This document shows, one piece after another, positions 1 through 64,000 of a stretch of 64,000 nt of DNA. The stretch's first letter is position 1. Each line of letters opens with the position of its first letter. Under the pieces are notes generated by a model, which was given only the letters and a program-made list of their open reading frames with translations, did not search any database and was not told the origin of the DNA. A program made the translations under genes and the position numbers. Source of the DNA: Microbacterium caowuchunii (GTDB lineage: Bacteria > Actinomycetota > Actinomycetes > Actinomycetales > Microbacteriaceae); the NCBI RefSeq assembly GCF_008727755.1, contig NZ_CP044231.1, positions 2,852,001-2,916,000 on the forward strand. The letters run 5' to 3'.

Positions 1-433
<433 letters not shown>

Positions 434-435
434 GG

Positions 436-1407
436 TCACGCCTTCTTCGCGGCGAGCGCCTCGATGAGCTGCGGTACGACCGTGAACAGGTCGCCCACGA
501 CCCCGAAGTCCGCGATGTCGAAGATCGGCGCGTCGGCGTCCTTGTTGATCGCGACGATCGTCTTCGCCGTCTGCATCCCGGCCTTGTGCTGGATGGCGCC
601 GGAGATCCCGAGCGCGACGTACAGCTGCGGCGAGACCGAGACACCGGTCTGGCCGACCTGGTACGAGGACGGGACGTAGCCCGCGTCCACCGCTGCGCGC
701 GAGGCACCGATCGCGGCGCCCAGCGCATCGGCGAGCTGCTCGACGAGGGCGAACTTCTCGCCCGAGCCGAGTCCGCGGCCGCCCGAGACGACCTTCGCCG
801 CTCCACGCAGCTCCGGTCGGGTGGAGGTCTGGACGACCTCGTCCACCGAGAGGACGGATGCGGCCGGCGCCCCGGACGCCGTCACCTCGAGCGTGGAGAC
901 GGACGGGTCCGACACGGCCTCCGCACGTGCGTCGACGGCGCCCTGACGCACCGTGACCACGAACGTCCCGTACGTCGGTGCGGAGGTCACGGTGTACGCC
1001 CCGCCGTAGACGGAGTGCTGCGCGAGAACGCCCTCGTCGTCCCGCGCGACGCCCACCGCGTCGACCGCGAGGGCCGACCGCGTGCGCGCCGCGAACCGGC
1101 CGGCCACGTCGCGCCCCTCGACGGAGTGCGACACGAGCACGGCATCCGGCTGGACCCGTGCGACCGCGGCCTGGAGCGCGTCCACGACCGGGACGCCCAG
1201 GCTGGCGGCGTCGGCGGACGCGACGAGGACGGATGCGGCGCCGAGCGCCCCGGCCTCCGCCGCGAGCTTCTCGTCACCGACGATGAGCGCGACCGGCGTG
1301 CCGATCGACGCCGCCGCCCCGAGCAGCCCGGCGCTGGACGATGCGAGCGCCCCGGACGGGGTCACATCCAGCAACACCAGGATCGAATCCGCAGCGAAAT
1401 CCGTCAT
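436..1407 (-). CDS. etfA: Electron transfer flavoprotein alpha subunit
   Basis: EtfA carries the FAD of the soluble ETF heterodimer, which takes electrons from acyl-CoA dehydrogenases and passes them towards the quinone pool. The C-terminal FAD domain shows the family pattern, with SGGRGLGSGEKF followed by VGQTGVSVSPQLYVALGISGAIQH and later IVAINKDADAPIF. Length is 323 residues, normal for the family. I chose the ATG at 1407 because GAGGGTGG lies just upstream. A GTG at 1422 that overlaps the etfB stop would add five residues. It sits directly after etfB and directly before the partial left-edge gene, so the three are probably translated together. No dedicated ETF-quinone oxidoreductase is visible in the window. 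Confidence 0.95.
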   Translation of the reverse strand: MTDFAADSILVLLDVTPSGALASSSAGLLGAAASIGTPVALIVGDEKLAAEAGALGAASVLVASADAASLGVPVVDALQAAVARVQPDAVLVSHSVEGRDVAGRFAARTRSALAVDAVGVARDDEGVLAQHSVYGGAYTVTSAPTYGTFVVTVRQGAVDARAEAVSDPSVSTLEVTASGAPAASVLSVDEVVQTSTRPELRGAAKVVSGGRGLGSGEKFALVEQLADALGAAIGASRAAVDAGYVPSSYQVGQTGVSVSPQLYVALGISGAIQHKAGMQTAKTIVAINKDADAPIFDIADFGVVGDLFTVVPQLIEALAAKKA

Positions 1408-1418
1408 CGCATCCACCC

Positions 1419-2195
1419 TCACACCAGCCGGTTCTGGATGAGGAACTCCGCCAGCTGCGCGCCGGCGTCGCCCTCATCGACGATCTTCGTGCCCGCCGCA
1501 CGGGCGGGCTTGGCGGCGATCGCGGTCATGATCGACCACGGCCGCGCGCCCGGGTCGGCGTCGACCCCGAGGTCCGCGACGGTCACCGTCTCGAACGGCT
1601 TCTTCTTCGCCGCCATGATGCCCTTGAAGTTCGGGAACCGTGCGTCCGGAAGCGCCTCGGTGATCGAGATCACCGCCGGAAGCGGCGCGGACACCTGCAT
1701 GTTCGCACCGTCCGAGGTGCGCGTGCCGGTCACGGTGTCGTCACCGATCTCCACCGTCGACAGGGCCGTCGCGTGCGGTACGCCGAGCAGCTCCGCGACC
1801 ATCGCCGCCATGACGCCCCCCGAGCCGTCCGTGGACTGGTTCCCGGCGATCACGAGGTCGAACCCGACCCGCTTCACCGCGGCCGCCAGCACCTCCGCGG
1901 TCAATCCGAGGTCCGCGCCGGCCAGCGCCTCGTCCACGACCTGCAGCGCGGAGCCGGCGCCCATCGCCAGCCCCTTCCGCACGGTCGCGGCGGCCGCATC
2001 GGACGCCATGGACACGACCGCGACCTCCGTGCCCGGGTGGGCATCGGCGTACGACAGCGCGACCTCGAGCGCCCGCTCCCCGATCTCATCGAGCACCCGG
2101 TCGCCGACGGCGCGATCGGCCAGACCCGTCTCGAGGTTCAGGACGCGGTCGCCGTAGGTATCGGGGACTTCTTTGACCAGCACGACGATCTTCAT
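1419..2195 (-). CDS. etfB: Electron transfer flavoprotein beta subunit
   Basis: The beta subunit of ETF binds AMP and docks the acyl-CoA dehydrogenase partner. The start MKIVVLVKEVPDT is the classic EtfB N-terminus, and the family signature appears around VIAGNQSTDGSGGVMAAMVAELLG. The later segment ITEALPDARFPNFKGIMAAKKKP is also diagnostic. It has 258 residues, the usual size. GGAGTCG precedes the ATG. It lies 56 bp after an enoyl-CoA hydratase on the same strand and is followed at once by etfA, so it probably belongs to the long prp/beta-oxidation transcript, although the 56-bp gap could hold an extra promoter. Confidence 0.96.
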   Translation of the reverse strand: MKIVVLVKEVPDTYGDRVLNLETGLADRAVGDRVLDEIGERALEVALSYADAHPGTEVAVVSMASDAAAATVRKGLAMGAGSALQVVDEALAGADLGLTAEVLAAAVKRVGFDLVIAGNQSTDGSGGVMAAMVAELLGVPHATALSTVEIGDDTVTGTRTSDGANMQVSAPLPAVISITEALPDARFPNFKGIMAAKKKPFETVTVADLGVDADPGARPWSIMTAIAAKPARAAGTKIVDEGDAGAQLAEFLIQNRLV

Positions 2196-2251
2196 GGACG
2201 ACTCCTTAGGAATGCTCCGAGTCTAACGACGCGAGCGCCTGATACGGGGTC

Positions 2252-3025
2252 TCACCTGTGGCGGAACTCCGGTGCACGCTTGGCGCGGAAGGCGGCCATG
2301 CCCTCCTTCTGGTCGTCGAGCGCGAACAGCGCGGCGAAGGTCTGCTTCTCGAAGCGCATCCCCTCCGCCAGGGTGGTCTCCTGCGCCGCACGGACGGCCT
2401 CCTTCGCGGCGTACACGACCGGCAGGGACTTGCCCGCGATGGTCTCGGCGAGCGCCGCGGCCTCGTCCAGGAGGTCCGCCGCCGGCACGACGCGGGAGAC
2501 GAGTCCCGCGCGCTCCGCCTCGGCGGCGTCCATCATGCGACCGGTGAGGATGAGCTCGGCCGCCTTGTAGGGCCCGATGGCCCGGGTCAGCCGCTGGGTC
2601 CCGCCGAGCCCGGGGATGACCCCGAGATTGATCTCCGGCTGCCCGAAGGTCGCGGTGTCCGCGGCGAGGATGATGTCGCAGGTCATCGCCAGTTCGCATC
2701 CGCCCCCGAGCGCGTACCCCGCGACCGCGGCCACGATCGGGGTGCGGGCACGGGCGACGGACTCCATCCCCGCGAACGGGTTGGCCATGAGCATGTCCCG
2801 CGCGGATTTCTCGCTCATCTCGGTGATGTCGGCGCCCGCCGCGAAGGCGCGCTCGCTCCCGGTCAGCACGATGCATCCGACGCCCTCGTCCTCGTCGAAC
2901 GCCGCGACCGCACGGGCGAGCTCGTCGACCAGGGCGGAATCGAGCGCATTCAGCGCGCGCGGACGGTCCAGGGTGATCCAGCCCACCCGGCCGCGCTGCT
3001 CGACGGAGATGTTCTCGTAGGTCAT
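2252..3025 (-). CDS. Enoyl-CoA hydratase (crotonase family)
   Basis: This enzyme adds water across the double bond of trans-2-enoyl-CoA, the second step of beta-oxidation. The oxyanion-hole segment [11 protein letters not shown] is present. The two segments that carry the catalytic glutamates of true hydratases are both present and keep Glu: [15 protein letters not shown] and [16 protein letters not shown]. With 257 residues it is a typical short-chain hydratase. It begins 7 bp after the thiolase stop, which indicates co-transcription with the methylcitrate genes. The exact chain-length or branched-chain substrate cannot be read from sequence. Names such as paaF, echA8 or fadB1 would be guesses. 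Confidence 0.93.
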
Positions 3026-3032
3026 GGCTTCC

Positions 3033-4223
3033 TCACAGTCGTTCGATCAGCGTGGCGTTCGCCATCCCGCCGCCTTCGCACATGGTCTGCAACCCGTAGC
3101 GGCCGCCGGTGTGCTCGAGGTGCGCGAGGAGCGTGCCGAGCAACCGCGTGCCGGAGGACCCCAGCGCGTGCCCGAGCGCGATCGCACCGCCCCACGGGTT
3201 CAGCTTGGCCGGATCGGCGCCCACCTCGGCCGCCCAGGCGAGCGGGACGGAGGCGAACGCCTCGTTGACCTCGTAGGCATCGATGTCGTCGATGGACAGG
3301 CCGCTGCGCTCCAGGATGCGGCGGGTCGCGGGGATCGGACCGGTCAGCATGAGCAGCGGGTCGTCCCCGACCACGGCGAAGGAATGGAAGCGGGCGCGGG
3401 GGGTCGCCCCGAGCTCGGCCGCCTTCTCCTCACTCATGATGAGCACGGCCGATGCGCCGTCGGTGAGCGGGGACGAGGAGCCCGCCGTGATCCGCCATTC
3501 GAGCTCCGGGAACCGCGCCGCCATCTCGTCCGTACGGAAGGCGACGGGCAGGGTGCCGAGCCTCTCCGCCGTCGTGCCCGCGCGGACGGTCTCGTCGACC
3601 GTCACCTCACCGGCATCCGTCCGTACCGGCAGGAGCTGCGAGTCGAAGAGCCCGGCGGATGCGGCCGCCGCCGCCCGCTCATGGGACAGCGCGGCGAACG
3701 CATCGAGCTCGTCCCGGCCGAGTCCCCAGCGCTGGGCGATGAGCTCCGCGGACACCCCCTGGTTGATCAGCCCCTCCGGGTAACGGGCGCGCAGCCGTGG
3801 CGAGGTCGACGAGCCGCCGACGGAGCGCGACGTGCCCAGCGGCACGCGGCTCATCGATTCGACGCCGCCGGCGATCACCACGTCGGCCGCACCGGCCATG
3901 ACCGCCTGCGCAGCCGAGTGCGCCGCCTGCTGACTCGACCCGCACTGCCGATCGATCGTCGCCGCCGGCACGGACTCGTCGAATCCCGCAGCCAGCACGG
4001 CCTGACGGGCGACGTTCATCGCCTGCTCCCCGACCTGGGTGACGCAGCCGAGCAGGACGTCGTCGATCTGCGCCGATGTCAGTCCGTTGCGCTCGAGGAT
4101 CGCTTCCAGCACCCCGGCCGCGAGGTCGACCGGGTGCACCGAGCTGAGTGCGCCGCCCGCCTTGCCCCGACCGGACGGCGTCCGCACGGCGTCGACGATG
4201 ACGGCCGTGCGCAGCGCGGTCAT
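3033..4223 (-). CDS. Acetyl-CoA acyltransferase (thiolase)
   Basis: A 396-residue thiolase, normal length, which cleaves 3-ketoacyl-CoA with CoA to release acetyl-CoA or propionyl-CoA. The nucleophilic cysteine lies in [12 protein letters not shown]. The histidine is in [19 protein letters not shown], and the second cysteine is in [19 protein letters not shown] chose [16 protein letters not shown] as the start: its ATG overlaps the prpC stop by four bases, and it gives the standard N-terminus. The longer open frame upstream of it is an out-of-phase reading of prpC. Its position between prpC and an enoyl-CoA hydratase suggests it feeds acetyl-CoA and propionyl-CoA into the methylcitrate cycle. 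Confidence 0.94.
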
Positions 4224-5410
4224 CCCCGCTCCTCCGGCCGCTCGGCGGCTTCGACCTCCGCCGCATCCGGCACGTAGCCCTCGATGTGCCGCTCGTCCGG
4301 TCCGACGTACTCGGAGAGTGGGCGGATCAGCGCGTTCGCCGCCAGCTGCTCCATGATGTGCGCGGTCCAGCCGGTCACCCGCGCGGCGACGAACAGCGGC
4401 GTGAAGGTCGCGGTGTCGAAGCCCATCAGGTTGTAGGCGGGACCGGAGGGATAGTCCAGGTTCGGGTAGATGCCCTTGCGGGCGACGAACTCGGACTCGA
4501 GCTCCGCGTACAGTGCCCCCACGTCGGGACGGTCGTAGTGCTCGACGAGCTCGTCGAGGGCGGCCTTCATCGTGGGCACGCGGGAGTCGCCGCGCTTGTA
4601 GACGCGGTGCCCGAAGCCCATGATCTTCCGCTTGGACGCGAGCGCCTCCTCCAGCCAGTCCGACACGTTCGATGCCTGCCCGATCTCGTCGAAGATGTGC
4701 AGCACCGCCTCGTTCGCGCCGCCGTGCAGCGGCCCCTTCAGAGCCCCGATCGCACCGACGACCGCCGAATAGAGGTCGCTGAGCGTGCTGGCGATGACCC
4801 GGGCGGTGAAGGTCGAGGCGTTGAACGAGTGCTCCGCGTAGAGCACGAGCGAACGGTTGAACGCGTCGATGACGACCGGGTCGGATTCCTCCCCGAACGT
4901 CATCCAGAGGAAGTTCGCCGCGTAGTCGAGATCGTCGCGCGGGGCGACGGGCGCCTGGCCGCGACGACGACGCTGGCCGTACGCGACGATCGCGGGCAGC
5001 GCGGCGAAGAGCCGGATGCTGCGCTCGAGGTTCGCCTCGGGGCTGCCGCTCGCGTCGAGGACGGAGCCGCTGCCGGCCAGGTCCACGGCGCCCAGGAGGC
5101 TCACCGCCGTGCGCACCTCGTCCATCGGGTGCGCGTCGAGCGGCACGAGTTCGATCGCCGCCTGCACGGCCGGCGTCAGCGCGCGGTGTTCCCGTTCGGT
5201 GCGGCGGAGCTCGGCGAGTTCCGCATCCGTCGGCAGCTCGCCGTGCCACAGCAGGTGGGCCACCGCCTCGAAGGGCTGCGTCGTCGCGAGCTCCTGCACC
5301 GGGTAGCCGCGGTACAACAGGGAGTTGGTCTCCGGATTGACCTTGGACACCGCGGTGACGTCGGCCACGACGCCGGCGAGGCCCTTCTTGATGTCGTTCG
5401 TCTCGGTCAT
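4220..5410 (-). CDS. prpC: 2-methylcitrate synthase / citrate synthase
   Basis: It condenses propionyl-CoA (and less well acetyl-CoA) with oxaloacetate to give 2-methylcitrate. The start MTETNDIKKGLAGVVAD and NSLLYRGYPVQEL are typical of actinobacterial PrpC. Active-site histidines lie in HGGANEAV and MGFGHRVYKRGDSR, and the C-terminal YVGPDERHIEGY is present. The length of 396 residues fits. A longer upstream frame exists but would begin inside prpB and has no homology. prpB ends 31 bp upstream; the thiolase start overlaps the stop here. The setting with prpB and prpD supports methylcitrate synthase over housekeeping citrate synthase. Confidence 0.95.
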   Translation of the reverse strand: MTETNDIKKGLAGVVADVTAVSKVNPETNSLLYRGYPVQELATTQPFEAVAHLLWHGELPTDAELAELRRTEREHRALTPAVQAAIELVPLDAHPMDEVRTAVSLLGAVDLAGSGSVLDASGSPEANLERSIRLFAALPAIVAYGQRRRRGQAPVAPRDDLDYAANFLWMTFGEESDPVVIDAFNRSLVLYAEHSFNASTFTARVIASTLSDLYSAVVGAIGALKGPLHGGANEAVLHIFDEIGQASNVSDWLEEALASKRKIMGFGHRVYKRGDSRVPTMKAALDELVEHYDRPDVGALYAELESEFVARKGIYPNLDYPSGPAYNLMGFDTATFTPLFVAARVTGWTAHIMEQLAANALIRPLSEYVGPDERHIEGYVPDAAEVEAAERPEERG

Positions 5411-5441
5411 GCTCACTCCTTCGTGGGGGACGCGGATGCGG

Positions 5442-6341
5442 TCAACGTTCGATCCGGAAGTCGAAGACGTCCTGGTCGAAGCGGTTGTACTGCTCGTAGT
5501 CGATGAGGTCGTAAAGGTCCGCGCGGTGCTGCATCTCGCCGAGCCTGCCCGTGAGGTGCCCCTCATCGAGCAGCGTGTCGAGCGCTCGGTCGGCGGCGCC
5601 CATGGCGATCCGCAGGAGCGACACCGGCCAGATGACGATGTTCACGCCGACATTCTTCAGCTGATCGACGCTGAACAGGTCGCTCTTGCCGAACTCGGTC
5701 ATGTTCGCGAGGATCGGCACGTCCACGGCACGGCGGACCGCGTCGAACTCGTCCAGCGTCCGCATCGCCTCGGGGAAGATCGCGTCGGCTCCCGCGTCGA
5801 CCAGCGCCTTGGCGCGGTCGATCGCCGCGTCGAGGCCGTCGACCGCGCGGATGTCGGTGCGGGCCATGATGAGGAAGTGGGGGTCCCGCCGGGCGTCGGC
5901 GGCGGCACGGATGCGCTTGAGCGCGGTCGCCTCGTCCACCACGGCCTTCCCGTCGAGGTGCCCGCACCGCTTGGGGTTCACCTGGTCCTCGATGTGGGCG
6001 CCGGCAAGACCCGCGTCCTCGAGGGTCTGGATCGTGCGGGCGACGTTCATCGGCTCGCCGAACCCGGTGTCGGCGTCGATGATCGCGGGCAGCTCCGTCA
6101 TCCGGGCGATCTGCTGGCCGCGACCGGCGACCTCGCTGAGGGTCGTGAGACCGATGTCGGGCAGGCCCAGGTCAGCGCTCAGCACGGCGCCCGAGATGTA
6201 GACCCCCTCGAAGCCCTTGCGCTCGATGAGCCGGGCTGAGAGCGGGTTGAACGCCCCGGGGAAGCGGAGCAGCTCACCGGTGGCGAGCCTTTCCCGGAAG
6301 AGCCGCCGCTTCTCGGCGGCCGGAGTGGTGGAATACAGCAT
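5442..6341 (-). CDS. prpB: Methylisocitrate lyase
   Basis: It splits 2-methylisocitrate into pyruvate and succinate, the last step of the methylcitrate cycle. Family landmarks are PGAFNPLSARLIERKGFEGV near the N-terminus, IDADTGFGEP with metal ligands, and the catalytic loop NPKRCGHLDGK. There are 299 residues. The ATG at 6341 shares one base with the stop of prpD (TGATG), which implies coupled translation. The very long frame extending upstream is antiphase to prpD and is not real. Confidence 0.96.
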   Translation of the reverse strand: MLYSTTPAAEKRRLFRERLATGELLRFPGAFNPLSARLIERKGFEGVYISGAVLSADLGLPDIGLTTLSEVAGRGQQIARMTELPAIIDADTGFGEPMNVARTIQTLEDAGLAGAHIEDQVNPKRCGHLDGKAVVDEATALKRIRAAADARRDPHFLIMARTDIRAVDGLDAAIDRAKALVDAGADAIFPEAMRTLDEFDAVRRAVDVPILANMTEFGKSDLFSVDQLKNVGVNIVIWPVSLLRIAMGAADRALDTLLDEGHLTGRLGEMQHRADLYDLIDYEQYNRFDQDVFDFRIER

Positions 6342-7867
6342 CAGAACAGCCCCTTCGGGGCGGGCGCGGAGAGGATGACCCCGGGCTTGGCCACGATGGA
6401 CAGCTGCCGGACCTCCTCGACCGTGAGCTCGGGCAGACGCTGGGCGAGGTCGAGGAACCGTTCGATCTCGGCCTCCTCGAGCACGGGCTCGGCCAGGATG
6501 CGGAACTTCCGGACGTAGTCCTGACGGGCGAAGGGGCGGGCACCGAGCGGGTGCGCGTCGGCCACGGCGATCTCGTCGACCACCGTGGAGCCGTCGGTCA
6601 GCGTGATCTCCACGCGGCCGCCGAAGGCCTTTTCGTCCGGGTCCTCCGAGTGGTAGCGGCGGGTCCACTCCGCATCCTCCGCCGTGGTCACCTTCTGCCA
6701 CAGGGCGACGGTATCGGGGCGGGACGCCCGCTCCGGGGCGTAGGAGTCGACGTGGTGCCACGCACCGTCCTGCAGGGCGACGGTGAAGATGTACGGGATC
6801 GAGTGGTCCAGCGTCTCCCGGGAGGCGGTGGGGTCGTACTTCTGCGGGTCGTTCGCGCCCGAGCCGATGACGTAGTGGGTGTGGTGGCTCGTGTGCAGCA
6901 CGATGGAGGCGATGTTCGCGGGGTCGCGCAGCGCCTCGTTCTCCATCCCGAGCTTGCGGGCGAGATCGATCCAGGCCTGCGCCTGGTACTCGGCGGAGTG
7001 CTCCTTCGTGTAGGAGTCCAGGATCGCCCGCTTGGGCTCGCCCGGGGCGGGCAGCGGCACCTCGTAGGAGGCGTCCTTGCCGTCCAGCATCCAGGCCACG
7101 ACCCCGTCCTCGCCCTCGTAGATCGGCGAGGGGGACGTCTCGCCGCGCATGGCACGGTCGACCGCCTCGACCGCCATCTTCCCGGCGAAGGCGGGGGCGT
7201 GCGCCTTCCAGGTCGAGATCTCGCCCTTGCGCGACTGCCGCGTCGCGGTGGTCGTGTGCAGTGCCTGACCGACGGCCTGGTAGATGGTCTCGACCGGCAG
7301 ACCGAGCAGCGTGCCGATCCCCGCGGCGGCGGAGGGGCCGAGATGGGCGACGTGGTCGATCTTGTGTTTGTGCAGGCAGATCGCGCGCACGAGGTCCATC
7401 TGGATCTCGTAACCGGTGGCGATGCCCCGGAGCAGCGCCGCACCGTCGGATCCGACGTGCTGCGCGACCGCCAGGATCGGCGGGATGTTGTCGCCGGGGT
7501 GCGAGTATTCGGCCGCCAGGAAGGTGTCGTGGTAGTCCAGTTCGCGCACGGCCACACCGTTGGCCCAGGCGGCCCACTCCGGGCTCGTGCGGCGCTCCAG
7601 CGCGCAGCCGAAGACGGTCGCGCCGGTGCCGCCGACCGAGACGGCATGGTCCAGTGCCTGCTGCCGTGCGGCGCTGACCGGGCGCCGGGTGAGGGATGCG
7701 GCCGCCACGGCGGCGTTGTCGATGACCCGGTTGATGATCATCTCGGCGACGTCCGGGTCCACCGGCACCGGGTCCGCCGCGACCTCGGCGATGTGCCAGG
7801 CGAGCTGCCCCTCCCGGGCGAGGTTCTCGTCGCTCGTGTGGACGCGGAGATGGTGGGTGACGGTCAT
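6341..7867 (-). CDS. prpD: 2-methylcitrate dehydratase
   Basis: A cofactor-free PrpD/MmgE-family enzyme that dehydrates 2-methylcitrate to methylaconitate. At 508 residues it has the size of full-length PrpD. Landmarks include [18 protein letters not shown], the conserved Asp-rich active-site segment, then [14 protein letters not shown], and [19 protein letters not shown] in the middle. The ATG overlaps the gntR stop by four bases. No separate AcnM-type methylaconitate hydratase or isomerase is visible, so the final rehydration presumably uses a housekeeping aconitase. Confidence 0.95.
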
Positions 7868-8538
7868 GCTGCTCCTCGGTGGGGGGTGTCGGCGTCCGCG
7901 AGGGACGCCAGGATGCTGATGAGCGCGTTGTGCAGATGCACATGCGTGGCGTGTGCGGCGAGCTCCCCGTCGCCGGCCGCGATCGCTGCGGCGATCTGGC
8001 GATGTTCGGCAGCGGAGGCGGACAGCCGTTCCGGGTTGTCCCGCGCGAGACGGCGCACTCGGACGAGGTGCGTGCGCACCGTCCGGAGGGCGGCGGTCAG
8101 GTAGTCGTTACCCACCGCCGTGTCGAGCTCCCGGTCGAAGCGGCCGATGAGGGCGTAATAGGCGTCCGCGTCCCGGTCCGGCCGGACCTCGGCGAACTCC
8201 TGGACCAGGTCCGCGAAGACCGCCCGGTCCCCGCGCTGGGCTGCCAGCCGCGCCGCCGTCTCCTCCAGAGCGCGGCGCACCTCGAAGAGCTCGCGGATGC
8301 CGGCGGCGTGGAGATCCGCGACGACCGTGACCCGCGGGGAGACCTGCGTGACCAGCCCGTCCGCGGCGAGGCGCCCCAGCGCCTCACGCAGCGGGGTCCG
8401 GCTGACGCCCAGCCTCGCGGCCTGCTCGACCTCGCCCAGCACGGTTCCCGGCGCCAGGTCGCCGGTCTGGATCTCGTGCAACAGCGTCGCGTAGGCGCGC
8501 TCGCCTGCACGTCCGTGGGTCGCACCGTCGAGAGACAT
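7864..8538 (-). CDS. GntR-family (FCD) transcriptional regulator
   Basis: It has an N-terminal winged helix ([20 protein letters not shown] is the recognition-helix region) and a C-terminal all-helical FCD ligand domain ([19 protein letters not shown] onward). About 224 residues from the ATG at 8538; a GTG at 8556 would add six but lies inside the operator palindrome. It is the first gene of the prp operon and overlaps prpD by four bases, so it probably regulates its own operon in response to a propionate-derived metabolite such as methylcitrate. Other actinobacteria often use an unrelated PrpR for this job. Two GTATAC palindromes just upstream are likely targets. Confidence 0.9.
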
Positions 8539-8546
8539 CGCCTTCA

Positions 8547-8556
8547 GTGTATACAC
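8547..8556. promoter_or_regulatory. Likely GntR operator, proximal site
   Basis: GTGTATACAC is a perfect 10-bp palindrome centred about 13 bp before the gntR ATG. It contains TATACA on the minus strand, which can serve as a -10 box placing the transcription start almost on the ATG. A regulator bound here would block the promoter directly. Confidence 0.55.
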
Positions 8557-8599
8557 AATCGCCGCGCGGGAGGCACCTCTACCGGATCACGCGCACCTT

Positions 8600-8609
8600 G
8601 CGTATACAC
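8600..8609. promoter_or_regulatory. Likely GntR operator, distal site
   Basis: GCGTATACAC repeats the GTATAC core of the proximal palindrome. The centres are 53 bp apart, close to five helical turns, so two dimers would lie on the same face. The region lies between the Nudix gene and gntR. Confidence 0.45.
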
Positions 8610-8628
8610 ACTCTGGTCCGGATCACGC

Positions 8629-9099
8629 TCAGAGCGCGGCGATCGCCGTCCGCAGCGCGTCGAGGGCGGGCCGCTGTCCCTTCACCATCCGGTCCCGGGC
8701 GTCCTCGAGCGGCACCCATTCGACACGGTCGACCTCGGCGAAGGTCTGCGTCTTCCCGGAGCGCGGCGGCCATTCCATCTCGAACTCGCCGAACACCGGA
8801 TCGTCCAGCGACACCCCAGAGCCGTCCGCGACGAACACCGTCACGCGTTTGCCCGAGGAGTACGGGAACGTGCCGATCTCCGCATACGGCGGTGGGGGCG
8901 GGTCGATCCCGAGCTCTTCGCGGAACTCGCGTACCGCGGCATCCTGTGCCGCCTCGGCGTCCGGGTCGTACTCCCCCTTCGGGATCGACCAGGCGCCGGC
9001 CTCCTTGCCCGACCAGTACGGACCGCCCATGTGCGCGATCAGCACCTCGACCTCGTCGCGGTCGAGCCGGTAGAGCAGGAGGCCGGCGCTGTGGATCAT
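8629..9099 (-). CDS. Nudix hydrolase
   Basis: A 156-residue Nudix-fold protein, expected to hydrolyse a nucleoside diphosphate linked to another moiety. The Nudix helix ends in REFREELGI (residues 57-65) with the upstream Glu at 49 and Gly at 42. The Gly-Glu spacing is one residue longer than GX5E, as in the PKGEYD subgroup. It resembles the small predicted Nudix/NTP pyrophosphohydrolases of the AW-SIPKGE type; the substrate cannot be predicted. It overlaps the aldo/keto reductase by four bases and is the last gene of that pair. Confidence 0.88.
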   Translation of the reverse strand: MIHSAGLLLYRLDRDEVEVLIAHMGGPYWSGKEAGAWSIPKGEYDPDAEAAQDAAVREFREELGIDPPPPPYAEIGTFPYSSGKRVTVFVADGSGVSLDDPVFGEFEMEWPPRSGKTQTFAEVDRVEWVPLEDARDRMVKGQRPALDALRTAIAAL

Positions 9100-10112
9100 T
9101 CGCCGGGGCGACCCTTGGGCGAGACCTCGTAGGTCTTCGCCGGGTCGGTCTCCGCGACGCCGGAGAGCGCCGCGTCGATCGCCGCCATGGCGTCCGCATC
9201 CAGGCGCACGCCGGATGCCTTGACGGTGTCGTCCAGCTGCTCGGGGCGGGATGCGCCGACGAGCGCGGCGGACACGTTCGGGTTCTGCAGCACCCAGGCG
9301 ATCGCGAGCTGCGGCAGGGTCAGACCGGCCTCGTCAGCCACGGGCTTCAACCGCTGCACCGCCTCGAGCACCTCGTCTTTCAGAAACCGCTTGATGAACG
9401 CCGCACCGCTCTTCTCGTCGGTCGCGCGCGAGCCGGCAGGGACGGGCCGCCCGGGCAGGTACTTGCCGCTGAGCACGCCCTGCGCCATCGGCGACCAGAC
9501 GATCTGCGAGATCCCGAGTTCTGCCGAGGTCGGGATGACCTTGTCCTCGATGACGCGCCACAGCGCGGAGTACTGGGGCTGGTTGGAGACCAGCTGCACG
9601 CCGAGTCCGGTGGCGAGCCGGTGCCCCTCGCGCAACTGCTCCGCGGTCCACTCCGAGACGCCGATGTAGAGGGCCTTGCCCTGCCGGACGACGTCGGCGA
9701 ACGCCTGCATCGTCTCCTCGAGCGGGGTCTCGTAGTCGTAGCGGTGCGCCTGGTACAGGTCGACGTAGTCGACGCCGAGCCGGCGGAGCGATCCGTTGAT
9801 GCCCTCGAGGATGTGCTTGCGACTGAGCCCCTGATCGTTCGGGCCCATCGGACCGATCGGCCAGTACACCTTCGTGAAGATCTCGAGGGACTCGCGCCGC
9901 TGTCCCTTCAGCGCCTCGCCCAGGACCACCTCCGCGGCGGTGTTCGCATAGGTGTCGGCCGTGTCGAAGCTCGTGATGCCGAGGTCGAGCGCCCGGTGGA
10001 CCGTGGCGATCGCCGCGTCGTTCTCGACCTGGGACGCGTGCGTCACCCAGTTGCCGAACGTGATCTCCGAAACCTTGAACCCGCTGTTGCCGAGATGGCG
10101 ATAGTTGACCAT
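9096..10112 (-). CDS. Aldo/keto reductase
   Basis: A 338-residue NADPH-dependent reductase of the Kv-beta/YghZ-like branch. The catalytic tetrad is visible as D50 and Y55 (FDTADTY), K81 (IFTKVYW) and H123 (YQAHRYD). The C-terminal cofactor segment VGASRPEQLDD is present. The start at 10112 is supported by a TAGCGT box exactly 6 bp upstream, so the mRNA may be leaderless. The pair AKR-Nudix may therefore be transcribed apart from the adhesin genes, though the gap to the upstream gene is only 25 bp. The physiological substrate is unknown. Confidence 0.93.
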   Translation of the reverse strand: MVNYRHLGNSGFKVSEITFGNWVTHASQVENDAAIATVHRALDLGITSFDTADTYANTAAEVVLGEALKGQRRESLEIFTKVYWPIGPMGPNDQGLSRKHILEGINGSLRRLGVDYVDLYQAHRYDYETPLEETMQAFADVVRQGKALYIGVSEWTAEQLREGHRLATGLGVQLVSNQPQYSALWRVIEDKVIPTSAELGISQIVWSPMAQGVLSGKYLPGRPVPAGSRATDEKSGAAFIKRFLKDEVLEAVQRLKPVADEAGLTLPQLAIAWVLQNPNVSAALVGASRPEQLDDTVKASGVRLDADAMAAIDAALSGVAETDPAKTYEVSPKGRPGE

Positions 10113-10118
10113 GCGCCC

Positions 10119-10124
10119 ACGCTA
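10119..10124 (-). promoter_or_regulatory. -10 box (TAGCGT) for leaderless aldo/keto reductase start
   Basis: TAGCGT on the minus strand is followed by six bases and then the ATG at 10112. This fits the TANNNT consensus and a start of transcription at the initiation codon. No clear -35 box is seen. Confidence 0.5.
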
Positions 10125-10137
10125 TCCCGGGCCGGGG

Positions 10138-10548
10138 TCATTCCTGCTCGGGGATGCCGTCCACGATGAGGTGGAGCGGCGCGTCCGTGAGCTCGATGAC
10201 GTACTCCCCCGGGACGAAGGTGTCGAGTCCATCGAGGAACGCGCGGATCGTCGCACTGTCCGCGTGATCGGCGACCGTCAGGACGACCTCATCGATGGCA
10301 GCGTTCACCGGGAGGTAGGCGTAGACGGCGCCCGCTTCCTCCCGCACCGCCACGTTGGTGGTGTACTCCACCCCGGCCACTTCCACGACGTGCACGTCCG
10401 GCGACCGTGGCCAGAGCTGGGCTACGACGACCACGGCCGCCAGCAGCACCGCTCCGGCCCCGATCGCCCACGCCTTCCGCGCGATGCCGGCCCTCCGCGA
10501 TGTCCGCTGCGCCTTACGGGAGAGGGGCGAGGGCTCCGTCGTCGTCAC
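10138..10548 (-). CDS. Small membrane-anchored protein co-translated with the giant adhesin
   Basis: A 136-residue protein that I do not recognise. It has a basic N-terminus, one membrane span near residues 28-45 (AIGAGAVLLAAVVVVAQLW), and an extracellular acidic domain of about 90 residues with predicted beta character, ending in PEQE. The GTG start overlaps the stop of the giant gene as GTGA, and AGAGGAG lies eight bases upstream. Coupled translation suggests a role tied to the surface protein, such as assembly, retention or shielding. It is not a sortase: no catalytic TLxTC motif is present. The function is inference from position only. Confidence 0.8.
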   Translation of the reverse strand: MTTTEPSPLSRKAQRTSRRAGIARKAWAIGAGAVLLAAVVVVAQLWPRSPDVHVVEVAGVEYTTNVAVREEAGAVYAYLPVNAAIDEVVLTVADHADSATIRAFLDGLDTFVPGEYVIELTDAPLHLIVDGIPEQE

Positions 10549-13500
10549 GTCGCCGTCTCCTCTGCGCGCTTGCGCCGCCGCTGGATCCGCACCAGAAGGA
10601 TGCCGAGGACGATGAGGGTCATCCCCGGGACGACGACCCACAGCATGAGCCCGGTACCCGTGATCGCGAGCGGGATGGCGACGAAGGCGAAGTCCAGCGT
10701 CCGGTCTGCGCGGGTGGCGGACATGATCACCTTTCCGTCGGCGTCCACCGTGACGATGTCCGCGACCACGGAGACCGTGCGCGCGCCGTCCAGCGTGGCG
10801 GTCACGCCCGCGCCGGCGCTCAGCCGGTGTCCGGGCGGCACCGCCACGGTCGTCCGGTACTCGCGGGGCAGCAGGTATCCGTCCGAGGTCACGTCGTAGT
10901 CCGCGGGCGCCACGGTGAACGCATAGCGCCCGTGGGCGTCCGTCGTGCGCGTGGACGCCCCGGTGGCGTCCGGCACGATGGTCCACTCGCCGCCGACCCG
11001 CTCCCACAGGGTGACGGTGCGGCCGGCCATCGGCGCTTCACCGTCCTGCCGTTCGCCGTCCTCCGTGCTGTCCGTCCAGATCGTCCCGCCGATGGCGACG
11101 AGGTGATCGTGGGCCTTCAGGCCCATGTCCATCTGCGTGTCATCGCGCACGGTGGTCAGGTCCGCCCGCTCACCGTCGTGATCGACGATGGAGAAGGTGC
11201 GACTGATCCCCGTATGGATATCGCCGAACTCCGGGACGGGTGCCGTGATGTCGCTGTCGATCAGCGGATCGTCGCCGACGTTCGGGGGTGACCACTGCTG
11301 CCAGGCTTCGCGCTCGGCAGACACCAGGTACTCCCGGGGTCGCAGGAAGTCCGGCTGGGTCTCGTCGTAGTACAGAGGACTGACCCGGAAGCGGTATTCT
11401 CCCGCGGCGCTCGTCATCGCCGTGACACGTCCGTCGAGATCCTCGGAGCGGACCCACTCACCGTCGACCCGCTCCCATAGGACGACCTCGCGACCTGCGT
11501 CGACCTGCTCGTCGAGGCCACGCTGTCCGTCGCCGTCCTCGTCCTCCCAGACGACACCGCCGATGAGCACCGAATCCGCGTACACGGTGAAACCGGCGTC
11601 CACGGTGAGCACGTCGCGTGCGGTGCCCAGCACGATCTCCTCGACACCGGTATTCACATCGGCTGCCGTATCGATCAGCGTGACCGGGTCGGAGATCACC
11701 GTGCTGGAGGGCCGGAGCAGCGGGATCCCCGGCGCGACCACGGGCCCGCCCTCATCCGAGAGGTCGGCGTACGCGAACACGGCGTTGACCTGAACGAGTC
11801 GCATGCGCGCGGGCGCGTCGATGAGCACGCGGTATCGCCACGGCTGGCGGTAGGACGTCGATGACTTGTCGAGGTCTGCCGCCTCCACGACGAACTCGTA
11901 CCCGCCATCCGCATCGGTGACGGCGGCAGACCGGCCGTCCTCGCCTTCGTGCACCACCCACAGTCCGGTGCCCGGGTCGAGCCGGTAGAGCTGCACGGGC
12001 AGACCGGGGATCCCGGGCTCCCCGGCATCCTGCACTCCGTCGCCGTCGCGGTCCTCATAGACGGTGTCGCCCAGGAGGCGCACGGAATCGTGCAGGATCA
12101 CGCCGCCGTCGATGTCCTGCACGCTCGCGACGGTGTCGAACAGCGCGGAGCCGTTGCCGTCGGCCTGGACCAGCGTCACCGGTTCCCGGGCTACGGCGGC
12201 GTGCCGGACGTCGGCCGATGGTGTCGCCGCGCTGTACGCATAGACCTGCGAGGCACCCGCGCCGAGCGGCACGAACGCCGAGTTCACGGCGTCGTCACCG
12301 CCGACTCGGTACGAGGTCAGGGTCTGCCGGGACGACAGGGTGAACTCGATCACGTACTCGTGCGGATGCGTGTACGTCGGGCTCGCTGGGTCGGTCTCGG
12401 CCACTTCCGCCACGAACGCATAGTCTCCGTCCGCGGCGGTCTGCGTCGTCGCGACCCGGACGAGTTCCCCGCCCGACAAACGGTACAGCGCGACCGGCAC
12501 ATCGGCGACACCGGGCTCTCCGGGATCCTGCACCCCGTTCCCGTCCTCGTCATGCCAGATCCGGTCGCCGATCGTCGCCGTCGTCTCCTGCGGCACGAGG
12601 CCGAGGTCCACGTTCGTCGCCGGCACGCCCCTCCGGGTGTCCGTCGGCAGCAGTGCGTCGTCCACCGGGGCGCCGAGGACGTAACTGTCCGATACCGCCG
12701 TGTACACGGTTCCACGACTCCGCTTGCGATAGTCACTGTCGATGGCATCGTCATCGCGAACCCCGTGTGCGGTTACCTCCATCCACAGGGGGATCTCCGT
12801 GACCACCACACGGTATCGATATGGCTTCCCCTGCACGTCGTCATAGATGCGCAGGTTCTCGAACGTGTACGCGTTCACATCGACCAATCGCATCACCGTC
12901 CCGGGTGTCCCATCGCCCGGAGCGATCATGACTCCGTCCGCGTCCTGGAGCGCGTCCGTCCACAGGCCACCGGACCTGACCTGCAGAGTCGCCGTGTAAC
13001 GGCTCTCGGCGAGTTCGTCACCGGTCTTCGTTCCGTCTGCCCGCTCGTCGACGAAGATCTCGCCGGACAGCGAGGACAGGTCATGCGCCATCAGACCCAG
13101 GTCGATCGTGTCGTCGTCCTTCCCCCACGGCCTGCCGTCGTTGTACCGGAGGATGGAGAGCAGGCTGTCGCCCACTTCGCGGCCACGGTGCATGGTGCCG
13201 TTCAGGAAGAAGTCGGAGTCGCGCTCGGCGTCCGCCCGGTGCTCCGGCGCGAACGTGTACCCCGGCGCGAGCTCGTCCACCACCACCTGGTATCGCAGCT
13301 CGACGGCATGCCGCTGCCCGCCCGAACGGACGTAACGCACACTCGGGACATCCGTGAACGAGTAGTGCCCAGCGGAGTCCGAGATCGTGGTGCGATCGAA
13401 AGCGGAGTTCACCACCCACTCCCCGCGGACTTGCTCGTACTGCTGCAGGCGCAACGTCTGGTCCGGGATACCCGGCTCGTCCGGATCCTGGATGCCGTCA

Positions 13501-16500
13501 CGGCTGAGGTCGTGCCACACGCGATCGCCGATCGTGGCGAGGTGCCCGCGGTCCTCGAGGCCCATGTCCATCTCCGTGTCGTCACGGAAGCTCGCCACGT
13601 CGACCCGCCCGTCGATCACGTCCGCGATCACGAACGGCTCGGTGTAGCCGCGGTGCCGCGGCCCCGCCTCGGGCTCGTCGCTGGTCACGTCGCTGTCCAC
13701 GGTGCGGTCGTCGCCGACGCGCGCGGGAGACCACTCCTGGTGGCTGTGGCGGTCGCTGGTGGCACGGTACTCCCGCGGCTGCAGGAAAAGCGGGTGACTC
13801 TCGTCGTAGTGCGTCGGGCTCACGCGGAAGGAGTACCGGCCGTCGTCACCGCTGATGCTGCTGCTGCGGCCGTCCAGGTCTTCGGCCTCGACCCATTCGC
13901 CGTCGATCCGCTCCCAGAGCGTCACCGTCTGACCGGCGATGCTCTGCTCGTCCTCGTCCTGCAGCCCGTCGGCGTCCTCGTCCTCCCAGACACGACCGCC
14001 GACGACGACCGCGGGCTCCACGAGACCCAGGTCGACGTCCTCGTGGGTGAGCGCTGTGCGGGTGTCGATCGGCCGCAGGTGCCCCTCGACCTCTTCGGCC
14101 AGCACGTAGCTGTCCGATACCGCGGTGAACGTCCCCTCGCGTGAGACCTCGACGAAGTCGCTGTCCACCTCGTCGGCACCGGCGCCGTGCGCGGTGAGCG
14201 GCAGCCACAGCGGGATCTCCGTCACCACGACGCGGTACTGGTTCAGCGCCTTCGCGGCCTCGTCGTAGGTCTGCAGATCCTCGAAGCGGTACTGGTTCAC
14301 GCCCACCTGGGATGCGACGTCAGCCCATTCGGTGCCGTCGATGCTGACCTGCAGCGTCGCCGTGTACCGCTCTGCCGCGAGGTCGTCGCCGGTCTTGATG
14401 CCGTCCGGCTGCGCGTCGATGAACACCTCGCCTGCGATGACGCCGGTCGCGTGCGCGATCAGGCCGAGGTCGACCGTGTTGTCGTCGACGGCGATCATGA
14501 CCTCACCGTCCTTCTCAGCCAGCGAGATGAGGTGGTCGCCGACGGCACCCTCGTGCATCGTGCCGTTCATGAAGAAGTCCGAGTCGTTCTGAGCGTCCTC
14601 TCCCCGGTGGGCCGGAGCGAGGGTGTAGCCCGGGGCGAGCTCCTTCACGACCACCTGGTAGCGGTACTCGGTGGCATCCCTGTCTTCGCCGGGGTAGGCA
14701 GCGACGTCGGTGAAGAAGTAGTAGCCGTCCTCACCGGAGGTCGTTTCGACCGGTGTGCCGTTGAGCACCCACTTCTCCCCCTGGAGCGTGTACTGCTCGA
14801 GCTCGAGGGTCTGGCCGGCGATGCCCGGCTCTCCGGCATCCTGGATGCCGTTGCGGTTCCGGTCGTCCCACACGCGGTTTCCGATGGCGGCCGTCTTACT
14901 GCCTCCGTAGAACCCGGCGTTGAGGGCAAGACGGGCGGCGAAGCCGGACGCGTGGAGGCTCTCGAGGTCGAAGGCGAACTCGTTCGTCCGCACCACGCGT
15001 TCCCCCGTGTCGCGCTTCTGGACGAATGCATCATTGTCGTCGGCGCGCGCGAAGGGGTCGAACGTCGTCAGGATCGGCGTGACGGGCATATCGATGTCGT
15101 AGGTTCCGGCGGGATGCGTGACCTGCACGAAGTAACCGCCCGCACGAGGCAGCACGGTGAAGAGGTAGCGGCCGTACGCGGCCGAGACCTGCTCGATCTT
15201 CCGGCCGTTGATGTCGGTCACGGTCTCGCCGGCCGCGTCCTTCAGCGTCACCGTGTAGCCTTCGAGGCCATCCTCGCCGGCGTCCCGCACGCCGTCGCGG
15301 TCGACGTCGTTCCAGACGACGCCGCCGAAGTCGAGCAGCGGCCCGACCCCGATGTCGAAGCCCATACGGATCTCATCGACGGTCTCCTCGGTGATCGCCT
15401 CGACCGAGGTGAGGGCGACCAGGGCGCCGGTGTCGTTCGCAGCCGGGATGTCCGCGGGGACGCCCGGCTCGTAGACCGTCACGCCGGCGCCGGAGATGAG
15501 CTCCTGCGTCGTGACGGAGAAGCGGTCGTAATCCTTCTTCGGGAACTCGAACATCACGCGGTACTCGCCGGGAGCGATGTTGGAGAACACGTAGTAGCCC
15601 GCGTTGCCGTGGATGTCCGTGCGCGTCGTCGTGACGAGGGCGCCCGGCGACGCCGTGGTCTGGCCCAGATCGTCGGTCACGACGTCACCGGTCTCGTCGT
15701 CGACGACGACCCAGCTCCCGTCCTTCTTCTGCACCACCGAGTTGCCGGCGGCATCCACCAGACGGCCGTTCGGGGACAGCAGGGTGACCCGCACACCGTC
15801 GATGCCGGGATCGTCGATCGTCCCGTCGAAGTCGATGTCCTTCGTCGGCTTCAGCAGCGCACGGCCGTTGCCGTCGACGTCGAGCTCACCCTCGTCCTGC
15901 TTCGCGTTGTAGTTCGCGTCGTGCCAGACGTAGTTGCCGATCGACACGGAGCCGGCACGCTCGGTCACGTACGTACCGGCGTTGTTGGACTCCTGCGGCT
16001 TGAAGCCGGTCGTGCGCTGCGTTCCGACGAACGAGTTCCACTGCACGACGTCCTCGGGCTTCCCCTCGGCCTGCCAGGTCTCCAGGAAGACCGGCGCATT
16101 GAGCGGTGACCGCATGTCGTACGTCAGCGTCAGCTTGGACTGACCGGGAAGTGCTGCGTCCTTGCTGTTGAACAGCGTCAGGAGAGTGCGGACGTCGGAG
16201 AGCAGCGCGGGCTTTGTCGTGAGGGCCGCCTTGAACTGTGCGAGCGTGACGAAGTGGGCGTCGCGCACCGCCGACGCGGTTCCCGGGGTGCCGAGCGAGT
16301 CGTAGAACGCCTCGGTGCCGGCTTCGGAGTTCGCGATCATCTCAGCGGGGACGACCTGGCCGTCCTGCATCGTGAACGGCCCGACGTAGAGCGTGTAGTC
16401 ACTCGCGGTGTAAACCGTGGTCCTGTTCTTCTCGGGTTCGCAGTCTTCGGCCGGCTCGGGTTCGCAGTCTTCGACCGGCTCGGGTGCGCTGTCCACGCTG

Positions 16501-19500
16501 AGCGTGACGCTGTCGAGGTCGAGCAGCGACGAGCCCATCGAGTTGCGCGCGGTGTTCGCGTTCATGATCGCGGTGTCACCGGCGTGCGGAAGGACGTCGT
16601 ACATGATCGGGTACGGGTAGGGAGCGTCACCCGCCTCCTTGGTGTTGTCCAAGGACAGCTGGTAGGTGAAGCTGCCGCCCTCGCGGACCGGCGTGCTCTG
16701 CGGCCACACCGTGCCGGCACGATTGAGGTCCGAGGAAGCGACTTTGCGCTTGCCGAAGTTGTCGTACGTCTCGTACTCGAACAGCACACGTTCCGCGAAG
16801 ACCAGACGGTCGTTGAGCAGACCGTTGCCGTCGAGGTCGTGACGGTCGGTCATGTAACCGAGACGGTTGCCGCCGTTCTGATGCGAGTTCAGCGGCTGCA
16901 CCAGACCGGTGCTGTTGGTCACGTACACCTTGGACTTGAGATCGTCCGACTGGGCGCCCGGGGTGTAGGCGTCGATCTTGCCGATGAAGTCGATCACGAT
17001 CTTGTCGCCGGGGTAGATCTTGCCCTGGAACCACACCGTCACCACGTTGCGGTCCGTTCCGGTCCAGGACCCCGTGTGGATGCCGGTGTGCGTGAGGTAC
17101 GAGTCGGCGCTCGCCTCCGACCCGTCGGCCCGGACGAGCTTCCACGTCCAGAGGTAGGCGTCCGCATCGGTCAGCGAATACCGCGAACGGTGGTCGTCAC
17201 TGAGCGGGTGGTCCGCGTCGACGTCGCTGGAGGGCACGTAGGTGAAGCCCGTCCCGGCGGCCATCACTGCGGGCAGCTCGAACGTGATCGTCGGGTCTAT
17301 GAGGGTGTCCTCGGCGTAGGTGTCGCCCTCGGTGTCGGGATCCCACATCGTCTCGTCGGCGTTCACGACCTCGCCGTGGAACTTCAGATGGGGTGACACG
17401 TCGGGATTGATGGCCGTGTTGTCCGACCAGCCGTAGCGCTCTTCGATCGGCCGGGTCCCGTCCGAGCGGAAGTAGAGGGCGTCATGGAAGACGTTCACGA
17501 CCGGTCGCGACGGCGTCAGGTAGGAGCGCACGTCGCTCTGATCGAGCGGCATCATCGCATCGGCGACGTAGTTGCCCCACATCTGGACGGTGTCGTAGAT
17601 GAACATCGTGGCCTTGCGGGCGGATGCCGCGTGCATCCCGATCTTCATCGCGTTGTCGGTGATGGCCGGGGGGTACTCCGTGACGCTCCGGTTGTCCGGG
17701 TCCGTCTCGGTAACCTCCTGCGCACCCGCAGCGGCGGCGTCCGCGTCGACGGCGAGACGGGTGCCGCGGGGAACCAGGAAGTCGGCGTCGAGCGAGCGGA
17801 CGACGACGCGCACCTTGCGCTGGCCGAGGCGATCGGCGGCGGGGACGTCGAACGTCGTGTTCGTCAGGATGCTGCTCCTGCCCAGCGACACCCACTCGCC
17901 GTCCTCGTAGCCGGCCTCGGCGGTCTCCGTGGAGATGTACACCTCGGTCTCGAACACCTCGTCGACGGTCTTGCCGACGACCTCGAGGCGCTGCAGCGTC
18001 TCGGCCGGCAGCTCCCACGTACCGCTGGTCACATACAGCAGCGTGGTGTCCATCTCGTCCACGCTGACCTGTGTCTCCGGGTCGTGGGACTCGTGGGTCG
18101 GCAGGGTGTGCTCGAAGCTCATCTGCTTCAGTCCCGAGCCGGTGTTCTTCGCGTACGTCACCAGGTACTCGATGGTGTCGCTGGAGTTGAAATACGGGTC
18201 ACCGGTCAGCCCGTTCGAGTACAGCAGACGCGGCCGGGTGGTGTTCACCCGCACCTCACCCCGGGGCTTGATGATCTCGATCTCGGCGTCGTCCTGGGCG
18301 AAGTGGCCGGCTCGCTCCCCGTCGCCGTCCACGTCGGCTCCCGCGGTGGCCTCCACCACGGCCGTCTCGTAGTTCATCGCGGTCACGTCCTGAACGATGA
18401 AGTCGTCCCGGCGCTGGTCACCATCGATGAGGTCCGTGTCGTCTGCGACGACGGACACGTACGAGTCGATCGTGAGCGAGGCGTCCTTCCAGGTCGGCGC
18501 GTCCCTGTCCTCGTCGGTGTCGTGGCCGTCTACGAGTTGCATCTGGTGGCGCAGCGTGACGTTCTCCCCGGTGGCGAGTCTGCCGCGGGTGCCGTTCTCG
18601 CCGGCCGGCGTGGTCACGAGCCACTGGATGAGCTGGCGCTCCCCCGCTCCGTCGCGCTCGTCCGACGTGAGCGCCCGCACGGTGTACCCGCGTGCCTCGA
18701 ACGCAGCGCGGTGGAGCACCTCGCCGTCGACGACGAGCACCGGGTCACCGACGCGCTGCGCGTACGTGGTGATGTGGTCGCTCACGACGAAACGCGAGTT
18801 GTGCACGTCGCCGGCGGCCTTGATCCGGTCGTAGGGATTCGAGTGCGTTGCGGGACGGTTCTCGATATCGGTCGACACCCAGAACTTGCCGGCGGAATCC
18901 ACCAGTTGCGTCTCCACGAACGTGCCGTCCGCGTACAGGCCGGCCTTGGTCGTGTTCACGATCGTCGGCTGGCGAAGCACGAGGCGGGTGCCGCCGTAGG
19001 CGCCGTTGTCGGTCGCCGCTGCGGACACCACGTCCGGGAGCAGGGTGGCGGCATCCACCTTCCATTCGCCGCCGTCGCGGAGCGCGATCCGGTCGCCCTG
19101 CGAGTACGTCTGCGTCGCGGAGATGAGCCGTTCGGTGACCTTCTGGACGCCCATGTTCGACGACCAGGTGCTGGTCGAGTCGAGACGCCGACTGTCCGCG
19201 GGCGCCCCCGAGGGCACCGAGCCGGTCGGCTTCGCGGCGACGACGACGGCCTTGAACGAGGGCCGCTCGCTGTTAGCCAGCGTGATGATCTGCTGGTACT
19301 TCGACGCGTCGGCCGCATCGGGCACGTCGATGACGCGGACGCGCGGTGAAACGGTCAGCGACTGTCCGAAGGCGATCTCGTGCAGGGCGCGCGTGGCGGC
19401 GGCGGAGTCCTTCGCCGTGAAGTGCAGCACGTAGCGCTCGTCCTGCCCGTCCTCGACGCGCTCGACCTCGACGTTCAGGTGCTCGCCCACGTCGGCGACC

Positions 19501-22500
19501 GGGGTCGACGACCTGTACGTCACGTCGCTGATGTGCGCCGTGAAGGCGACCTTCTGGTGATCCGCGACGTCCTCCGAGTAGCGGGCCGCCTCGCCGCTCT
19601 CCAGCACGGGAACGATGCCGTAGGGCAGCGTCACCGTCACCGTCGGGTCGAACCAGGCGCCTCGGGCGCCACCGGTGGTCTGTGGCTGCTGGGTGTAGCG
19701 GTCGTTGGTGTAGCCGGCCCCGGCGAAGTAGTCGTCGTGGGCTTCCACCTGCTGGTTCTCGACGGTGGCGTGCACGGAGAACTCCTCGTAGAGGTCCACC
19801 GTGAGATTCTGCAGCGACACGTCGAAGCCGGGCGCGTAGGCATCCTTCTCGACGTTGCTCCAGACGCGCAGGGTCGGCGCGCGCATGGCGATGTGATCGC
19901 CGTTCACGATCGCCGGCTTCTCGTCGACGGCCACGGTGGTGCCCTGCGAGTTGATGCCGCTGATGTACATGCCGTACGGCTCCATCGAGAAGTACGACGT
20001 GTAGCTGCTGTACGTGTAGCTCAGGTCGAGCAGGTCGAAGCCCTGCTTCATACCGTCGTTGGGGAACTCGTTCGGGTTCCACACGTGCGGGGCGCGGTCG
20101 AGTGCCCCGTAGCGGGCATCGTAGACGGCGAGGTACTCCTCCTCGTCGATGGTGGTGACCGTCAGCTGGTCGTACCAGAAGAACCTGCCGTCCACGAGGG
20201 TGGTCGACTCGTCTTCCACCTGCACGCGGATGTCGACGTGCTGGTACTTCGTCTTCATCGTCGACGTGGCCTGGTTGAACATGCCGCCGAGCTCACCGGC
20301 GACCTTCACCCGGATGACGTAGGGAACCGCGTCCTTCAGAGTGTCGGATCCGTGGGTACCCGCTTCCTGCTTCTGGGCGGGAGCCTTGTAGCCCTTGTCG
20401 TCGGCGGGGGTCTGCTCGACCTTGATCGTGACGCGCTCGTCGGGGATCGCGTTGCCGGCGCCGTCGTAGGCGGTGACGCCGAGCAGCTTCCCGTCCTCGT
20501 CGTACGGCGTGATGCCGACCGGCAGCACCTCGAGGTACTCGATGCCGCTCCCGATCGCGCGGTCCCCGAGGTTCGCCGAGTGCAGGCGCACCGTGAACTG
20601 CTCGTGCAGTTGCACGGCGTAGGCGTACGAATCGACCGAGTACGGGGTCAGGCCGTTGTCGGGGGCCTTGAGGGAACCGTCGAACTCATAGAAGTTCGCC
20701 GGATCCTGGCCGCTGGCCTTGCGCTCGGTGTCCGGCAGCATCTCGCTCGCGCCGTACAGCCAGGCACGGTTGAGCTGCAGGTTGTCCTGCGCCCAGAGGA
20801 TCCGCTCGTCGGCCGACACGGTTCCGTCGTTCACGCGGGCGGTGCCGACGTAGGCGAAGTTGTCGTCCTCCTCGCCCGAGGTCGCGCCCTCGAACAGCCT
20901 GTTGTCGCCGCGCTCGCGCAGGTATGCCCTGTGGCTGTACATGCTGTTCGCCGAGGAATCGTAATAGGTCTCCAGCGTGGACGAGCTGGCGCCGGGGTGG
21001 CGGCGCTCGGTGTTGCTGCCGGACTGCCACGAGAACGACTGCGACAGGAACTCTTCCGAGGTCATCTCATGCCCGCGCGAGCCGGAGATACCGGCGTCGT
21101 GCAGCAGAGCCGCCATGTCCATGTCGTACTGGTGCATGTTGCCGGCGATGGGGTTGTTGCCGGAATACCAGCCCATGAACGGCGCGAAGACGGCGCGGCC
21201 GTCCTGGTAGGTCGCGTAGGGGAGGTCGTCCTCGCGGATCAGGCCCGAATACATGATCTCGATGCGCTCGCCGCGGCCGAGGTCGTCCCCGAACGTGTAG
21301 GTGAACGTCTGGAACGCGATCTCCCTCGCGTTCGCCTTGCCTGCTGCCGGCTCGACCGAGGACAGAAGGCCGTAGGCGTCGTTCTTCCGGTCGTCGACGA
21401 ACTGCTGCGAGCCGCCCACATCGCGGCCCTTCACGGCGGTCACCGCGACCTCCGGCAGGGCGACGTCATCGCGCAGTCGACCGTCCCTGTCGAAGTGGCG
21501 GATGGTGAGGTCGCCCTTCGCGACCGCGGCCGCCACGTCGAGCTCGCCGTCGTGGACGTACCCGGCGAGCGGGGCGGAGATGTACTCCGGCAGCTTGTCG
21601 ATGATGACCGGGTCCCGCAGGGGCGCCTTGCCGTAGCCGGTGTGGGTCGCCGCGGCCGTGTCGGCGTTGCGCGCGGTCAGCTTCACGTGCACGTCGTCGC
21701 CCGGTAGGTACGAGGTCTTGCCGACCTGGGCGGCAGAGGCATCCGTGTACTCGGCGTCCGCTTCGGCGGGCGTGTCGAAGGACTGCAGGTTGAACTCCAC
21801 CACGGGGATCGCCTTGTAGATCGTCAGCGTGCTGTCGTTGACGACCTTGTACGAGGCCACCGCGGGGTTGTCGTCCCGGGAGCCGTCGTGGTGGGTCAGG
21901 ACGAGCTGGGCGCGCGAGGTGATCTGCGAGCTCTTCGTGGTCGCACCCCCGTAGGGCTGCCAGTGACCCTTACCGTCGATGGTGAAGTCCGGCATCCGGA
22001 ACTCGCCACCGTCGGCGCCGCGAGCCGGCACGATCCCGTAGTCGACGCGGATCTGGTTCACCTCAGCGAGGTCGTGTGCGTCCTCGTCGTACGCGACCCA
22101 GTCGTCCCCGACGCGGATCAGCACCCGGGGCTCGTCGAATTCGCCCTCGAAGTCCGCGGGGTACGTCGGCTCCGGGAGCCGGGTCAGCTGGAATCCGCGG
22201 GCACGGGTGTCGAGCGTGATGTCGAGCGTCGCGTTGGTGTTGCTGTGGACGATCTCGTTGCTGATCTTCCGGATGTGGAGCTTCACGCGCGAGCCGGACA
22301 GGCTCTCGTCGGTGAACTCGCCGGCGGCGATCAGGGCGTTGGGGTTCGTGAAGACGTAGGAGGTGTGCACGCGCGCCAGGTGCTCCTGGGTGCCGTCACC
22401 GTCGTAGTCGCCCGTGGCCGAGGTCGCGCCGGAGACACCGCCCCCGCCGGTACTGGAGACGACGTAGTTCTGGATGTGGTGCTGGTAGCCGGGGCGGCTG

Positions 22501-25500
22501 TAGGAGTACGGCTGGACGCTCTTGTACTGGGTGTCGCCGAGTTGTGCGCTGTAGTCGTTGACCGCCACGTACTCGACGAGGATGAACACGGACTCCTGCG
22601 GCGCGACGGTGACGTCGGTGAAGACCACATCGGTGCGCTTCTTCCGGTCGCCGCCGCTGATCGCGTACTGGTCGTCGCTGAGCGGCACCGAGGTGCGACC
22701 GGCTGCGGCGATCACGGCGTCGAGCGCCGCGGACGTCCCCGGGGCGACGACGGTGACCTTCGCGATGTCGAGGCCCTTCGGGGCCGTGAAGTGCGCCGAG
22801 GGCTCGAAGATCGGAAGATGGGCACCGCCGACGGGCGCCGAGTTACGCAGCTCGTAGAGGACCTTGGACGTGTCCCCCACGACCATGTGGGATGCGGCGA
22901 TCCGCTCGTTCGAGTCCGCGTCGAAGAGGTAGGCGGAGGACCCCTCGATCCTGCTGAGGTCCTCGTTCAGGTGCATCCCGAGCATCTCCATCTGGGTGAG
23001 GCGATGCGAGACGACAGGGGCGGCACCGTCGTAACGGCGGTAGGAGGGTGCCATGCCGCCGTTGCCGCCGCCGGCGTTGGCGGTGAACCGCTGCGGGCTC
23101 TCGAACGCGGATCCCGAGACGGTGAACGAGCTGTAATGGAGCGAGGCGGTGCTGACCTTCGCACCCTGAGTGCGGTACGAGGGCTTCGAGTCCCAGTTGT
23201 GTCCCGCTGCGGTCTCGTCGACCCAGTCGCCGGTCACGAAGACGTAGCTTCCCGCGATCATCCGTGCGGACAGGGCAGGGTCGGCTTCTCGCGCGAAGGA
23301 GCCCCACATCCGGGTGAGCGGCTGCCCCGCCCCGTCACGGGCCGCCGCGAAGGTGATGATGACGTTGCTGACGACCTGCTGCTGGAGAACCGCGGTTCCG
23401 CCGAATGTGACGGTGTGGGTGACCGTGTTCAGCGTGCCGTCCTCGAACAGGGTCCGTAGATCCAGCTCGTAGCGCCCGGTCGTCTCGTCGAGCTCGAAGC
23501 GGTCGAGTTCCACGTCGACCCTCTTCCCGCCCGGCTGGACGAGAGTGACGGTCTGGGTCTTCCAGTCACCGTCGAACACGGCGCCGGGGATCGCGACCGT
23601 CTGCGAACGGTAGCCGGCGTCCAGGGCGAGGTTCATCGTGAACCCGGTGATGTCGGCCTGCGCGGAGTTCGCCATGCCCGCCTGCACCGTGCTGGTGTTC
23701 GGGGTGATCCCGTCCACGGCGTAGTCGTAGACGGAGAGCGCGTCGAAGGACATGTCCATCGTCGCGCCCAGGGTCGGCGTCGCACCCACCAGGGTGGCCT
23801 GACTGGTGTGCATGGCGGTGCGCGCGGAGTCGTCCGGCTCGCGGTACAGCGTGGTCTTCCCGACCAGATCCTTGTTGCCGTTGACGATGCCGACGACCCT
23901 GACGTCGATCTCGCTCAGGTTCGCTCCGAGCAGGTCGCCCGTCACGCCCTTCAACTCGGCGGTGTTGTCGCCGAAGCCGTTGACCTCCTCGAAGAAGGCC
24001 TCGAAGCTCAGCGGGTGGATACCGGCGGCGCCGGCGGAGACCGCGAAGGCGCCTTCGCCGGTCTGATGGAAGCCCTCGGCGAGGCTGCCGTCGTAGACGA
24101 TGCGCAGCTCGGGCTGGGTGAGGATCTGCGCACGCAGCGCGTCATCGATCGCGAGGGTCTGCGAGGTCTTGTCGTCGAAGTCGATGCGCAGCTCGGTCAG
24201 GTACTGCAGCGTGCTGGTGTTCGGCAGCACGATCTGCGTCGCCTCGAAGTTGACGTCCGCATCCTTGTTGGGATTGGCCGGGTAGGTGAAGTGGTAGCTC
24301 ATCCGGTCATGGAAGGAGGCCGGATCGTAGTGGTAGAGCCACTCGTCGAACTCCGTCCAGACCGGCGAGTGGATGTCGGGGCCGTGACCGTTGTATGCGT
24401 ACCACGAGGCGGTGTTGATGTTGCGGATGCTGGCGAGGTAACTGGCCTCGGATCCCATCGAAACGGTTTTGCGGCTGGTCGAAGTGGTGTCCTGCGCGCC
24501 GGTGCTCGACTGCGCGAAGGGGTATCCGACGATGGAGTGGATCGGCACCGAGGTCGCGGTGCGCGTGATCTCGGTCTTCGTGCCGATGGTGTCGACCACG
24601 GTGGCCGAGGTGAGTTTCTTGCCCTCCTCGGAGGTCTCGTAGAACCGTCCCATGTACTCGATGACGCGGCCGGTGGTGCCCTGGAGCTGCGGGGTGTCGT
24701 TCGCGCCCGTGCGCTCGAAGTCGAGCGTCAACGTGACCTTGCTCACCGGGGACTCGGGCACGACGTCCTCAGCGAATGCGTCCTTGTAGTAGCTGTGACC
24801 TTCCGCATCGACCGTGTCGTACGTCGCGTACAGGTCTGCGGCGTCCGGGTCGGCGGTCGCGATCCGCCAGAAGCTGCCCTCGCGGGTGTTGGCGGCCCAG
24901 TCCTTCGCGTCGATGGACTTCCAGAGCGTCTCCTCGCCATCGATCGTGCGATGGATGTCGATCGTCTGCAGGTACGGCTTCAGGTCGTCGCGGATCTTCA
25001 TGTAGTACATGTCGAACTGCTCGGCCGGGAAGGTGACGTCGATGACCGTGGTCTGGTCGTTGTTGCGGTAGGTCTCGGTCGGACGGGTGATCGAGGTGGC
25101 GAATCCGCCGAGGGACTTGTAGCCCTGGTCGAGGGTGTAGTCCCACTTCGAACCGCAGCCGCTGTAGCCGCAGTACCACTGCCGTTCGACCCATTGGTCG
25201 TAGGCGTTGCCGGCCCCCTGCGGGCGGGTGACCTGGTTCAGGCCCTCCATCTTCACCGTGGTCTTCGCCTCGGAGATCGAGACGGTGTTGGTCGTCTTCG
25301 CGGTGCGGACGGCCTCGTCCGGCGGGACCTGCGTGCCGCTGAAGTCGGCTTCGAGCGCCTGAGATGCGCCCATTCCCAGGGTCGAGTCGTAGTCGACGAC
25401 CGCGATGGTGGCGGCGGACGCGATGTTCAGTCTCTTCCCGGAGATGACGATCCTGGCGATGCCGTCGAGGTCGATGTCGCCGAGGGCGACGTCGACGTCC

Positions 25501-27581
25501 GCGGTGCTCTCCTCGTTGCCGTCCTCGTCGATGAAGGTGATCCTCACGTCCTCGGCTGCGCCGGTGAGGGCGTCGGTGAGGGTGATCCGGGTGGCGGTGA
25601 GGCTGCCCGGGGTCTGGGAGGGGCTGCCCGTCTCGATCGTGTAGGTGAAGGTGGCGGCGTCCACGCCGGTCGTGCCGAGCTGGTATTCGGCCTGGAACGG
25701 GGCCTCATAGGGCAGCAGGGTGGTGTTCCGGGTGCGACGGTCGCCGTAGACCCCGATGATGTCGACCACGGGCTTGAGGACGTCCTGCGGCTTCGGCTCG
25801 ACGATCTCGAAGGTGGCGTCCTTCTTCGTCGTGTGCGCGACGTCGGTGTACTCCGTCGCCTGGGAGTAGTCCTCGTTGCTCGCGTAGCGTTCGTGGAACG
25901 TCGCCACGGCGGGTTGGGTGATCAGACCGGCGGTGGGCCCCGACCCGTAGACCGTGATGGTGAGCGGGAGGGTGTCGCCCGGATCGAGGCGCGGGAACAG
26001 GGCGTCGAGCAGGAGCTCACGGTTCCAGTCGAGATCCTCGAGCTCGGACACGTCGAAGGTGAGGGTGTTCTCGCCGAGGTCGCCCGTGATGGTGCCCTTC
26101 TTCTCGACCCCGTTCCTGTCCGTGTGGACGTAGCCGATGGACGCGTCCCCGAGGGAGTCGGCCATCGACTCGTCGAACTCGTAGACCACTCGGCCGGCGG
26201 TGAACTTCTCGTCGACGGTGTAGACGAGGCTCGCGTCGAAGATCGGCGCGTTCGAGGTGTTCGCGATGCCGTTGATCCGGGTGTAGGTCTCCTCGCCCTC
26301 GACGACGCTGGCCTTCTCCGGCGCGTGGGTGAAGGTGAGGGCGTAAGTGGGAACGGTGACCTCGCGAACGGCCGTGCGGGTCTTCGTCCAGTTCGCACTC
26401 TTGGCGAACAGGATGTTGGTGATGGCGGTCAGCTTGAAGTTGGTGGGCAGGTTCGGGAAGCCCTGACGGCTCATCGGGAGCGAGACCATGTACTTGCGGC
26501 TGATGCCCGGGGTCAGGCCCTGCTTCTGGTCGCCGTGCTCACGGTCGATGATGATCATGCCCGCACCGGAGTACGTGTACGGGATCTCCTCCGTGAGTTC
26601 GCTCTCGCCGTCCCAGTCGGTGACGTCGTAGATCAGGACGCCGCCCTCGCCGGGAACGCCGATGAAGCTGCCCTCCCGGTACTCGGGGTCCGCGTTCGGC
26701 ACCGCCTCGCCGGTCTCGCCATAGACGAAGCGGTTGATGTCGAACGGGATGATGCCGTTGATGTGGTCGGTGGTGTCGATGTCGAACGTGACCGAGTAGC
26801 CGTCGATGTCCGAGGCGGGGTTCGTGGAGACGTTGTCGAGCGTGTAGACGTAGTCGAAGTACTGGTAGCGGTCCCACATCGGGACCGCAGTGCTGGCGCC
26901 GCCGTAGGCGTACGGCGCGATGGTGGTGTCCCACTTCAGATCGGACGAGATGACCGCGACGCGGGAGTCGTCGTCGAGCTGATTCGGGGTCTGCCAGGCC
27001 GTCCCCTCCTTCCGATCGAACATCTCATAAGAGACGAACCCGTTGATCTCGAACGCCGTTCCTTCGGGGACTCCCCCGTAGGTGCCGTTGCTGCCGTCGT
27101 TGTAGGTCGTCAGGAAGACGTCGAACGCGGGGTTCGCGCCCGCACGAAGGTCTCCGCTGTACTCGAGCACGATCGGTCCGCCCTTGACCGTCGTGTCAGA
27201 GATGACGTTCCATTCGCCGCCCGAGCTGACCCGCCCTTGGACGCCCATCGGCGTCGGCGCGGCGTCGCGGGGGACGACCTGGTATTCGCCGCCCACCAGG
27301 TCGAGGGAGGGCATGAACAGGGTCACCCGGACATCGGTCGCCTGGCCCGCGGAGTAGTTCGGGACCAGCCGGTAGTTGACCTTCGTCTCATTGCCGGAGG
27401 AGAGGATGACCGACTTCGAGGTCAGGTAGCCGGAGTCCCCCTCGCCGACCGTGCCGTTGAGGGTGATCGACGGCGTGTTCTCGGTCGCGGCGATCGCACT
27501 CGCCCCGCTGCTGATGACGTCGCCGACGACGAGGGTGAGAGCGAGCAGGCTCGCCATGAGTCCGCTGAGGAACTTTTTCAC
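10545..27581 (-). CDS. Giant SdrD-like LAxTG surface protein (5,678 residues)
   Basis: A secreted, probably sortase-anchored protein. The GTG at 27581 follows GGAGTG and gives a clean signal peptide (VKKFLSGLMASLLALTLVV..., cleavage probably after ASAIA, near residue 31). Earlier starts would bury it. Residues ~32-3870 form a long stalk of beta-rich sequence in which I see no named domain, dotted with Asp-rich calcium-loop-like motifs (DVDGDGE, DLDGNG, DYDGDG). Residues ~3870-5620 hold about eleven SdrD-B-like repeats, recognisable by G-x-x-(V/I)-W-x-D followed by DGxQDxxEPG. The C-terminus has LAITG (residues 5638-5642), a hydrophobic segment and a basic tail; LAxTG is the class E sortase motif. 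The frame is intact over 17 kb. A likely role is adhesion or cell-cell contact. No sortase gene lies nearby. Confidence 0.9.
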   Translation of the reverse strand: MKKFLSGLMASLLALTLVVGDVISSGASAIAATENTPSITLNGTVGEGDSGYLTSKSVILSSGNETKVNYRLVPNYSAGQATDVRVTLFMPSLDLVGGEYQVVPRDAAPTPMGVQGRVSSGGEWNVISDTTVKGGPIVLEYSGDLRAGANPAFDVFLTTYNDGSNGTYGGVPEGTAFEINGFVSYEMFDRKEGTAWQTPNQLDDDSRVAVISSDLKWDTTIAPYAYGGASTAVPMWDRYQYFDYVYTLDNVSTNPASDIDGYSVTFDIDTTDHINGIIPFDINRFVYGETGEAVPNADPEYREGSFIGVPGEGGVLIYDVTDWDGESELTEEIPYTYSGAGMIIIDREHGDQKQGLTPGISRKYMVSLPMSRQGFPNLPTNFKLTAITNILFAKSANWTKTRTAVREVTVPTYALTFTHAPEKASVVEGEETYTRINGIANTSNAPIFDASLVYTVDEKFTAGRVVYEFDESMADSLGDASIGYVHTDRNGVEKKGTITGDLGENTLTFDVSELEDLDWNRELLLDALFPRLDPGDTLPLTITVYGSGPTAGLITQPAVATFHERYASNEDYSQATEYTDVAHTTKKDATFEIVEPKPQDVLKPVVDIIGVYGDRRTRNTTLLPYEAPFQAEYQLGTTGVDAATFTYTIETGSPSQTPGSLTATRITLTDALTGAAEDVRITFIDEDGNEESTADVDVALGDIDLDGIARIVISGKRLNIASAATIAVVDYDSTLGMGASQALEADFSGTQVPPDEAVRTAKTTNTVSISEAKTTVKMEGLNQVTRPQGAGNAYDQWVERQWYCGYSGCGSKWDYTLDQGYKSLGGFATSITRPTETYRNNDQTTVIDVTFPAEQFDMYYMKIRDDLKPYLQTIDIHRTIDGEETLWKSIDAKDWAANTREGSFWRIATADPDAADLYATYDTVDAEGHSYYKDAFAEDVVPESPVSKVTLTLDFERTGANDTPQLQGTTGRVIEYMGRFYETSEEGKKLTSATVVDTIGTKTEITRTATSVPIHSIVGYPFAQSSTGAQDTTSTSRKTVSMGSEASYLASIRNINTASWYAYNGHGPDIHSPVWTEFDEWLYHYDPASFHDRMSYHFTYPANPNKDADVNFEATQIVLPNTSTLQYLTELRIDFDDKTSQTLAIDDALRAQILTQPELRIVYDGSLAEGFHQTGEGAFAVSAGAAGIHPLSFEAFFEEVNGFGDNTAELKGVTGDLLGANLSEIDVRVVGIVNGNKDLVGKTTLYREPDDSARTAMHTSQATLVGATPTLGATMDMSFDALSVYDYAVDGITPNTSTVQAGMANSAQADITGFTMNLALDAGYRSQTVAIPGAVFDGDWKTQTVTLVQPGGKRVDVELDRFELDETTGRYELDLRTLFEDGTLNTVTHTVTFGGTAVLQQQVVSNVIITFAAARDGAGQPLTRMWGSFAREADPALSARMIAGSYVFVTGDWVDETAAGHNWDSKPSYRTQGAKVSTASLHYSSFTVSGSAFESPQRFTANAGGGNGGMAPSYRRYDGAAPVVSHRLTQMEMLGMHLNEDLSRIEGSSAYLFDADSNERIAASHMVVGDTSKVLYELRNSAPVGGAHLPIFEPSAHFTAPKGLDIAKVTVVAPGTSAALDAVIAAAGRTSVPLSDDQYAISGGDRKKRTDVVFTDVTVAPQESVFILVEYVAVNDYSAQLGDTQYKSVQPYSYSRPGYQHHIQNYVVSSTGGGGVSGATSATGDYDGDGTQEHLARVHTSYVFTNPNALIAAGEFTDESLSGSRVKLHIRKISNEIVHSNTNATLDITLDTRARGFQLTRLPEPTYPADFEGEFDEPRVLIRVGDDWVAYDEDAHDLAEVNQIRVDYGIVPARGADGGEFRMPDFTIDGKGHWQPYGGATTKSSQITSRAQLVLTHHDGSRDDNPAVASYKVVNDSTLTIYKAIPVVEFNLQSFDTPAEADAEYTDASAAQVGKTSYLPGDDVHVKLTARNADTAAATHTGYGKAPLRDPVIIDKLPEYISAPLAGYVHDGELDVAAAVAKGDLTIRHFDRDGRLRDDVALPEVAVTAVKGRDVGGSQQFVDDRKNDAYGLLSSVEPAAGKANAREIAFQTFTYTFGDDLGRGERIEIMYSGLIREDDLPYATYQDGRAVFAPFMGWYSGNNPIAGNMHQYDMDMAALLHDAGISGSRGHEMTSEEFLSQSFSWQSGSNTERRHPGASSSTLETYYDSSANSMYSHRAYLRERGDNRLFEGATSGEEDDNFAYVGTARVNDGTVSADERILWAQDNLQLNRAWLYGASEMLPDTERKASGQDPANFYEFDGSLKAPDNGLTPYSVDSYAYAVQLHEQFTVRLHSANLGDRAIGSGIEYLEVLPVGITPYDEDGKLLGVTAYDGAGNAIPDERVTIKVEQTPADDKGYKAPAQKQEAGTHGSDTLKDAVPYVIRVKVAGELGGMFNQATSTMKTKYQHVDIRVQVEDESTTLVDGRFFWYDQLTVTTIDEEEYLAVYDARYGALDRAPHVWNPNEFPNDGMKQGFDLLDLSYTYSSYTSYFSMEPYGMYISGINSQGTTVAVDEKPAIVNGDHIAMRAPTLRVWSNVEKDAYAPGFDVSLQNLTVDLYEEFSVHATVENQQVEAHDDYFAGAGYTNDRYTQQPQTTGGARGAWFDPTVTVTLPYGIVPVLESGEAARYSEDVADHQKVAFTAHISDVTYRSSTPVADVGEHLNVEVERVEDGQDERYVLHFTAKDSAAATRALHEIAFGQSLTVSPRVRVIDVPDAADASKYQQIITLANSERPSFKAVVVAAKPTGSVPSGAPADSRRLDSTSTWSSNMGVQKVTERLISATQTYSQGDRIALRDGGEWKVDAATLLPDVVSAAATDNGAYGGTRLVLRQPTIVNTTKAGLYADGTFVETQLVDSAGKFWVSTDIENRPATHSNPYDRIKAAGDVHNSRFVVSDHITTYAQRVGDPVLVVDGEVLHRAAFEARGYTVRALTSDERDGAGERQLIQWLVTTPAGENGTRGRLATGENVTLRHQMQLVDGHDTDEDRDAPTWKDASLTIDSYVSVVADDTDLIDGDQRRDDFIVQDVTAMNYETAVVEATAGADVDGDGERAGHFAQDDAEIEIIKPRGEVRVNTTRPRLLYSNGLTGDPYFNSSDTIEYLVTYAKNTGSGLKQMSFEHTLPTHESHDPETQVSVDEMDTTLLYVTSGTWELPAETLQRLEVVGKTVDEVFETEVYISTETAEAGYEDGEWVSLGRSSILTNTTFDVPAADRLGQRKVRVVVRSLDADFLVPRGTRLAVDADAAAAGAQEVTETDPDNRSVTEYPPAITDNAMKIGMHAASARKATMFIYDTVQMWGNYVADAMMPLDQSDVRSYLTPSRPVVNVFHDALYFRSDGTRPIEERYGWSDNTAINPDVSPHLKFHGEVVNADETMWDPDTEGDTYAEDTLIDPTITFELPAVMAAGTGFTYVPSSDVDADHPLSDDHRSRYSLTDADAYLWTWKLVRADGSEASADSYLTHTGIHTGSWTGTDRNVVTVWFQGKIYPGDKIVIDFIGKIDAYTPGAQSDDLKSKVYVTNSTGLVQPLNSHQNGGNRLGYMTDRHDLDGNGLLNDRLVFAERVLFEYETYDNFGKRKVASSDLNRAGTVWPQSTPVREGGSFTYQLSLDNTKEAGDAPYPYPIMYDVLPHAGDTAIMNANTARNSMGSSLLDLDSVTLSVDSAPEPVEDCEPEPAEDCEPEKNRTTVYTASDYTLYVGPFTMQDGQVVPAEMIANSEAGTEAFYDSLGTPGTASAVRDAHFVTLAQFKAALTTKPALLSDVRTLLTLFNSKDAALPGQSKLTLTYDMRSPLNAPVFLETWQAEGKPEDVVQWNSFVGTQRTTGFKPQESNNAGTYVTERAGSVSIGNYVWHDANYNAKQDEGELDVDGNGRALLKPTKDIDFDGTIDDPGIDGVRVTLLSPNGRLVDAAGNSVVQKKDGSWVVVDDETGDVVTDDLGQTTASPGALVTTTRTDIHGNAGYYVFSNIAPGEYRVMFEFPKKDYDRFSVTTQELISGAGVTVYEPGVPADIPAANDTGALVALTSVEAITEETVDEIRMGFDIGVGPLLDFGGVVWNDVDRDGVRDAGEDGLEGYTVTLKDAAGETVTDINGRKIEQVSAAYGRYLFTVLPRAGGYFVQVTHPAGTYDIDMPVTPILTTFDPFARADDNDAFVQKRDTGERVVRTNEFAFDLESLHASGFAARLALNAGFYGGSKTAAIGNRVWDDRNRNGIQDAGEPGIAGQTLELEQYTLQGEKWVLNGTPVETTSGEDGYYFFTDVAAYPGEDRDATEYRYQVVVKELAPGYTLAPAHRGEDAQNDSDFFMNGTMHEGAVGDHLISLAEKDGEVMIAVDDNTVDLGLIAHATGVIAGEVFIDAQPDGIKTGDDLAAERYTATLQVSIDGTEWADVASQVGVNQYRFEDLQTYDEAAKALNQYRVVVTEIPLWLPLTAHGAGADEVDSDFVEVSREGTFTAVSDSYVLAEEVEGHLRPIDTRTALTHEDVDLGLVEPAVVVGGRVWEDEDADGLQDEDEQSIAGQTVTLWERIDGEWVEAEDLDGRSSSISGDDGRYSFRVSPTHYDESHPLFLQPREYRATSDRHSHQEWSPARVGDDRTVDSDVTSDEPEAGPRHRGYTEPFVIADVIDGRVDVASFRDDTEMDMGLEDRGHLATIGDRVWHDLSRDGIQDPDEPGIPDQTLRLQQYEQVRGEWVVNSAFDRTTISDSAGHYSFTDVPSVRYVRSGGQRHAVELRYQVVVDELAPGYTFAPEHRADAERDSDFFLNGTMHRGREVGDSLLSILRYNDGRPWGKDDDTIDLGLMAHDLSSLSGEIFVDERADGTKTGDELAESRYTATLQVRSGGLWTDALQDADGVMIAPGDGTPGTVMRLVDVNAYTFENLRIYDDVQGKPYRYRVVVTEIPLWMEVTAHGVRDDDAIDSDYRKRSRGTVYTAVSDSYVLGAPVDDALLPTDTRRGVPATNVDLGLVPQETTATIGDRIWHDEDGNGVQDPGEPGVADVPVALYRLSGGELVRVATTQTAADGDYAFVAEVAETDPASPTYTHPHEYVIEFTLSSRQTLTSYRVGGDDAVNSAFVPLGAGASQVYAYSAATPSADVRHAAVAREPVTLVQADGNGSALFDTVASVQDIDGGVILHDSVRLLGDTVYEDRDGDGVQDAGEPGIPGLPVQLYRLDPGTGLWVVHEGEDGRSAAVTDADGGYEFVVEAADLDKSSTSYRQPWRYRVLIDAPARMRLVQVNAVFAYADLSDEGGPVVAPGIPLLRPSSTVISDPVTLIDTAADVNTGVEEIVLGTARDVLTVDAGFTVYADSVLIGGVVWEDEDGDGQRGLDEQVDAGREVVLWERVDGEWVRSEDLDGRVTAMTSAAGEYRFRVSPLYYDETQPDFLRPREYLVSAEREAWQQWSPPNVGDDPLIDSDITAPVPEFGDIHTGISRTFSIVDHDGERADLTTVRDDTQMDMGLKAHDHLVAIGGTIWTDSTEDGERQDGEAPMAGRTVTLWERVGGEWTIVPDATGASTRTTDAHGRYAFTVAPADYDVTSDGYLLPREYRTTVAVPPGHRLSAGAGVTATLDGARTVSVVADIVTVDADGKVIMSATRADRTLDFAFVAIPLAITGTGLMLWVVVPGMTLIVLGILLVRIQRRRKRAEETAT
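10656..10670 (-). other. LAITG cell-wall sorting signal
   Basis: The five codons encode LAITG, followed by a 22-residue hydrophobic segment and the basic tail RIQRRRKR. LAxTG is the substrate motif of actinobacterial class E sortases, so the product should be linked to the cell wall. Confidence 0.75.
10990..15965 (-). repeat. Eleven SdrD-B-like repeats, period about 450-500 bp
   Basis: Repeat heads lie near 15930, 15315, 14865, 14415, 13978, 13515, 13050, 12548, 12055, 11543 and 11070. Three subtypes can be told apart. Type A has GxxVWxD...GIQDxxEPG. Type B has GE(V/I)F(I/V)DxxxDGxKTGDxLA. Type C has GGxVWEDEDxDG. The order from the third repeat is A-B-C-A-B-A-A-C-C, and the two type B units and the first two type C units are closely similar, as expected from block duplication. 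SdrD B repeats bind calcium and rigidify the stalk in staphylococcal relatives. Confidence 0.8.
16432..16488 (-). repeat. 24-bp tandem repeat coding PEPxEDCE
   Basis: Two full copies and part of a third of a 24-bp unit encode an eight-residue acidic repeat with one cysteine each, near residue 3700 of the giant protein. Cysteine is very rare elsewhere in this protein; the only other pair I noticed is YCGYSGCG near residue 815. Confidence 0.8.
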
Positions 27582-27891
27582 GTGGCACTCCGGGTAGCGA
27601 ACGCCGACCGCGCCCGAACGTCGAGACGCAGCACGACGGGCCCGGGCGCAGGAGCGCACGGGATCGTACTGCGCGGTCGGGTCCGCGCGAGTAGGGGAAT
27701 CCTGAGGGATCTCCGAGGAGGTCCCGTACGGGTGGGGGGGGTCAGTTCGTGCCCGGAGGGCGCTGGCTTCCCTCAGTGTAAATCCAGGGTCGCCTTCCGG
27801 CTGAGCGAGTGGCCGTGAATAAAGAACCGAGACGGAAATGAGACGCCCGCCGCCGACAGCCGCCGCATCCGCGGGTCGCCGGACGCGGCGT
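27582..27891 (-). promoter_or_regulatory. 310-bp leader region of the giant adhesin gene
   Basis: The non-coding stretch lies between the ABC permease stop and the adhesin start. It contains a run of eight G (27734-27741; C8 on the coding strand) about 155 bp before the start, immediately next to the perfect palindrome CCCGTACGGG (27723-27732). It also contains an AT-richer patch near 27815-27840 (TTTATTCAC on the minus strand). I cannot identify a convincing -35/-10 pair or a clear terminator for the upstream ABC genes. Confidence 0.5.
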
Positions 27892-28748
27892 TCAGGCGTC
27901 CTTGCGGATCCAGCGGAAGGTGACCCGGGCGAGCACCAGTCCCGCGACGAGCCAGATCCCGGTCACGAGGAGGATGAGCTCGTAGTCCCACGTGCCGCTC
28001 GGGGTCATGGAGGCGAACGAGTCGGGCAGGAACACCGACTGCATCCCCTGGGCCAGCCAGCGCAGCGGGAAGACGCTCGCGACCGTCTGCAGCCAGGACG
28101 GCAGAGCCGAGAACTGGATGAAGACCCCGGAGATGAACTGCAGGACGAGCACGATCGGGATGACGACGGCCGTGGCGCTACGGCCGGAGCGCGGCAGGGA
28201 GCTCAACGCGATCCCGAGGATGGCGCAGGTGGTCACACCGAGCAGGAACACCCAGGCGAAGGTGAGCCACTTCTCCGGTTCGCTGGGGAGCTCCACGCCG
28301 AAGGCCAACGCCGCCACGGCGATGAGCAGTGCCGCCTGCAGCAACCCGGTGATCAGCACCATCCCGAGCTTGCCGATGAAGTAGGCGACGGGGCCGAGCG
28401 GCGTGCCGCCGAGCCGCTTGAGGGTCCCGTCGCTGCGCTCCATCGCGATGTCCACGGCCATGTTCTGCACGCCGGAGAGGAGCAGCCCCGCCGCGACCAT
28501 CCCGGGCAGGTAGAACGCGGCCGCGCTCAGTTCGTCGCCGGGGCCGCCGAAGTTCTGGGTGCTGAAGGCGACGGAGAAGATGAGCAGCAGCACGACGGGG
28601 AACAGGAATGTGAAGAACACCGAGTCGCTCTGCCGGAAGTACGAGCGCACCTCGTAACCGATGCGGGAAGCACCCAGGCGAAGAGTGTGCGAGAGGCCGA
28701 AGGACGCCGTCCGGGCGGATGCGGCGACCGGTCGCGCGTCGGTGGCCG

Positions 28749-28752
<4 letters not shown>
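27892..28752 (-). CDS. ABC-2 type exporter permease
   Basis: A 286-residue integral membrane subunit of the ABC-2 family (DrrB/YadH-like). About six hydrophobic segments are visible, from FFTFLFPVVLLLIFSVAF to the last span ILLVTGIWLVAGLVLARV, with the family pattern SDGTLKRLGGTPL in the first cytoplasmic region. Its ATG overlaps the stop of the ATPase gene by four bases, so the two form a transporter together. The substrate is unknown; drugs, lipids or cell-envelope glycans are the usual candidates. Confidence 0.9.
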
Positions 28753-29627
<875 letters not shown>

Positions 29628-29700
29628 GGGTTCATCCTGTCAGCCTGTTGCGCGCACCGAGCTCCGGGGGCGCGTACCGACAGGTAGTTCCCGGTTCCAC

Positions 29701-31671
29701 TCACCGGCCGGACTGGCGGCGTGCGAACGCCTCGCGCAGGCTGCGCAGGAGCAGGAGCAGCCCGCCGAGGCCGACGAGGGAGCCGAGGAACGGGTAGAAG
29801 GGCACGTCCGGGGTGAGTTCCGGGCCCTCGACGGAGACGCCCAGGACGACCGCGGCGATCACCAGCGCGATGCCCACGAGCGTCGTGGTGAGCCGGCCCA
29901 CGAGCACCTCGATCCAGGACCGCTCCCCGCTGTCCTCGAAGGCGTTCATGCGCATCGAGAACGTCCCCCCTTCGAGCTGCCGCGCCAGTGCCTCGATGCG
30001 CCGGGGCGCCCGCCGCAACTGCTCGCCCACGATGGCGGCCTCGGTTTGGGCGAGCATGACGAGCGACTCCGGTGAGACGAGACGACGCGCGAAGTGCGGC
30101 GCGCGCTCGAGCGCCCGTCCGACCATGTCGTAACCGGGCCGGATGCGCCGCAGCGACCCCTCGAGCGACGCCAGGGTGCGAAAGACCAGCAGGAGCGACG
30201 GCGGGAGGGCGAGCCGGTGGCGGCGCAGGACGTCGATGAGCGCGCGGAAGATGTTCTCGTCGCCGCGTGCGTTGTGGATGCGGGTCAGGATGACGCCGAT
30301 GTCGTGCTGCAGCGAGGCCTGCTCGGCGGGGCTCAGCTCGGGGGCGGGGACGACGAGCAGCACGACATCGGTGGCGGCCACGTCGTCCTCGTTGGCCATG
30401 GCGACCAGCAGCGGCAGCAGCATCCGTCGCAGGCTCTTCTCCACCACGCCGACGGCGCCGAAGTCGATGAGGGTGATCGTGCCGTCCTCGGCGAGCTGCA
30501 CGTTGCCCGGATGGAGATCGGCGTGGAAGACGCCGAGCACCGCGATCTGCTCGAACACCGCATCCAGCAGTCCGTCGGCGATCCGCGTGGCGTCCTCAGG
30601 ATCGAGGGTGGAGGCGTCGAAGGTGCTCAGGGGGACGCCCGCCGCTCGCTCCTGGACGAGCATCTGCGCCGTGCTGTAGGCCGGGTAGACCGCCGGGATG
30701 CGCACGTGGGCAGACTCGGACCGGGCGACCGCGCTGCGCAGCATCTCGGTGTTCGCCGCCTCGATGCGGTAGTCCAGCTCCTCCCGGAGCGCACGGGAGA
30801 ACTCCGCGGCGAGCGCCGCCGCGCCGTACTCCCGGCCCCAATCGGTGCGCCGCTCCGCATCCGCCGCGAGTCGTTCGATGATGTCGAGGTCGGTCGTCGC
30901 CTGCGCCCGTGCGTTCGGCCGCTGGATCTTGATCACGACCTCCTCGCCGGTGCGCAGCGTCGCCGCGTGCACCTGCGCGACCGAGGCGGCCGCGAGCGGG
31001 GTCTCGTCGACGTACGCGAACACCTCCTCGAGCGGCCGGTGCAGCTGGGCCTCGATCGCGGCCCTCGCCTCCGACCACGGGATGGGTGTCGTCTGCATCT
31101 GCAGCGTGGACAGCGCGGTGGTCAGCTCCGGGGGCAGCACATCGTCCCGCGAGGACAGCACCTGACCGATCTTGATGAAGGTGACGCCGGCCTCGTTCAA
31201 CGCCCCGACGAGGGCACCGGGCAGGTCGTCGCCTGCTCCCGAGCGGTGCCGGCGCACGATGCCGAGACCGTGCCGGGAGGCGATCGCGAGGATCTGGGCA
31301 TAACGGCGGGCCCGGTCGCGCCGCCGGAACATCTCCCGGAAGACGACGATCGGGTTGCGCATCGGCCGGGTGGGCCAGAGGAACTCCAGCGTGACGATCG
31401 CCACCACGACGACCGCGAACATCCATCCCACGGTGAGGGCGAGGAAGAGCGCGGCGAGCGCGTCGTCGACGGCGACGACCCCGCCCTCGTCGAGGACGTC
31501 GGCGGACTGCAGGGCCCACACCGCCAGCGGCGTCCCCGCCACGAACACGACGAGCCCGGTCAGGACCGAACGCACCCATCCGATCGGCGTGTCCAGGACC
31601 CGCCGGGACACCCAGGCGGCGCCTCCTGCGAAGACGATCGCAATGATCGCGTACCAGATGATCGCCGGCAT
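29701..31671 (-). CDS. AarF/ABC1/UbiB-family atypical kinase, membrane bound
   Basis: A 656-residue protein with three N-terminal membrane spans (to about residue 105), a UbiB-type kinase-like domain, and two C-terminal spans. Family motifs are present: FIKIGQVLSSRDDVLP (KxGQ), EEVVIKIQRPNA with the ATP-binding lysine, HADLHPGNVQ and LIDFGAVG. Relatives support isoprenoid quinone biosynthesis or homeostasis. Actinobacteria use menaquinone, so the exact role is open. It begins 30 bp after rlmN and probably shares its transcript. A run AGGGGG precedes the ATG. Confidence 0.9.
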   Translation of the reverse strand: MPAIIWYAIIAIVFAGGAAWVSRRVLDTPIGWVRSVLTGLVVFVAGTPLAVWALQSADVLDEGGVVAVDDALAALFLALTVGWMFAVVVVAIVTLEFLWPTRPMRNPIVVFREMFRRRDRARRYAQILAIASRHGLGIVRRHRSGAGDDLPGALVGALNEAGVTFIKIGQVLSSRDDVLPPELTTALSTLQMQTTPIPWSEARAAIEAQLHRPLEEVFAYVDETPLAAASVAQVHAATLRTGEEVVIKIQRPNARAQATTDLDIIERLAADAERRTDWGREYGAAALAAEFSRALREELDYRIEAANTEMLRSAVARSESAHVRIPAVYPAYSTAQMLVQERAAGVPLSTFDASTLDPEDATRIADGLLDAVFEQIAVLGVFHADLHPGNVQLAEDGTITLIDFGAVGVVEKSLRRMLLPLLVAMANEDDVAATDVVLLVVPAPELSPAEQASLQHDIGVILTRIHNARGDENIFRALIDVLRRHRLALPPSLLLVFRTLASLEGSLRRIRPGYDMVGRALERAPHFARRLVSPESLVMLAQTEAAIVGEQLRRAPRRIEALARQLEGGTFSMRMNAFEDSGERSWIEVLVGRLTTTLVGIALVIAAVVLGVSVEGPELTPDVPFYPFLGSLVGLGGLLLLLRSLREAFARRQSGR

Positions 31672-31701
31672 CCGTCCCCCTCGGTCGGCGCGCGGGGCGC
31701 G

Positions 31702-32946
31702 CTAGCTGTGGTCCGAGCCTAGGGGGGTGTCGGCGGCCTGCGCCTCATCCTCGGCCGTGGCGACCAGCTGGCCGCAGGCACCGTCGATCTCCTTGCCGCG
31801 GGTGTCGCGCAGGGTGGTCGGGATGCCGGCGTCGTTGAGCCGGCGCACGAACTCCCGCTGCACGGCGGTCTCGGAGGCGGTCCAGATCGACCCGGGGGTC
31901 GGGTTCAGGGGGATGGGGTTCACGTGCACCCAGCCGCGGCCGCGGGCGTTGAGCTTCTCCGCGAGCAGGTCGGCGCGCCATCCGTGGTCGTTCATGTCCT
32001 TGATGAGGGCGTACTCGATCGAGACGCGGCGACCGGTCTTCTCGAAGTAGTTGCGGGCGGCGTCGAGGGCCTCGTCGACCTTCCAGCGCGAGTTCACCGG
32101 GATGAGCTCGTCGCGCAGGTGGTCGTCGGGGGCGTGCAGCGACAGCGCGAAGGTCACCGGGATGTCCTCCTCGGCGAGCTTGCGGATGGCGGGCACGAGA
32201 CCCACGGTCGAGACCGTGATCCCTCGGGCGCTCATACCGAGACCGTGCTTCTGGTCGGTCATCACGCGGATCGCCTGCATCACCCGGGCGTAGTTCGCGA
32301 GCGGCTCGCCCATCCCCATGAAGACGATGTTGGTGACGCGCTCGTCCGGGTGCTCAGCCGGCCCCAATCCGCCGTCGCGGATGATGCGGTTGGCCCGCAC
32401 GATCTGCTCGACGATCTCGGCCGCGGACATGTTCCGGGTCAGTCCCGCCTGGCCGGTCGCGCAGAAGGGGCAGTTCATGCCGCATCCGGCCTGGCTCGAG
32501 ACGCAGAGCGTGATCCGGCCGGGGTAGCGCATGAGGACGGACTCGACGAGAGCGCCGTCGTGCAGCTTCCAGAGGAACTTGATCGTGTCGCCGCGGTCGG
32601 TCTTGAGGGTGCGCACTTCGGTGAGCAGCTGCGGCAGCATGCCCGCGACGAGCTCCTCGCGGCTCGCGGCCGGGAGGTCCGTCATGAGGGCGGGGTCGGA
32701 CGTGTAGTGCGTGAAGTAGTGCTTCTCGAGCTGGGCGGCGCGGAAGCCGGGGAGCCCCAGCTCCTTCACCTTCTCGACGCGCTGCTCGGGGGTGAGGTCG
32801 GCGAGGTGCACGGGCGGCTTCCCGCGCTTTGGGCTCGCGAACTGCAGGAGCGGGCGGCCCTCGGTGTCCTTCTTCTGCGACCAGCCCTCGGTCGCCGGGC
32901 GCACCTGGCGGGGCGTGGTGGCGCGCACGGGAGAGGCTTCGGTCAT
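31702..32946 (-). CDS. rlmN: 23S rRNA / tRNA adenine-C2 methyltransferase RlmN
   Basis: A radical SAM enzyme that methylates A2503 of 23S rRNA and A37 of some tRNAs. The cluster motif is [11 protein letters not shown], and the C-terminal [14 protein letters not shown] carries the conserved catalytic cysteine. From the ATG at 32946 it has 414 residues. Longer readings would run through the palindromic repeat and the poly-pyrimidine tract. TACCCT lies exactly six bases before the ATG, supporting a leaderless start here. It is followed by the UbiB-like kinase. Confidence 0.96.
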
Positions 32947-32952
32947 GCTTCC

Positions 32953-32958
32953 AGGGTA
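32953..32958 (-). promoter_or_regulatory. -10 box (TACCCT) for leaderless rlmN
   Basis: TACCCT on the minus strand, six bases, then ATG at 32946. This fits TANNNT and a transcript that begins at the start codon. It also decides the start among several candidates. Confidence 0.55.
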
Positions 32959-33029
32959 GACGAGGGATCTGAGTGCCGCCCCGGTGCCCCCGCCCCCTCC
33001 CCCTCTCCCCCTCTCCCCCCGACTCCTTT

Positions 33030-33104
33030 CCCGCGAGACTGCATAGTGAGCACGAGACTGCGCGTGAGAACGTCCGTCTCGTGGTTTGCCTGCAGTCTCG
33101 CGGG
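33030..33104. repeat. Nested palindromic intergenic repeat, copy 1
   Basis: Outer arms CCCGCGAGACTGCA (33030-33043) and its exact complement (33091-33104) enclose inner arms CACGAGAC (33051-33058) and GTCTCGTG (33076-33083). Copies 2-4 share this plan. This one lies between the divergent rlmN and GNAT genes, next to a C-rich pyrimidine tract at 32980-33020. Confidence 0.92.
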
Positions 33105-33159
33105 CTTCATCGGCGGGGCGTGCCGAGTCAAGACCGGATGCGTGTCCGCCGGCCGGCGA

Positions 33160-33165
33160 TACCGT
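33160..33165 (+). promoter_or_regulatory. -10 box (TACCGT) for GNAT gene
   Basis: TACCGT is followed by seven bases and the GTG at 33173, consistent with a leaderless transcript. The same hexamer precedes the D,D-carboxypeptidase gene at 44308. Confidence 0.45.
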
Positions 33166-33172
33166 GGCCGAC

Positions 33173-33640
33173 GTGAGCAACGTGAGGATCCGACCCGTCC
33201 GTCCGGATGACGCGGGCGAAGTGCTGACCCTGCAGCGGGCTGCCTTCGTGCAGGAGGCTCAGATCTACGGATCCGTCGAGATGCCCGCGTTCACCCAGAC
33301 GCTCGCGGCCGTCGAGGCGGAGCTGATCGAGAACGACGGATGCGTCGCCCACATCGGGCCGCGCATGGTGGGCGTCGTGCGGGCTCGGCACGACGGTTCG
33401 CTGCTGCTGATCGGCCGTATCGCGATCGCGCCCGACGTGCAGGGTGAGGGTGTGGGCTCCGCACTCCTGGGGGCCGTCGAGGAGCGCGGCCGTGAGCAGG
33501 GATGCACCGAGGCGGAGCTGTTCACCGGTTCGCTGAGCGAGGCGAACCTGCGCCTGTACACGCGCGAGGGCTATGTGGAGACGGAGCGGGTCGCGACCGG
33601 CGACGGCATCGAGGAGGTCTACCTGCGCAAACGGCTCTGA
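33173..33640 (+). CDS. GNAT-family N-acetyltransferase
   Basis: About 155 residues with the GNAT fold. The acetyl-CoA pyrophosphate loop is visible as [22 protein letters not shown] (Q/R-x-x-G-x-G/A). The C-terminal [23 protein letters not shown] is the usual final strand-helix pair. The start is uncertain among GTG codons at 33164, 33173 and 33182. I chose 33173 because the TACCGT box lies seven bases upstream. The substrate cannot be predicted. Only an intergenic repeat separates it from the divergent rlmN. Confidence 0.88.
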
Positions 33641-33681
33641 CCGACGGCCGTCCCCCGGGGCGCGACGGATGCGGCGCGCAC

Positions 33682-34425
33682 TCAGAACGGGAGCAGCAGG
33701 TACACGGCGCCGAGGACGGTGACGGCGATGACCAGGCGCTCGAAGAGCTGCTGGGGGATGCGGGTCGCGATCCGCCGACCGACGAGCGCGCCGGCGACGA
33801 CGACCGGGACGAGCACCGCCACGATCAGCAGCCCCGGAGGCGTGATCAGGCCGAGGCCGGCCGCAAACGGCACCTTCGTGATGTTGACGACCGCGAAGAA
33901 CCAGGCCGCGGTGCCGAGGAACGCCTTCACCGGGAAACGCATCGACAGGAAGTACATCGACATCACGGGTCCCGCGGCATTGGCCACCATGGTCGTGAAC
34001 CCGCCGAGCGTGCCGTAGACCGCGGCCGCGATCGGATGCGGTCGTGGGTCGCCGGCCGGGGTCGCGCGCCGCCGCCAGAGGGTCACGCCCACGACGCCCA
34101 GGAGCAACACGCCGATCACGCGGCGGACGAGGTCGTCCCCCGCGAACGAGAGGAACACGACACCCACCAGCAGCCCGGCGACGACGGCCGGAATGAGCCG
34201 GACGAGGGCACGCAGGTCGGCGTGCCGACGATACGCCCAGAGCGCGAACATGTCGCCGACGATCAGGAGCAGCAGGATGGTGCCGGTCGACTGCTTCGCG
34301 GGAAGCACCGCCGCGAACAGGGCGACGGCGACCGTGCCCGCACCCGGGAGAGCTGCCTTCGAGAGTCCGATCACCAGCGCGGCGAGCCCCAGGGCCCCCC
34401 AGCCGAGCGCGGTCAGCTCCGGCAT
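33682..34425 (-). CDS. TSUP (TauE/SafE) family membrane transporter
   Basis: A 247-residue membrane protein with about eight hydrophobic segments. It shows the TSUP landmarks GLSKAALPGAG near the N-terminus and a second glycine-rich segment GTLGGFTTMVANAAGPVMSMYFL in the middle. Members move sulfite, sulfonates or other sulfur-containing anions. It is convergent with the GNAT gene, 41 bp apart. The palindrome CGCTACCGTAGCG (34448-34460) lies about 25 bp before the ATG and contains TACGGT on the coding strand, so operator and -10 may coincide. Confidence 0.88.
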   Translation of the reverse strand: MPELTALGWGALGLAALVIGLSKAALPGAGTVAVALFAAVLPAKQSTGTILLLLIVGDMFALWAYRRHADLRALVRLIPAVVAGLLVGVVFLSFAGDDLVRRVIGVLLLGVVGVTLWRRRATPAGDPRPHPIAAAVYGTLGGFTTMVANAAGPVMSMYFLSMRFPVKAFLGTAAWFFAVVNITKVPFAAGLGLITPPGLLIVAVLVPVVVAGALVGRRIATRIPQQLFERLVIAVTVLGAVYLLLPF

Positions 34426-34517
34426 GGGCGGGGATCGAGGGACACACCGCTACCGTAGCGGCAGCACCGCGCCCGGCCGTGAGGAGCGCGCATCCCGGTG
34501 CGCGCTGCTCACCGAGG

Positions 34518-36026
34518 TCAGCCCGCGCCCGGACCGGTGACGATCGCGGCGCGCTCCCGCCAGGTGCGGGCCTTGACCCGGTCGAGCGCCACCTGCCGGC
34601 GGAGCGCGTCCGCCTTCTCGTAGAGCGACGGGTCCCCGTAGCTGGTGAGCACCTTCACGAGCACGGGGAGGAGCTCGATCATGAAGAACAGCGCGGCGAT
34701 CAGCCAGTGCGCCCAGGCGAGGACGGGCTCGCGCTGCGACAGGCGCTCGAGCGCCGTGATCTGGCTCAGCATCCCCATCGCCCCGGCGTTCGTGTCCGCG
34801 ACGGCGGAGGACCGTTCGTTGTAGGCGGCCAGCGCCGCGTCGTACTGCTCGCGTGCCGCGGGCAGCTGGTCCTCGGCCTGCTGTTTGTTCTGCGTCGCCG
34901 AGGCCGCTGCGGCGTCCGTCCCCGCCGCGTTGGCGGCGTTGAGGGCCGCGGTCGCCTGCTGCAACTGGGCGGCCAGGTCGTCGTAGGACTCCTGGGCACG
35001 GGCGAGCTGCGACTCGGCGGCGTCGGAACTCGCCCCCGCGCCCTGCACACCGGTGCAGCCGGGCACCGTCCCGGCGCCCTCACCGGTGAGCTCGCACTGG
35101 TACACGGCGCGCGCCTGATCGATCACGCCCTGCTGGGCGGCCAGCTGGGCGGTGAGCTGATCCACGCTCTGCTGCGCGGCGGCCGATTCGGACGACGTGC
35201 TGGAGGTGCCCGCCACGATCCCGGTGGCGGCCTGGTTCTCCAGCGCACTCAGCCGTTCGGATGCGGCATCCAGCGCCTGCTTCTCGGGGCCGCTCGTGAC
35301 CGCATCCTGATCCGCGAGCGCCTGGCTGACGTTCACCGAGGTCACCTCGCGGGCGATGTCGTTGTGGAAGATCTGCAGGACGAGCGGCTCGGCGACCACG
35401 ATGCCGATGAGGGCGGCCATGACGACGCGCGGCAGGGCGAGCCCGAGCAGCCGCCACACACTGCGCGTCGCGCGCATCGTGGAGGTGAGGAAGCGGTCCA
35501 GGTTGAAGATGATCAGCGCCCACACGATCGCGAGCGGCAACGCCAGCCAGAGCGAGATGCGCACGCCCGTGATCAGCGCGAACACCATCGACAGGGCGGA
35601 GACCAGCGCGGTGCCGGCGAGCACGAAGAACATCTGCACGAACCGCGGAGTCTCCACCGGCACGTCGTCGAGCACCTCGCCGTCGGCGCCACCGAGGATC
35701 GCGAGACGGCGGGACAGCGGCATGCGCCGGCGCGGGCGGCCCGTGCGGGCTGCCCGGGTCCGCGGGCGGGCGGGCTCGGTGTCGGGGTCGGCGCCCGTGG
35801 GCTCGCCGTCCGTGCTCTCGGGGTCGGCGTCGGTGCCCCCGGCGTCAGCGTCCGTTTCCCCGGGTCCGTCGTCCGGCGCGGCGGATCCGTCGTCCGGGCG
35901 CTCGTCCCCCGCGTCGCGGTCCTCGCGGACATCGCTGAGGTACAGGGGTTCCTCGTCGCGGGGGTCTTCCAGGACGACACGGCCGTCGGAGCCGAACCGG
36001 CCCGGGCGGTGTTCGGAAATGGACAT
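34518..36026 (-). CDS. DUF4407 membrane protein with coiled coil
   Basis: A 502-residue protein. The first ~125 residues are hydrophilic and rich in Asp, Glu, Pro and Gly. They are followed by a basic patch and four membrane spans (residues ~150-300 contain FVLAGTALVSALSMVFALITG and LPRVVMAALIGIVVAEPLVLQIF). An Ala/Gln-rich segment of about 170 residues follows, probably an extracytoplasmic coiled coil with two cysteines (YQCEL, PGCTG), then a final span. This arrangement is the DUF4407 family; its function is unknown. The start is supported by TAGCCT six bases upstream of the ATG. Confidence 0.85.
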   Translation of the reverse strand: MSISEHRPGRFGSDGRVVLEDPRDEEPLYLSDVREDRDAGDERPDDGSAAPDDGPGETDADAGGTDADPESTDGEPTGADPDTEPARPRTRAARTGRPRRRMPLSRRLAILGGADGEVLDDVPVETPRFVQMFFVLAGTALVSALSMVFALITGVRISLWLALPLAIVWALIIFNLDRFLTSTMRATRSVWRLLGLALPRVVMAALIGIVVAEPLVLQIFHNDIAREVTSVNVSQALADQDAVTSGPEKQALDAASERLSALENQAATGIVAGTSSTSSESAAAQQSVDQLTAQLAAQQGVIDQARAVYQCELTGEGAGTVPGCTGVQGAGASSDAAESQLARAQESYDDLAAQLQQATAALNAANAAGTDAAAASATQNKQQAEDQLPAAREQYDAALAAYNERSSAVADTNAGAMGMLSQITALERLSQREPVLAWAHWLIAALFFMIELLPVLVKVLTSYGDPSLYEKADALRRQVALDRVKARTWRERAAIVTGPGAG

Positions 36027-36032
36027 CGGACC

Positions 36033-36038
36033 AGGCTA
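36033..36038 (-). promoter_or_regulatory. -10 box (TAGCCT) for leaderless DUF4407 gene
   Basis: TAGCCT on the minus strand, six bases, then the ATG at 36026. It is back to back with the lysE-type promoter 62 bp away. Confidence 0.5.
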
Positions 36039-36099
36039 AGAGGCTCCACCTGTGCGCCAGGTGGACGTGCGGCGGGCAGTCGCCCCACGGGCACCGCAC

Positions 36100-36105
36100 T
36101 ATGGT
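36100..36105 (+). promoter_or_regulatory. -10 box (TATGGT) for leaderless LysE-family gene
   Basis: TATGGT, six bases, then the GTG at 36112. It supports that GTG over the earlier in-frame ATG at 36052. Confidence 0.5.
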
Positions 36106-36111
36106 GTGCTC

Positions 36112-36750
36112 GTGGTCCCGCTCGAGAACCTGCTCGCGTTCGCCCTCGCGGCGATCGTGATCATCGTCATCCCGGGCCCGGGCGTGCTGTTCGTGATCGG
36201 CCGCTCGCTGGCACTGGGGCGGCTCGGCGGTCTGCTCAGCGTGGTCGGCGGGGTCCTCGGTCAGATCCCGCTCGTCCTTGCGGTCGCCTTCGGACTCGGC
36301 GCGGTCGTCGCGCAGTCGGAGGTGCTGTTCACCGTCGTGAAGGTGGCGGGCGCCGGGTACCTCGTCTTCCTCGGCGTGCAGGCGATCCGGCACCGCAAGC
36401 GGTCGACCCGCGCCGCCGCCGGCGGCATCCCGCCCCGTTCGCACGGACGTCAGCTGCTGGAGGGGTTCGTCGTCGGCGTGACCAACCCGAAGACGATCGC
36501 GTTCTTCGTCGCCGTGCTCCCGCAGTTCGTGGATCCGGCCGCCGGATGGATCCCGCTGCAGATGCTGGAGCTCGGCCTGGTCTTCCTGGTGTTCGCGCTG
36601 GTCTCGGACGCCGCGTGGGCACTGCTGGCCGGCGCGGCGCGCGGATGGTTCGCGCGGTCTCCGAAACGGATCGAGACCCTCAGCGCGACCGGCGGCGGCA
36701 TGATCATCGGCCTCGGCGGGGCTCTGCTGTTCACCGGCAGCGCCGGCTGA
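36112..36750 (+). CDS. LysE/RhtB family exporter
   Basis: A 212-residue membrane protein with about six spans. It shows the LysE landmarks IIVIPGPGVLFVIGRSLALGR in the first span and loop, and GFVVGVTNPKTIAFFVAVLPQFVD in the middle. Members export amino acids such as lysine, homoserine or threonine, or related metabolites. The substrate cannot be assigned. I chose the GTG at 36112 from the hydrophobic N-terminus and the -10 box. It is convergent with the permease-like gene beyond the second intergenic repeat. Confidence 0.92.
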   Translation: MVPLENLLAFALAAIVIIVIPGPGVLFVIGRSLALGRLGGLLSVVGGVLGQIPLVLAVAFGLGAVVAQSEVLFTVVKVAGAGYLVFLGVQAIRHRKRSTRAAAGGIPPRSHGRQLLEGFVVGVTNPKTIAFFVAVLPQFVDPAAGWIPLQMLELGLVFLVFALVSDAAWALLAGAARGWFARSPKRIETLSATGGGMIIGLGGALLFTGSAG

Positions 36751-36764
36751 CGCCCCGTTTCGCA

Positions 36765-36838
36765 CCGCGAGACTGCACGGTGAGCACGAGACAGCGCGTG
36801 GTTACGTCTGTCTCGTGCTGCGCGTGCAGTCTCGCGGG
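36765..36838. repeat. Nested palindromic intergenic repeat, copy 2
   Basis: Outer arms CCGCGAGACTGCAC (36765-36778) and its complement (36824-36837) are perfect over 14 bp. Inner arms AGCACGAGACA (36783-36793) and TGTCTCGTGCT (36809-36819) are perfect over 11 bp. It lies between two convergent genes, where it could end transcription in both directions. A G-rich repeat follows at 36841-36892. Confidence 0.92.
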
Positions 36839-36840
36839 AA

Positions 36841-36892
36841 GGAGGCGGGAAGGGGGGCGGGAAGGGGGGCGGGCGCGGGAAGGGCGCGGGGG
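36841..36892 (+). repeat. G-run tandem repeat (quadruplex-capable)
   Basis: Units of GCGGGAAGGGG recur about four times with several runs of three to six G, directly after palindromic repeat copy 2 and up to the stop of the membrane-protein gene. It could fold into a G-quadruplex on the plus strand. Confidence 0.6.
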
Positions 36893-37918
36893 TCAGGCCG
36901 CCGGAAGGGCCCGGCGGCGGGTCCGCACGATACCGAGCGCCAGCAGCGCGAGCCCGGCGACCACCCACGCAATGAGGGTGAGCCCCGCGGTGAGACCGCC
37001 CGCCCCGCCGAAGTAGGCGACGGAGCGCACGAGCGTGCCGGCGGCACCGGGCGGGAGGATCTGACCGATCACACCGAGTCCGGAGGGCAGCCAGGCCGCC
37101 GTGGTCGAGATGCCGGCGAGCGGGTTCCCGAGGAACATCATCGCCATCGCACCGATCGTGAAGCCCTTGCCCCCGAAGACCTCCTGCAGACCCGCGAGCG
37201 GAAGGGCGAGTGCCGCGATCCCGAGCGCCATGGCGGCGGCCACGGACCAGAACCCCGTCGTGATGCTGCCGAAGACGAACATGAGCACGGCGGACACGGT
37301 GATCCCGCCGACGGCGGCGAAGGCGAGGATGCCGCCGACGGCCCAGGGGAGGCTGCGGGAGAAGACCTTCCGGAACGCGACGGCGGGGACAATGCCGCCG
37401 AAGACGAGCGGGAAGGCCAGGCCGCCGATGCCCACGCCGGTGGGGTCCGCATCCGGAAGCGGCACGACGTCGGTGACGACGACCTCGGCGCCGGTCGATC
37501 CGGCGAGCGCGTTCGCGGTCGCCGAGATGGTCGAGGAGATCACCGCGGAACCGGCGCTGGCGACCAGCGCGTGCACTCCCGCGTCTTCCACGACGATGCC
37601 CCCGACGACGTCGCGGTCGAGGATGGCGGCTTCGAGGTCGGCCTCGCTGTCGTACGCGCGGGTCGCGTAGGCGTCCGGCGCGGCGGTGGCCAGCCCTTCC
37701 TCCACCTGCGCGACGGCCGAAGGCGACCCGACCAGTCCGATGGGCAGATCGTGGGCGCCGCTCTTGAGCGAGGGCATGATGAACAGCATCAGCAGGACCA
37801 CGAGGATGATGCCGAGTCCGGCCGTGAGCGCGAGGAGCTTCGCGACGGGGGGTAGCGTGCGGCGGGGCCGGGCGGCGGTGTCCGGTTCTTCGGGGGCGAC
37901 GGGGGTGACGACGGTCAT
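36893..37918 (-). CDS. YhgE/Pip-like or ABC-2 type membrane protein
   Basis: A 341-residue membrane protein. One N-terminal span (LLALTAGLGIILVVLLMLFIM) is followed by an external domain of about 120 residues and then five or six spans, ending in a basic C-terminus. This matches the ABC-2/YhgE-Pip topology. No ATPase gene is next to it. It is divergent from a TetR gene across 133 bp that hold two matched inverted repeats, so it is very likely the regulated target. A role in export of a toxic or lipophilic compound is inferred from that pairing only. Confidence 0.8.
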   Translation of the reverse strand: MTVVTPVAPEEPDTAARPRRTLPPVAKLLALTAGLGIILVVLLMLFIMPSLKSGAHDLPIGLVGSPSAVAQVEEGLATAAPDAYATRAYDSEADLEAAILDRDVVGGIVVEDAGVHALVASAGSAVISSTISATANALAGSTGAEVVVTDVVPLPDADPTGVGIGGLAFPLVFGGIVPAVAFRKVFSRSLPWAVGGILAFAAVGGITVSAVLMFVFGSITTGFWSVAAAMALGIAALALPLAGLQEVFGGKGFTIGAMAMMFLGNPLAGISTTAAWLPSGLGVIGQILPPGAAGTLVRSVAYFGGAGGLTAGLTLIAWVVAGLALLALGIVRTRRRALPAA

Positions 37919-37944
37919 GGCGGGTCCGATTCGAGGGAGATAAG

Positions 37945-37961
37945 TGGAGGATTTTCCTCCA
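37945..37961. promoter_or_regulatory. TetR operator 1
   Basis: A perfect inverted repeat TGGAGGA-N3-TCCTCCA (17 bp). It lies in the divergent region between the membrane protein and the TetR gene, one of the few AT-rich places in the window. Confidence 0.65.
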
Positions 37962-37966
37962 TTGTA

Positions 37967-37983
37967 CGGAGGATATCCCTCCG
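37967..37983. promoter_or_regulatory. TetR operator 2
   Basis: CGGAGGA-N3-CCCTCCG repeats the layout of operator 1 with one mismatch between arms. The centres are 22 bp apart, two helical turns. A possible plus-strand promoter TTGTAC-N17-TTAGCT (37962-37990) spans this site, so the regulator would repress itself and the divergent gene. Confidence 0.6.
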
Positions 37984-38051
37984 CTTAGCTGTGAGTCGCA
38001 GGAGGACGGCTTTCACGACACGATGGATGCAGACACACGGAAGGTCAGGCC

Positions 38052-38606
38052 ATGCGATCTGACGCCACCCGGCGACGCGAGAACATCGTCCGCGAGGCAC
38101 GCACGCTGTTCGCAGCGCACGGCGCGGGGGTCCCCCTGGAGAGCGTCGCCGAGGCGGCGGGGGTCGGGATCGCGACGCTCTATCGCAACTTCGACTCCCG
38201 CTCCGCGCTGGCCGACGCGGTGGCGCTCGCCATCCTGGCGGACATGGGATCCGCCGCCGTCGAGGCCCTCGCGGATTTCCGGACGGACCCGGCAGCGGCC
38301 TGGCACACGTTCTTCACCCGGCTCGTCGACCTCGACCTCGGCGCGCTGACCGAGGCGCTGGTCCACTACGTCGCCGACGACCTCTCCGGACCGGTGCGCG
38401 ACGCGCAGGTGCACACGCTCGCCCGCGTGGCCGAGCTCCTCTCCGTGGCCCAGGATGCCGGAATCGTCCGCCCCGATCTGGACGCGCTCGAACTCGTGCT
38501 GGCGATGGGCATGATCACCCGGCCGCAGCCGGAGGCCATCCGGTCCGCGACCCCGCGACTGGTGCCGCGGCTGGTCGACATCTTCGAGGCGGGCATGCGG
38601 CCCTGA
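38052..38606 (+). CDS. TetR/AcrR family transcriptional regulator
   Basis: A 184-residue repressor. The N-terminal helix-turn-helix is visible as GVPLESVAEAAGVGIATLYRNFDSR, followed by an all-helical ligand domain. GGAAGG stands six bases before the ATG. It is divergent from the YhgE/Pip-like membrane protein gene, with two inverted repeats in between, so it most likely controls that gene and itself. The inducer is unknown. Confidence 0.93.
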   Translation: MRSDATRRRENIVREARTLFAAHGAGVPLESVAEAAGVGIATLYRNFDSRSALADAVALAILADMGSAAVEALADFRTDPAAAWHTFFTRLVDLDLGALTEALVHYVADDLSGPVRDAQVHTLARVAELLSVAQDAGIVRPDLDALELVLAMGMITRPQPEAIRSATPRLVPRLVDIFEAGMRP

Positions 38607-38631
38607 CCGGCCGTCCGCATCGTCCCTTCAT

Positions 38632-38706
38632 CCCGCGAGACTGCATCCGCAGCACGAAACGGACGTGCCCACGCGCAGTCTCGTGGCCCGGATGCAGTCT
38701 CGTGGA
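38632..38706. repeat. Nested palindromic intergenic repeat, copy 3
   Basis: Arms CGAGACTGCATCCG (38636-38649) and the exact complement (38689-38702). The inner hairpin is decayed, with CACGAAAC facing CAGTCTCGTG. It lies between convergent genes. Directly after it a 19-bp sequence occurs twice (38704-38722 and 38728-38746, two mismatches); the second copy spans the stop codon of the SDR gene. Confidence 0.88.
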
Positions 38707-38734
38707 GGCGCCAGCCCAGGAACTCGCGGAGGCG

Positions 38735-39574
38735 TCAGTCCAGGAAGATGTCCGGGAAGAGCTCCGAGTCGGGCGTGCCGGGCACGGCGGCGTAACCGGA
38801 GAAGTCGGTCACCCCCGCCTCGGCGAGCACGTCCTCCACGACGAGCGTCTGCCCGGTGTACTCCCGCGACGGACGCAGCAGCACCTCGTACGCCGCATCC
38901 GCGTAGACCTCCGGCGTGCGGCTGGCCTGCATCATCCGCTCCCCGCCGAGCGAGAACCGCACCGCGGCCGTGGCGATCGTGGTCCGCGGCCACAGGGTGT
39001 TCGCGGCGATGCCGTCGGCGGCGAACTCGGCCGCGAGCCCGAGCGTCGCCATCGTCATGCCGTACTTGGCCAGCGTGTACCCGGTGTGCGCACCGAGCCA
39101 CTTCGGCGACAGGTTCAGCGGGGGCGACAGGGAGAGGATGTGCGGGTTCTCCGCATCCTTCAGGATCGGCACGGCCGAACGGGACAGCATGAAGGTGCCG
39201 CGGACGTTGACGTCCTGCATCAGGTCGTACTTCTTCATGGACAGCTCGAGCGAACCGGACAGGTCGATCACCGAGGCGTTGTTGATGACGATGTCGATGC
39301 CGCCGAACTCCCCCTGGGTCTTCAGCACCGCCTCGGTCACGTCGTCGTCGTTGCGCACGTCGCCGACGATGGGCAGCGCCCGTCCACCCGCCTCCTCGAT
39401 CGCCGCGGCCGCCGTGTGCACGGTGCCCTCGAGCTTCGGATGCGGGGTGTCGGTCTTCGCCAGCAGTGCGACGTTCGCGCCGTCGCGGGCGGCACGCAGG
39501 GCGATCGCCAGCCCGATGCCGCGGCTTCCGCCGGAGAGGAGGATGGTCTTTCCGGCGAGCGTCCGAGCGGTCAT
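38735..39574 (-). CDS. SDR family oxidoreductase (HSDL2-like)
   Basis: A 279-residue short-chain dehydrogenase. It has the dinucleotide motif GGSRGIGLAIALRAA and NNAS at the end of strand four. The catalytic Tyr and Lys are in HTGYTLAKYGM, with the Ser in SLSPPLN. The length and the C-terminal extension after NTLWPRT resemble hydroxysteroid dehydrogenase-like protein 2 relatives, which may act on acyl-CoA or lipid substrates. The ATG at 39574 overlaps the stop of the enoyl-CoA hydratase gene by four bases, and longer readings are antiphase to that gene. Confidence 0.9.
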   Translation of the reverse strand: MTARTLAGKTILLSGGSRGIGLAIALRAARDGANVALLAKTDTPHPKLEGTVHTAAAAIEEAGGRALPIVGDVRNDDDVTEAVLKTQGEFGGIDIVINNASVIDLSGSLELSMKKYDLMQDVNVRGTFMLSRSAVPILKDAENPHILSLSPPLNLSPKWLGAHTGYTLAKYGMTMATLGLAAEFAADGIAANTLWPRTTIATAAVRFSLGGERMMQASRTPEVYADAAYEVLLRPSREYTGQTLVVEDVLAEAGVTDFSGYAAVPGTPDSELFPDIFLD

Positions 39575-40356
39575 GAGGACTCCTTCGATGCGGCCTTGCG
39601 GGCGGATGCGGCGGCGAACGCGGAGATCCGCGCGCGCGCGTCGGGGGTGTCGAACGCGGCCCCGATGGTGCGGGCCTCGTCGACGAGGTTCTCGTTCAAG
39701 GAGCGTCCCGCGCCGGTGCGGACGAGCCGCTTCGCCTGCCCGTAGGCGGCGGTCGCGCCGTCCAGCCAGAACCTCGCGATCTGCTCGGCCCGTGCTCCCG
39801 GATCCGGCGACACCTCCGTGACGAGACCCCACTCCAGCGACTCGGCGGCGTTCAGCATCCGATCCTGCAGCAGCAACTGCAGTGCGCGACGCTGCCCGAC
39901 GGCCTGGGGCAGGAGGGTCGAGACGGCGAGGTCCGGGGTCAGCCCGATGTTGGCGTAGCGGCTGACGAACTTCGCGTCCTCGGCGGCGACGATGTAGTCC
40001 GCCGTGAGCATGAGGCCGAGGCCTCCCCCGGCGACGGCGCCCTGCACGGCCGCGACGATCGGCTTGTCCGATTCCACGAACGTGCGGATGCCCTCGTGGA
40101 TGACGTCCGCGGCATCCGTGACCGACGTCCCGTCCGCCCCCGAGGTGGACATCATGACGACGTCGCCGCCCGCACAGAACGCGGGACCGGCGGCATCCAG
40201 GATCACCGCGCCCACGGACGGGTCGGCGGTGACCTCGTGGGCGACGTCGCGCCAGCGCCGGCCCATCTCGAAGTCCATGGCGTTCAGTCGCGCCGGCCGG
40301 TTGAAGGTCACGCGGGCCAGGCCCGCCTCGACGTGCAGCAGGATCGTGTCGCTCAT
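39571..40356 (-). CDS. Enoyl-CoA hydratase/isomerase family protein
   Basis: A 261-residue crotonase-fold protein. The oxyanion segments are AFCAGGDVVMMS and GAVAGGGLGLMLTADYIVAA. The first catalytic position is Gly rather than Glu (GGGLGLML). In the second region the sequence is FVSRYANIGLTPDLAV, with Asp only after the usual Glu position. It therefore probably acts as an isomerase or other crotonase-fold enzyme rather than a classic hydratase. It sits between two SDR genes in one operon of lipid or acyl-CoA type. Confidence 0.88.
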   Translation of the reverse strand: MSDTILLHVEAGLARVTFNRPARLNAMDFEMGRRWRDVAHEVTADPSVGAVILDAAGPAFCAGGDVVMMSTSGADGTSVTDAADVIHEGIRTFVESDKPIVAAVQGAVAGGGLGLMLTADYIVAAEDAKFVSRYANIGLTPDLAVSTLLPQAVGQRRALQLLLQDRMLNAAESLEWGLVTEVSPDPGARAEQIARFWLDGATAAYGQAKRLVRTGAGRSLNENLVDEARTIGAAFDTPDARARISAFAAASARKAASKESS

Positions 40357-40414
40357 CGGGTGACGCCCTTCATCGGAACGGAGGTTCGGGGGATGGCGCC
40401 GAGCCGCCCGGCGC

Positions 40415-41179
40415 TCATCGCGGCGCCATCCGGATCGCGCCGTCGAGACGGATGGTCTCGCCGTTGAGGTAGCCGTTGCGGACGATCTCGAGCACGAGCG
40501 ACGCGTACTCGTCCGGCCGGCCGAGCCGCTGCGGGTAGGGCACCTGCTGCCCGAGCGAGTCCTGAGCCGCCTGGGGCAGGCCCTTCAGCATGGGCGTCTC
40601 CATGATGCCCGGGGCGATCGTGCACACCCGGATGCCGTACCGGGCGAGTTCCCGGGCGATCGGCAGGGTCATCGCGTGCACGCCGCCCTTCGAGGCCGAG
40701 TACGCCGGCTGCCCGATCTGCCCGTCGAAGGCCGCGACGGAGGCGGTGTTCACGATGACGCCGCGATCACCGTCGGCCGGATCCGGGTCGGATGCCGCCA
40801 TCACCGCGGAGGCCTGCCCGATCACGTTGTAGGTGCCGATGAGGTTGATCCGCACGAGCTTCTCGAAGTCGGCGAGGGGGGTGGGCGCTCCCGCACGGTC
40901 CAGGACCTTCGCGGGCGGCGCGATCCCGGCGCAGTTCACGACGACCCGGAGCGGCGCCGCCGCCGCGGCCTGGGCGACCGCTGCCGCGACCTCCTCGACA
41001 TCCGTGACATCGGCCGGGGCGAACGAGCCGCCGAGCTCCCGCGCGCGCTCCTCCCCCGCGGAGGAGGGGAGGTCCAGGATGGTGACGATCGCCCCCGCCG
41101 CCGCGAGACGGCTCGCGGTGGCGAAACCGAGTCCACTCGCGCCGCCGGTGACCAGGGCGGACGTGCCGGTGATGTCCAT
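40415..41179 (-). CDS. 3-hydroxyacyl-CoA dehydrogenase type SDR
   Basis: A 254-residue SDR resembling the HSD10 / type II 3-hydroxyacyl-CoA dehydrogenases. The motif TGGASGLGFATASRLA, then an acidic Asp at the end of strand two (TILDLPSS, favouring NAD), NCAGIAPP, and YSASKGGVHAM with the catalytic pair are visible. The C-terminal YLNGETIRLDGAIRM is typical. AAGGAGAG precedes the ATG by five bases. It is the first gene of an operon with the crotonase and the second SDR, ahead of them by 58 bp. A beta-oxidation-like role is likely. Confidence 0.9.
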   Translation of the reverse strand: MDITGTSALVTGGASGLGFATASRLAAAGAIVTILDLPSSAGEERARELGGSFAPADVTDVEEVAAAVAQAAAAAPLRVVVNCAGIAPPAKVLDRAGAPTPLADFEKLVRINLIGTYNVIGQASAVMAASDPDPADGDRGVIVNTASVAAFDGQIGQPAYSASKGGVHAMTLPIARELARYGIRVCTIAPGIMETPMLKGLPQAAQDSLGQQVPYPQRLGRPDEYASLVLEIVRNGYLNGETIRLDGAIRMAPR

Positions 41180-41308
41180 TCACTCTCCTTCGAAGACGGA
41201 ATCGAGTGTCAGCGGCAGTGGGACTGCGTTTCACTCACACCAGCATCCAGGCTACCGGCCGCCGCGCGTCCTGCGCGAGCCCCCATCGCCGGCGGCACCC
41301 GGCGGGGA

Positions 41309-42097
41309 TCAGGACGGGCCGAGGATGAAGTTCCAGCTCCCGGTGAGCACCGACACCACGACCGCGATCCCCGCGACGGCGAGGCCGATGAGCATCAGCC
41401 CCCACTCCGCCGCCCCGAAGCGCGACTCCCGCGCCCAGGTGCGCCGGCCCGGCGCCCCGAACCCGCGCGACTCCATCGCCGTGGCGAGCTTCGAGCCGCG
41501 GCGGATGGAGAGCACGAGCAGCGCGAAGGCCATCCCGAACAGGCGCCGGATGCGGCCACGGTCCGCGACGCCGCGGGCCCGGCGGGCGAGCTCGAGTGCC
41601 CGCCAGTCGTCGATGAACAGTCCCACCATCCGGAGGCCGGCGAGCGCACCCATGACGAACCGTGCCGGAAGCCGCAGCACCTGCCCGAGCCCGTCCGCGA
41701 GGTCGGTCGGGTCCACGGTCAGGAACATCACGACCGAGGGAAGGGCGATCGCGAGCACCCGGAAGAAGGTCGCCGCGGCGAGCTCGAGCGAGCCGTCGCT
41801 GACCCGGATGACGAACCACTCCAGGTGGACGGTGCCGCCCGCCTCCCCGTAGAGCGCGATCGTGAGGGCGGTGAGCGGCGCGGCCAGCCAGACCGGCCAC
41901 GTGCGCACCCAGAACTCCCGCCAGCGCACGCCGGCGAAGGGCATCAGCAGCATCTCCAGCACGAGCGCGGTCGCCGCGGAGACGACGTCGAGGGTCAGCA
42001 CGAGCGGGATCGCGATGAGCCCGGATGCGGCGAGCTTCGCGACCGGGTTCACCCGGGCGAACCGGCCCTCCCGCGCGTGCCCGTCGAGCAGCGTCAC
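41309..42097 (-). CDS. ykoC: ECF transporter transmembrane component EcfT (YkoC-like)
   Basis: A 262-residue membrane protein with five or six spans. The EcfT coupling helices are visible as LARRARGV (residues ~165) and MESRGFGAPGRRT, the two Ala-Arg-Gly-type motifs that contact the ATPases. It overlaps the ATPase gene by four bases and completes a ykoE-ykoD-ykoC set. With the TPP riboswitch upstream, the transporter should import hydroxymethylpyrimidine or another thiamine precursor. Confidence 0.9.
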   Translation of the reverse strand: MTLLDGHAREGRFARVNPVAKLAASGLIAIPLVLTLDVVSAATALVLEMLLMPFAGVRWREFWVRTWPVWLAAPLTALTIALYGEAGGTVHLEWFVIRVSDGSLELAAATFFRVLAIALPSVVMFLTVDPTDLADGLGQVLRLPARFVMGALAGLRMVGLFIDDWRALELARRARGVADRGRIRRLFGMAFALLVLSIRRGSKLATAMESRGFGAPGRRTWARESRFGAAEWGLMLIGLAVAGIAVVVSVLTGSWNFILGPS

Positions 42098-43545
42098 CCG
42101 GCACCGACCAAGCCGACGCGGCGGGCGTGCAGGGCCCGCACGACCTCCTCGTCATGGGTGATCGCGACCAGGGCCGAGCCCTCGTCGCGCAGCCGGGCGA
42201 ACAGCGCCACCAGCTCCGCCCAGGTGCGCGCGTCCTGTCCGAACGTGGGCTCGTCGAGCACCAGGACGCGCGGCCGGGTGGCGAGCATGGCGCCCACCGT
42301 GACCCGCCGCTTCTCCCCACCGGAGAGCGTGTACGGGTTGGCCTCGGCGAGCGCGTCCAGGCGCAGCCGGGCGAGCAGCTCGTCGACGCGGGCCGTGCGC
42401 TCCGCATCCGGCAGACCGAGGGCCCGCGGACCCACCTCGAGCTCGCCGCGCACCGTCGTGGACAGCAGCTGGTGCTCGGGCTCCTGGAAGACCGTGCCGA
42501 TGCGGGTGAGCAGTTCGCGCGATCGCCACGACACCGGGTGCGCACCCGCGCCGGCGGCGAGCGCGTCCGCGGCACGGACGACGCCGTCCACGGGGGGCAG
42601 GAGCCCGGCGAGGGTGAGTCCGAGCGTCGATTTGCCCACCCCGTTCGGCCCCGTGATCGCGGTCACCTCCCCCGCCCGCACCTCGATGTCGATCCCGCCC
42701 GCGACCGGCACCCCACGGACGCGGCCCACCGACAGGGCGGTCGCGGACAGCAGGGTCTCGCCGCGCGGGGAGACCGGCGGGACGGGATGGACCGGTGGAC
42801 GCCCCGGGACCCACGCACCCCGCTCGGCGAGCGCCTCGCCGTGGGCGGCGAACACCGCCTCCGGCGCACCGTCCGCGAGCACCCCGGCCTCCCCCAGCAC
42901 GATGACCCGGGTGACGACCTCGAGCCACACGTCGATGCGGTGCTCGACCACGACGAACGTCGCACCCGTCGCGTCGAGGACGCGCACCACCGCATCCCGG
43001 ACCTCCAGGACGCCGGCGGGGTCGAGGTTCGCGGTCGGTTCGTCCAGGAGCACCGCTCCCGGACGCATCGCCAGCACCCCGGCGAGCGCCAGCCGCTGCT
43101 TCTGCCCACCCGACAGCGCCTTCGTGGGACGGTCGAGGGGCACCCGCAGATCGACCGCGTCGAGCGCCTCGTGGACGCGCGACCAGATCTCGTCCCGCGG
43201 CACGCCGAGGTTCTCACAGCCGAACGCGACGTCGTCGCCCACCCGGGCGAGGATCACCTGCGCATCGGGGTCCTGCAGCACGAGACCGGCCCGGCCGCGC
43301 GCGGCGGACGCCTCCTCGCCGTCGATCAGGAGGCGGCCCGCGGATTCGCCTTCCTCATCTCCGCCGAGGACGCCGGCCAGCCCGTGCAGCAGCGTGGACT
43401 TGCCGGCGCCGGAGGCACCCAGCAGCAGCACCCGCTCGCCGGGCTGGATGCGCAGCGACACCTCCCGCAGAGCCCATGCGCGGCGGGAGGCGTGCCGCCA
43501 TCCCCACTCGCGTGCTTCGAGGGCGGCCGGATGCAGTCCGCTCAC
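42094..43545 (-). CDS. ykoD: ECF transporter double ATPase (YkoD-like)
   Basis: A 483-residue fusion of two ATP-binding domains. The first has Walker A GASGAGKST, signature LSGGQKQRLALAGV and Walker B VLLDEPTANLDP. The second has GPNGVGKST, LSGGEKRRVTVGAML and VLVLDEPTFGQD. Such tandem ATPases pair with YkoE and YkoC in actinobacterial HMP/thiamine ECF systems. It starts three bases after the ykoE stop. The symbol follows the Bacillus naming and is given by gene order. Confidence 0.93.
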   Translation of the reverse strand: MSGLHPAALEAREWGWRHASRRAWALREVSLRIQPGERVLLLGASGAGKSTLLHGLAGVLGGDEEGESAGRLLIDGEEASAARGRAGLVLQDPDAQVILARVGDDVAFGCENLGVPRDEIWSRVHEALDAVDLRVPLDRPTKALSGGQKQRLALAGVLAMRPGAVLLDEPTANLDPAGVLEVRDAVVRVLDATGATFVVVEHRIDVWLEVVTRVIVLGEAGVLADGAPEAVFAAHGEALAERGAWVPGRPPVHPVPPVSPRGETLLSATALSVGRVRGVPVAGGIDIEVRAGEVTAITGPNGVGKSTLGLTLAGLLPPVDGVVRAADALAAGAGAHPVSWRSRELLTRIGTVFQEPEHQLLSTTVRGELEVGPRALGLPDAERTARVDELLARLRLDALAEANPYTLSGGEKRRVTVGAMLATRPRVLVLDEPTFGQDARTWAELVALFARLRDEGSALVAITHDEEVVRALHARRVGLVGAG

Positions 43546-43548
43546 CCC

Positions 43549-44181
43549 TCAGACGCGCCCGCGCGCTTCGCGCCCGCTGGCGAAGCGGTCGAGCGCACCC
43601 GTCGCGGCCAGCCCGCGCGCGAGCAGCCAGCCGAGCGCTCCGGCGAGCACCGCCCCGGAGACGACGGTGCAGAGCATGTAGACGACGGTGAACAGCGTGT
43701 CCGCCCCGGCGAACCAGAGCAGCAGGTTGTTGACCCCGCCGAACAGCGCCGCCCCGGCGCCGGCGAGGATCGCCACCGGGAGCGTGAACCGACGGTAGAA
43801 GAAGAGGAGGAAGATCAGCTCGGCGCCGAGACCCTGCACCAGGCCCGCCTCGAGCGTGAGGAAGCCTCCCCACTGGTTCCCGATCAGTGCGGAGACCACG
43901 GCCGCGAGCACCTCCGTGTACACGGCGGCGCCGGGCTTGCGGATGATGAGCGCGCCGAGCACCCCGGCCAGCAGCCAGGGACCGTCGAGCAGTCCCTGCA
44001 TGCCGGGCAGGAGCGGTTCCAGGAGCGCCTTGGGGCCGAGGTAGCCGATGTTCCAAAGCAGGAAGATCAGGCCGGACGCGACGCCGATGACGCTGGCGAC
44101 GACGATGTCGACGACCCGCCAGCGCAGGCTCCCCCTCGTGCGGACCGGAGCGGCGGCGGATGTGGACGTGGACGTGTGCAT
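43549..44181 (-). CDS. ykoE: ECF transporter substrate-specific component (YkoE-like)
   Basis: A 210-residue membrane protein with five or six spans, of the YkoE family that binds hydroxymethylpyrimidine or a related thiamine precursor. Landmarks are VVASVIGVASGLIFLLWN, GNQWGGFLTLEAGLVQGLGAELIFL and the C-terminal small-residue spans. AAGGAG precedes the ATG by six bases and lies right behind the TPP aptamer, so translation can be shut off when thiamine pyrophosphate is abundant. Confidence 0.92.
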   Translation of the reverse strand: MHTSTSTSAAAPVRTRGSLRWRVVDIVVASVIGVASGLIFLLWNIGYLGPKALLEPLLPGMQGLLDGPWLLAGVLGALIIRKPGAAVYTEVLAAVVSALIGNQWGGFLTLEAGLVQGLGAELIFLLFFYRRFTLPVAILAGAGAALFGGVNNLLLWFAGADTLFTVVYMLCTVVSGAVLAGALGWLLARGLAATGALDRFASGREARGRV

Positions 44182-44190
44182 CGAAACTCC

Positions 44191-44280
44191 TTCCTGCGCT
44201 GGCATGACCCAGATCAGGTTCGACGGTCGAAGCGTGGATTCGCTTCCTCTCAGCCCGGCACACCGGACTCCCGTGGTTGA
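44191..44280 (-). promoter_or_regulatory. TPP (thiamine pyrophosphate) riboswitch
   Basis: On the minus strand the THI-box core reads CGGGCTGAGAGGA, then an extra hairpin, then CCTGATCTGGGTCATGCCAG followed by CGCAGGAAGGAG. These match the conserved pyrimidine- and pyrophosphate-sensing segments. It ends at the ykoE ribosome-binding site. A closing helix can form from CACGGGAG and the 3' side. Confidence 0.95.
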
Positions 44281-44287
44281 CGTGCCG

Positions 44288-44293
44288 AGTATA
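44288..44293 (-). promoter_or_regulatory. -10 box (TATACT) for the riboswitch transcript
   Basis: TATACT on the minus strand lies about eight bases before the aptamer's 5' end. No good -35 box is seen. It is back to back with the TACCGT box of the plus-strand carboxypeptidase gene at 44308. Confidence 0.55.
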
Positions 44294-44307
44294 ACGCCGA
44301 AGCCCGA

Positions 44308-44313
44308 TACCGT
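44308..44313 (+). promoter_or_regulatory. -10 box (TACCGT) for leaderless D,D-carboxypeptidase
   Basis: TACCGT, six bases, then the GTG at 44320. The two divergent promoters share only about 40 bp. Confidence 0.5.
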
Positions 44314-44319
44314 AGGCGG

Positions 44320-45951
44320 GTGACCGTCGCCGACCCGCCACCTCCGACCCGGCGAGCGCTGCGCACGGGCGCCGTGCGCCTCCCGGCGGAGCCGCGCCCC
44401 GATGTCGAGCTCGCGTTCCACGACGACGCATCCGCACTCCCCGCCCGGACCGCCGCCGCCGCCCTCGGCGACGCGGACCGGGATGCGGCCGGGAACGACG
44501 CCGAGGCCCCCGCCGCGGCACGAACCGATCCCGGAGACCCCGGAGCGCCCGCCGACCCCGGCCAGGTGCCGCGGCCGGAGGCGCCCGCATCCGTCCCCGT
44601 AGTGGTCCCTCCGGCCGATCCTCCGCTCGCCTGGGTCGACGAACAGGCGCTGACGGCTCGCAGCGCACACGTCCTGCAGCTGGAGTCGGGAACGCCCGCC
44701 TTCCTGCCGGTCACCGCCGACCTGCTCAGCCGCGCGCCACGACGCACCGCCATGCGGCCGGGCGTGCTCGTGCCGTTCGGGGTCTTCCTCGCCGTGATCA
44801 TCGCGTACTGCGCGACCACACTGCTCTGGCCGCTGCACGCGGTCGCCCCGACGGTGGCGCAGATCGCCGTCCAGCCCGTCCCCGCTCCCGCCGCCGTCGG
44901 CGCGTGGCCCGCGGAGGGGGGCGCGGCGGCCGTCGTGGCCGGAGTGGGCGCCCCGATCGCCTCGACCGGTGACGCGATGTCGATCGCCAGCATCACGAAG
45001 GTCGTCACCGCGCTCCTCGTCCTCGAGGAGATGCCGCTCGCACCGGGAGAGGCGGGGCGCGAGTTCCGCTTCACCTCCGCCGACCGTTCGGACTACTGGC
45101 GTTACCGGGACCGCGGGGAATCCGCGCTGGACGTCCCGGTCGGCGGTTCGCTGACCGAGTACCAGATGCTGCAGGGCGTGCTGATGGGCTCGGCGAACAA
45201 CTACGCGGACCGCCTCGCGAGCACGATCTGGCCGAACGACGAGGTCTTCGCCCGCGCCGCCAACACCTGGCTCACCCAGCACGGGATCAACGGGATCACG
45301 ATCACCGACCCGACCGGCATCGACTTCGGCAACATCGCGTCCCCCGAGGCTCTGCTCACCCTCGGCGAGCGTGCGCTGGCCCATCCGGTGATCGCCGAGA
45401 TCGTCCGCACACCGGAGGCGGAGCTGCCCGGCGTCGGTCTCGTGCGCAACTCGAACCCGCTGCTCGCGGATCCCGGTGTCGTCGGTATCAAGACGGGGTC
45501 GCTGGACACCTACAACCTGCTCGCGGCGAAGGACGTCACGGTGGGCGAGACGACCGTGCGGATCTACGGGGCGATGCTGGGACAGCCCGACCGCGAGGTC
45601 CGGGACGAGGCGCTGCGCGCCGTGTTCGCCCAGGTCGAGCAGGAGCTGCAGCTACGTCCGTCGGTGCCCGAGGGCACCGTGGTCGGGCAGGTGCAGACCA
45701 AGTGGGGCGAAGCGGTCCCGATCCTGGCGGCCGCCGACGCGCAGGTCGTCCTGTGGAACGGCGGCACCGCGTCCGTGGAGACGACGTTCGAGCTCGGCGA
45801 CCTCCGCGACGAGGGCGACGTGGTCGGCGCGCTCGTCGCGACGGGGCCGCGGGATGCAGCGAGCGTGGACCTCGTCCTGGCCGGCGATGTGGACGACCCG
45901 AGCCCGTTCTGGCGGCTGACCCATCCGCTCCAGCTCTTCGGGCTGGTCTGA
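44320..45951 (+). CDS. D-alanyl-D-alanine carboxypeptidase (penicillin-binding protein)
   Basis: A 543-residue serine peptidase of the PBP5-type fold, trimming peptidoglycan stem peptides outside the membrane. The active-site motifs are S224-I-T-K227, S291-A-N293 and K391-T-G. They are preceded by an unusually long cytoplasmic N-terminal part of about 145 residues rich in Ala, Pro and Asp, then one membrane span (residues ~148-172). The usual family has a cleaved signal peptide instead. The C-terminal domain after ~430 is beta-rich. It is convergent with the PPOX gene, 11 bp apart. Confidence 0.92.
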   Translation: MTVADPPPPTRRALRTGAVRLPAEPRPDVELAFHDDASALPARTAAAALGDADRDAAGNDAEAPAAARTDPGDPGAPADPGQVPRPEAPASVPVVVPPADPPLAWVDEQALTARSAHVLQLESGTPAFLPVTADLLSRAPRRTAMRPGVLVPFGVFLAVIIAYCATTLLWPLHAVAPTVAQIAVQPVPAPAAVGAWPAEGGAAAVVAGVGAPIASTGDAMSIASITKVVTALLVLEEMPLAPGEAGREFRFTSADRSDYWRYRDRGESALDVPVGGSLTEYQMLQGVLMGSANNYADRLASTIWPNDEVFARAANTWLTQHGINGITITDPTGIDFGNIASPEALLTLGERALAHPVIAEIVRTPEAELPGVGLVRNSNPLLADPGVVGIKTGSLDTYNLLAAKDVTVGETTVRIYGAMLGQPDREVRDEALRAVFAQVEQELQLRPSVPEGTVVGQVQTKWGEAVPILAAADAQVVLWNGGTASVETTFELGDLRDEGDVVGALVATGPRDAASVDLVLAGDVDDPSPFWRLTHPLQLFGLV

Positions 45952-45962
45952 CCCCGGCCCGG

Positions 45963-46340
45963 TCAGGCGCGGAACTGGGGCGAGCCGAGCACCCGCTCGA
46001 CCTGGATCTCCAGCACGACCCGCTGGGGATTCGGCTGCGGCGCACGGTAGCGGGCGGTGTAAAGATCGACGGCGAGGTCGACGGCCTCCGCATCCTCGAT
46101 GATGCGTGCGGGTCCCTCGAAGCTGATCCACCGTGCACCGTCCACGGTGTTGACGCTGGCGCGGCCGGTGCGCTCGACGTTGCGGAACTTCTGCGTGCCG
46201 CGCGACCCGATCACCCGCACGACGCCGTCCCGGTAGGTGATCCCCACCGGCACGGAGTGGATGCGGCCGTCCCGGCCGAGCGTCGACAGCGTCGCCAGGT
46301 GGTATTCGGACAGGAACTCGCGGGCCGCGTCGGTGATCAC
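45963..46340 (-). CDS. PPOX-class F420-dependent enzyme
   Basis: A 125-residue split-barrel flavin/deazaflavin-binding protein. The sequence LATLSTLGRDGRIHSVPVGI, then GTQKFRNVERTGRASV, matches the F420-dependent PPOX (Rv1155-like) group rather than FMN oxidases. Such proteins bind F420 and reduce various substrates, such as biliverdin or xenobiotics, in mycobacteria. I chose the GTG at 46340; longer frames are antiphase to the transporter. It supports the view that the organism uses F420. The substrate is unknown. Confidence 0.85.
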   Translation of the reverse strand: MITDAAREFLSEYHLATLSTLGRDGRIHSVPVGITYRDGVVRVIGSRGTQKFRNVERTGRASVNTVDGARWISFEGPARIIEDAEAVDLAVDLYTARYRAPQPNPQRVVLEIQVERVLGSPQFRA

Positions 46341-46399
46341 CCGTCCAGCCTGCCATGCGGCGGAACGCTCGCCTCCCCGCGGGGAAGGAAAGGATGGAG

Positions 46400-47986
46400 T
46401 CAGAAGGGCCAGATGAGGGGGACGTAGAGCACCGCGACGGCGAGGAACAGCGCAGCCAGCGGCAGACCGAGACGCCAGTAGTCCCCGAACCGGTACCCAC
46501 CGGGCTGCATCACCATGACGTTCACCGGCGTCGCGATCGGCGTCAGGAACGCCGCCGCCCCGGCCACGGTGAGGCCCATCATGAACGGCTGGACGCTGAC
46601 GTCCAGCGTCGCGGCGACCGAGACCGCGATGGGGGCCACCACGAGCACGGTCGCGACGTTCGAGATGAACTGTCCGAGCACGAGGGTGACGACGCAGATG
46701 ACCAGCAGCGCCACCTGCGCCGACGCCGTACCGGACAGTCCCAGCACGCCGGTGGCGACGACGTCCGCCGCACCGGTCGCGATGAAGGCGTTGGAGAGCG
46801 GGATCATCCCCGCGATGAGCACGATCGTCGACCAGTGGATGGCGCGGAACACCTGCGTGCCGCTGAGCACACGGCTCACCACGAGAGCGGCCGCGGCGAG
46901 CAGCCCGACGACCGCGGGGGGGAGCAGTCCGGTCGCCAGCAGCACCACGGTCACCGCCAGGATCGAGAGGGCACGCTTCGCGCCGCGGCCGAGAGGGATG
47001 CCCCGGCGCAGGGCGTGCGGGGCGGTCACGGCGATCACGTCGGGCGAGCGCACGTACTCCTCCAGGGCCGCCCACGGCCCCTGCAGCAGCAGCGCGTCGC
47101 CGACCCGGAGGGTCGTGACGGCACCCGGCTCCGGCTTCTCCGTCTCCAGGTCCTCGTCGCGACGGACGCCGAGGATGACGAGGGACTCGCGGTGCGTGGT
47201 CATGCCGACGAACACGTCCTGTCCGATGAGGCTCGAACGCGGCGAGACGAGCACCTCCGCGACGCCGTCGCGGGCGGTCATGAGCGCCGCCGTCTCGACG
47301 GCGACGTCGTAGTCGCGGCGGAGGGTGTGCGCCGCGGCCCGCACATCCGGCGCCGACTCGGAGAGCTGGGCCGGGACCCGGTCCGGCAGCAGCCGCGGAC
47401 CCAGCGTGATGACGATCAGCACCGTCAACGCCACCAGCGGCAGACCGACGAGGGCGAACTCGAAGAATCCGAACGCACGTCCGCCCGCATTGACCGCGGC
47501 GTCGGAGACCACCGGGTTCACCGGGGTGCCGGCGAGGGTGAGCAGCGATCCCGCACTCGCGGCGAAAGCGAGCGGGATGAGCAGCCGCGAGGGAACGAGC
47601 TGCGCTCGCACCGCCACGACCACCACGACCGGCAGCAGCGCGGCGACGGCGCCGTTGATGCTGATGAAGGCGGCCAGCAGCGCGACGCAGCCCATGACGA
47701 TCGCGACCAGCCGCCGCGGGTTGGATCCCGCCAGAGGCACCACCTTCTGCGCCAGCCATGCCGTCACGCCGGTGGCGTCGAGGGATTCGGAGACGATGAA
47801 GAGGGTGGCGATGAAGATGACGGTGGGATCCGCGAAGCCGCCGAGTGCCTCGGACAGGGTGAGCACGCCGGTCGCCCACAGGGCGAGCACGACGCCGACG
47901 GCCACGACGCCCAGCGGAACCCGTCCGGACATGAAGGCGAGGACCGCCAGGCCCAGGATGACGAAGGTCGCCGTGATCGGATCCAC
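46400..47986 (-). CDS. SLC13/CitT-type transporter with RCK_C (TrkA-C) domains
   Basis: A 528-residue membrane protein. The N-terminal half has six or so spans with the DASS-type motif ISINGAVAALLPVVVVV and SLLTLAGTPVNPVV. A cytoplasmic region near residues 205-325 contains two TrkA-C-like regulatory domains (VEVLVSPRSSLIGQDVF..., VLRVGDALLLQGPW...). A second membrane half follows, with FISNVATVLVVAPIAV and LTPIATPVNVMVM. This layout is typical of divalent-anion/sodium symporters. The substrate may be a dicarboxylate or sulfate. TACGGT sits six bases before the GTG. Confidence 0.9.
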   Translation of the reverse strand: MDPITATFVILGLAVLAFMSGRVPLGVVAVGVVLALWATGVLTLSEALGGFADPTVIFIATLFIVSESLDATGVTAWLAQKVVPLAGSNPRRLVAIVMGCVALLAAFISINGAVAALLPVVVVVAVRAQLVPSRLLIPLAFAASAGSLLTLAGTPVNPVVSDAAVNAGGRAFGFFEFALVGLPLVALTVLIVITLGPRLLPDRVPAQLSESAPDVRAAAHTLRRDYDVAVETAALMTARDGVAEVLVSPRSSLIGQDVFVGMTTHRESLVILGVRRDEDLETEKPEPGAVTTLRVGDALLLQGPWAALEEYVRSPDVIAVTAPHALRRGIPLGRGAKRALSILAVTVVLLATGLLPPAVVGLLAAAALVVSRVLSGTQVFRAIHWSTIVLIAGMIPLSNAFIATGAADVVATGVLGLSGTASAQVALLVICVVTLVLGQFISNVATVLVVAPIAVSVAATLDVSVQPFMMGLTVAGAAAFLTPIATPVNVMVMQPGGYRFGDYWRLGLPLAALFLAVAVLYVPLIWPF

Positions 47987-47992
47987 ACCCCC

Positions 47993-47998
47993 ACCGTA
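47993..47998 (-). promoter_or_regulatory. -10 box (TACGGT) for leaderless SLC13-type transporter
   Basis: TACGGT on the minus strand, six bases, then the GTG at 47986. Confidence 0.5.
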
Positions 47999-48051
47999 CG
48001 CCCCGGCCGTCGCGCCACCGGGACCTGAAGGACGGAAGGATCGGGAGGGGC

Positions 48052-48984
48052 TCAGACGAAGCGCACGGACTGGTCGAGCCGGGTCCGGATGTCGAAGACC
48101 TCGTTGCCGCCGATGTCCCGCGCTCCGGTCACCCCGCGACGCAGCACCGTCGACAGCGCCGACCGCGCGGCGACGACGACCGGCATCCCGCGGACCTTGC
48201 CGAGTTCGGTGATGGGCTGCGCGAGGTCGTCGTCGGGGAGCACGACGATCGCGCCGCTGAAGCGCACGCCCGCCGCGCGCGCCACCGTACGCATCCGCAC
48301 GAGGAGGTCGCTCACCGGCGCACCGGGCACCGCAGGGCCGGTGATCTCACCCCGGCGGAAGCCGACCGGTCCGCCGAAGTCCTCTGACAGCACACCGTAC
48401 AGACCACTGGGGCCGAGCACGATGTGATCGAGTTTGTCGTCGAGGGTGCCGCCGCGACCGGCCGCCGCGACGTCGTGCCACACGCTGAACCCCATCCCGA
48501 GGTCGGCGATCGTCCGGGCCGTCGCCTCCTCCGCCAGGGCGTCCGCCAGCAGCCGGCGGATCTCCCGGGGCGCCGAGCGGACGAGCTGCGGGTCGTACGG
48601 ATCCTCCAGCGGCGTGCCCCGGCCCACCCACTCGCGCATCAGGTCGAGGTAGCGTTCCCGGCGCCATCCCCCGGGATGCCCGGACGAACGTGCCCGGGGC
48701 CGGGTGTCCTGGCGCGTGCGGGGCGTGCTCCAGTCCGCGGAGAACTGCGCCTCCGGGGCGGTGGGGCGGCCGCTCCGGCCGCGATCGTAGGCAGCCCGCG
48801 CCTCCGGCGTGCCGACGAGTTCCCACGCGCGCTGGACCTGGACGAAGACGGCGGCGTCGCCGCCGGTGTCCGGATGCGTCTGACGGAGGCGCGTGCGGAA
48901 GGCCTTGCGGAGTTCCTCCTCGGTCACGTCCACCGCGACCCCGAGGACCTCGTACGCCGACGCGGACAACGGACTGTCGAACAC
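48052..48984 (-). CDS. J-domain protein with NERD-like C-terminal region
   Basis: The N-terminal ~60 residues form a DnaJ J-domain, with YEVLGVAVDVTEEELRKAFR, the HPD motif in QTHPDTGGD, and AYDRGRSG. There is no G/F or zinc-finger region. A linker leads to a domain with LDDKLDHIVLGPSGLYGVLSEDFGG, which resembles the core of NERD (nuclease-related) domains, though the last acidic and lysine residues of the nuclease site are not clear. I placed the start at the GTG 48984, five bases after AAGGAGG, with a -10-like TAGCCT at 49017-49022. An ATG at 49014 would add ten residues. A co-chaperone role for Hsp70 is likely from the J-domain alone. Confidence 0.8.
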   Translation of the reverse strand: MFDSPLSASAYEVLGVAVDVTEEELRKAFRTRLRQTHPDTGGDAAVFVQVQRAWELVGTPEARAAYDRGRSGRPTAPEAQFSADWSTPRTRQDTRPRARSSGHPGGWRRERYLDLMREWVGRGTPLEDPYDPQLVRSAPREIRRLLADALAEEATARTIADLGMGFSVWHDVAAAGRGGTLDDKLDHIVLGPSGLYGVLSEDFGGPVGFRRGEITGPAVPGAPVSDLLVRMRTVARAAGVRFSGAIVVLPDDDLAQPITELGKVRGMPVVVAARSALSTVLRRGVTGARDIGGNEVFDIRTRLDQSVRFV

Positions 48985-49045
48985 ACCGCCTCCTTCCGCG
49001 TCCTGCGCCGACATCCAGGCTAACGCGCCCGGCGGGAGCGCGAGG

Positions 49046-49567
49046 TCAGCGTCGCTCGAAGCGCCGCGCGTAGGCGGCGGAATTGCGGCTGGACAGCGCG
49101 AGCAGGATCAGGATGTCGAACGCGACGGTCAGGAGGGTCGTCTCGAGGTGGACGTCCTCCTCCTGCACCCACCACGCCGTGAACGCGGAGCAGATGGACA
49201 GGGTCGAGAAGATCATCACGATCACCCGCGGGGTGTTGCGGCCGCGCAGGATCAGGGACCCGAGGACGGCGTCCGCGAGGAGGAAGATCCCCATGCCCAC
49301 CGTGACCACGATGAGTACCAGGATGCGGTCCTCCGCGGTCAGGGTGATCCCCTCGATCTTCAGGTCCGCGTCGGCCAGCAGCGCGTGGTCGAGCCAGAGC
49401 GCCACCAGCCAGAGGGCGCCGGCGAGCACCCGCAGGTACACGAGCACCACCCCGGCGAGGGTGGACGCCGGGCGCTTCATCGTCGGGTCGAACCCGACCG
49501 GCGAGACCAGCCGCGCCGGCGATTCGAACGCGGGACGCTTGCGCGTCTCCCGCCCGCCGGCGCTCAC
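49046..49567 (-). CDS. Small four-span membrane protein
   Basis: A 173-residue protein that I do not recognise. A basic N-terminus of about 30 residues is followed by four hydrophobic segments (LAGVVLVYLRVLAGALWLVALWL, ILVLIVVTVGMGIFLLADAVLG, VIVMIFSTLSICSAFTAWW, LLTVAFDILILLALS) and a basic C-terminus. The GTG start overlaps the stop of the LssY-like gene as GTGA, with GGGGTG five bases upstream; a downstream ATG at residue 30 is possible. It probably works with the LssY-like protein. Confidence 0.75.
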   Translation of the reverse strand: MSAGGRETRKRPAFESPARLVSPVGFDPTMKRPASTLAGVVLVYLRVLAGALWLVALWLDHALLADADLKIEGITLTAEDRILVLIVVTVGMGIFLLADAVLGSLILRGRNTPRVIVMIFSTLSICSAFTAWWVQEEDVHLETTLLTVAFDILILLALSSRNSAAYARRFERR

Positions 49568-50409
49568 GCGGTCACCCCGCGGACATCGATGATCGGCAGG
49601 TCGCCGTCGGTGCGGATGCTGTCGCCGCCGCCGTTTCTGGCGTGGTAGCCGGTGGAGAAGTCCGCGATGACGTCGACCACGATGCGCGGGTCCGCCCGGG
49701 TGACCGTCGCGACGATGTGGTCGCGCTCGATGTCGGTGTCGGCGTCGATGCGGTGGGTGACCTGCAGCGTGAACAGCGACAGTCCCACAGCCGTGTCGAA
49801 GGTTCCGGCGGCGAGCCAGTCGACCCGGCGTCCGCCGGGGAGGAGCCAGTCGTCGGGGCAGCGCCAGAACCGCACGTGGTGACGCTGGGCCGGGTTGCCG
49901 TCGACCTCCTGCTGGTAGGCGAAGTCCTGCATCCGGCCGAAGAGGAACAGCGGGCTCACCGGCGCTTCGTGGTAGCTGCGCCTGCCCAGGGTCGAGGTCA
50001 CGATCCGCCAGGACGAGGCGAGGGTCACCGGATCGGCTTTGGTCCAGCCGGCCGCCCGCATGGCCTGCTCGATCTGCTCGGCCGAGCCCATCAGCGCCAG
50101 GTTGACCGGGTCTCCGAGCAGGCCGTCGCTCGTTCGGGTGCGGCCGATGAAGTAGTCCGGCACGTACACGCTGGTCAGGATGCGGTGTATGCGCGGCAGC
50201 ACGAGATAGGCCAGCAGCAGCCAGAACAGGACGGCGAACGGCACCCCCCACCAGCCCACCCGGAACGTCTCCGTGAAGCTGAGGGAGGCCAGCCACACCG
50301 CAGCGAGGCCGGCGAAGACGAAGAAGAACCAGTCCAGTGCGATGCCGAGCGAGTAGGTGCGGCGACGGCGGCGCACCGGCGCGTCGGTATCAGGTCGCGT
50401 CGTGGTCAT
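49564..50409 (-). CDS. LssY C-terminal domain membrane protein
   Basis: A 281-residue protein with a basic N-terminus, two membrane spans (LDWFFFVFAGLAAVWLASLSF and VPFAVLFWLLLAYLVLP), and a soluble domain of about 200 residues. The segments DPVNLALMGSAEQIEQAMRAAGW and HHVRFWR resemble the LssY C-terminal domain, a family of unknown function linked to envelope proteins. It starts three bases after the 3-hydroxyisobutyryl-CoA hydrolase and overlaps the four-span protein. Confidence 0.8.
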   Translation of the reverse strand: MTTTRPDTDAPVRRRRRTYSLGIALDWFFFVFAGLAAVWLASLSFTETFRVGWWGVPFAVLFWLLLAYLVLPRIHRILTSVYVPDYFIGRTRTSDGLLGDPVNLALMGSAEQIEQAMRAAGWTKADPVTLASSWRIVTSTLGRRSYHEAPVSPLFLFGRMQDFAYQQEVDGNPAQRHHVRFWRCPDDWLLPGGRRVDWLAAGTFDTAVGLSLFTLQVTHRIDADTDIERDHIVATVTRADPRIVVDVIADFSTGYHARNGGGDSIRTDGDLPIIDVRGVTA

Positions 50410-50412
50410 CGC

Positions 50413-51480
50413 TCAGCTCCAGAGCGGGGTCGACGGCCGGAAGGAGAGCGCCTGCTGGGCGAGGTCCGCCGGGAGACGGTCGAGGCTGTCCGGCGACCAG
50501 GCCGGCGTGCGGTCCTTGTCCACGACCTGCGCGCGGATGCCCTCGGGCAGGTCGGGCTGCGTCTGGATGAACCAGGAGACCAGCCCGTACTCCTGCTCCA
50601 GGACGGCGCGGAGATCCGGAAGCGTCCGCGCCCGCCGCACCGCGGCGAGGGTCACCGTGAGAGCGGTCGGCGACAGGGTGCCGAGCAGGTCCGCGGTGGC
50701 GGCGGCATCCGGCTCCGGGCGCGTCCGCAGCCGCTCGACGATCTCGCCGACGGTGTCAGCGGCGAAGGCCTCATCGATCCATCCCCGCGCGCGCTCGAGG
50801 GGTGACGTCTCCGGCGTCTCGTCGAACAGCAGCACGAGTTCGGCCGGCCCGGTGGGGTCGGCGCGCGTCTCGAGGGCGTCCCGGAACTGCGCCAGGCGCT
50901 CCACGGGGAGGAGGTGATCGGCGAAGCCCGCGACGATCGCGTCCGCACCGGTCATGGTCGCTCCGGTGAGGCCGAGGTACTCCCCCAGCCGTCCGGGCGC
51001 GCGGGAGAGCAGCCACGACCCGCCCACGTCCGGGGTGAACCCGATCCGCGTCTCGGGCATGGCCAGGGCCGACCGCTCCGTCACCACGCGGAAGCCGGCG
51101 TGACCGGCGAGGCCGATGCCGCCGCCCATCGTGATCCCGTCCGCGAAGACGACGATGGGCTTCGGGTACTCGGCGATCCGCGCGTTCAGCGCGTACTCCT
51201 CACGGAAGAACCGCTCCGCCGCCGCGCCGTCCCCGCCCACGATCTGTTCCCGCAGGGCTCGGACGTCGCCACCGGCGCACAGTCCCCGCTCGCCGGCGCC
51301 GTCCAGCAGCACGATGCCGACCTCGCTGTCGTGCTCCCAGGTGTCGAGCGTCGCGTGCAGCGTGCGGACCATCCCGACGTCGAGGGCGTTCAGCGCACGC
51401 GGACGATGGAGGGTGAGCCGGCCGACACCCCGCGCCACGCGCACCAGGACATCGCCGGTGTGTTCTGCCAGGTCGGTCAC
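50413..51480 (-). CDS. 3-hydroxyisobutyryl-CoA hydrolase / enoyl-CoA hydratase family
   Basis: A 355-residue crotonase-fold enzyme of the longer HIBYL-CoA hydrolase type, which acts in valine breakdown. Landmarks are LCAGGDVRALRE, MGGGIGLAGHAGFRVVTE, and ALAMPETRIGFTPDVGGSW with the catalytic Glu and Asp, then an extra C-terminal helical part up to LPEGIRAQVVDKDR. I chose the GTG at 51480 from the TAACGT box seven bases upstream and the normal N-terminus; the upstream frame to 51612 overlaps the divergent promoter region. It heads a small operon with the LssY-like protein. Confidence 0.9.
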   Translation of the reverse strand: MTDLAEHTGDVLVRVARGVGRLTLHRPRALNALDVGMVRTLHATLDTWEHDSEVGIVLLDGAGERGLCAGGDVRALREQIVGGDGAAAERFFREEYALNARIAEYPKPIVVFADGITMGGGIGLAGHAGFRVVTERSALAMPETRIGFTPDVGGSWLLSRAPGRLGEYLGLTGATMTGADAIVAGFADHLLPVERLAQFRDALETRADPTGPAELVLLFDETPETSPLERARGWIDEAFAADTVGEIVERLRTRPEPDAAATADLLGTLSPTALTVTLAAVRRARTLPDLRAVLEQEYGLVSWFIQTQPDLPEGIRAQVVDKDRTPAWSPDSLDRLPADLAQQALSFRPSTPLWS

Positions 51481-51487
51481 GATCGCA

Positions 51488-51493
51488 ACGTTA
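51488..51493 (-). promoter_or_regulatory. -10 box (TAACGT) for leaderless hydrolase gene
   Basis: TAACGT on the minus strand, seven bases, then the GTG at 51480. It decides the start. Confidence 0.5.
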
Positions 51494-51610
51494 CCGTCCT
51501 GCCCGGTGCGCCCGGGAAGACGCCACACGGGGGTCGCCGGGGCGCAGAACATGAGGTTGCTGGCTGTTTCCGGCAGGATAGGGGGACACACCCACGACGG
51601 AGGTTCCCGC

Positions 51611-52822
51611 ATGCCCGCAGGTCACGTGCTGGAGTTCGTCGACGTCACCAAGCGCTTTCGCGGTGTCGAGGCGGTCTCCGGGCTCACCGCCCGCATCGAG
51701 CCGGGAGTCGTCACCGGCTTCCTCGGACCGAACGGGGCAGGCAAGACCACGTCCATGCGGATCCTGCTCGGTCTCGTCGCCCCCACGTCGGGCAGCGCCC
51801 GGATCGGCGGCGTCGACTATGCGGATCTTCCGCACCCGCTGCAGACGGTGGGCGCAGCCCTCGAGGCCGCCAGCTTCCACCCGGGCCGCAGCGCCGCCAA
51901 CCACCTCAAGGTCTACGCGGACGCGGCCGGCATCCCCCGCCGTCGCATCGACGAGGTCCTGGCCCTCGTCGGACTCAGCGAGGTGGCCGGCCGCAAGGTC
52001 GGCGGCTACTCGCTCGGGATGCGGCAGCGACTGGGGCTCGCGACCGCCCTGCTCGGCGATCCCGGCGTGCTCGTCCTGGACGAGCCGGCCAACGGACTCG
52101 ACCCCGAGGGCATCAAGTGGATGCGGACGCTGCTGCGCGCGTTCGCCGCGGAGGGCCGCACCGTCCTGGTGTCCTCGCACCTGCTCACCGAGATCCAGCA
52201 GACGGCCGACCGCATCCTGATCCTCGCGAAGGGCCGCCTCGTCTTCGAAGGGGCGCTGGAGGAGCTCGCGGATCCGGGCGAGTACGCGACGATCGTCGAC
52301 GCGCCCGACCGGGCGGCACTCGCCGGAGCCCTGGCCGCGGCCGGCCTGCCGACCGAGGCCCTGCGCTCCGGTCTCGCCGTGCGGGGCGCTGAGCCCGTCG
52401 AGGTGGGCGCGATCGCCGCCGCCGCCGGCGTCGCCCTCTCGTCCCTGCAGCGCCGGGGACCCGCCCTCGAGGAGATCTTCCTCGCCCTCGTCGACGGTAC
52501 GCGCCTGCACAGCGTCGCTGCGGACACGGGAGCCGTCCCCGCGCTCTCCCAGGTGGAGGCGGACGGCGCCCGGCCCGGTGCGGAATCCCCCGCCGGCCCG
52601 GACACGGCTGCGGACTCGCCCGCCCCAGCCGACGCGGACGCCCCTGCGCAGCCGACCGCGGAAGAGGCGGCGACGCCCGATCCCGCCCCGGCCGGGCCCA
52701 CGCCCGCGGACACGGAGACCGGATCGGGCACACCCGATCCCGAGGAGCCGGAGACCCGCCCCGAGGTGCAGGAGGACCTGCACCCCCACGCCCAGGACCG
52801 CGACGGAGGTGACGCACGATGA
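51611..52822 (+). CDS. ABC transporter ATP-binding protein with acidic/proline tail
   Basis: A 403-residue ATPase of the BcrA/NatA type. It has Walker A GPNGAGKTT, signature YSLGMRQRLGLATALLG and Walker B VLVLDEPANGLDPEG, followed by SSHLLTEI. The ATPase and its accessory domain end near residue 300. The last ~100 residues are a disordered-looking Ala/Pro/Asp/Glu/Thr tail ending EDLHPHAQDRDGGDAR, which is unusual. GGAGG stands seven bases before the ATG. It overlaps the permease gene by four bases. The substrate is unknown. Confidence 0.92.
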   Translation: MPAGHVLEFVDVTKRFRGVEAVSGLTARIEPGVVTGFLGPNGAGKTTSMRILLGLVAPTSGSARIGGVDYADLPHPLQTVGAALEAASFHPGRSAANHLKVYADAAGIPRRRIDEVLALVGLSEVAGRKVGGYSLGMRQRLGLATALLGDPGVLVLDEPANGLDPEGIKWMRTLLRAFAAEGRTVLVSSHLLTEIQQTADRILILAKGRLVFEGALEELADPGEYATIVDAPDRAALAGALAAAGLPTEALRSGLAVRGAEPVEVGAIAAAAGVALSSLQRRGPALEEIFLALVDGTRLHSVAADTGAVPALSQVEADGARPGAESPAGPDTAADSPAPADADAPAQPTAEEAATPDPAPAGPTPADTETGSGTPDPEEPETRPEVQEDLHPHAQDRDGGDAR

Positions 52823-53634
52823 GCATCGCGCACGCCACCCGCTCCGAGCTCACGAAACAGTTCTCCACCTCTATCTGGTGGATCCTCGCCATCGTGCTGG
52901 CCGGCTACGTCGGCCTGACCGCGACCGGCCTGGCCTTCACCATCGGCGCCGTCGCGAGCGGCGCCATCGGGGACGCTCAGGGCGTCCCGGTCGGCGAGGG
53001 CGCGGCGAGCGTGCTGTACAGCCTCGCGTCGTCGATCGGCTACGTGTTCCCCGTCCTGATCGGCACGCTCCTGGTCACCGGGGAGTTCCGGCACCAGACC
53101 CTGACCCCCACGTTCCTGGCGACGCCCCGGCGCGGTCGCGTGCTGCTGGCGAAGCTCATCGCCGGCGCCGTGATGGGCGTGCTCTACGCCGCCGTCGCGA
53201 TCGTCGTCACGGCCGGCCCCTCGGCCGGGGTACTCGCCGCCTTCGGGCTCGAGACCGGACTGGGCGCGTCGGAGACCTGGGCGCTGCTCGGCCGCATCGT
53301 GATCGCGTTCGTCCTCTGGGTCTTCGTGGGTGTCGGCATCGGACTGGTCGTGCGCAACCAGGTCGCCGCCATCGTGATCGTGCTGGCCTTCACCCAGTTC
53401 GTGGAACCTCTGCTGCGGTTCGGCGGCGCGTTCGTCACACAGCTCGGCGACATCGCCGCCTACCTGCCGGGAGCGGCGAGCGACGCGCTGGTCGGTGCCA
53501 GCATCTTCTCCGTCGCGGCGATGGACTCCGGAAGCGGGCTGGAATGGTGGGCCGGAGGCCTCGTCCTGCTGGCCTACGGCGTCGTTCTGGTCATCGCCGG
53601 GCACCTGTTCAGCTGGCGACGCGACATCACCTGA
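52819..53634 (+). CDS. ABC transporter permease
   Basis: A 271-residue ABC-2-type permease with six hydrophobic segments (IWWILAIVLAGYVGLTATGLAF; YVFPVLIGTLLVTGEF; LIAGAVMGVLYAAVAIVVTAG; IVIAFVLWVFVGVGIGLVV; VAAIVIVLAFTQFVEPLL; GLVLLAYGVVLVIAGHLF). The first cytoplasmic loop has GEFRHQTLTPTFLATPRR, typical of this family. It works with the ATPase encoded upstream. GACGGAGGTGACGC precedes the ATG. Confidence 0.92.
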   Translation: MSIAHATRSELTKQFSTSIWWILAIVLAGYVGLTATGLAFTIGAVASGAIGDAQGVPVGEGAASVLYSLASSIGYVFPVLIGTLLVTGEFRHQTLTPTFLATPRRGRVLLAKLIAGAVMGVLYAAVAIVVTAGPSAGVLAAFGLETGLGASETWALLGRIVIAFVLWVFVGVGIGLVVRNQVAAIVIVLAFTQFVEPLLRFGGAFVTQLGDIAAYLPGAASDALVGASIFSVAAMDSGSGLEWWAGGLVLLAYGVVLVIAGHLFSWRRDIT

Positions 53635-53643
53635 GCGACGGGC

Positions 53644-54036
53644 TCAGGCGGTCGCGAGGTCCGCGACGTCGGTGGCGTCGGCGCCCGCCTCCAGGCGGAG
53701 CGCCCGCACGAGCTCGAGGCCGTGCCGGGTGCTGAGGATGAGCCGCTGGAACTCCTCGTGCCCGTCGAGGTCGACGACGGCGGCGGGCCGCTTGCGACGG
53801 ATGAGGGCGAAGTCCTCGCCGCCGGCGTAGCGCCACGTGCCCATCGCGATCGTCGCCGGCACGAACGTGCCCGGTGAGCGCACCCCGCGCAGCCACGTCC
53901 ACGCGTCGTCGGTGAGTTGCACCCGGGTGATGTGCTCCCGCGGGACGATCACATTCCGTTTCCGGAATGCCAGTGCCTTCTCCGCGGGAGACAGCACGAT
54001 CTCCAGCTGTGCGGAATCGAGCATGAGCGTCACCAT
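53644..54036 (-). CDS. Hypothetical PH-like domain protein
   Basis: About 130 soluble residues. The run NVIVPREHITRVQLTDDAW, then GTFVPATIAMGTWRY, then DFALIRRKRPAAVVDLDGH, suggests a small beta barrel like bacterial PH domains, with no membrane span. I do not recognise a specific family. ATG at 54036 was chosen because CAGACT lies seven bases upstream; an ATG at 54024 is possible. It is convergent with the ABC permease (9 bp) and divergent from fbiC. Confidence 0.75.
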   Translation of the reverse strand: MVTLMLDSAQLEIVLSPAEKALAFRKRNVIVPREHITRVQLTDDAWTWLRGVRSPGTFVPATIAMGTWRYAGGEDFALIRRKRPAAVVDLDGHEEFQRLILSTRHGLELVRALRLEAGADATDVADLATA

Positions 54037-54139
54037 GTCCCATAGTCTGCCAGCGCGGTCCCCGCCGTGGTCGAGGTTTTGCTCACAGACCGGCAACGAT
54101 CACGTCCGAATCCGCGGCCTCCGCGGGGAGCTGCGGTGA

Positions 54140-54145
54140 GAGACT
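54140..54145 (+). promoter_or_regulatory. Possible -10 box (GAGACT) for leaderless fbiC
   Basis: GAGACT, six bases, then the GTG at 54152. It matches the spacing of the other leaderless starts but has a weaker hexamer. The same type of box (CAGACT) serves the divergent gene at 54044-54049. Confidence 0.35.
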
Positions 54146-54151
54146 GAACGT

Positions 54152-56554
54152 GTGCCCTCGAGTGCGACCCGAGCCGTGTCCGCCCCGCTCGGCGACGTGA
54201 ACGCGTCGTCTGTCGGTGATGTCCTCGAGCGTGCGCGGTCGGGAGGGCGGCTCGACTCCGGCGACGCGCTCGCCCTGCTCGAGGCGACCGGCGACGACCG
54301 CGAGCGTCTGCTCGACGTCGCGTCGCTGCTGCGTGACGAGGGGTTGCGCGCTGCGGGTCGCCCCGGCGTCCTCACCTACTCGCGGAAGGTGTTCATCCCG
54401 CTGACCACGCTCTGCCGCGACCGCTGCCACTACTGCGTGTTCGTGGACACCCCCGGGCAGCTGCTGAAGAAGAGCAGGCCCGTGTTCATGTCGCCGGAGC
54501 AGGTGCTCGCCGTGGCACGCCAGGGCGCGGCGCTGGGCTGCAAGGAGGCCCTGCTGACCCTCGGCGACCGGCCCGAGGACCGCTGGCCGGAGGCCCGTGC
54601 GTGGCTCGACGAGCACGGGTTCGCCTCCACCCTGCACTACGTGGCCCACGTCGCACGGCTCGTCACCGCCGAGACGGGGCTGCTCGCCCACGCGAACCCG
54701 GGCGTCATGAGCGCGGACGAGCTGCGGATGCTCCGGCCCACCTCGCCCTCGATGGGCATGATGCTGGAGACCACCTCCCGGGACCTGTTCGAGACCCCGG
54801 GCCGCGCCCACCACCTCTCCCCCGACAAGGACCCGGAGCTGCGGCTGCGCGTCATCGAGGATGCCGGGGCCGCCCGCATCCCCTTCACCACCGGCATCCT
54901 GGTGGGCATCGGCGAGACCGTGCGGGACCGTGCCGAGTCGCTGGTGGCGCTCCGGGATGCGCACGAGCGACACGGGCACATCCAGGAGGTGATCGTGCAG
55001 AACTTCCGCGCCAAGCCGCGCACCGCGATGCAAGACGCCCCGGATGCCGACCTCATGGAGTACGCCACGACGGTGGCCGCGGCGCGGGTCGTCATGGGCG
55101 CCCGGATGCGGATCCAGGTCCCTCCGAACCTCTCGGACACGACGGAGTTCGATCTGCTGGTGCGCGCCGGGGCGGACGACTGGGGCGGGGTCTCGCCCCT
55201 GACGGCCGATCACGTGAACCCGGAACGGCCCTGGCCCCATGTCGACGACCTGGCCGCGCGCACGGCCCAACTGGGGTTCACGCTGCGCGAGCGGCTGACC
55301 GCGCACCCGGAGTTCGTGCGGGATGCGGCGACCTGGATCGATCCCGCCCTGCACGACGCCGTGGCCGCCCTCCGGGACCCCGGAAGCGGCCTGGCCGCCG
55401 AGTCCGCGCCCTCCTCGGCGCCCGCGACGGCGGAGCGACGGGCGGCGGCCGCACCGGCCCCGCCGCGCCCGGGCACCGGTTCGGACGTGCCGCGGCTGGC
55501 CGCACGGGCGGCGGAGGACCCGCTCGGACTCGACGACGCGGAATGGGTGACCCTGCTCGAGGCCACCGGGACCGACCTGGACGCCCTCGCGGGCACGGCC
55601 GACGAGGTGCGTCGGTACACCGTCGGCGAGGCCGTGAGCATGGTCGTGAACCGCAACCTCACCTCCTCCGGCTTCCGCCGTGGCGGGGCCGCCGCTGCCG
55701 ACGAGTTCGACCTCGCCGACGCGGCGGCGATCGCCCGCGACGCGTGGGACCTCGGCGCGTCCGAGCTCTGCGTGCAGGGGATGCTGCCGGACACGGAGTC
55801 GCCCGACTCCTATCCCGACATCGTCCGCGCCATCCGGTCCGCGGCCCCCGGCCTCCACATCCACGCCTTCCGCCCGCAGGACGTGGTCGACCTCGCCGAG
55901 CGGGCGGGCATCGGCATCGACGGCGCTCTGACCGTGCTGCGCGAGGCGGGGGTGGACACCGTGCCGGGCACCGGCGTGAAGGTGCTCTCCGAACGGGTGC
56001 GCGCGCTGGTGGCGCCCGGAGACCTCGCGATCGACCGGTGGACCGACACGATCACCGCCGCCCACCGGGCCGGGTTCCGTTCGACCAGCGTCCTCTTCTA
56101 CGGACACGTCGAGACCGCCGCGGAGCGCGTCGCGCACCTGCGCGGACTCCGCCGCATCCAGGACTCCACCGGCGGGTTCGCGGAGTTCGTCCCGATCCCC
56201 CTGCCCGGGCCCGCGGGCGGTGTCCCGCTGGTCTCCGGTCGGTCCGGACTCGACGAGCACAGGGCCGTCGTGGCCGTCTCCCGGCTGCTGCTGTCCGGCA
56301 GCATCCCGCACATCCAGATCCCGTGGACGCGGCACGGCACCGAGACGAGCGCCGTGCTGCTGCGCGCGGGCGGGGACGATCTCGGCGGGACGCTGCTCGA
56401 CGGCCGGGTCCGCCCCGAGACCGGCATCGAGTACGGACTCGAACTTCCGCTGCCGGATGCCGCGCGACTCGTACGCGGGCTCTTCCGGCCGTTCCGCCAG
56501 CGCAGCACGGACTACCGCGAACCGCCCGCGGACCGGAAGGCGGCCCTCGCGTGA
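54152..56554 (+). CDS. fbiC: FO synthase, CofG-CofH fusion with degenerate CofH domain
   Basis: FO synthase makes the deazaflavin core of coenzyme F420 from tyrosine and a ribityl-uracil by two radical-SAM steps. The 800-residue protein has the full two-domain length. The CofG half is intact: C88-RDR-C92-HY-C95 binds the 4Fe-4S cluster, and LTLGDRPE, SMGMMLETTSRDLFET and VQNFRAKPRTAM follow. The CofH half (residues ~470-780) keeps ELCVQGMLPD, HIHAFRPQDV, TVPGTGVK, DSTGGFAEFVPIPLP and DLGGTLLDG. Where its CxxxCxxC should be, after NRN at 500-502, it reads LTSSGFRRGGAAAADEF with no cysteine. I see no frame in which the cysteines return. A Pro/Ala-rich linker of ~60 residues joins the halves. 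It heads the F420 operon. Confidence 0.9.
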   Translation: MPSSATRAVSAPLGDVNASSVGDVLERARSGGRLDSGDALALLEATGDDRERLLDVASLLRDEGLRAAGRPGVLTYSRKVFIPLTTLCRDRCHYCVFVDTPGQLLKKSRPVFMSPEQVLAVARQGAALGCKEALLTLGDRPEDRWPEARAWLDEHGFASTLHYVAHVARLVTAETGLLAHANPGVMSADELRMLRPTSPSMGMMLETTSRDLFETPGRAHHLSPDKDPELRLRVIEDAGAARIPFTTGILVGIGETVRDRAESLVALRDAHERHGHIQEVIVQNFRAKPRTAMQDAPDADLMEYATTVAAARVVMGARMRIQVPPNLSDTTEFDLLVRAGADDWGGVSPLTADHVNPERPWPHVDDLAARTAQLGFTLRERLTAHPEFVRDAATWIDPALHDAVAALRDPGSGLAAESAPSSAPATAERRAAAAPAPPRPGTGSDVPRLAARAAEDPLGLDDAEWVTLLEATGTDLDALAGTADEVRRYTVGEAVSMVVNRNLTSSGFRRGGAAAADEFDLADAAAIARDAWDLGASELCVQGMLPDTESPDSYPDIVRAIRSAAPGLHIHAFRPQDVVDLAERAGIGIDGALTVLREAGVDTVPGTGVKVLSERVRALVAPGDLAIDRWTDTITAAHRAGFRSTSVLFYGHVETAAERVAHLRGLRRIQDSTGGFAEFVPIPLPGPAGGVPLVSGRSGLDEHRAVVAVSRLLLSGSIPHIQIPWTRHGTETSAVLLRAGGDDLGGTLLDGRVRPETGIEYGLELPLPDAARLVRGLFRPFRQRSTDYREPPADRKAALA

Positions 56555-58065
56555 GGACGGACGTCGCGATCATCGGGGCGGGGTTCGCCGGTCTCGCGAT
56601 GGCGGGCGCCCTGCGCCGCGCCGGCCGGGAGTCGTTCATCCTGCTCGAACGCGGATCGTCGGTGGGCGGGACCTGGCGGGACAACACCTATCCCGGTGTC
56701 GCCTGCGACGTCCCCTCGCACCTCTACGGCCTCGCGCGCCATCCCTGGCCGGACTGGTCCGGACGCTTCGCCCGCGGGGACGAGATCCACCGCTACCTCC
56801 GGCACGTGGCCGACGCCGAGGGCCTGCGGGACCGGCTCCTGCTGGACAGCCCGATGCTGTCGGCACGGTGGAGCGGCGACCACTGGACGATCGGGACGGG
56901 GGGCGCCCGCCCCGGCACCGTGCACGCGAACCGCCTCGTGCTGGCCTGCGGACGGCTCACCGAACCCCGCATCCCCGATCTCGCCGGCCTCGAGGGTTTC
57001 GCCGGACCGATCTTCCACTCGGCGCGCTGGGACCACACCGTTCCTCTCGCCGGCACGCGGATCGCGGTCGTCGGCACGGGGGCATCGGCCGTGCAGCTCG
57101 TGCCCGAGCTCGTGCGCCGGGGCGCGGAGGTCGTGCTCTTCCAGCGCACGCCCGCCTGGATGGTGCCGCGCGAGGATCGCGCCTACACGGCAGAGGAACG
57201 CCGTCGCTTCGCCGGGCAGCCGGATGAACTTGCGGACCTTCGCCGCACGCTCTTCGACGAGGGCGAGGCGCGGTTCGCCTCCCGCTCGGGCGACCCGGAG
57301 GCGGCGGCCGCAGCCGAGGAGACCGCCCGCGCGCACCTGCGGCGCCAGATAGCCGATCCCGCGCTGCGGGAGGCGCTGACCCCCCGCTACGCCTTCGGCT
57401 GCAAGCGGGTGCTGCTCTCGGACGACTTCTACCCCGCCGTCGCCTCGGACGCCGTCACGCTCGAGGCATCCGCCCTCGTCGGCGTCGAGGACGGCGAGCT
57501 GGTGGCCGCATCCGGGGCGCGACACCGCGCGGACGCCCTGGTCCTCGCGACCGGCTTCGCCGCCTCCCGGCAGCCGTACGCCGACCTCGTCGTCGGCGAG
57601 GACGGGACGACGCTCGCCGAGCACTGGTCGGCGGGGATGACCTCCTACGGGTCGACCGCCGTCCCGGGCTTCCCCGATCTGTTCGTGCTGAACGGCCCGA
57701 ACGCGTCCCTCGGACACAACTCCTCCGTGCTGATGGCCGAGGCGCAGTCGGACTACGTCGTGCGCGCCCTCGACCTCGCGGAGGCTCGGGATCCCGCGGC
57801 CGCCGACCGGCGTCCCGCGCCGCTCCGGGTCGCCCCCGAGGCCGAGGAGGCCTACACGGCGCGCATCGACGCGGCGGCGGCATCCACCCCCTGGCTCCGC
57901 GGCGGCTGCGACAACTGGTACGTGGACCGGCGGTCGGGCCGGCTCACGCTGCTCTGGCCGGGCACGGTGCGGGCCTTCCGGTCCATGCTGGACGAGAGCG
58001 ACGGGTCGGAGTTCCTCCCCGTCGAAGCGATCCGCGACGCGTCGCGGGCGAGAGGAGAGTCATGA
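56551..58065 (+). CDS. Baeyer-Villiger-type flavin monooxygenase
   Basis: A 504-residue class B flavin monooxygenase. The FAD motif GAGFAGLAMA, then GGTWRDNTYPGVACDVPS, the type I BVMO fingerprint F-x-G-x-x-x-H-x-x-x-W (in GFAGPIFHSARWDH), the NADPH motif GTGASAVQLVPEL and the C-terminal LATGF are all present. The GTG start overlaps fbiC as GTGA, and its stop overlaps fgd as ATGA. It is thus co-translated with F420 genes, which is unusual. Its substrate is unknown. Whether it has any link to F420 is only positional. Confidence 0.88.
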   Translation: MRTDVAIIGAGFAGLAMAGALRRAGRESFILLERGSSVGGTWRDNTYPGVACDVPSHLYGLARHPWPDWSGRFARGDEIHRYLRHVADAEGLRDRLLLDSPMLSARWSGDHWTIGTGGARPGTVHANRLVLACGRLTEPRIPDLAGLEGFAGPIFHSARWDHTVPLAGTRIAVVGTGASAVQLVPELVRRGAEVVLFQRTPAWMVPREDRAYTAEERRRFAGQPDELADLRRTLFDEGEARFASRSGDPEAAAAAEETARAHLRRQIADPALREALTPRYAFGCKRVLLSDDFYPAVASDAVTLEASALVGVEDGELVAASGARHRADALVLATGFAASRQPYADLVVGEDGTTLAEHWSAGMTSYGSTAVPGFPDLFVLNGPNASLGHNSSVLMAEAQSDYVVRALDLAEARDPAAADRRPAPLRVAPEAEEAYTARIDAAAASTPWLRGGCDNWYVDRRSGRLTLLWPGTVRAFRSMLDESDGSEFLPVEAIRDASRARGES

Positions 58066-59075
58066 CCGTTCCGCTGCGGCTGGGCTACAAGGCATCCGCC
58101 GAACAGTTCGCGCCCGACCAACTCGCCGACTATGCCGTCCTGGCGGAGGAGATGGGGTTCGATTCCGTCTTCATCTCCGACCACTTCCAGCCGTGGATGC
58201 ACGAGGGCGGGCACGCCCCGGCCGCGCTGCCCTGGCTCGGTGCGGTCGGCGCGCGGACCTCGCGCGTGCTGCTCGGCACCTCCGTGCTCACCCCCACGTT
58301 CCGGTACCACCCGGCCGTCGTCGCGCAGGCGTTCGCGACCCTCGGGGTCATGTTCCCCGGGCGCATCATCCTGGGGGTCGGCACGGGCGAGGCGCTCAAC
58401 GAGGTGACCCTGGGCCTGGACTGGCCCGATCCGCCCGAGCGGTTCCAGCGGTTGAAGGAGGCCATCACCCTCATCGAGAAGCTGTGGGCCGGCGAGCGCG
58501 TCAGCTACGAGGGGAACTTCTGGCAGGTGACCGACGCCACCGTCTACGACCGCCCGACGACGCCGGTGCCGATCTACATCGGGGCGGCGGGGCCCGCCGC
58601 GACGAAACTGGCCGGGCGCATCGCGGACGGGTTCATCACCACCAGCGGCAAGGACCCCAAGCTGTACACCGATACGCTGCTGCCCGCCCTGCACGAGGGA
58701 CTCAGCAAGGCCGGACGCCCCGCCGACGCGATCGACACGCTCATCGAGGTGAAGGTGTCCTACCACCCGGACCAGGACACCGCACTGGAGAAGACCCGTT
58801 TCTGGGCGCCGCTCGCACTGACGCCCGAGGAGAAGACCGGCATCCACGATCCGATCGAGATGCAGCGGCGTGCAGCCGAACTGCCGATCGAGCGCGCCGC
58901 ATCCCGGTTCATCGTCTCGACCGATCCGGACGAGCACGTCGAGAAGATCGCGCGGTACGTCGAGCTCGGGTTCCGTCACCTCGTGTTCCACGATCCCGGC
59001 GCCGACCAGGAGGAGTTCCTGCGCATGTACGGTGCCGAGATCCTGCCGCGCCTGCGCGCCCGGTTCGGGGAGTGA
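58062..59075 (+). CDS. fgd: F420-dependent glucose-6-phosphate dehydrogenase
   Basis: A 337-residue luciferase-like enzyme that oxidises glucose-6-phosphate and reduces F420, providing F420H2 for the cell. Close matches to the mycobacterial enzyme are LGYKASAEQFAPDQL, ISDHFQPWMHEGGHAP, TSVLTPTFRYHPAVVAQAF, GVGTGEALNEV, then ITTSGKDPKLYTD and the C-terminal HLVFHDPG. AGAGGAG stands near the ATG, which overlaps the monooxygenase stop. Its presence shows that the operon serves the use as well as the making of F420. Confidence 0.95.
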   Translation: MTVPLRLGYKASAEQFAPDQLADYAVLAEEMGFDSVFISDHFQPWMHEGGHAPAALPWLGAVGARTSRVLLGTSVLTPTFRYHPAVVAQAFATLGVMFPGRIILGVGTGEALNEVTLGLDWPDPPERFQRLKEAITLIEKLWAGERVSYEGNFWQVTDATVYDRPTTPVPIYIGAAGPAATKLAGRIADGFITTSGKDPKLYTDTLLPALHEGLSKAGRPADAIDTLIEVKVSYHPDQDTALEKTRFWAPLALTPEEKTGIHDPIEMQRRAAELPIERAASRFIVSTDPDEHVEKIARYVELGFRHLVFHDPGADQEEFLRMYGAEILPRLRARFGE

Positions 59076-60022
59076 CCGGCCCCCACGTGCCCGTCGGGGC
59101 CGCCGGGGCGGCCGGGGTGGCGGTGTCGGCCGGGGTGGCCGTGTCGGCCGAGGTGGCCGGGGCCATTGGCGGCGGCCCGTCCCGGGGCAGGTCGGCCGGC
59201 ACAACTCCTGCAGAACCCCACAGTTCGGCCTCGCCGACACCCGAACCCACAGATTCGCCGGAGTTGTGCAGGTCCGCCGAGGCGGCCGGAGGCGCGAGCG
59301 CGGCGGAGGCCGAGGCTCCGTCCGGGCGCCCGTCCCTGGTCCCACCCGCCGGCACAACTCCTGCAGAACCCCACGGTCCGGCCTCGCCGGCACCCGAACC
59401 CGCCGATTCGCCGGAGTTGTGCGGGGGCTGGGTGGTGGTCGTCCCGCTGAAGGGGGCCGCGGTCGGCAAGTCCCGGCTGCAGGGCGACGAGGATCTGGTG
59501 CGGGCGATCGGGCTGGACACGGTGGAGGCGGCGAGCGCCGCAGCATCCGTGTCCCGGGTGGTCGTCGTGACGGGGGATCGGGCGACGGCGGCGGCCGCGG
59601 CCGCTCTCCCCGGCGTGGAGATCGTCACGGAAGCGGACCCGCGCGGACTGAACGCGGCGATCGCGCTGGGCGTCGCCGCGGCCGCCGATGCGCCGCGGGC
59701 GGCGCTGCTCGGGGACCTGCCCGCCCTGCGCCCGGCGGACCTGGACGCGGCGCTGCGGGCGGCCGCCTCCGTGGACCGCGCCGTTGCCGCGGATGGCGAC
59801 GGCACCGGATCGACGCTCGTCACCGCCCGCGCGGGCGTGGCATGGGCTTCGGCGTTCGGCGCAGAGTCGTTCGACCGGCACGTCGCCCTGGGGTGCGTCC
59901 CGCTGGAGCTTCCGGCGGATTCCCGCCTTCGGCACGACGTCGACACCGCCGCGCAGCTCGCGGTCGCCCAGACCCTGGGGCTCGGCCCGCGCACCACCGC
60001 GCTGCTCCCGCCCGCCGGCTGA
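59072..60022 (+). CDS. cofC: 2-phospho-L-lactate (or PEP) guanylyltransferase with repeat-bearing N-terminal extension
   Basis: CofC activates 2-phospholactate or phosphoenolpyruvate with GTP for F420 assembly. The core begins at WVVVVPLKGAAVGKSRL (~59429) and continues with ARAVTGDR-type VVVTGD, ADPRGLNAAIALG, LLGDLPALRPADLD and STLV(T)ARAG, and a C-terminal HDVDTAAQL. In frame ahead of it are ~119 Ala/Gly/Pro-rich residues running back to a GTG that overlaps fgd (GTGA). That extension is encoded by two copies of a 71-bp inverted repeat plus simple sequence. The true start may be 59072, or GTG codons at 59432/59435 with the repeats as spacer. Neither has a good ribosome-binding site. It is the last gene of the operon. 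Confidence 0.85.
   Translation: MTGPHVPVGAAGAAGVAVSAGVAVSAEVAGAIGGGPSRGRSAGTTPAEPHSSASPTPEPTDSPELCRSAEAAGGASAAEAEAPSGRPSLVPPAGTTPAEPHGPASPAPEPADSPELCGGWVVVVPLKGAAVGKSRLQGDEDLVRAIGLDTVEAASAAASVSRVVVVTGDRATAAAAAALPGVEIVTEADPRGLNAAIALGVAAAADAPRAALLGDLPALRPADLDAALRAAASVDRAVAADGDGTGSTLVTARAGVAWASAFGAESFDRHVALGCVPLELPADSRLRHDVDTAAQLAVAQTLGLGPRTTALLPPAG
59199..59269. repeat. 71-bp inverted-repeat element, copy 1 (in cofC leader)
   Basis: Ends GCACAACTCC (59199-59208) and GGAGTTGTGC (59260-59269) are perfect inverted arms around a conserved interior that includes TGCAGAACCCCAC. The second copy lies 153 bp downstream, in the same reading frame. Confidence 0.9.
59352..59422. repeat. 71-bp inverted-repeat element, copy 2 (in cofC leader)
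   Basis: Same arms GCACAACTCC (59352-59361) and GGAGTTGTGC (59413-59422), with an interior nearly identical to copy 1 (about six to eight differences). The spacing of 153 bp is 51 codons. Confidence 0.9.
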
Positions 60023-60040
60023 CCTCCGACCGTCCGCTCC

Positions 60041-60121
60041 TCACCCGCGAGACTGCACAGTACGCACGAGACTGCGGCTGGTTACATCCGTCTCGTGGCC
60101 AGGATGCAGTCTCGCGGGTGA
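60041..60121. repeat. Nested palindromic intergenic repeat, copy 4
   Basis: The best-preserved copy. Outer arms TCACCCGCGAGACTGCA (60041-60057) and the exact complement (60105-60121) are 17 bp. Inner arms are CACGAGAC (60065-60072) and GTCTCGTG (60090-60097). It lies between the convergent cofC and cofD genes. A 20-bp direct repeat GGAGGGCGGCGCGGGCCGGG follows at 60187-60206 and 60215-60234. Confidence 0.93.
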
Positions 60122-60234
60122 AGCGTCCGCCCGGAGCAGGGACCGGGGGACGCCCAGGCAGGGCCGGGCAGGACCGGGCCAGGCCGGGAGGGCGGCGCGG
60201 GCCGGGCCGGGCCAGGAGGGCGGCGCGGGCCGGG

Positions 60235-61188
60235 TCAGGCCCGGAGGGCGGCGGCGGCGAGGGCGGCCGATGCCTCGACGTCGGTCATCCACAGCGGGGC
60301 GACCACGGCCCGGATGCCGAGGGCGTCCACGGATGCCGCGGCCTCCGCATCCTCCTCGGCCAGCAGCCACGCATCCAGGACTCCCCCGTCCGAGCGCGCG
60401 CCGTAGTGCGCGGCGACGGCCTCCGCGGAGGTGGCGACGCCGATCGCCGCGAGGCAGACGTCCGCCATCCCCCGCACGACCTTCCCGCCGATCACCGGGG
60501 AGACTCCCACGACCCGCGCGGACGTGCCCCGCAACGCCTCCCGGATGCCGGGTACGGCGAGGATCGGCCCGATCGACACGACCGGGTTGGACGGCGCGAG
60601 CAGCACGACGTCCGCCTCCGCGATCGCCTCGAGCACACCGGATGCGGGAACAGCCGCCTCGATCCCGGGATTCACGAAGGCCGAGGGGGCGAGGGTGGCA
60701 CGATGCCGCGTCCACCACTCCTGGAAGTGCATCCGGGAGCCGTCCGTCAGCACGATGTGGGTGTCCACCTCGGCATCGGTCATCGGCAGCATCCGCACCC
60801 CGAGCGGCCACCGGCGGGAGAGCCGGTCGACGACCTGGGAGACCGACAGCCCGTCGCGGAGCCAGCCCGTCCGGGCGAGGTGGGTGCCGAGGTCCAGGTC
60901 GCCGAGCGTGAACCACGGCCACCCCGCCCCCCAGGCCTGCAGCTCCTCGTTCACGCGCTCGGTGTCGCCGGCCCGTCCCCAGCCGCGCTCGGTGTCGTTC
61001 TGCCCGGCGAGGGCGTAGAGCACGGAGTCGATGTCGGGCTGCAGCCGGACGCCGCTCAGCCACAGGTCGTCGCCGGTGTTGACGACGACCGTCGCCTCCG
61101 GGGCCCCGGCGCGCGCGAGCGCAGCGCGCACCCCGAGAGTGAACCGCGACCCGCCCACGCCGCCGGCGAGGACGACGACGCCGGTCAC
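60235..61188 (-). CDS. cofD: 2-phospho-L-lactate transferase (F420 biosynthesis)
   Basis: CofD/FbiA joins the activated phospholactate or phosphoenolpyruvyl unit to FO, giving F420-0 or dehydro-F420-0. The 317-residue protein has the family start [17 protein letters not shown], then [61 protein letters not shown] and [15 protein letters not shown]. The GTG start overlaps the hemL stop as GTGA, so it is translated from the heme operon and is convergent with the other F420 genes. FbiB/CofE, which adds glutamates, is not in the window. Confidence 0.95.
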
Positions 61189-62510
61189 GGGCGCTCTGCC
61201 GCGGCAGCGGCCCGGGCGGCGGCCGGCAGTGCGGCGAGCACCTGCGCGAGCGCCTCCTCGTCGTGCGCCGCGGTCAGGAACCACGCCTCGTAGACGCTCG
61301 GCGGCAGGGACACCCCGGCATCCAGCATCGCGTGGAAGAAGGCCGGATAGCGCCAGGCCTCCTGCGCCGTGGCCTCGGCGTACGAGCGCGGCGCCTCGGC
61401 GGCGAAGGCGACACCGAACAGCGAGCCCGCCCGCGGCACGCTGTGCACGACCCCGGCGTTCTCGAGGGCGTCGTGCAGCGCTGCGGCGACCGTGGATGCG
61501 GCCGCATCCACGCGAGCGTAGACGGCGGGTGTGGCGAGCCGGAGGGTGGTGATTCCGGCGGCGACGGACAGCGGATTCCCGGACAGGGTCCCGGCCTGGT
61601 AGACCGGACCGGTCGGCGCGAGGGCGTCCATGACATCGGCCCGCCCACCCAGCGCGGCCAGCGGCATCCCTCCCCCGACGACCTTGCCGAAGGTGAAGAG
61701 GTCGGGCGTGTAACGCTCGCCGGCCTCCTGCTGCAGTCCCCAATAGCCGGCCGGGTGCACGCGGAAACCGGTGAGCACCTCGTCCAGGATGAGGAGCGCC
61801 CCGTGCGCGTGGGCGATGTCCGCCAGCGCGGCGTTGAACCCGGGCAGCGGGGCGACGACACCCATGTTCGCGGCGGCGGCCTCCACGATCACCGCGGCGA
61901 TCCGGTCCCCGTGCACGGAGAACACCTCACGCACCTGGTCGAGGTCGTTGTAGTCGATCACCAGGGTCTGCGCGGCGATGGGGGCCGGGACGCCCGCCGA
62001 GCCGGGCAGCGCGAGCGTCGCCACCCCGGATCCGGCCGCGGCCAGCAGTCCGTCGGAGTGGCCGTGGTAGTGCCCGGAGAACTTCACCAGCAGGTCGCGG
62101 CCGGTGTATCCGCGGGCGAGACGGATCGCGGTCATCGTGGCCTCGGTGCCGGTCGAGACCAGACGCACCCGCTCCACCGGGGCGGCGGCGCCGACGCGCA
62201 CGCGCTCGGCGATCAGCGCGGCCAGTTCGATCTCCGCCTCGGTGGGGGCGCCGAAGGACAGACCCCGGGATGCGGCGTCCTGCACGGCGCCGACCACGCC
62301 CGGGTGCGCGTGACCGAGCAGAGCGGGACCCCACGAGGCCACGAGGTCCACGTAGGTGGTGCCCGCGGCATCCGTGACGTACGCCCCCTGTGCGGAGGCG
62401 AGGAAGCGCGGCGCGCCGCCGACCGACCCGTAGGCGCGCACCGGCGAGTTCACCCCACCCGGGATCACCGCGCGGGCGCGGTCGAACAGCTCGTCGTTAC
62501 GGTCGCTCAT
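61185..62510 (-). CDS. hemL: Glutamate-1-semialdehyde 2,1-aminomutase
   Basis: A PLP enzyme that makes 5-aminolevulinate in the glutamate (C5) route to heme. The 441-residue protein shows [60 protein letters not shown] and the PLP lysine in [17 protein letters not shown] stands seven bases before the ATG. The gene follows hemB after 239 bp and overlaps cofD at its end. The C-terminus is Ala-rich. Confidence 0.96.
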
Positions 62511-62749
62511 CCAGGTACTCCTTCATGTCTGAACACTCGTCGTCCCGTGGTGCCGCCGGGTTCCGCGACCCGACGCGGGGACTCCGCCGGTCGTCCGCAC
62601 CGCGGCTTCCGCGCAGGATCGCACGAACCTCGCAGCATCCCCCGCGATCCGTGCGGAGTCGGCGCGCATCTGCGGGCTTCGCGCCGCTGCGCGCCGCCCG
62701 GAGCCGCGGACGCACGACGCCACGACCCGCGGCCGCGCGCGACCCGCGG
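62511..62749 (-). other. Gap between hemB and hemL
   Basis: About 240 bp without a convincing gene. Short open frames of 72-82 codons cross it, but they are Arg/Ala-rich, lack ribosome-binding sites and overlap the flanking genes. The stretch GTTCAGACATGAAGGAG near 62520-62536 (minus strand) is the AT-richest part and contains the hemL ribosome-binding site. It may hold an extra promoter for hemL-cofD; I cannot point to boxes. Confidence 0.5.
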
Positions 62750-63793
62750 TCACAGCCCGTCGCGCAACCAACCCGCGGCCTCGGTGGCCCAGTAGCTGAG
62801 GATCGCGTCCGCGCCCGCCCGCCGGACGCCGAGCAGCGCCTCCCCGATCGCGCCCCGCCGGTCGATCCAGCCGTGGGCGGATGCGGCCTCGATCATCGCG
62901 TACTCGCCGGACACCTGGTACGCCCAGACGGGGACGTCGACGGCGGCCCGCACCTCCGCGAGGACGTCGAGATAGGGCATCGCCGGCTTGACCATGACGA
63001 TGTCCGCACCCTCGGCGACATCCGTCACCGCCTCCCGGACGCCCTCACGACCGTTCCCCGGGTCGAGCTGGTAGGTGCGCCGGTCGCCGGTGAGCTGCGA
63101 GTCCACCGCCTCGCGGAACGGACCGTAGAACGCCCCGGCGTACTTCGCGGCGTAGGCGAGCAGGATCGTGTCGGTGAATCCCGCCGCGTCCAGCTCGGCG
63201 CGCACGTGCGCGACCTGACCGTCCATCATCCCGGACAGGCCCAGCAGGTGCGACCCCGCCTCGGCCTGAGCGACCGCCATCGCGCCGTACCGCACGAGGG
63301 TGGCGTCGTTGTCGACGGCTGGGCCCACGCGCCCAGAGGCTCCGCGCGGCGCGCCAGCGCCGTGTGGAGTGGGCGTGGGGACGTCCCCGCGCAGGACACC
63401 GCAGTGCCCGTGGTCGGTGAACTCGTCCAGGCACAGGTCGGTCTGCACCACCAGCGCGTCCCCCACCTCCGCCACGACAGCGCGCGTGGCGACGTTCAGG
63501 ATGCCGTCCGGATCGTCCGCGGCCGAGCCCACCGCGTCCCGCACGGACGGGACGCCGAAGAGCATGATCCCGCCGACGCCCGCATCCGCCGCCTCGGCGG
63601 CGGCACGGCGCAGCGAGTCGAGCGAGTGCTGCACGACCCCGGGCATCGACCCGATCGGCAACGGCTCGGTCAGACCCTCCCGGACGAAGGCGGGCAGCAC
63701 GAGCTGCGAGGGGACCAGGTGCGTCTCGCGGACGAGCCTGCGCACCGCCGGCGACTGCCGGAGGCGGCGGGGCCGGTGCGTGGGGAAGGTCAC
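62750..63793 (-). CDS. hemB: Porphobilinogen synthase (5-aminolevulinate dehydratase) with insertion
   Basis: It condenses two 5-aminolevulinate molecules to porphobilinogen. The 347-residue protein has [38 protein letters not shown], the active-site lysines in [14 protein letters not shown] and [10 protein letters not shown], and VSGEYAMI near the C-terminus. Between GVLRGD and VDNDATL there is an extra stretch of about 20 residues ([19 protein letters not shown]) where relatives have only a few. It is encoded by an imperfect palindrome. The GTG start overlaps the hemD stop. Confidence 0.95.
63324..63380 (-). repeat. In-frame palindromic insertion in hemB
   Basis: Left arm CCCACGCGCCCA (63324-63335) and right arm TGGGCGTGGGG (63370-63380) are complementary apart from a 2-base bulge. 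The segment codes for the extra Pro/Gly/Ala-rich loop of HemB and keeps the frame. Confidence 0.55.
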
Positions 63794-64000
63794 GGCAGGA
63801 ACTCGTCCGTGGCGTGCGGGAGGGCGAACTGGGAGACGGCCTCGATCAGCGCATCGACGGTCTGCCGGTCGGCGGTCACGTCGACGTCGAGCCCGGTCTG
63901 CCGCGCATCCTTGGCGGTCCGAGGGCCGATCGCGGCGATGACGGTGTCGGCGGGGATGTTCGGGAACTGCAGGTACACCTGCTCGGCGACCGATCCGCTG
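63790..64000 (-). CDS. hemD: Uroporphyrinogen-III synthase, C-terminal part
   Basis: Partial: the gene enters from the right edge. The visible ~69 residues include SGSVAEQV just inside the edge, then [21 protein letters not shown] and a C-terminal [11 protein letters not shown], as at the end of UroIII synthase, which cyclises hydroxymethylbilane with inversion of ring D. The start lies beyond the window; a GTG at 63978 is only internal. It overlaps hemB by four bases, giving the order hemD-hemB-hemL-cofD. Confidence 0.85.

What the first reader, a model, noticed from the sequence alone, without database searches (positions are those of the whole stretch)
55640..55720. CofH half of FO synthase has lost its radical-SAM cysteine triad
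The CofH domain of FbiC needs CxxxCxxC for the 4Fe-4S cluster that drives tyrosine coupling. Here the place after NRN (residues 500-502) reads LTSSGFRRGGAAAADEF without any cysteine and several residues shorter. The rest of the domain looks conserved and the CofG motif (C88, C92, C95) is intact. No alternative frame restores the motif, so it is not a simple sequencing frameshift. Yet the operon keeps fgd, cofC and an F420-type PPOX gene. Either another CofH exists, or FO is obtained otherwise, or this domain now has a different job.
Basis: partly seen in the sequence, partly recalled or inferred. Interest (0 to 1): 0.8.

Follow-up and report, generated by a model that had tools for sequence, protein, structure and literature searches.

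The report
Oxygen-type partner replaces CofH radical centre
In many soil actinobacteria one of the two iron-sulphur radical centres that build the cofactor F420 is gone, and its gene instead sits beside a gene for an oxygen-using flavin enzyme, which points to an undescribed second way of making this cofactor.

Summary
In detail: the CofH half of this FbiC lacks the CxxxCxxC triad, with a cluster loop 11 residues shorter. It is no error and no lone oddity. Cys-free CofH forms one clade (104 sequences, SH-aLRT 99), evolves under purifying selection, and occurs in at least nine actinobacterial families, fused to CofG or as a separate gene. It lies downstream of Cys-free CofH in 66 of 67 Microbacteriaceae genomes of a 398-genome sample (in the 67th the contig ends there) and in 20 of 20 order-level and 4 of 4 class-level loci; 20 of 20 canonical Microbacteriaceae loci examined lack it. 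No other CofH was found in this genome, yet CofG, CofD, CofE and Fgd pass curated cut-offs. Best reading: FMO plus the cluster-free barrel replace radical-SAM CofH by O2-dependent chemistry, and CofG finishes FO as usual. The chemistry I propose (a 4-hydroxybenzyl ester collapsing to a quinone methide that alkylates 5-amino-6-ribitylaminouracil) is inference. Four Nocardia genomes carry both forms, and I found no F420 measurement or assay for this form.

The parts
54152..56554 (+). FbiC-like protein, 800 aa: intact CofG half fused to a Cys-free CofH half
   Evidence: TIGR03550 469.2 bits, cut-off 213.35; TIGR03551 298.6 bits, below cut-off 374.1
54374..55363 (+). CofG radical-SAM domain (residues 75-404) with its CxxxCxxC
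   Evidence: CofG CxxxCxxC in 90 of 90 aligned
55532..56521 (+). Cys-free CofH barrel (residues 461-790)
55649..55753 (+). NRN plus the shortened loop that stands where canonical CofH binds its 4Fe-4S cluster (residues 500-534)
55871..55873 (+). Arg574: Ser in canonical CofH, Arg in the Cys-free clade
56551..58065 (+). Type I Baeyer-Villiger-like flavin monooxygenase, 504 aa, start codon overlapping the FbiC stop
   Evidence: fingerprints counted
58062..59075 (+). F420-dependent glucose-6-phosphate dehydrogenase (Fgd)
   Evidence: TIGR03554 464.7 bits, cut-off 420
59420..60022 (+). CofC/FbiD guanylyltransferase, start uncertain
   Evidence: TIGR03552 101.2 bits, just under cut-off 105
60235..61176 (-). 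CofD/FbiA (start uncertain)
   Evidence: TIGR01819 318.4 bits, cut-off 257.45

Best explanation
The CofH half has become a cluster-free substrate-binding barrel that works together with the flavin monooxygenase encoded immediately downstream. The pair replaces the oxygen-sensitive radical-SAM CofH by O2- and NAD(P)H-dependent chemistry and delivers the same coupled product (5-amino-6-ribitylaminouracil carrying a 4-hydroxybenzyl group) to a normal radical-SAM CofG, which closes the ring to FO; CofC, CofD and CofE then make F420. Shown here: loss of the triad, one clade, purifying selection, near-invariant pairing with the FMO, no other CofH found in this genome, conserved CofG and downstream genes. 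Inferred: that the pair does the CofH step. Proposed chemistry, the weakest step: the FMO inserts oxygen next to the carbonyl of a tyrosine-derived keto acid or aldehyde (4-hydroxyphenylpyruvate or 4-hydroxyphenylacetaldehyde), the 4-hydroxybenzyl ester expels carboxylate to a p-quinone methide, and the nucleophilic C5 of 5-amino-6-ribitylaminouracil, held in the CofH barrel, captures it. I give about 0.7 to the pair replacing CofH and about 0.3 to this particular chemistry.
For: (1) Pairing. FMO downstream on the same strand in 59 of 60 Cys-free Microbacteriaceae loci fetched, in the window, and in the 6 other Cys-free genomes of that sample; gap 15-1247 nt from the end of the best tblastn piece. 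In the 60th locus (G116) the contig ends 133 nt after FbiC and an FMO (472.7 bits) lies at 305-1750 of another contig. 20 of 20 order-level loci, 28 of 28 named Cys-free loci, partly the same genomes, 4 of 4 class-level. No match in 20 of 20 canonical Microbacteriaceae loci of about 20 kb. (2) Where Cys-free CofH is a separate gene the FMO is still directly downstream of it, while CofG is on the other strand, or further on, or (7 named loci: L174, L175, L177, L184, L191, L196, L198) not within 5 kb. (3) Cys-free CofH is one side of a branch, SH-aLRT 99; so are the linked FMOs against 9 other BVMOs. (4) dN/dS in 11 pairs: Cys-free CofH 0.11-0.28, FMO 0.12-0.20. (5) CofG: of 142 columns conserved at 90% in both groups all 142 agree; CofH: 5 of 67 such columns switched. 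(6) CofD over cut-off in 65 of 67 Cys-free genomes against 2 of 13 FbiC-less ones; CofE and Fgd over cut-off here. (7) Barrel model pLDDT 89.2, nearest MqnE. (8) FMO fingerprints in 79 of 79 and 78 of 79, nearest solved steroid and phenylacetone monooxygenases, active-site KR aligned. (9) CofH distances correlate with FMO distances given CofG 0.63, with CofG given FMO 0.38, 88 loci.
Against: No biochemistry and no F420 measurement for a Cys-free organism was found. All pairings go back to one clade, so the counts are not independent. Four Nocardia genomes hold the pair and a canonical FbiC, so there it is no sole replacement. Cys-free CofH keeps only 58 of 161 canonical-invariant columns at 90% (CofG 135 of 173) and is less constrained than canonical CofH (0.05-0.16 in 4 pairs), which a changed job would also give. 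Two canonical loci have a distant BVMO (37% identity) on the opposite strand nearby: Sporichthya L215 and G780. Large genomes hold other BVMOs nearly as similar (G1040, 429.6 bits, unlinked). In several separate-gene loci CofG also lies close to the FMO (L154, L155, L168-L173). Alpha-keto acids are not classical BVMO substrates (recalled).
Confidence: 0.7

Rival explanations
1. CofG's own cluster performs both radical steps; the Cys-free domain only binds substrates and the FMO has an unrelated or accessory task.
For: CofG is intact and strongly constrained (dN/dS 0.04-0.12 in 11 pairs).
Against: No CofG column conserved in both groups has switched (142 of 142 agree), and the Cys-free CofH plus FMO pair also stands without CofG within 5 kb (7 named loci).
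Confidence: 0.08
2. These bacteria no longer make FO; they import it or do without, and the CofH domain is a structural relic of the fusion protein.
For: The triad is gone; two FbiC-less genomes keep CofD over cut-off (G258, G006), so import is conceivable in the family.
Against: CofG would hardly be kept under strong selection; Cys-free CofH is itself constrained, also as a separate gene (pairs L160/L164 and L168/L171), where no fusion needs it.
Confidence: 0.06
3. The FMO and Cys-free CofH make a different compound (a modified deazaflavin or something else) and an unidentified enzyme supplies the CofH product.
For: Four Nocardia genomes carry the pair beside a canonical FbiC; only 58 of 161 canonical CofH-invariant columns are kept.
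Against: None of the radical-SAM proteins found in this genome fits; the rest of the F420 pathway is kept; in the Microbacteriaceae sample no listed genome has both forms.
Confidence: 0.12

Closest known systems
FbiC / CofG+CofH FO synthase (TIGR03550, TIGR03551, PRK09234)
   Same: Domain order, CofG half with its triad, CofH barrel fold, position among F420 genes
   Different: CofH cluster loop and triad gone, below the curated CofH and FbiC cut-offs, constant FMO neighbour
MqnE / MqnC radical-SAM enzymes of futalosine menaquinone synthesis
   Different: They keep the Cys motif (MqnC of Actinoplanes reads CVTACKFC) and use other substrates
Type I Baeyer-Villiger monooxygenases (steroid MO 4ap3, phenylacetone MO 1w4x)
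   Same: Fingerprint motifs, active-site KR aligned; phenylacetone MO yields a benzyl ester (recalled), the migration my mechanism needs
   Different: About 40 residues shorter (504 against 542-549 aa), own group tied to Cys-free CofH, substrate unknown
ThiO versus ThiH, HemF versus HemN (recalled, not from a call)
   Same: An O2-using enzyme replaces a radical-SAM step of cofactor synthesis; ThiO, a flavoenzyme, replaces the radical-SAM tyrosine lyase ThiH
   Different: There the radical-SAM protein is dropped; here its barrel is kept without its cluster

Membership tests
CofH (TIGR03551) | CxxxCxxC triad for the 4Fe-4S cluster | tested here: not met
   0 of 81 rows at the triad columns; 55 of 55 canonical rows have all three
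CofH (TIGR03551) | curated score cut-off 374.1 bits | tested here: not met
   298.6 bits with the whole protein, 262.3 bits in the genome search
CofH (TIGR03551) | radical-SAM type barrel | tested here: met
CofH (TIGR03551) | couples tyrosine to 5-amino-6-ribitylaminouracil | not testable with these tools
   needs an assay
CofG (TIGR03550) | triad and curated cut-off 213.35 bits | tested here: met
   469.2 bits; motif in 90 of 90 aligned, window included
FbiC (NF006687/PRK09234) | curated cut-off 1018 bits | tested here: not met
   916.8 bits
Type I Baeyer-Villiger monooxygenase | fingerprints [AG]GxW....[YF]P....D and FxGxxxHxxxW (consensus recalled) | tested here: met
   79 of 79 and 78 of 79 loci; the last fixed letter is W in 77 and Y in 1; L044 lacks the second
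Type I Baeyer-Villiger monooxygenase | active-site Lys-Arg (role recalled) | tested here: met
   GCKR of the window protein aligned with GAKR of 4ap3
Type I Baeyer-Villiger monooxygenase | oxygen insertion next to a carbonyl | not testable with these tools
   needs an assay
F420-making organism | CofD, CofE and an F420-dependent enzyme | tested here: met
   CofD, CofE, Fgd over cut-off
F420-making organism | CofC/FbiD | tested here: inconclusive
   TIGR03552 101.2 bits, curated cut-off 105
F420-making organism | F420 in cells | not testable with these tools
   needs HPLC or mass spectrometry

The most novel reading that the evidence does not exclude
An oxygen-dependent, non-radical route to the deazaflavin FO: a Baeyer-Villiger-type flavin monooxygenase makes a quinone-methide electrophile from a tyrosine-derived carbonyl compound, and a cluster-free CofH barrel steers it onto C5 of 5-amino-6-ribitylaminouracil, so that F420 is made with one radical-SAM step instead of two.
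Probability: 0.33. Interest if true: 0.93.

Novelty: new variant of a known kind. Interest (0 to 1): 0.84.

Why it matters
The 2021 review states that in all studied F420 producers FO is made by a universal mechanism with two radical-SAM domain enzymes (PMC8498797, passages read). A widespread exception would change how F420 producers are predicted from genomes, would add a case of an O2-using enzyme taking over a radical-SAM step of cofactor synthesis while the radical enzyme's barrel is kept, and could give an oxygen-tolerant part for making FO in E. coli, where a 2025 paper suggests that the intrinsic oxygen sensitivity of FO synthase might explain more FO under low oxygen (PMC11917521, passages read). 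It is directly testable with two genes in a laboratory strain.

Tried and rejected
Sequencing error or single-strain loss: rejected. Another CofH in the genome: none found. Possible counter-examples (CofH-range scores without an FMO): the extra hits of two Actinoplanes genomes, G783, G789, G824, G840 and G1001. NCBIfam names MqnC for L255, L272 and L273 and MqnE for L284-L287, all over cut-off, and MqnE for the fragment L283, below cut-off; L274 and L275 were read only as motifs and look like MqnC; L254 and L256 were not put to a family search. G300 and G842 are canonical fragments; G413 and G198 lack the cluster region and score like truncated canonical CofH, so their triad was not seen. A natural FMO-CofH fusion: P0178 (778 aa) joins the end of CofH and an FMO, but the junction reads like a frameshift and the barrel start is missing; not used. 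Bit score of the FMO as sole marker: fails in large genomes. First neighbour clustering timed out and was repeated with a codon-position filter, which can miss genes. Literature: searches of the PMC library; none of the titles and abstract beginnings listed describes a Cys-free CofH, an FMO partner or an oxygen-dependent FO route (two found no paper). Passages of PMC8498797, PMC8210684, PMC6279831 and PMC11917521 were read, nothing else; most subscription papers and preprints are not held. Left unused: the third protein search, one structure job, one genome search. Spread outside Actinomycetota was not tested. L260, L269 and L270 were fetched and not used; of the loci L124-L153 only part entered the tree.

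Full report
Observation. The 800-aa FbiC-like protein at 54152-56554 has a normal CofG half (TIGR03550 469 bits, cut-off 213) and a CofH half below the CofH cut-off (299 of 374 bits). After NRN (residues 500-502) the cluster loop is replaced by a shorter, Cys-free stretch. In an alignment of 81 such domains with 55 canonical ones, none of the 81 has a Cys at any triad column, all 55 have all three, and the non-triad Cys540 is invariant in both.

Not an isolated loss. 119 of the 120 best homologues listed (of 838) could be read there and none shows the triad. Among 398 Microbacteriaceae genomes, 25 have a CofH over the cut-off (508-527 bits; L014-L038, triad read in all 25) and 69 have a best CofH-range hit of 147-338 bits. 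Of these 69, G300 is a canonical fragment, G198 a fragment without the cluster region that scores like canonical CofH, and 67 are Cys-free: the window and 60 fetched loci and the remaining 6. No listed genome has both forms, and 8 further genomes gave only weak or fragmentary matches. Canonical and Cys-free forms occur in different species of one genus (g12, g17, g77).

One clade. In a tree of 135 CofH-type domains the 104 Cys-free ones are one side of a branch (SH-aLRT 99), against 28 canonical and 3 futalosine-pathway rows (quick search, no bootstrap). By record titles they lie in Microbacteriaceae, Micrococcaceae, Promicromonosporaceae, Kineosporiaceae, Nocardiaceae, Tsukamurellaceae, Pseudonocardiaceae, Micromonosporaceae and Treboniaceae. 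In 11 close pairs dN/dS is 0.11-0.28 for Cys-free CofH, 0.12-0.20 for the FMO and 0.04-0.12 for CofG; in 4 canonical pairs CofH has 0.05-0.16. So the domain is under selection, though less tightly than canonical CofH.

The partner. The next gene, 56551-58065, starts inside the FbiC stop codon and encodes a type I Baeyer-Villiger-like flavin monooxygenase: nearest solved structures steroid and phenylacetone monooxygenase, fingerprints and active-site KR kept. In the Microbacteriaceae sample it lies downstream on the same strand of Cys-free CofH in 66 of 67 genomes (and the window), 15-1247 nt from the end of the best tblastn piece; the 67th contig ends 133 nt after FbiC, and that genome has an FMO near the start of another contig. 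It is next to Cys-free CofH in 20 of 20 loci from three other families of the order, 28 of 28 named loci, some of them the same genomes (in L188 the FMO is only partly covered), and 4 of 4 class-level genomes. It has no match in 20 of 20 canonical Microbacteriaceae loci, 20 of the 25 found. Of 52 named canonical loci 51 have no BVMO match and one, Sporichthya L215, has a 37% match on the other strand. A second such case is G780. Genome-wide (E up to 1e-30) the best FMO match is 416-708 bits in 21 of 21 Cys-free genomes, at most 393 in 25 canonical and 319 in 18 FbiC-less genomes, but an unlinked Nocardia BVMO reaches 430. The 99 linked FMOs are one side of a branch against 9 others (FastTree, some long branches). 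These counts go back to one clade and are not independent.

A module of its own. In several groups Cys-free CofH is a separate gene and the FMO directly follows it. In the loci L154-L164 and L168-L173 CofG, where seen, lies nearby on the other strand; two of their contigs match in length and place the named Kineococcus L197 and Quadrisphaera L238. In seven named Actinoplanes and Nocardia loci no CofG lies within 5 kb. Pairwise distances of CofH follow those of the FMO more than those of CofG (partial r 0.63 against 0.38, 88 loci, pairs not independent). In 20 of 80 loci an alpha/beta hydrolase gene sits between CofH and FMO, 3 of them weak matches.

What stayed and what changed. CofG (90 rows against 69 canonical): 142 columns are conserved at 90% in both groups and all 142 agree; 135 of 173 canonical-invariant columns are kept. 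CofH (81 against 55): 67 such columns, 5 switched, among them Ser574 to Arg; 58 of 161 canonical-invariant columns are kept. Kept are NRN (though NRA in L291 and L292), Glu538, Cys540, Gln542, His571, PGT605-607, Arg617, His638, Glu678 and Pro683; lost are the cluster loop, the Gly at 544 and Glu610. I read this as loss of the SAM and cluster side with part of the substrate side kept; that mapping is inference. The model is a confident barrel closest to MqnE.

Pathway context. This genome has Fgd, CofD and CofE over cut-off and CofC slightly under it. CofD is over cut-off in 65 of 67 Cys-free genomes (misses G261 and the 66%-complete G099) and in 2 of 13 FbiC-less ones. Of 20 named Cys-free genomes 16 have no CofH over cut-off and 4, all Nocardia, also have a canonical FbiC. 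Nocardia miyunensis has a CofG without a CofH half plus the pair.

Reading. CofG and later steps look normal, CofH's radical motif is gone, its barrel is retained, and in the loci with room it is never without this FMO. The economical explanation is that FMO plus barrel perform the coupling. A BVMO acting on an aryl-CH2-carbonyl compound would give a 4-hydroxybenzyl ester, a known type of quinone-methide precursor (recalled), and capture by C5 of the pyrimidine gives the bond that CofH makes by a radical (CofH and CofG chemistry as in passages of PMC8498797 and PMC8210684). Other flavin chemistries are possible.

Novelty. Nine searches of the paper library listed no description of such a system; the review names two radical-SAM domains as universal. 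Where one search shows a name for these proteins it is CofG, CofGH or FO synthase, so the change is silent in annotation.

Noticed in passing
L059:8431-9354 (-) and the gap before the FMO in 20 of 80 Cys-free loci: An alpha/beta hydrolase gene sits between Cys-free CofH and the FMO; an ester-cleaving partner would suit an ester-forming FMO.
   Followed up: partly
G780 C1:863701-866210 and L215: A distant BVMO (37% identity) lies beside a canonical FbiC on the opposite strand; possibly an ancestral association.
   Followed up: no
G1039-G1042 (Nocardia): Genomes with both a canonical FbiC and the Cys-free CofH plus FMO pair.
   Followed up: partly
L257, L258 (Nocardia miyunensis): CofG without a CofH half in one place and the Cys-free CofH plus FMO pair in another.
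   Followed up: partly
G258, G006: Genomes with CofD over cut-off but no FbiC match: candidates for FO uptake or another FO source.
   Followed up: no
window about 59190-59425: The stretch before CofC holds two similar copies of a peptide-coding piece (GTTPAEPH...SPELC), as if a short repeat had been inserted ahead of the gene.
   Followed up: no
G000:C1:652596-653030 (L005): The genome has a mycofactocin radical-SAM maturase (652 bits, cut-off 265).
   Followed up: no
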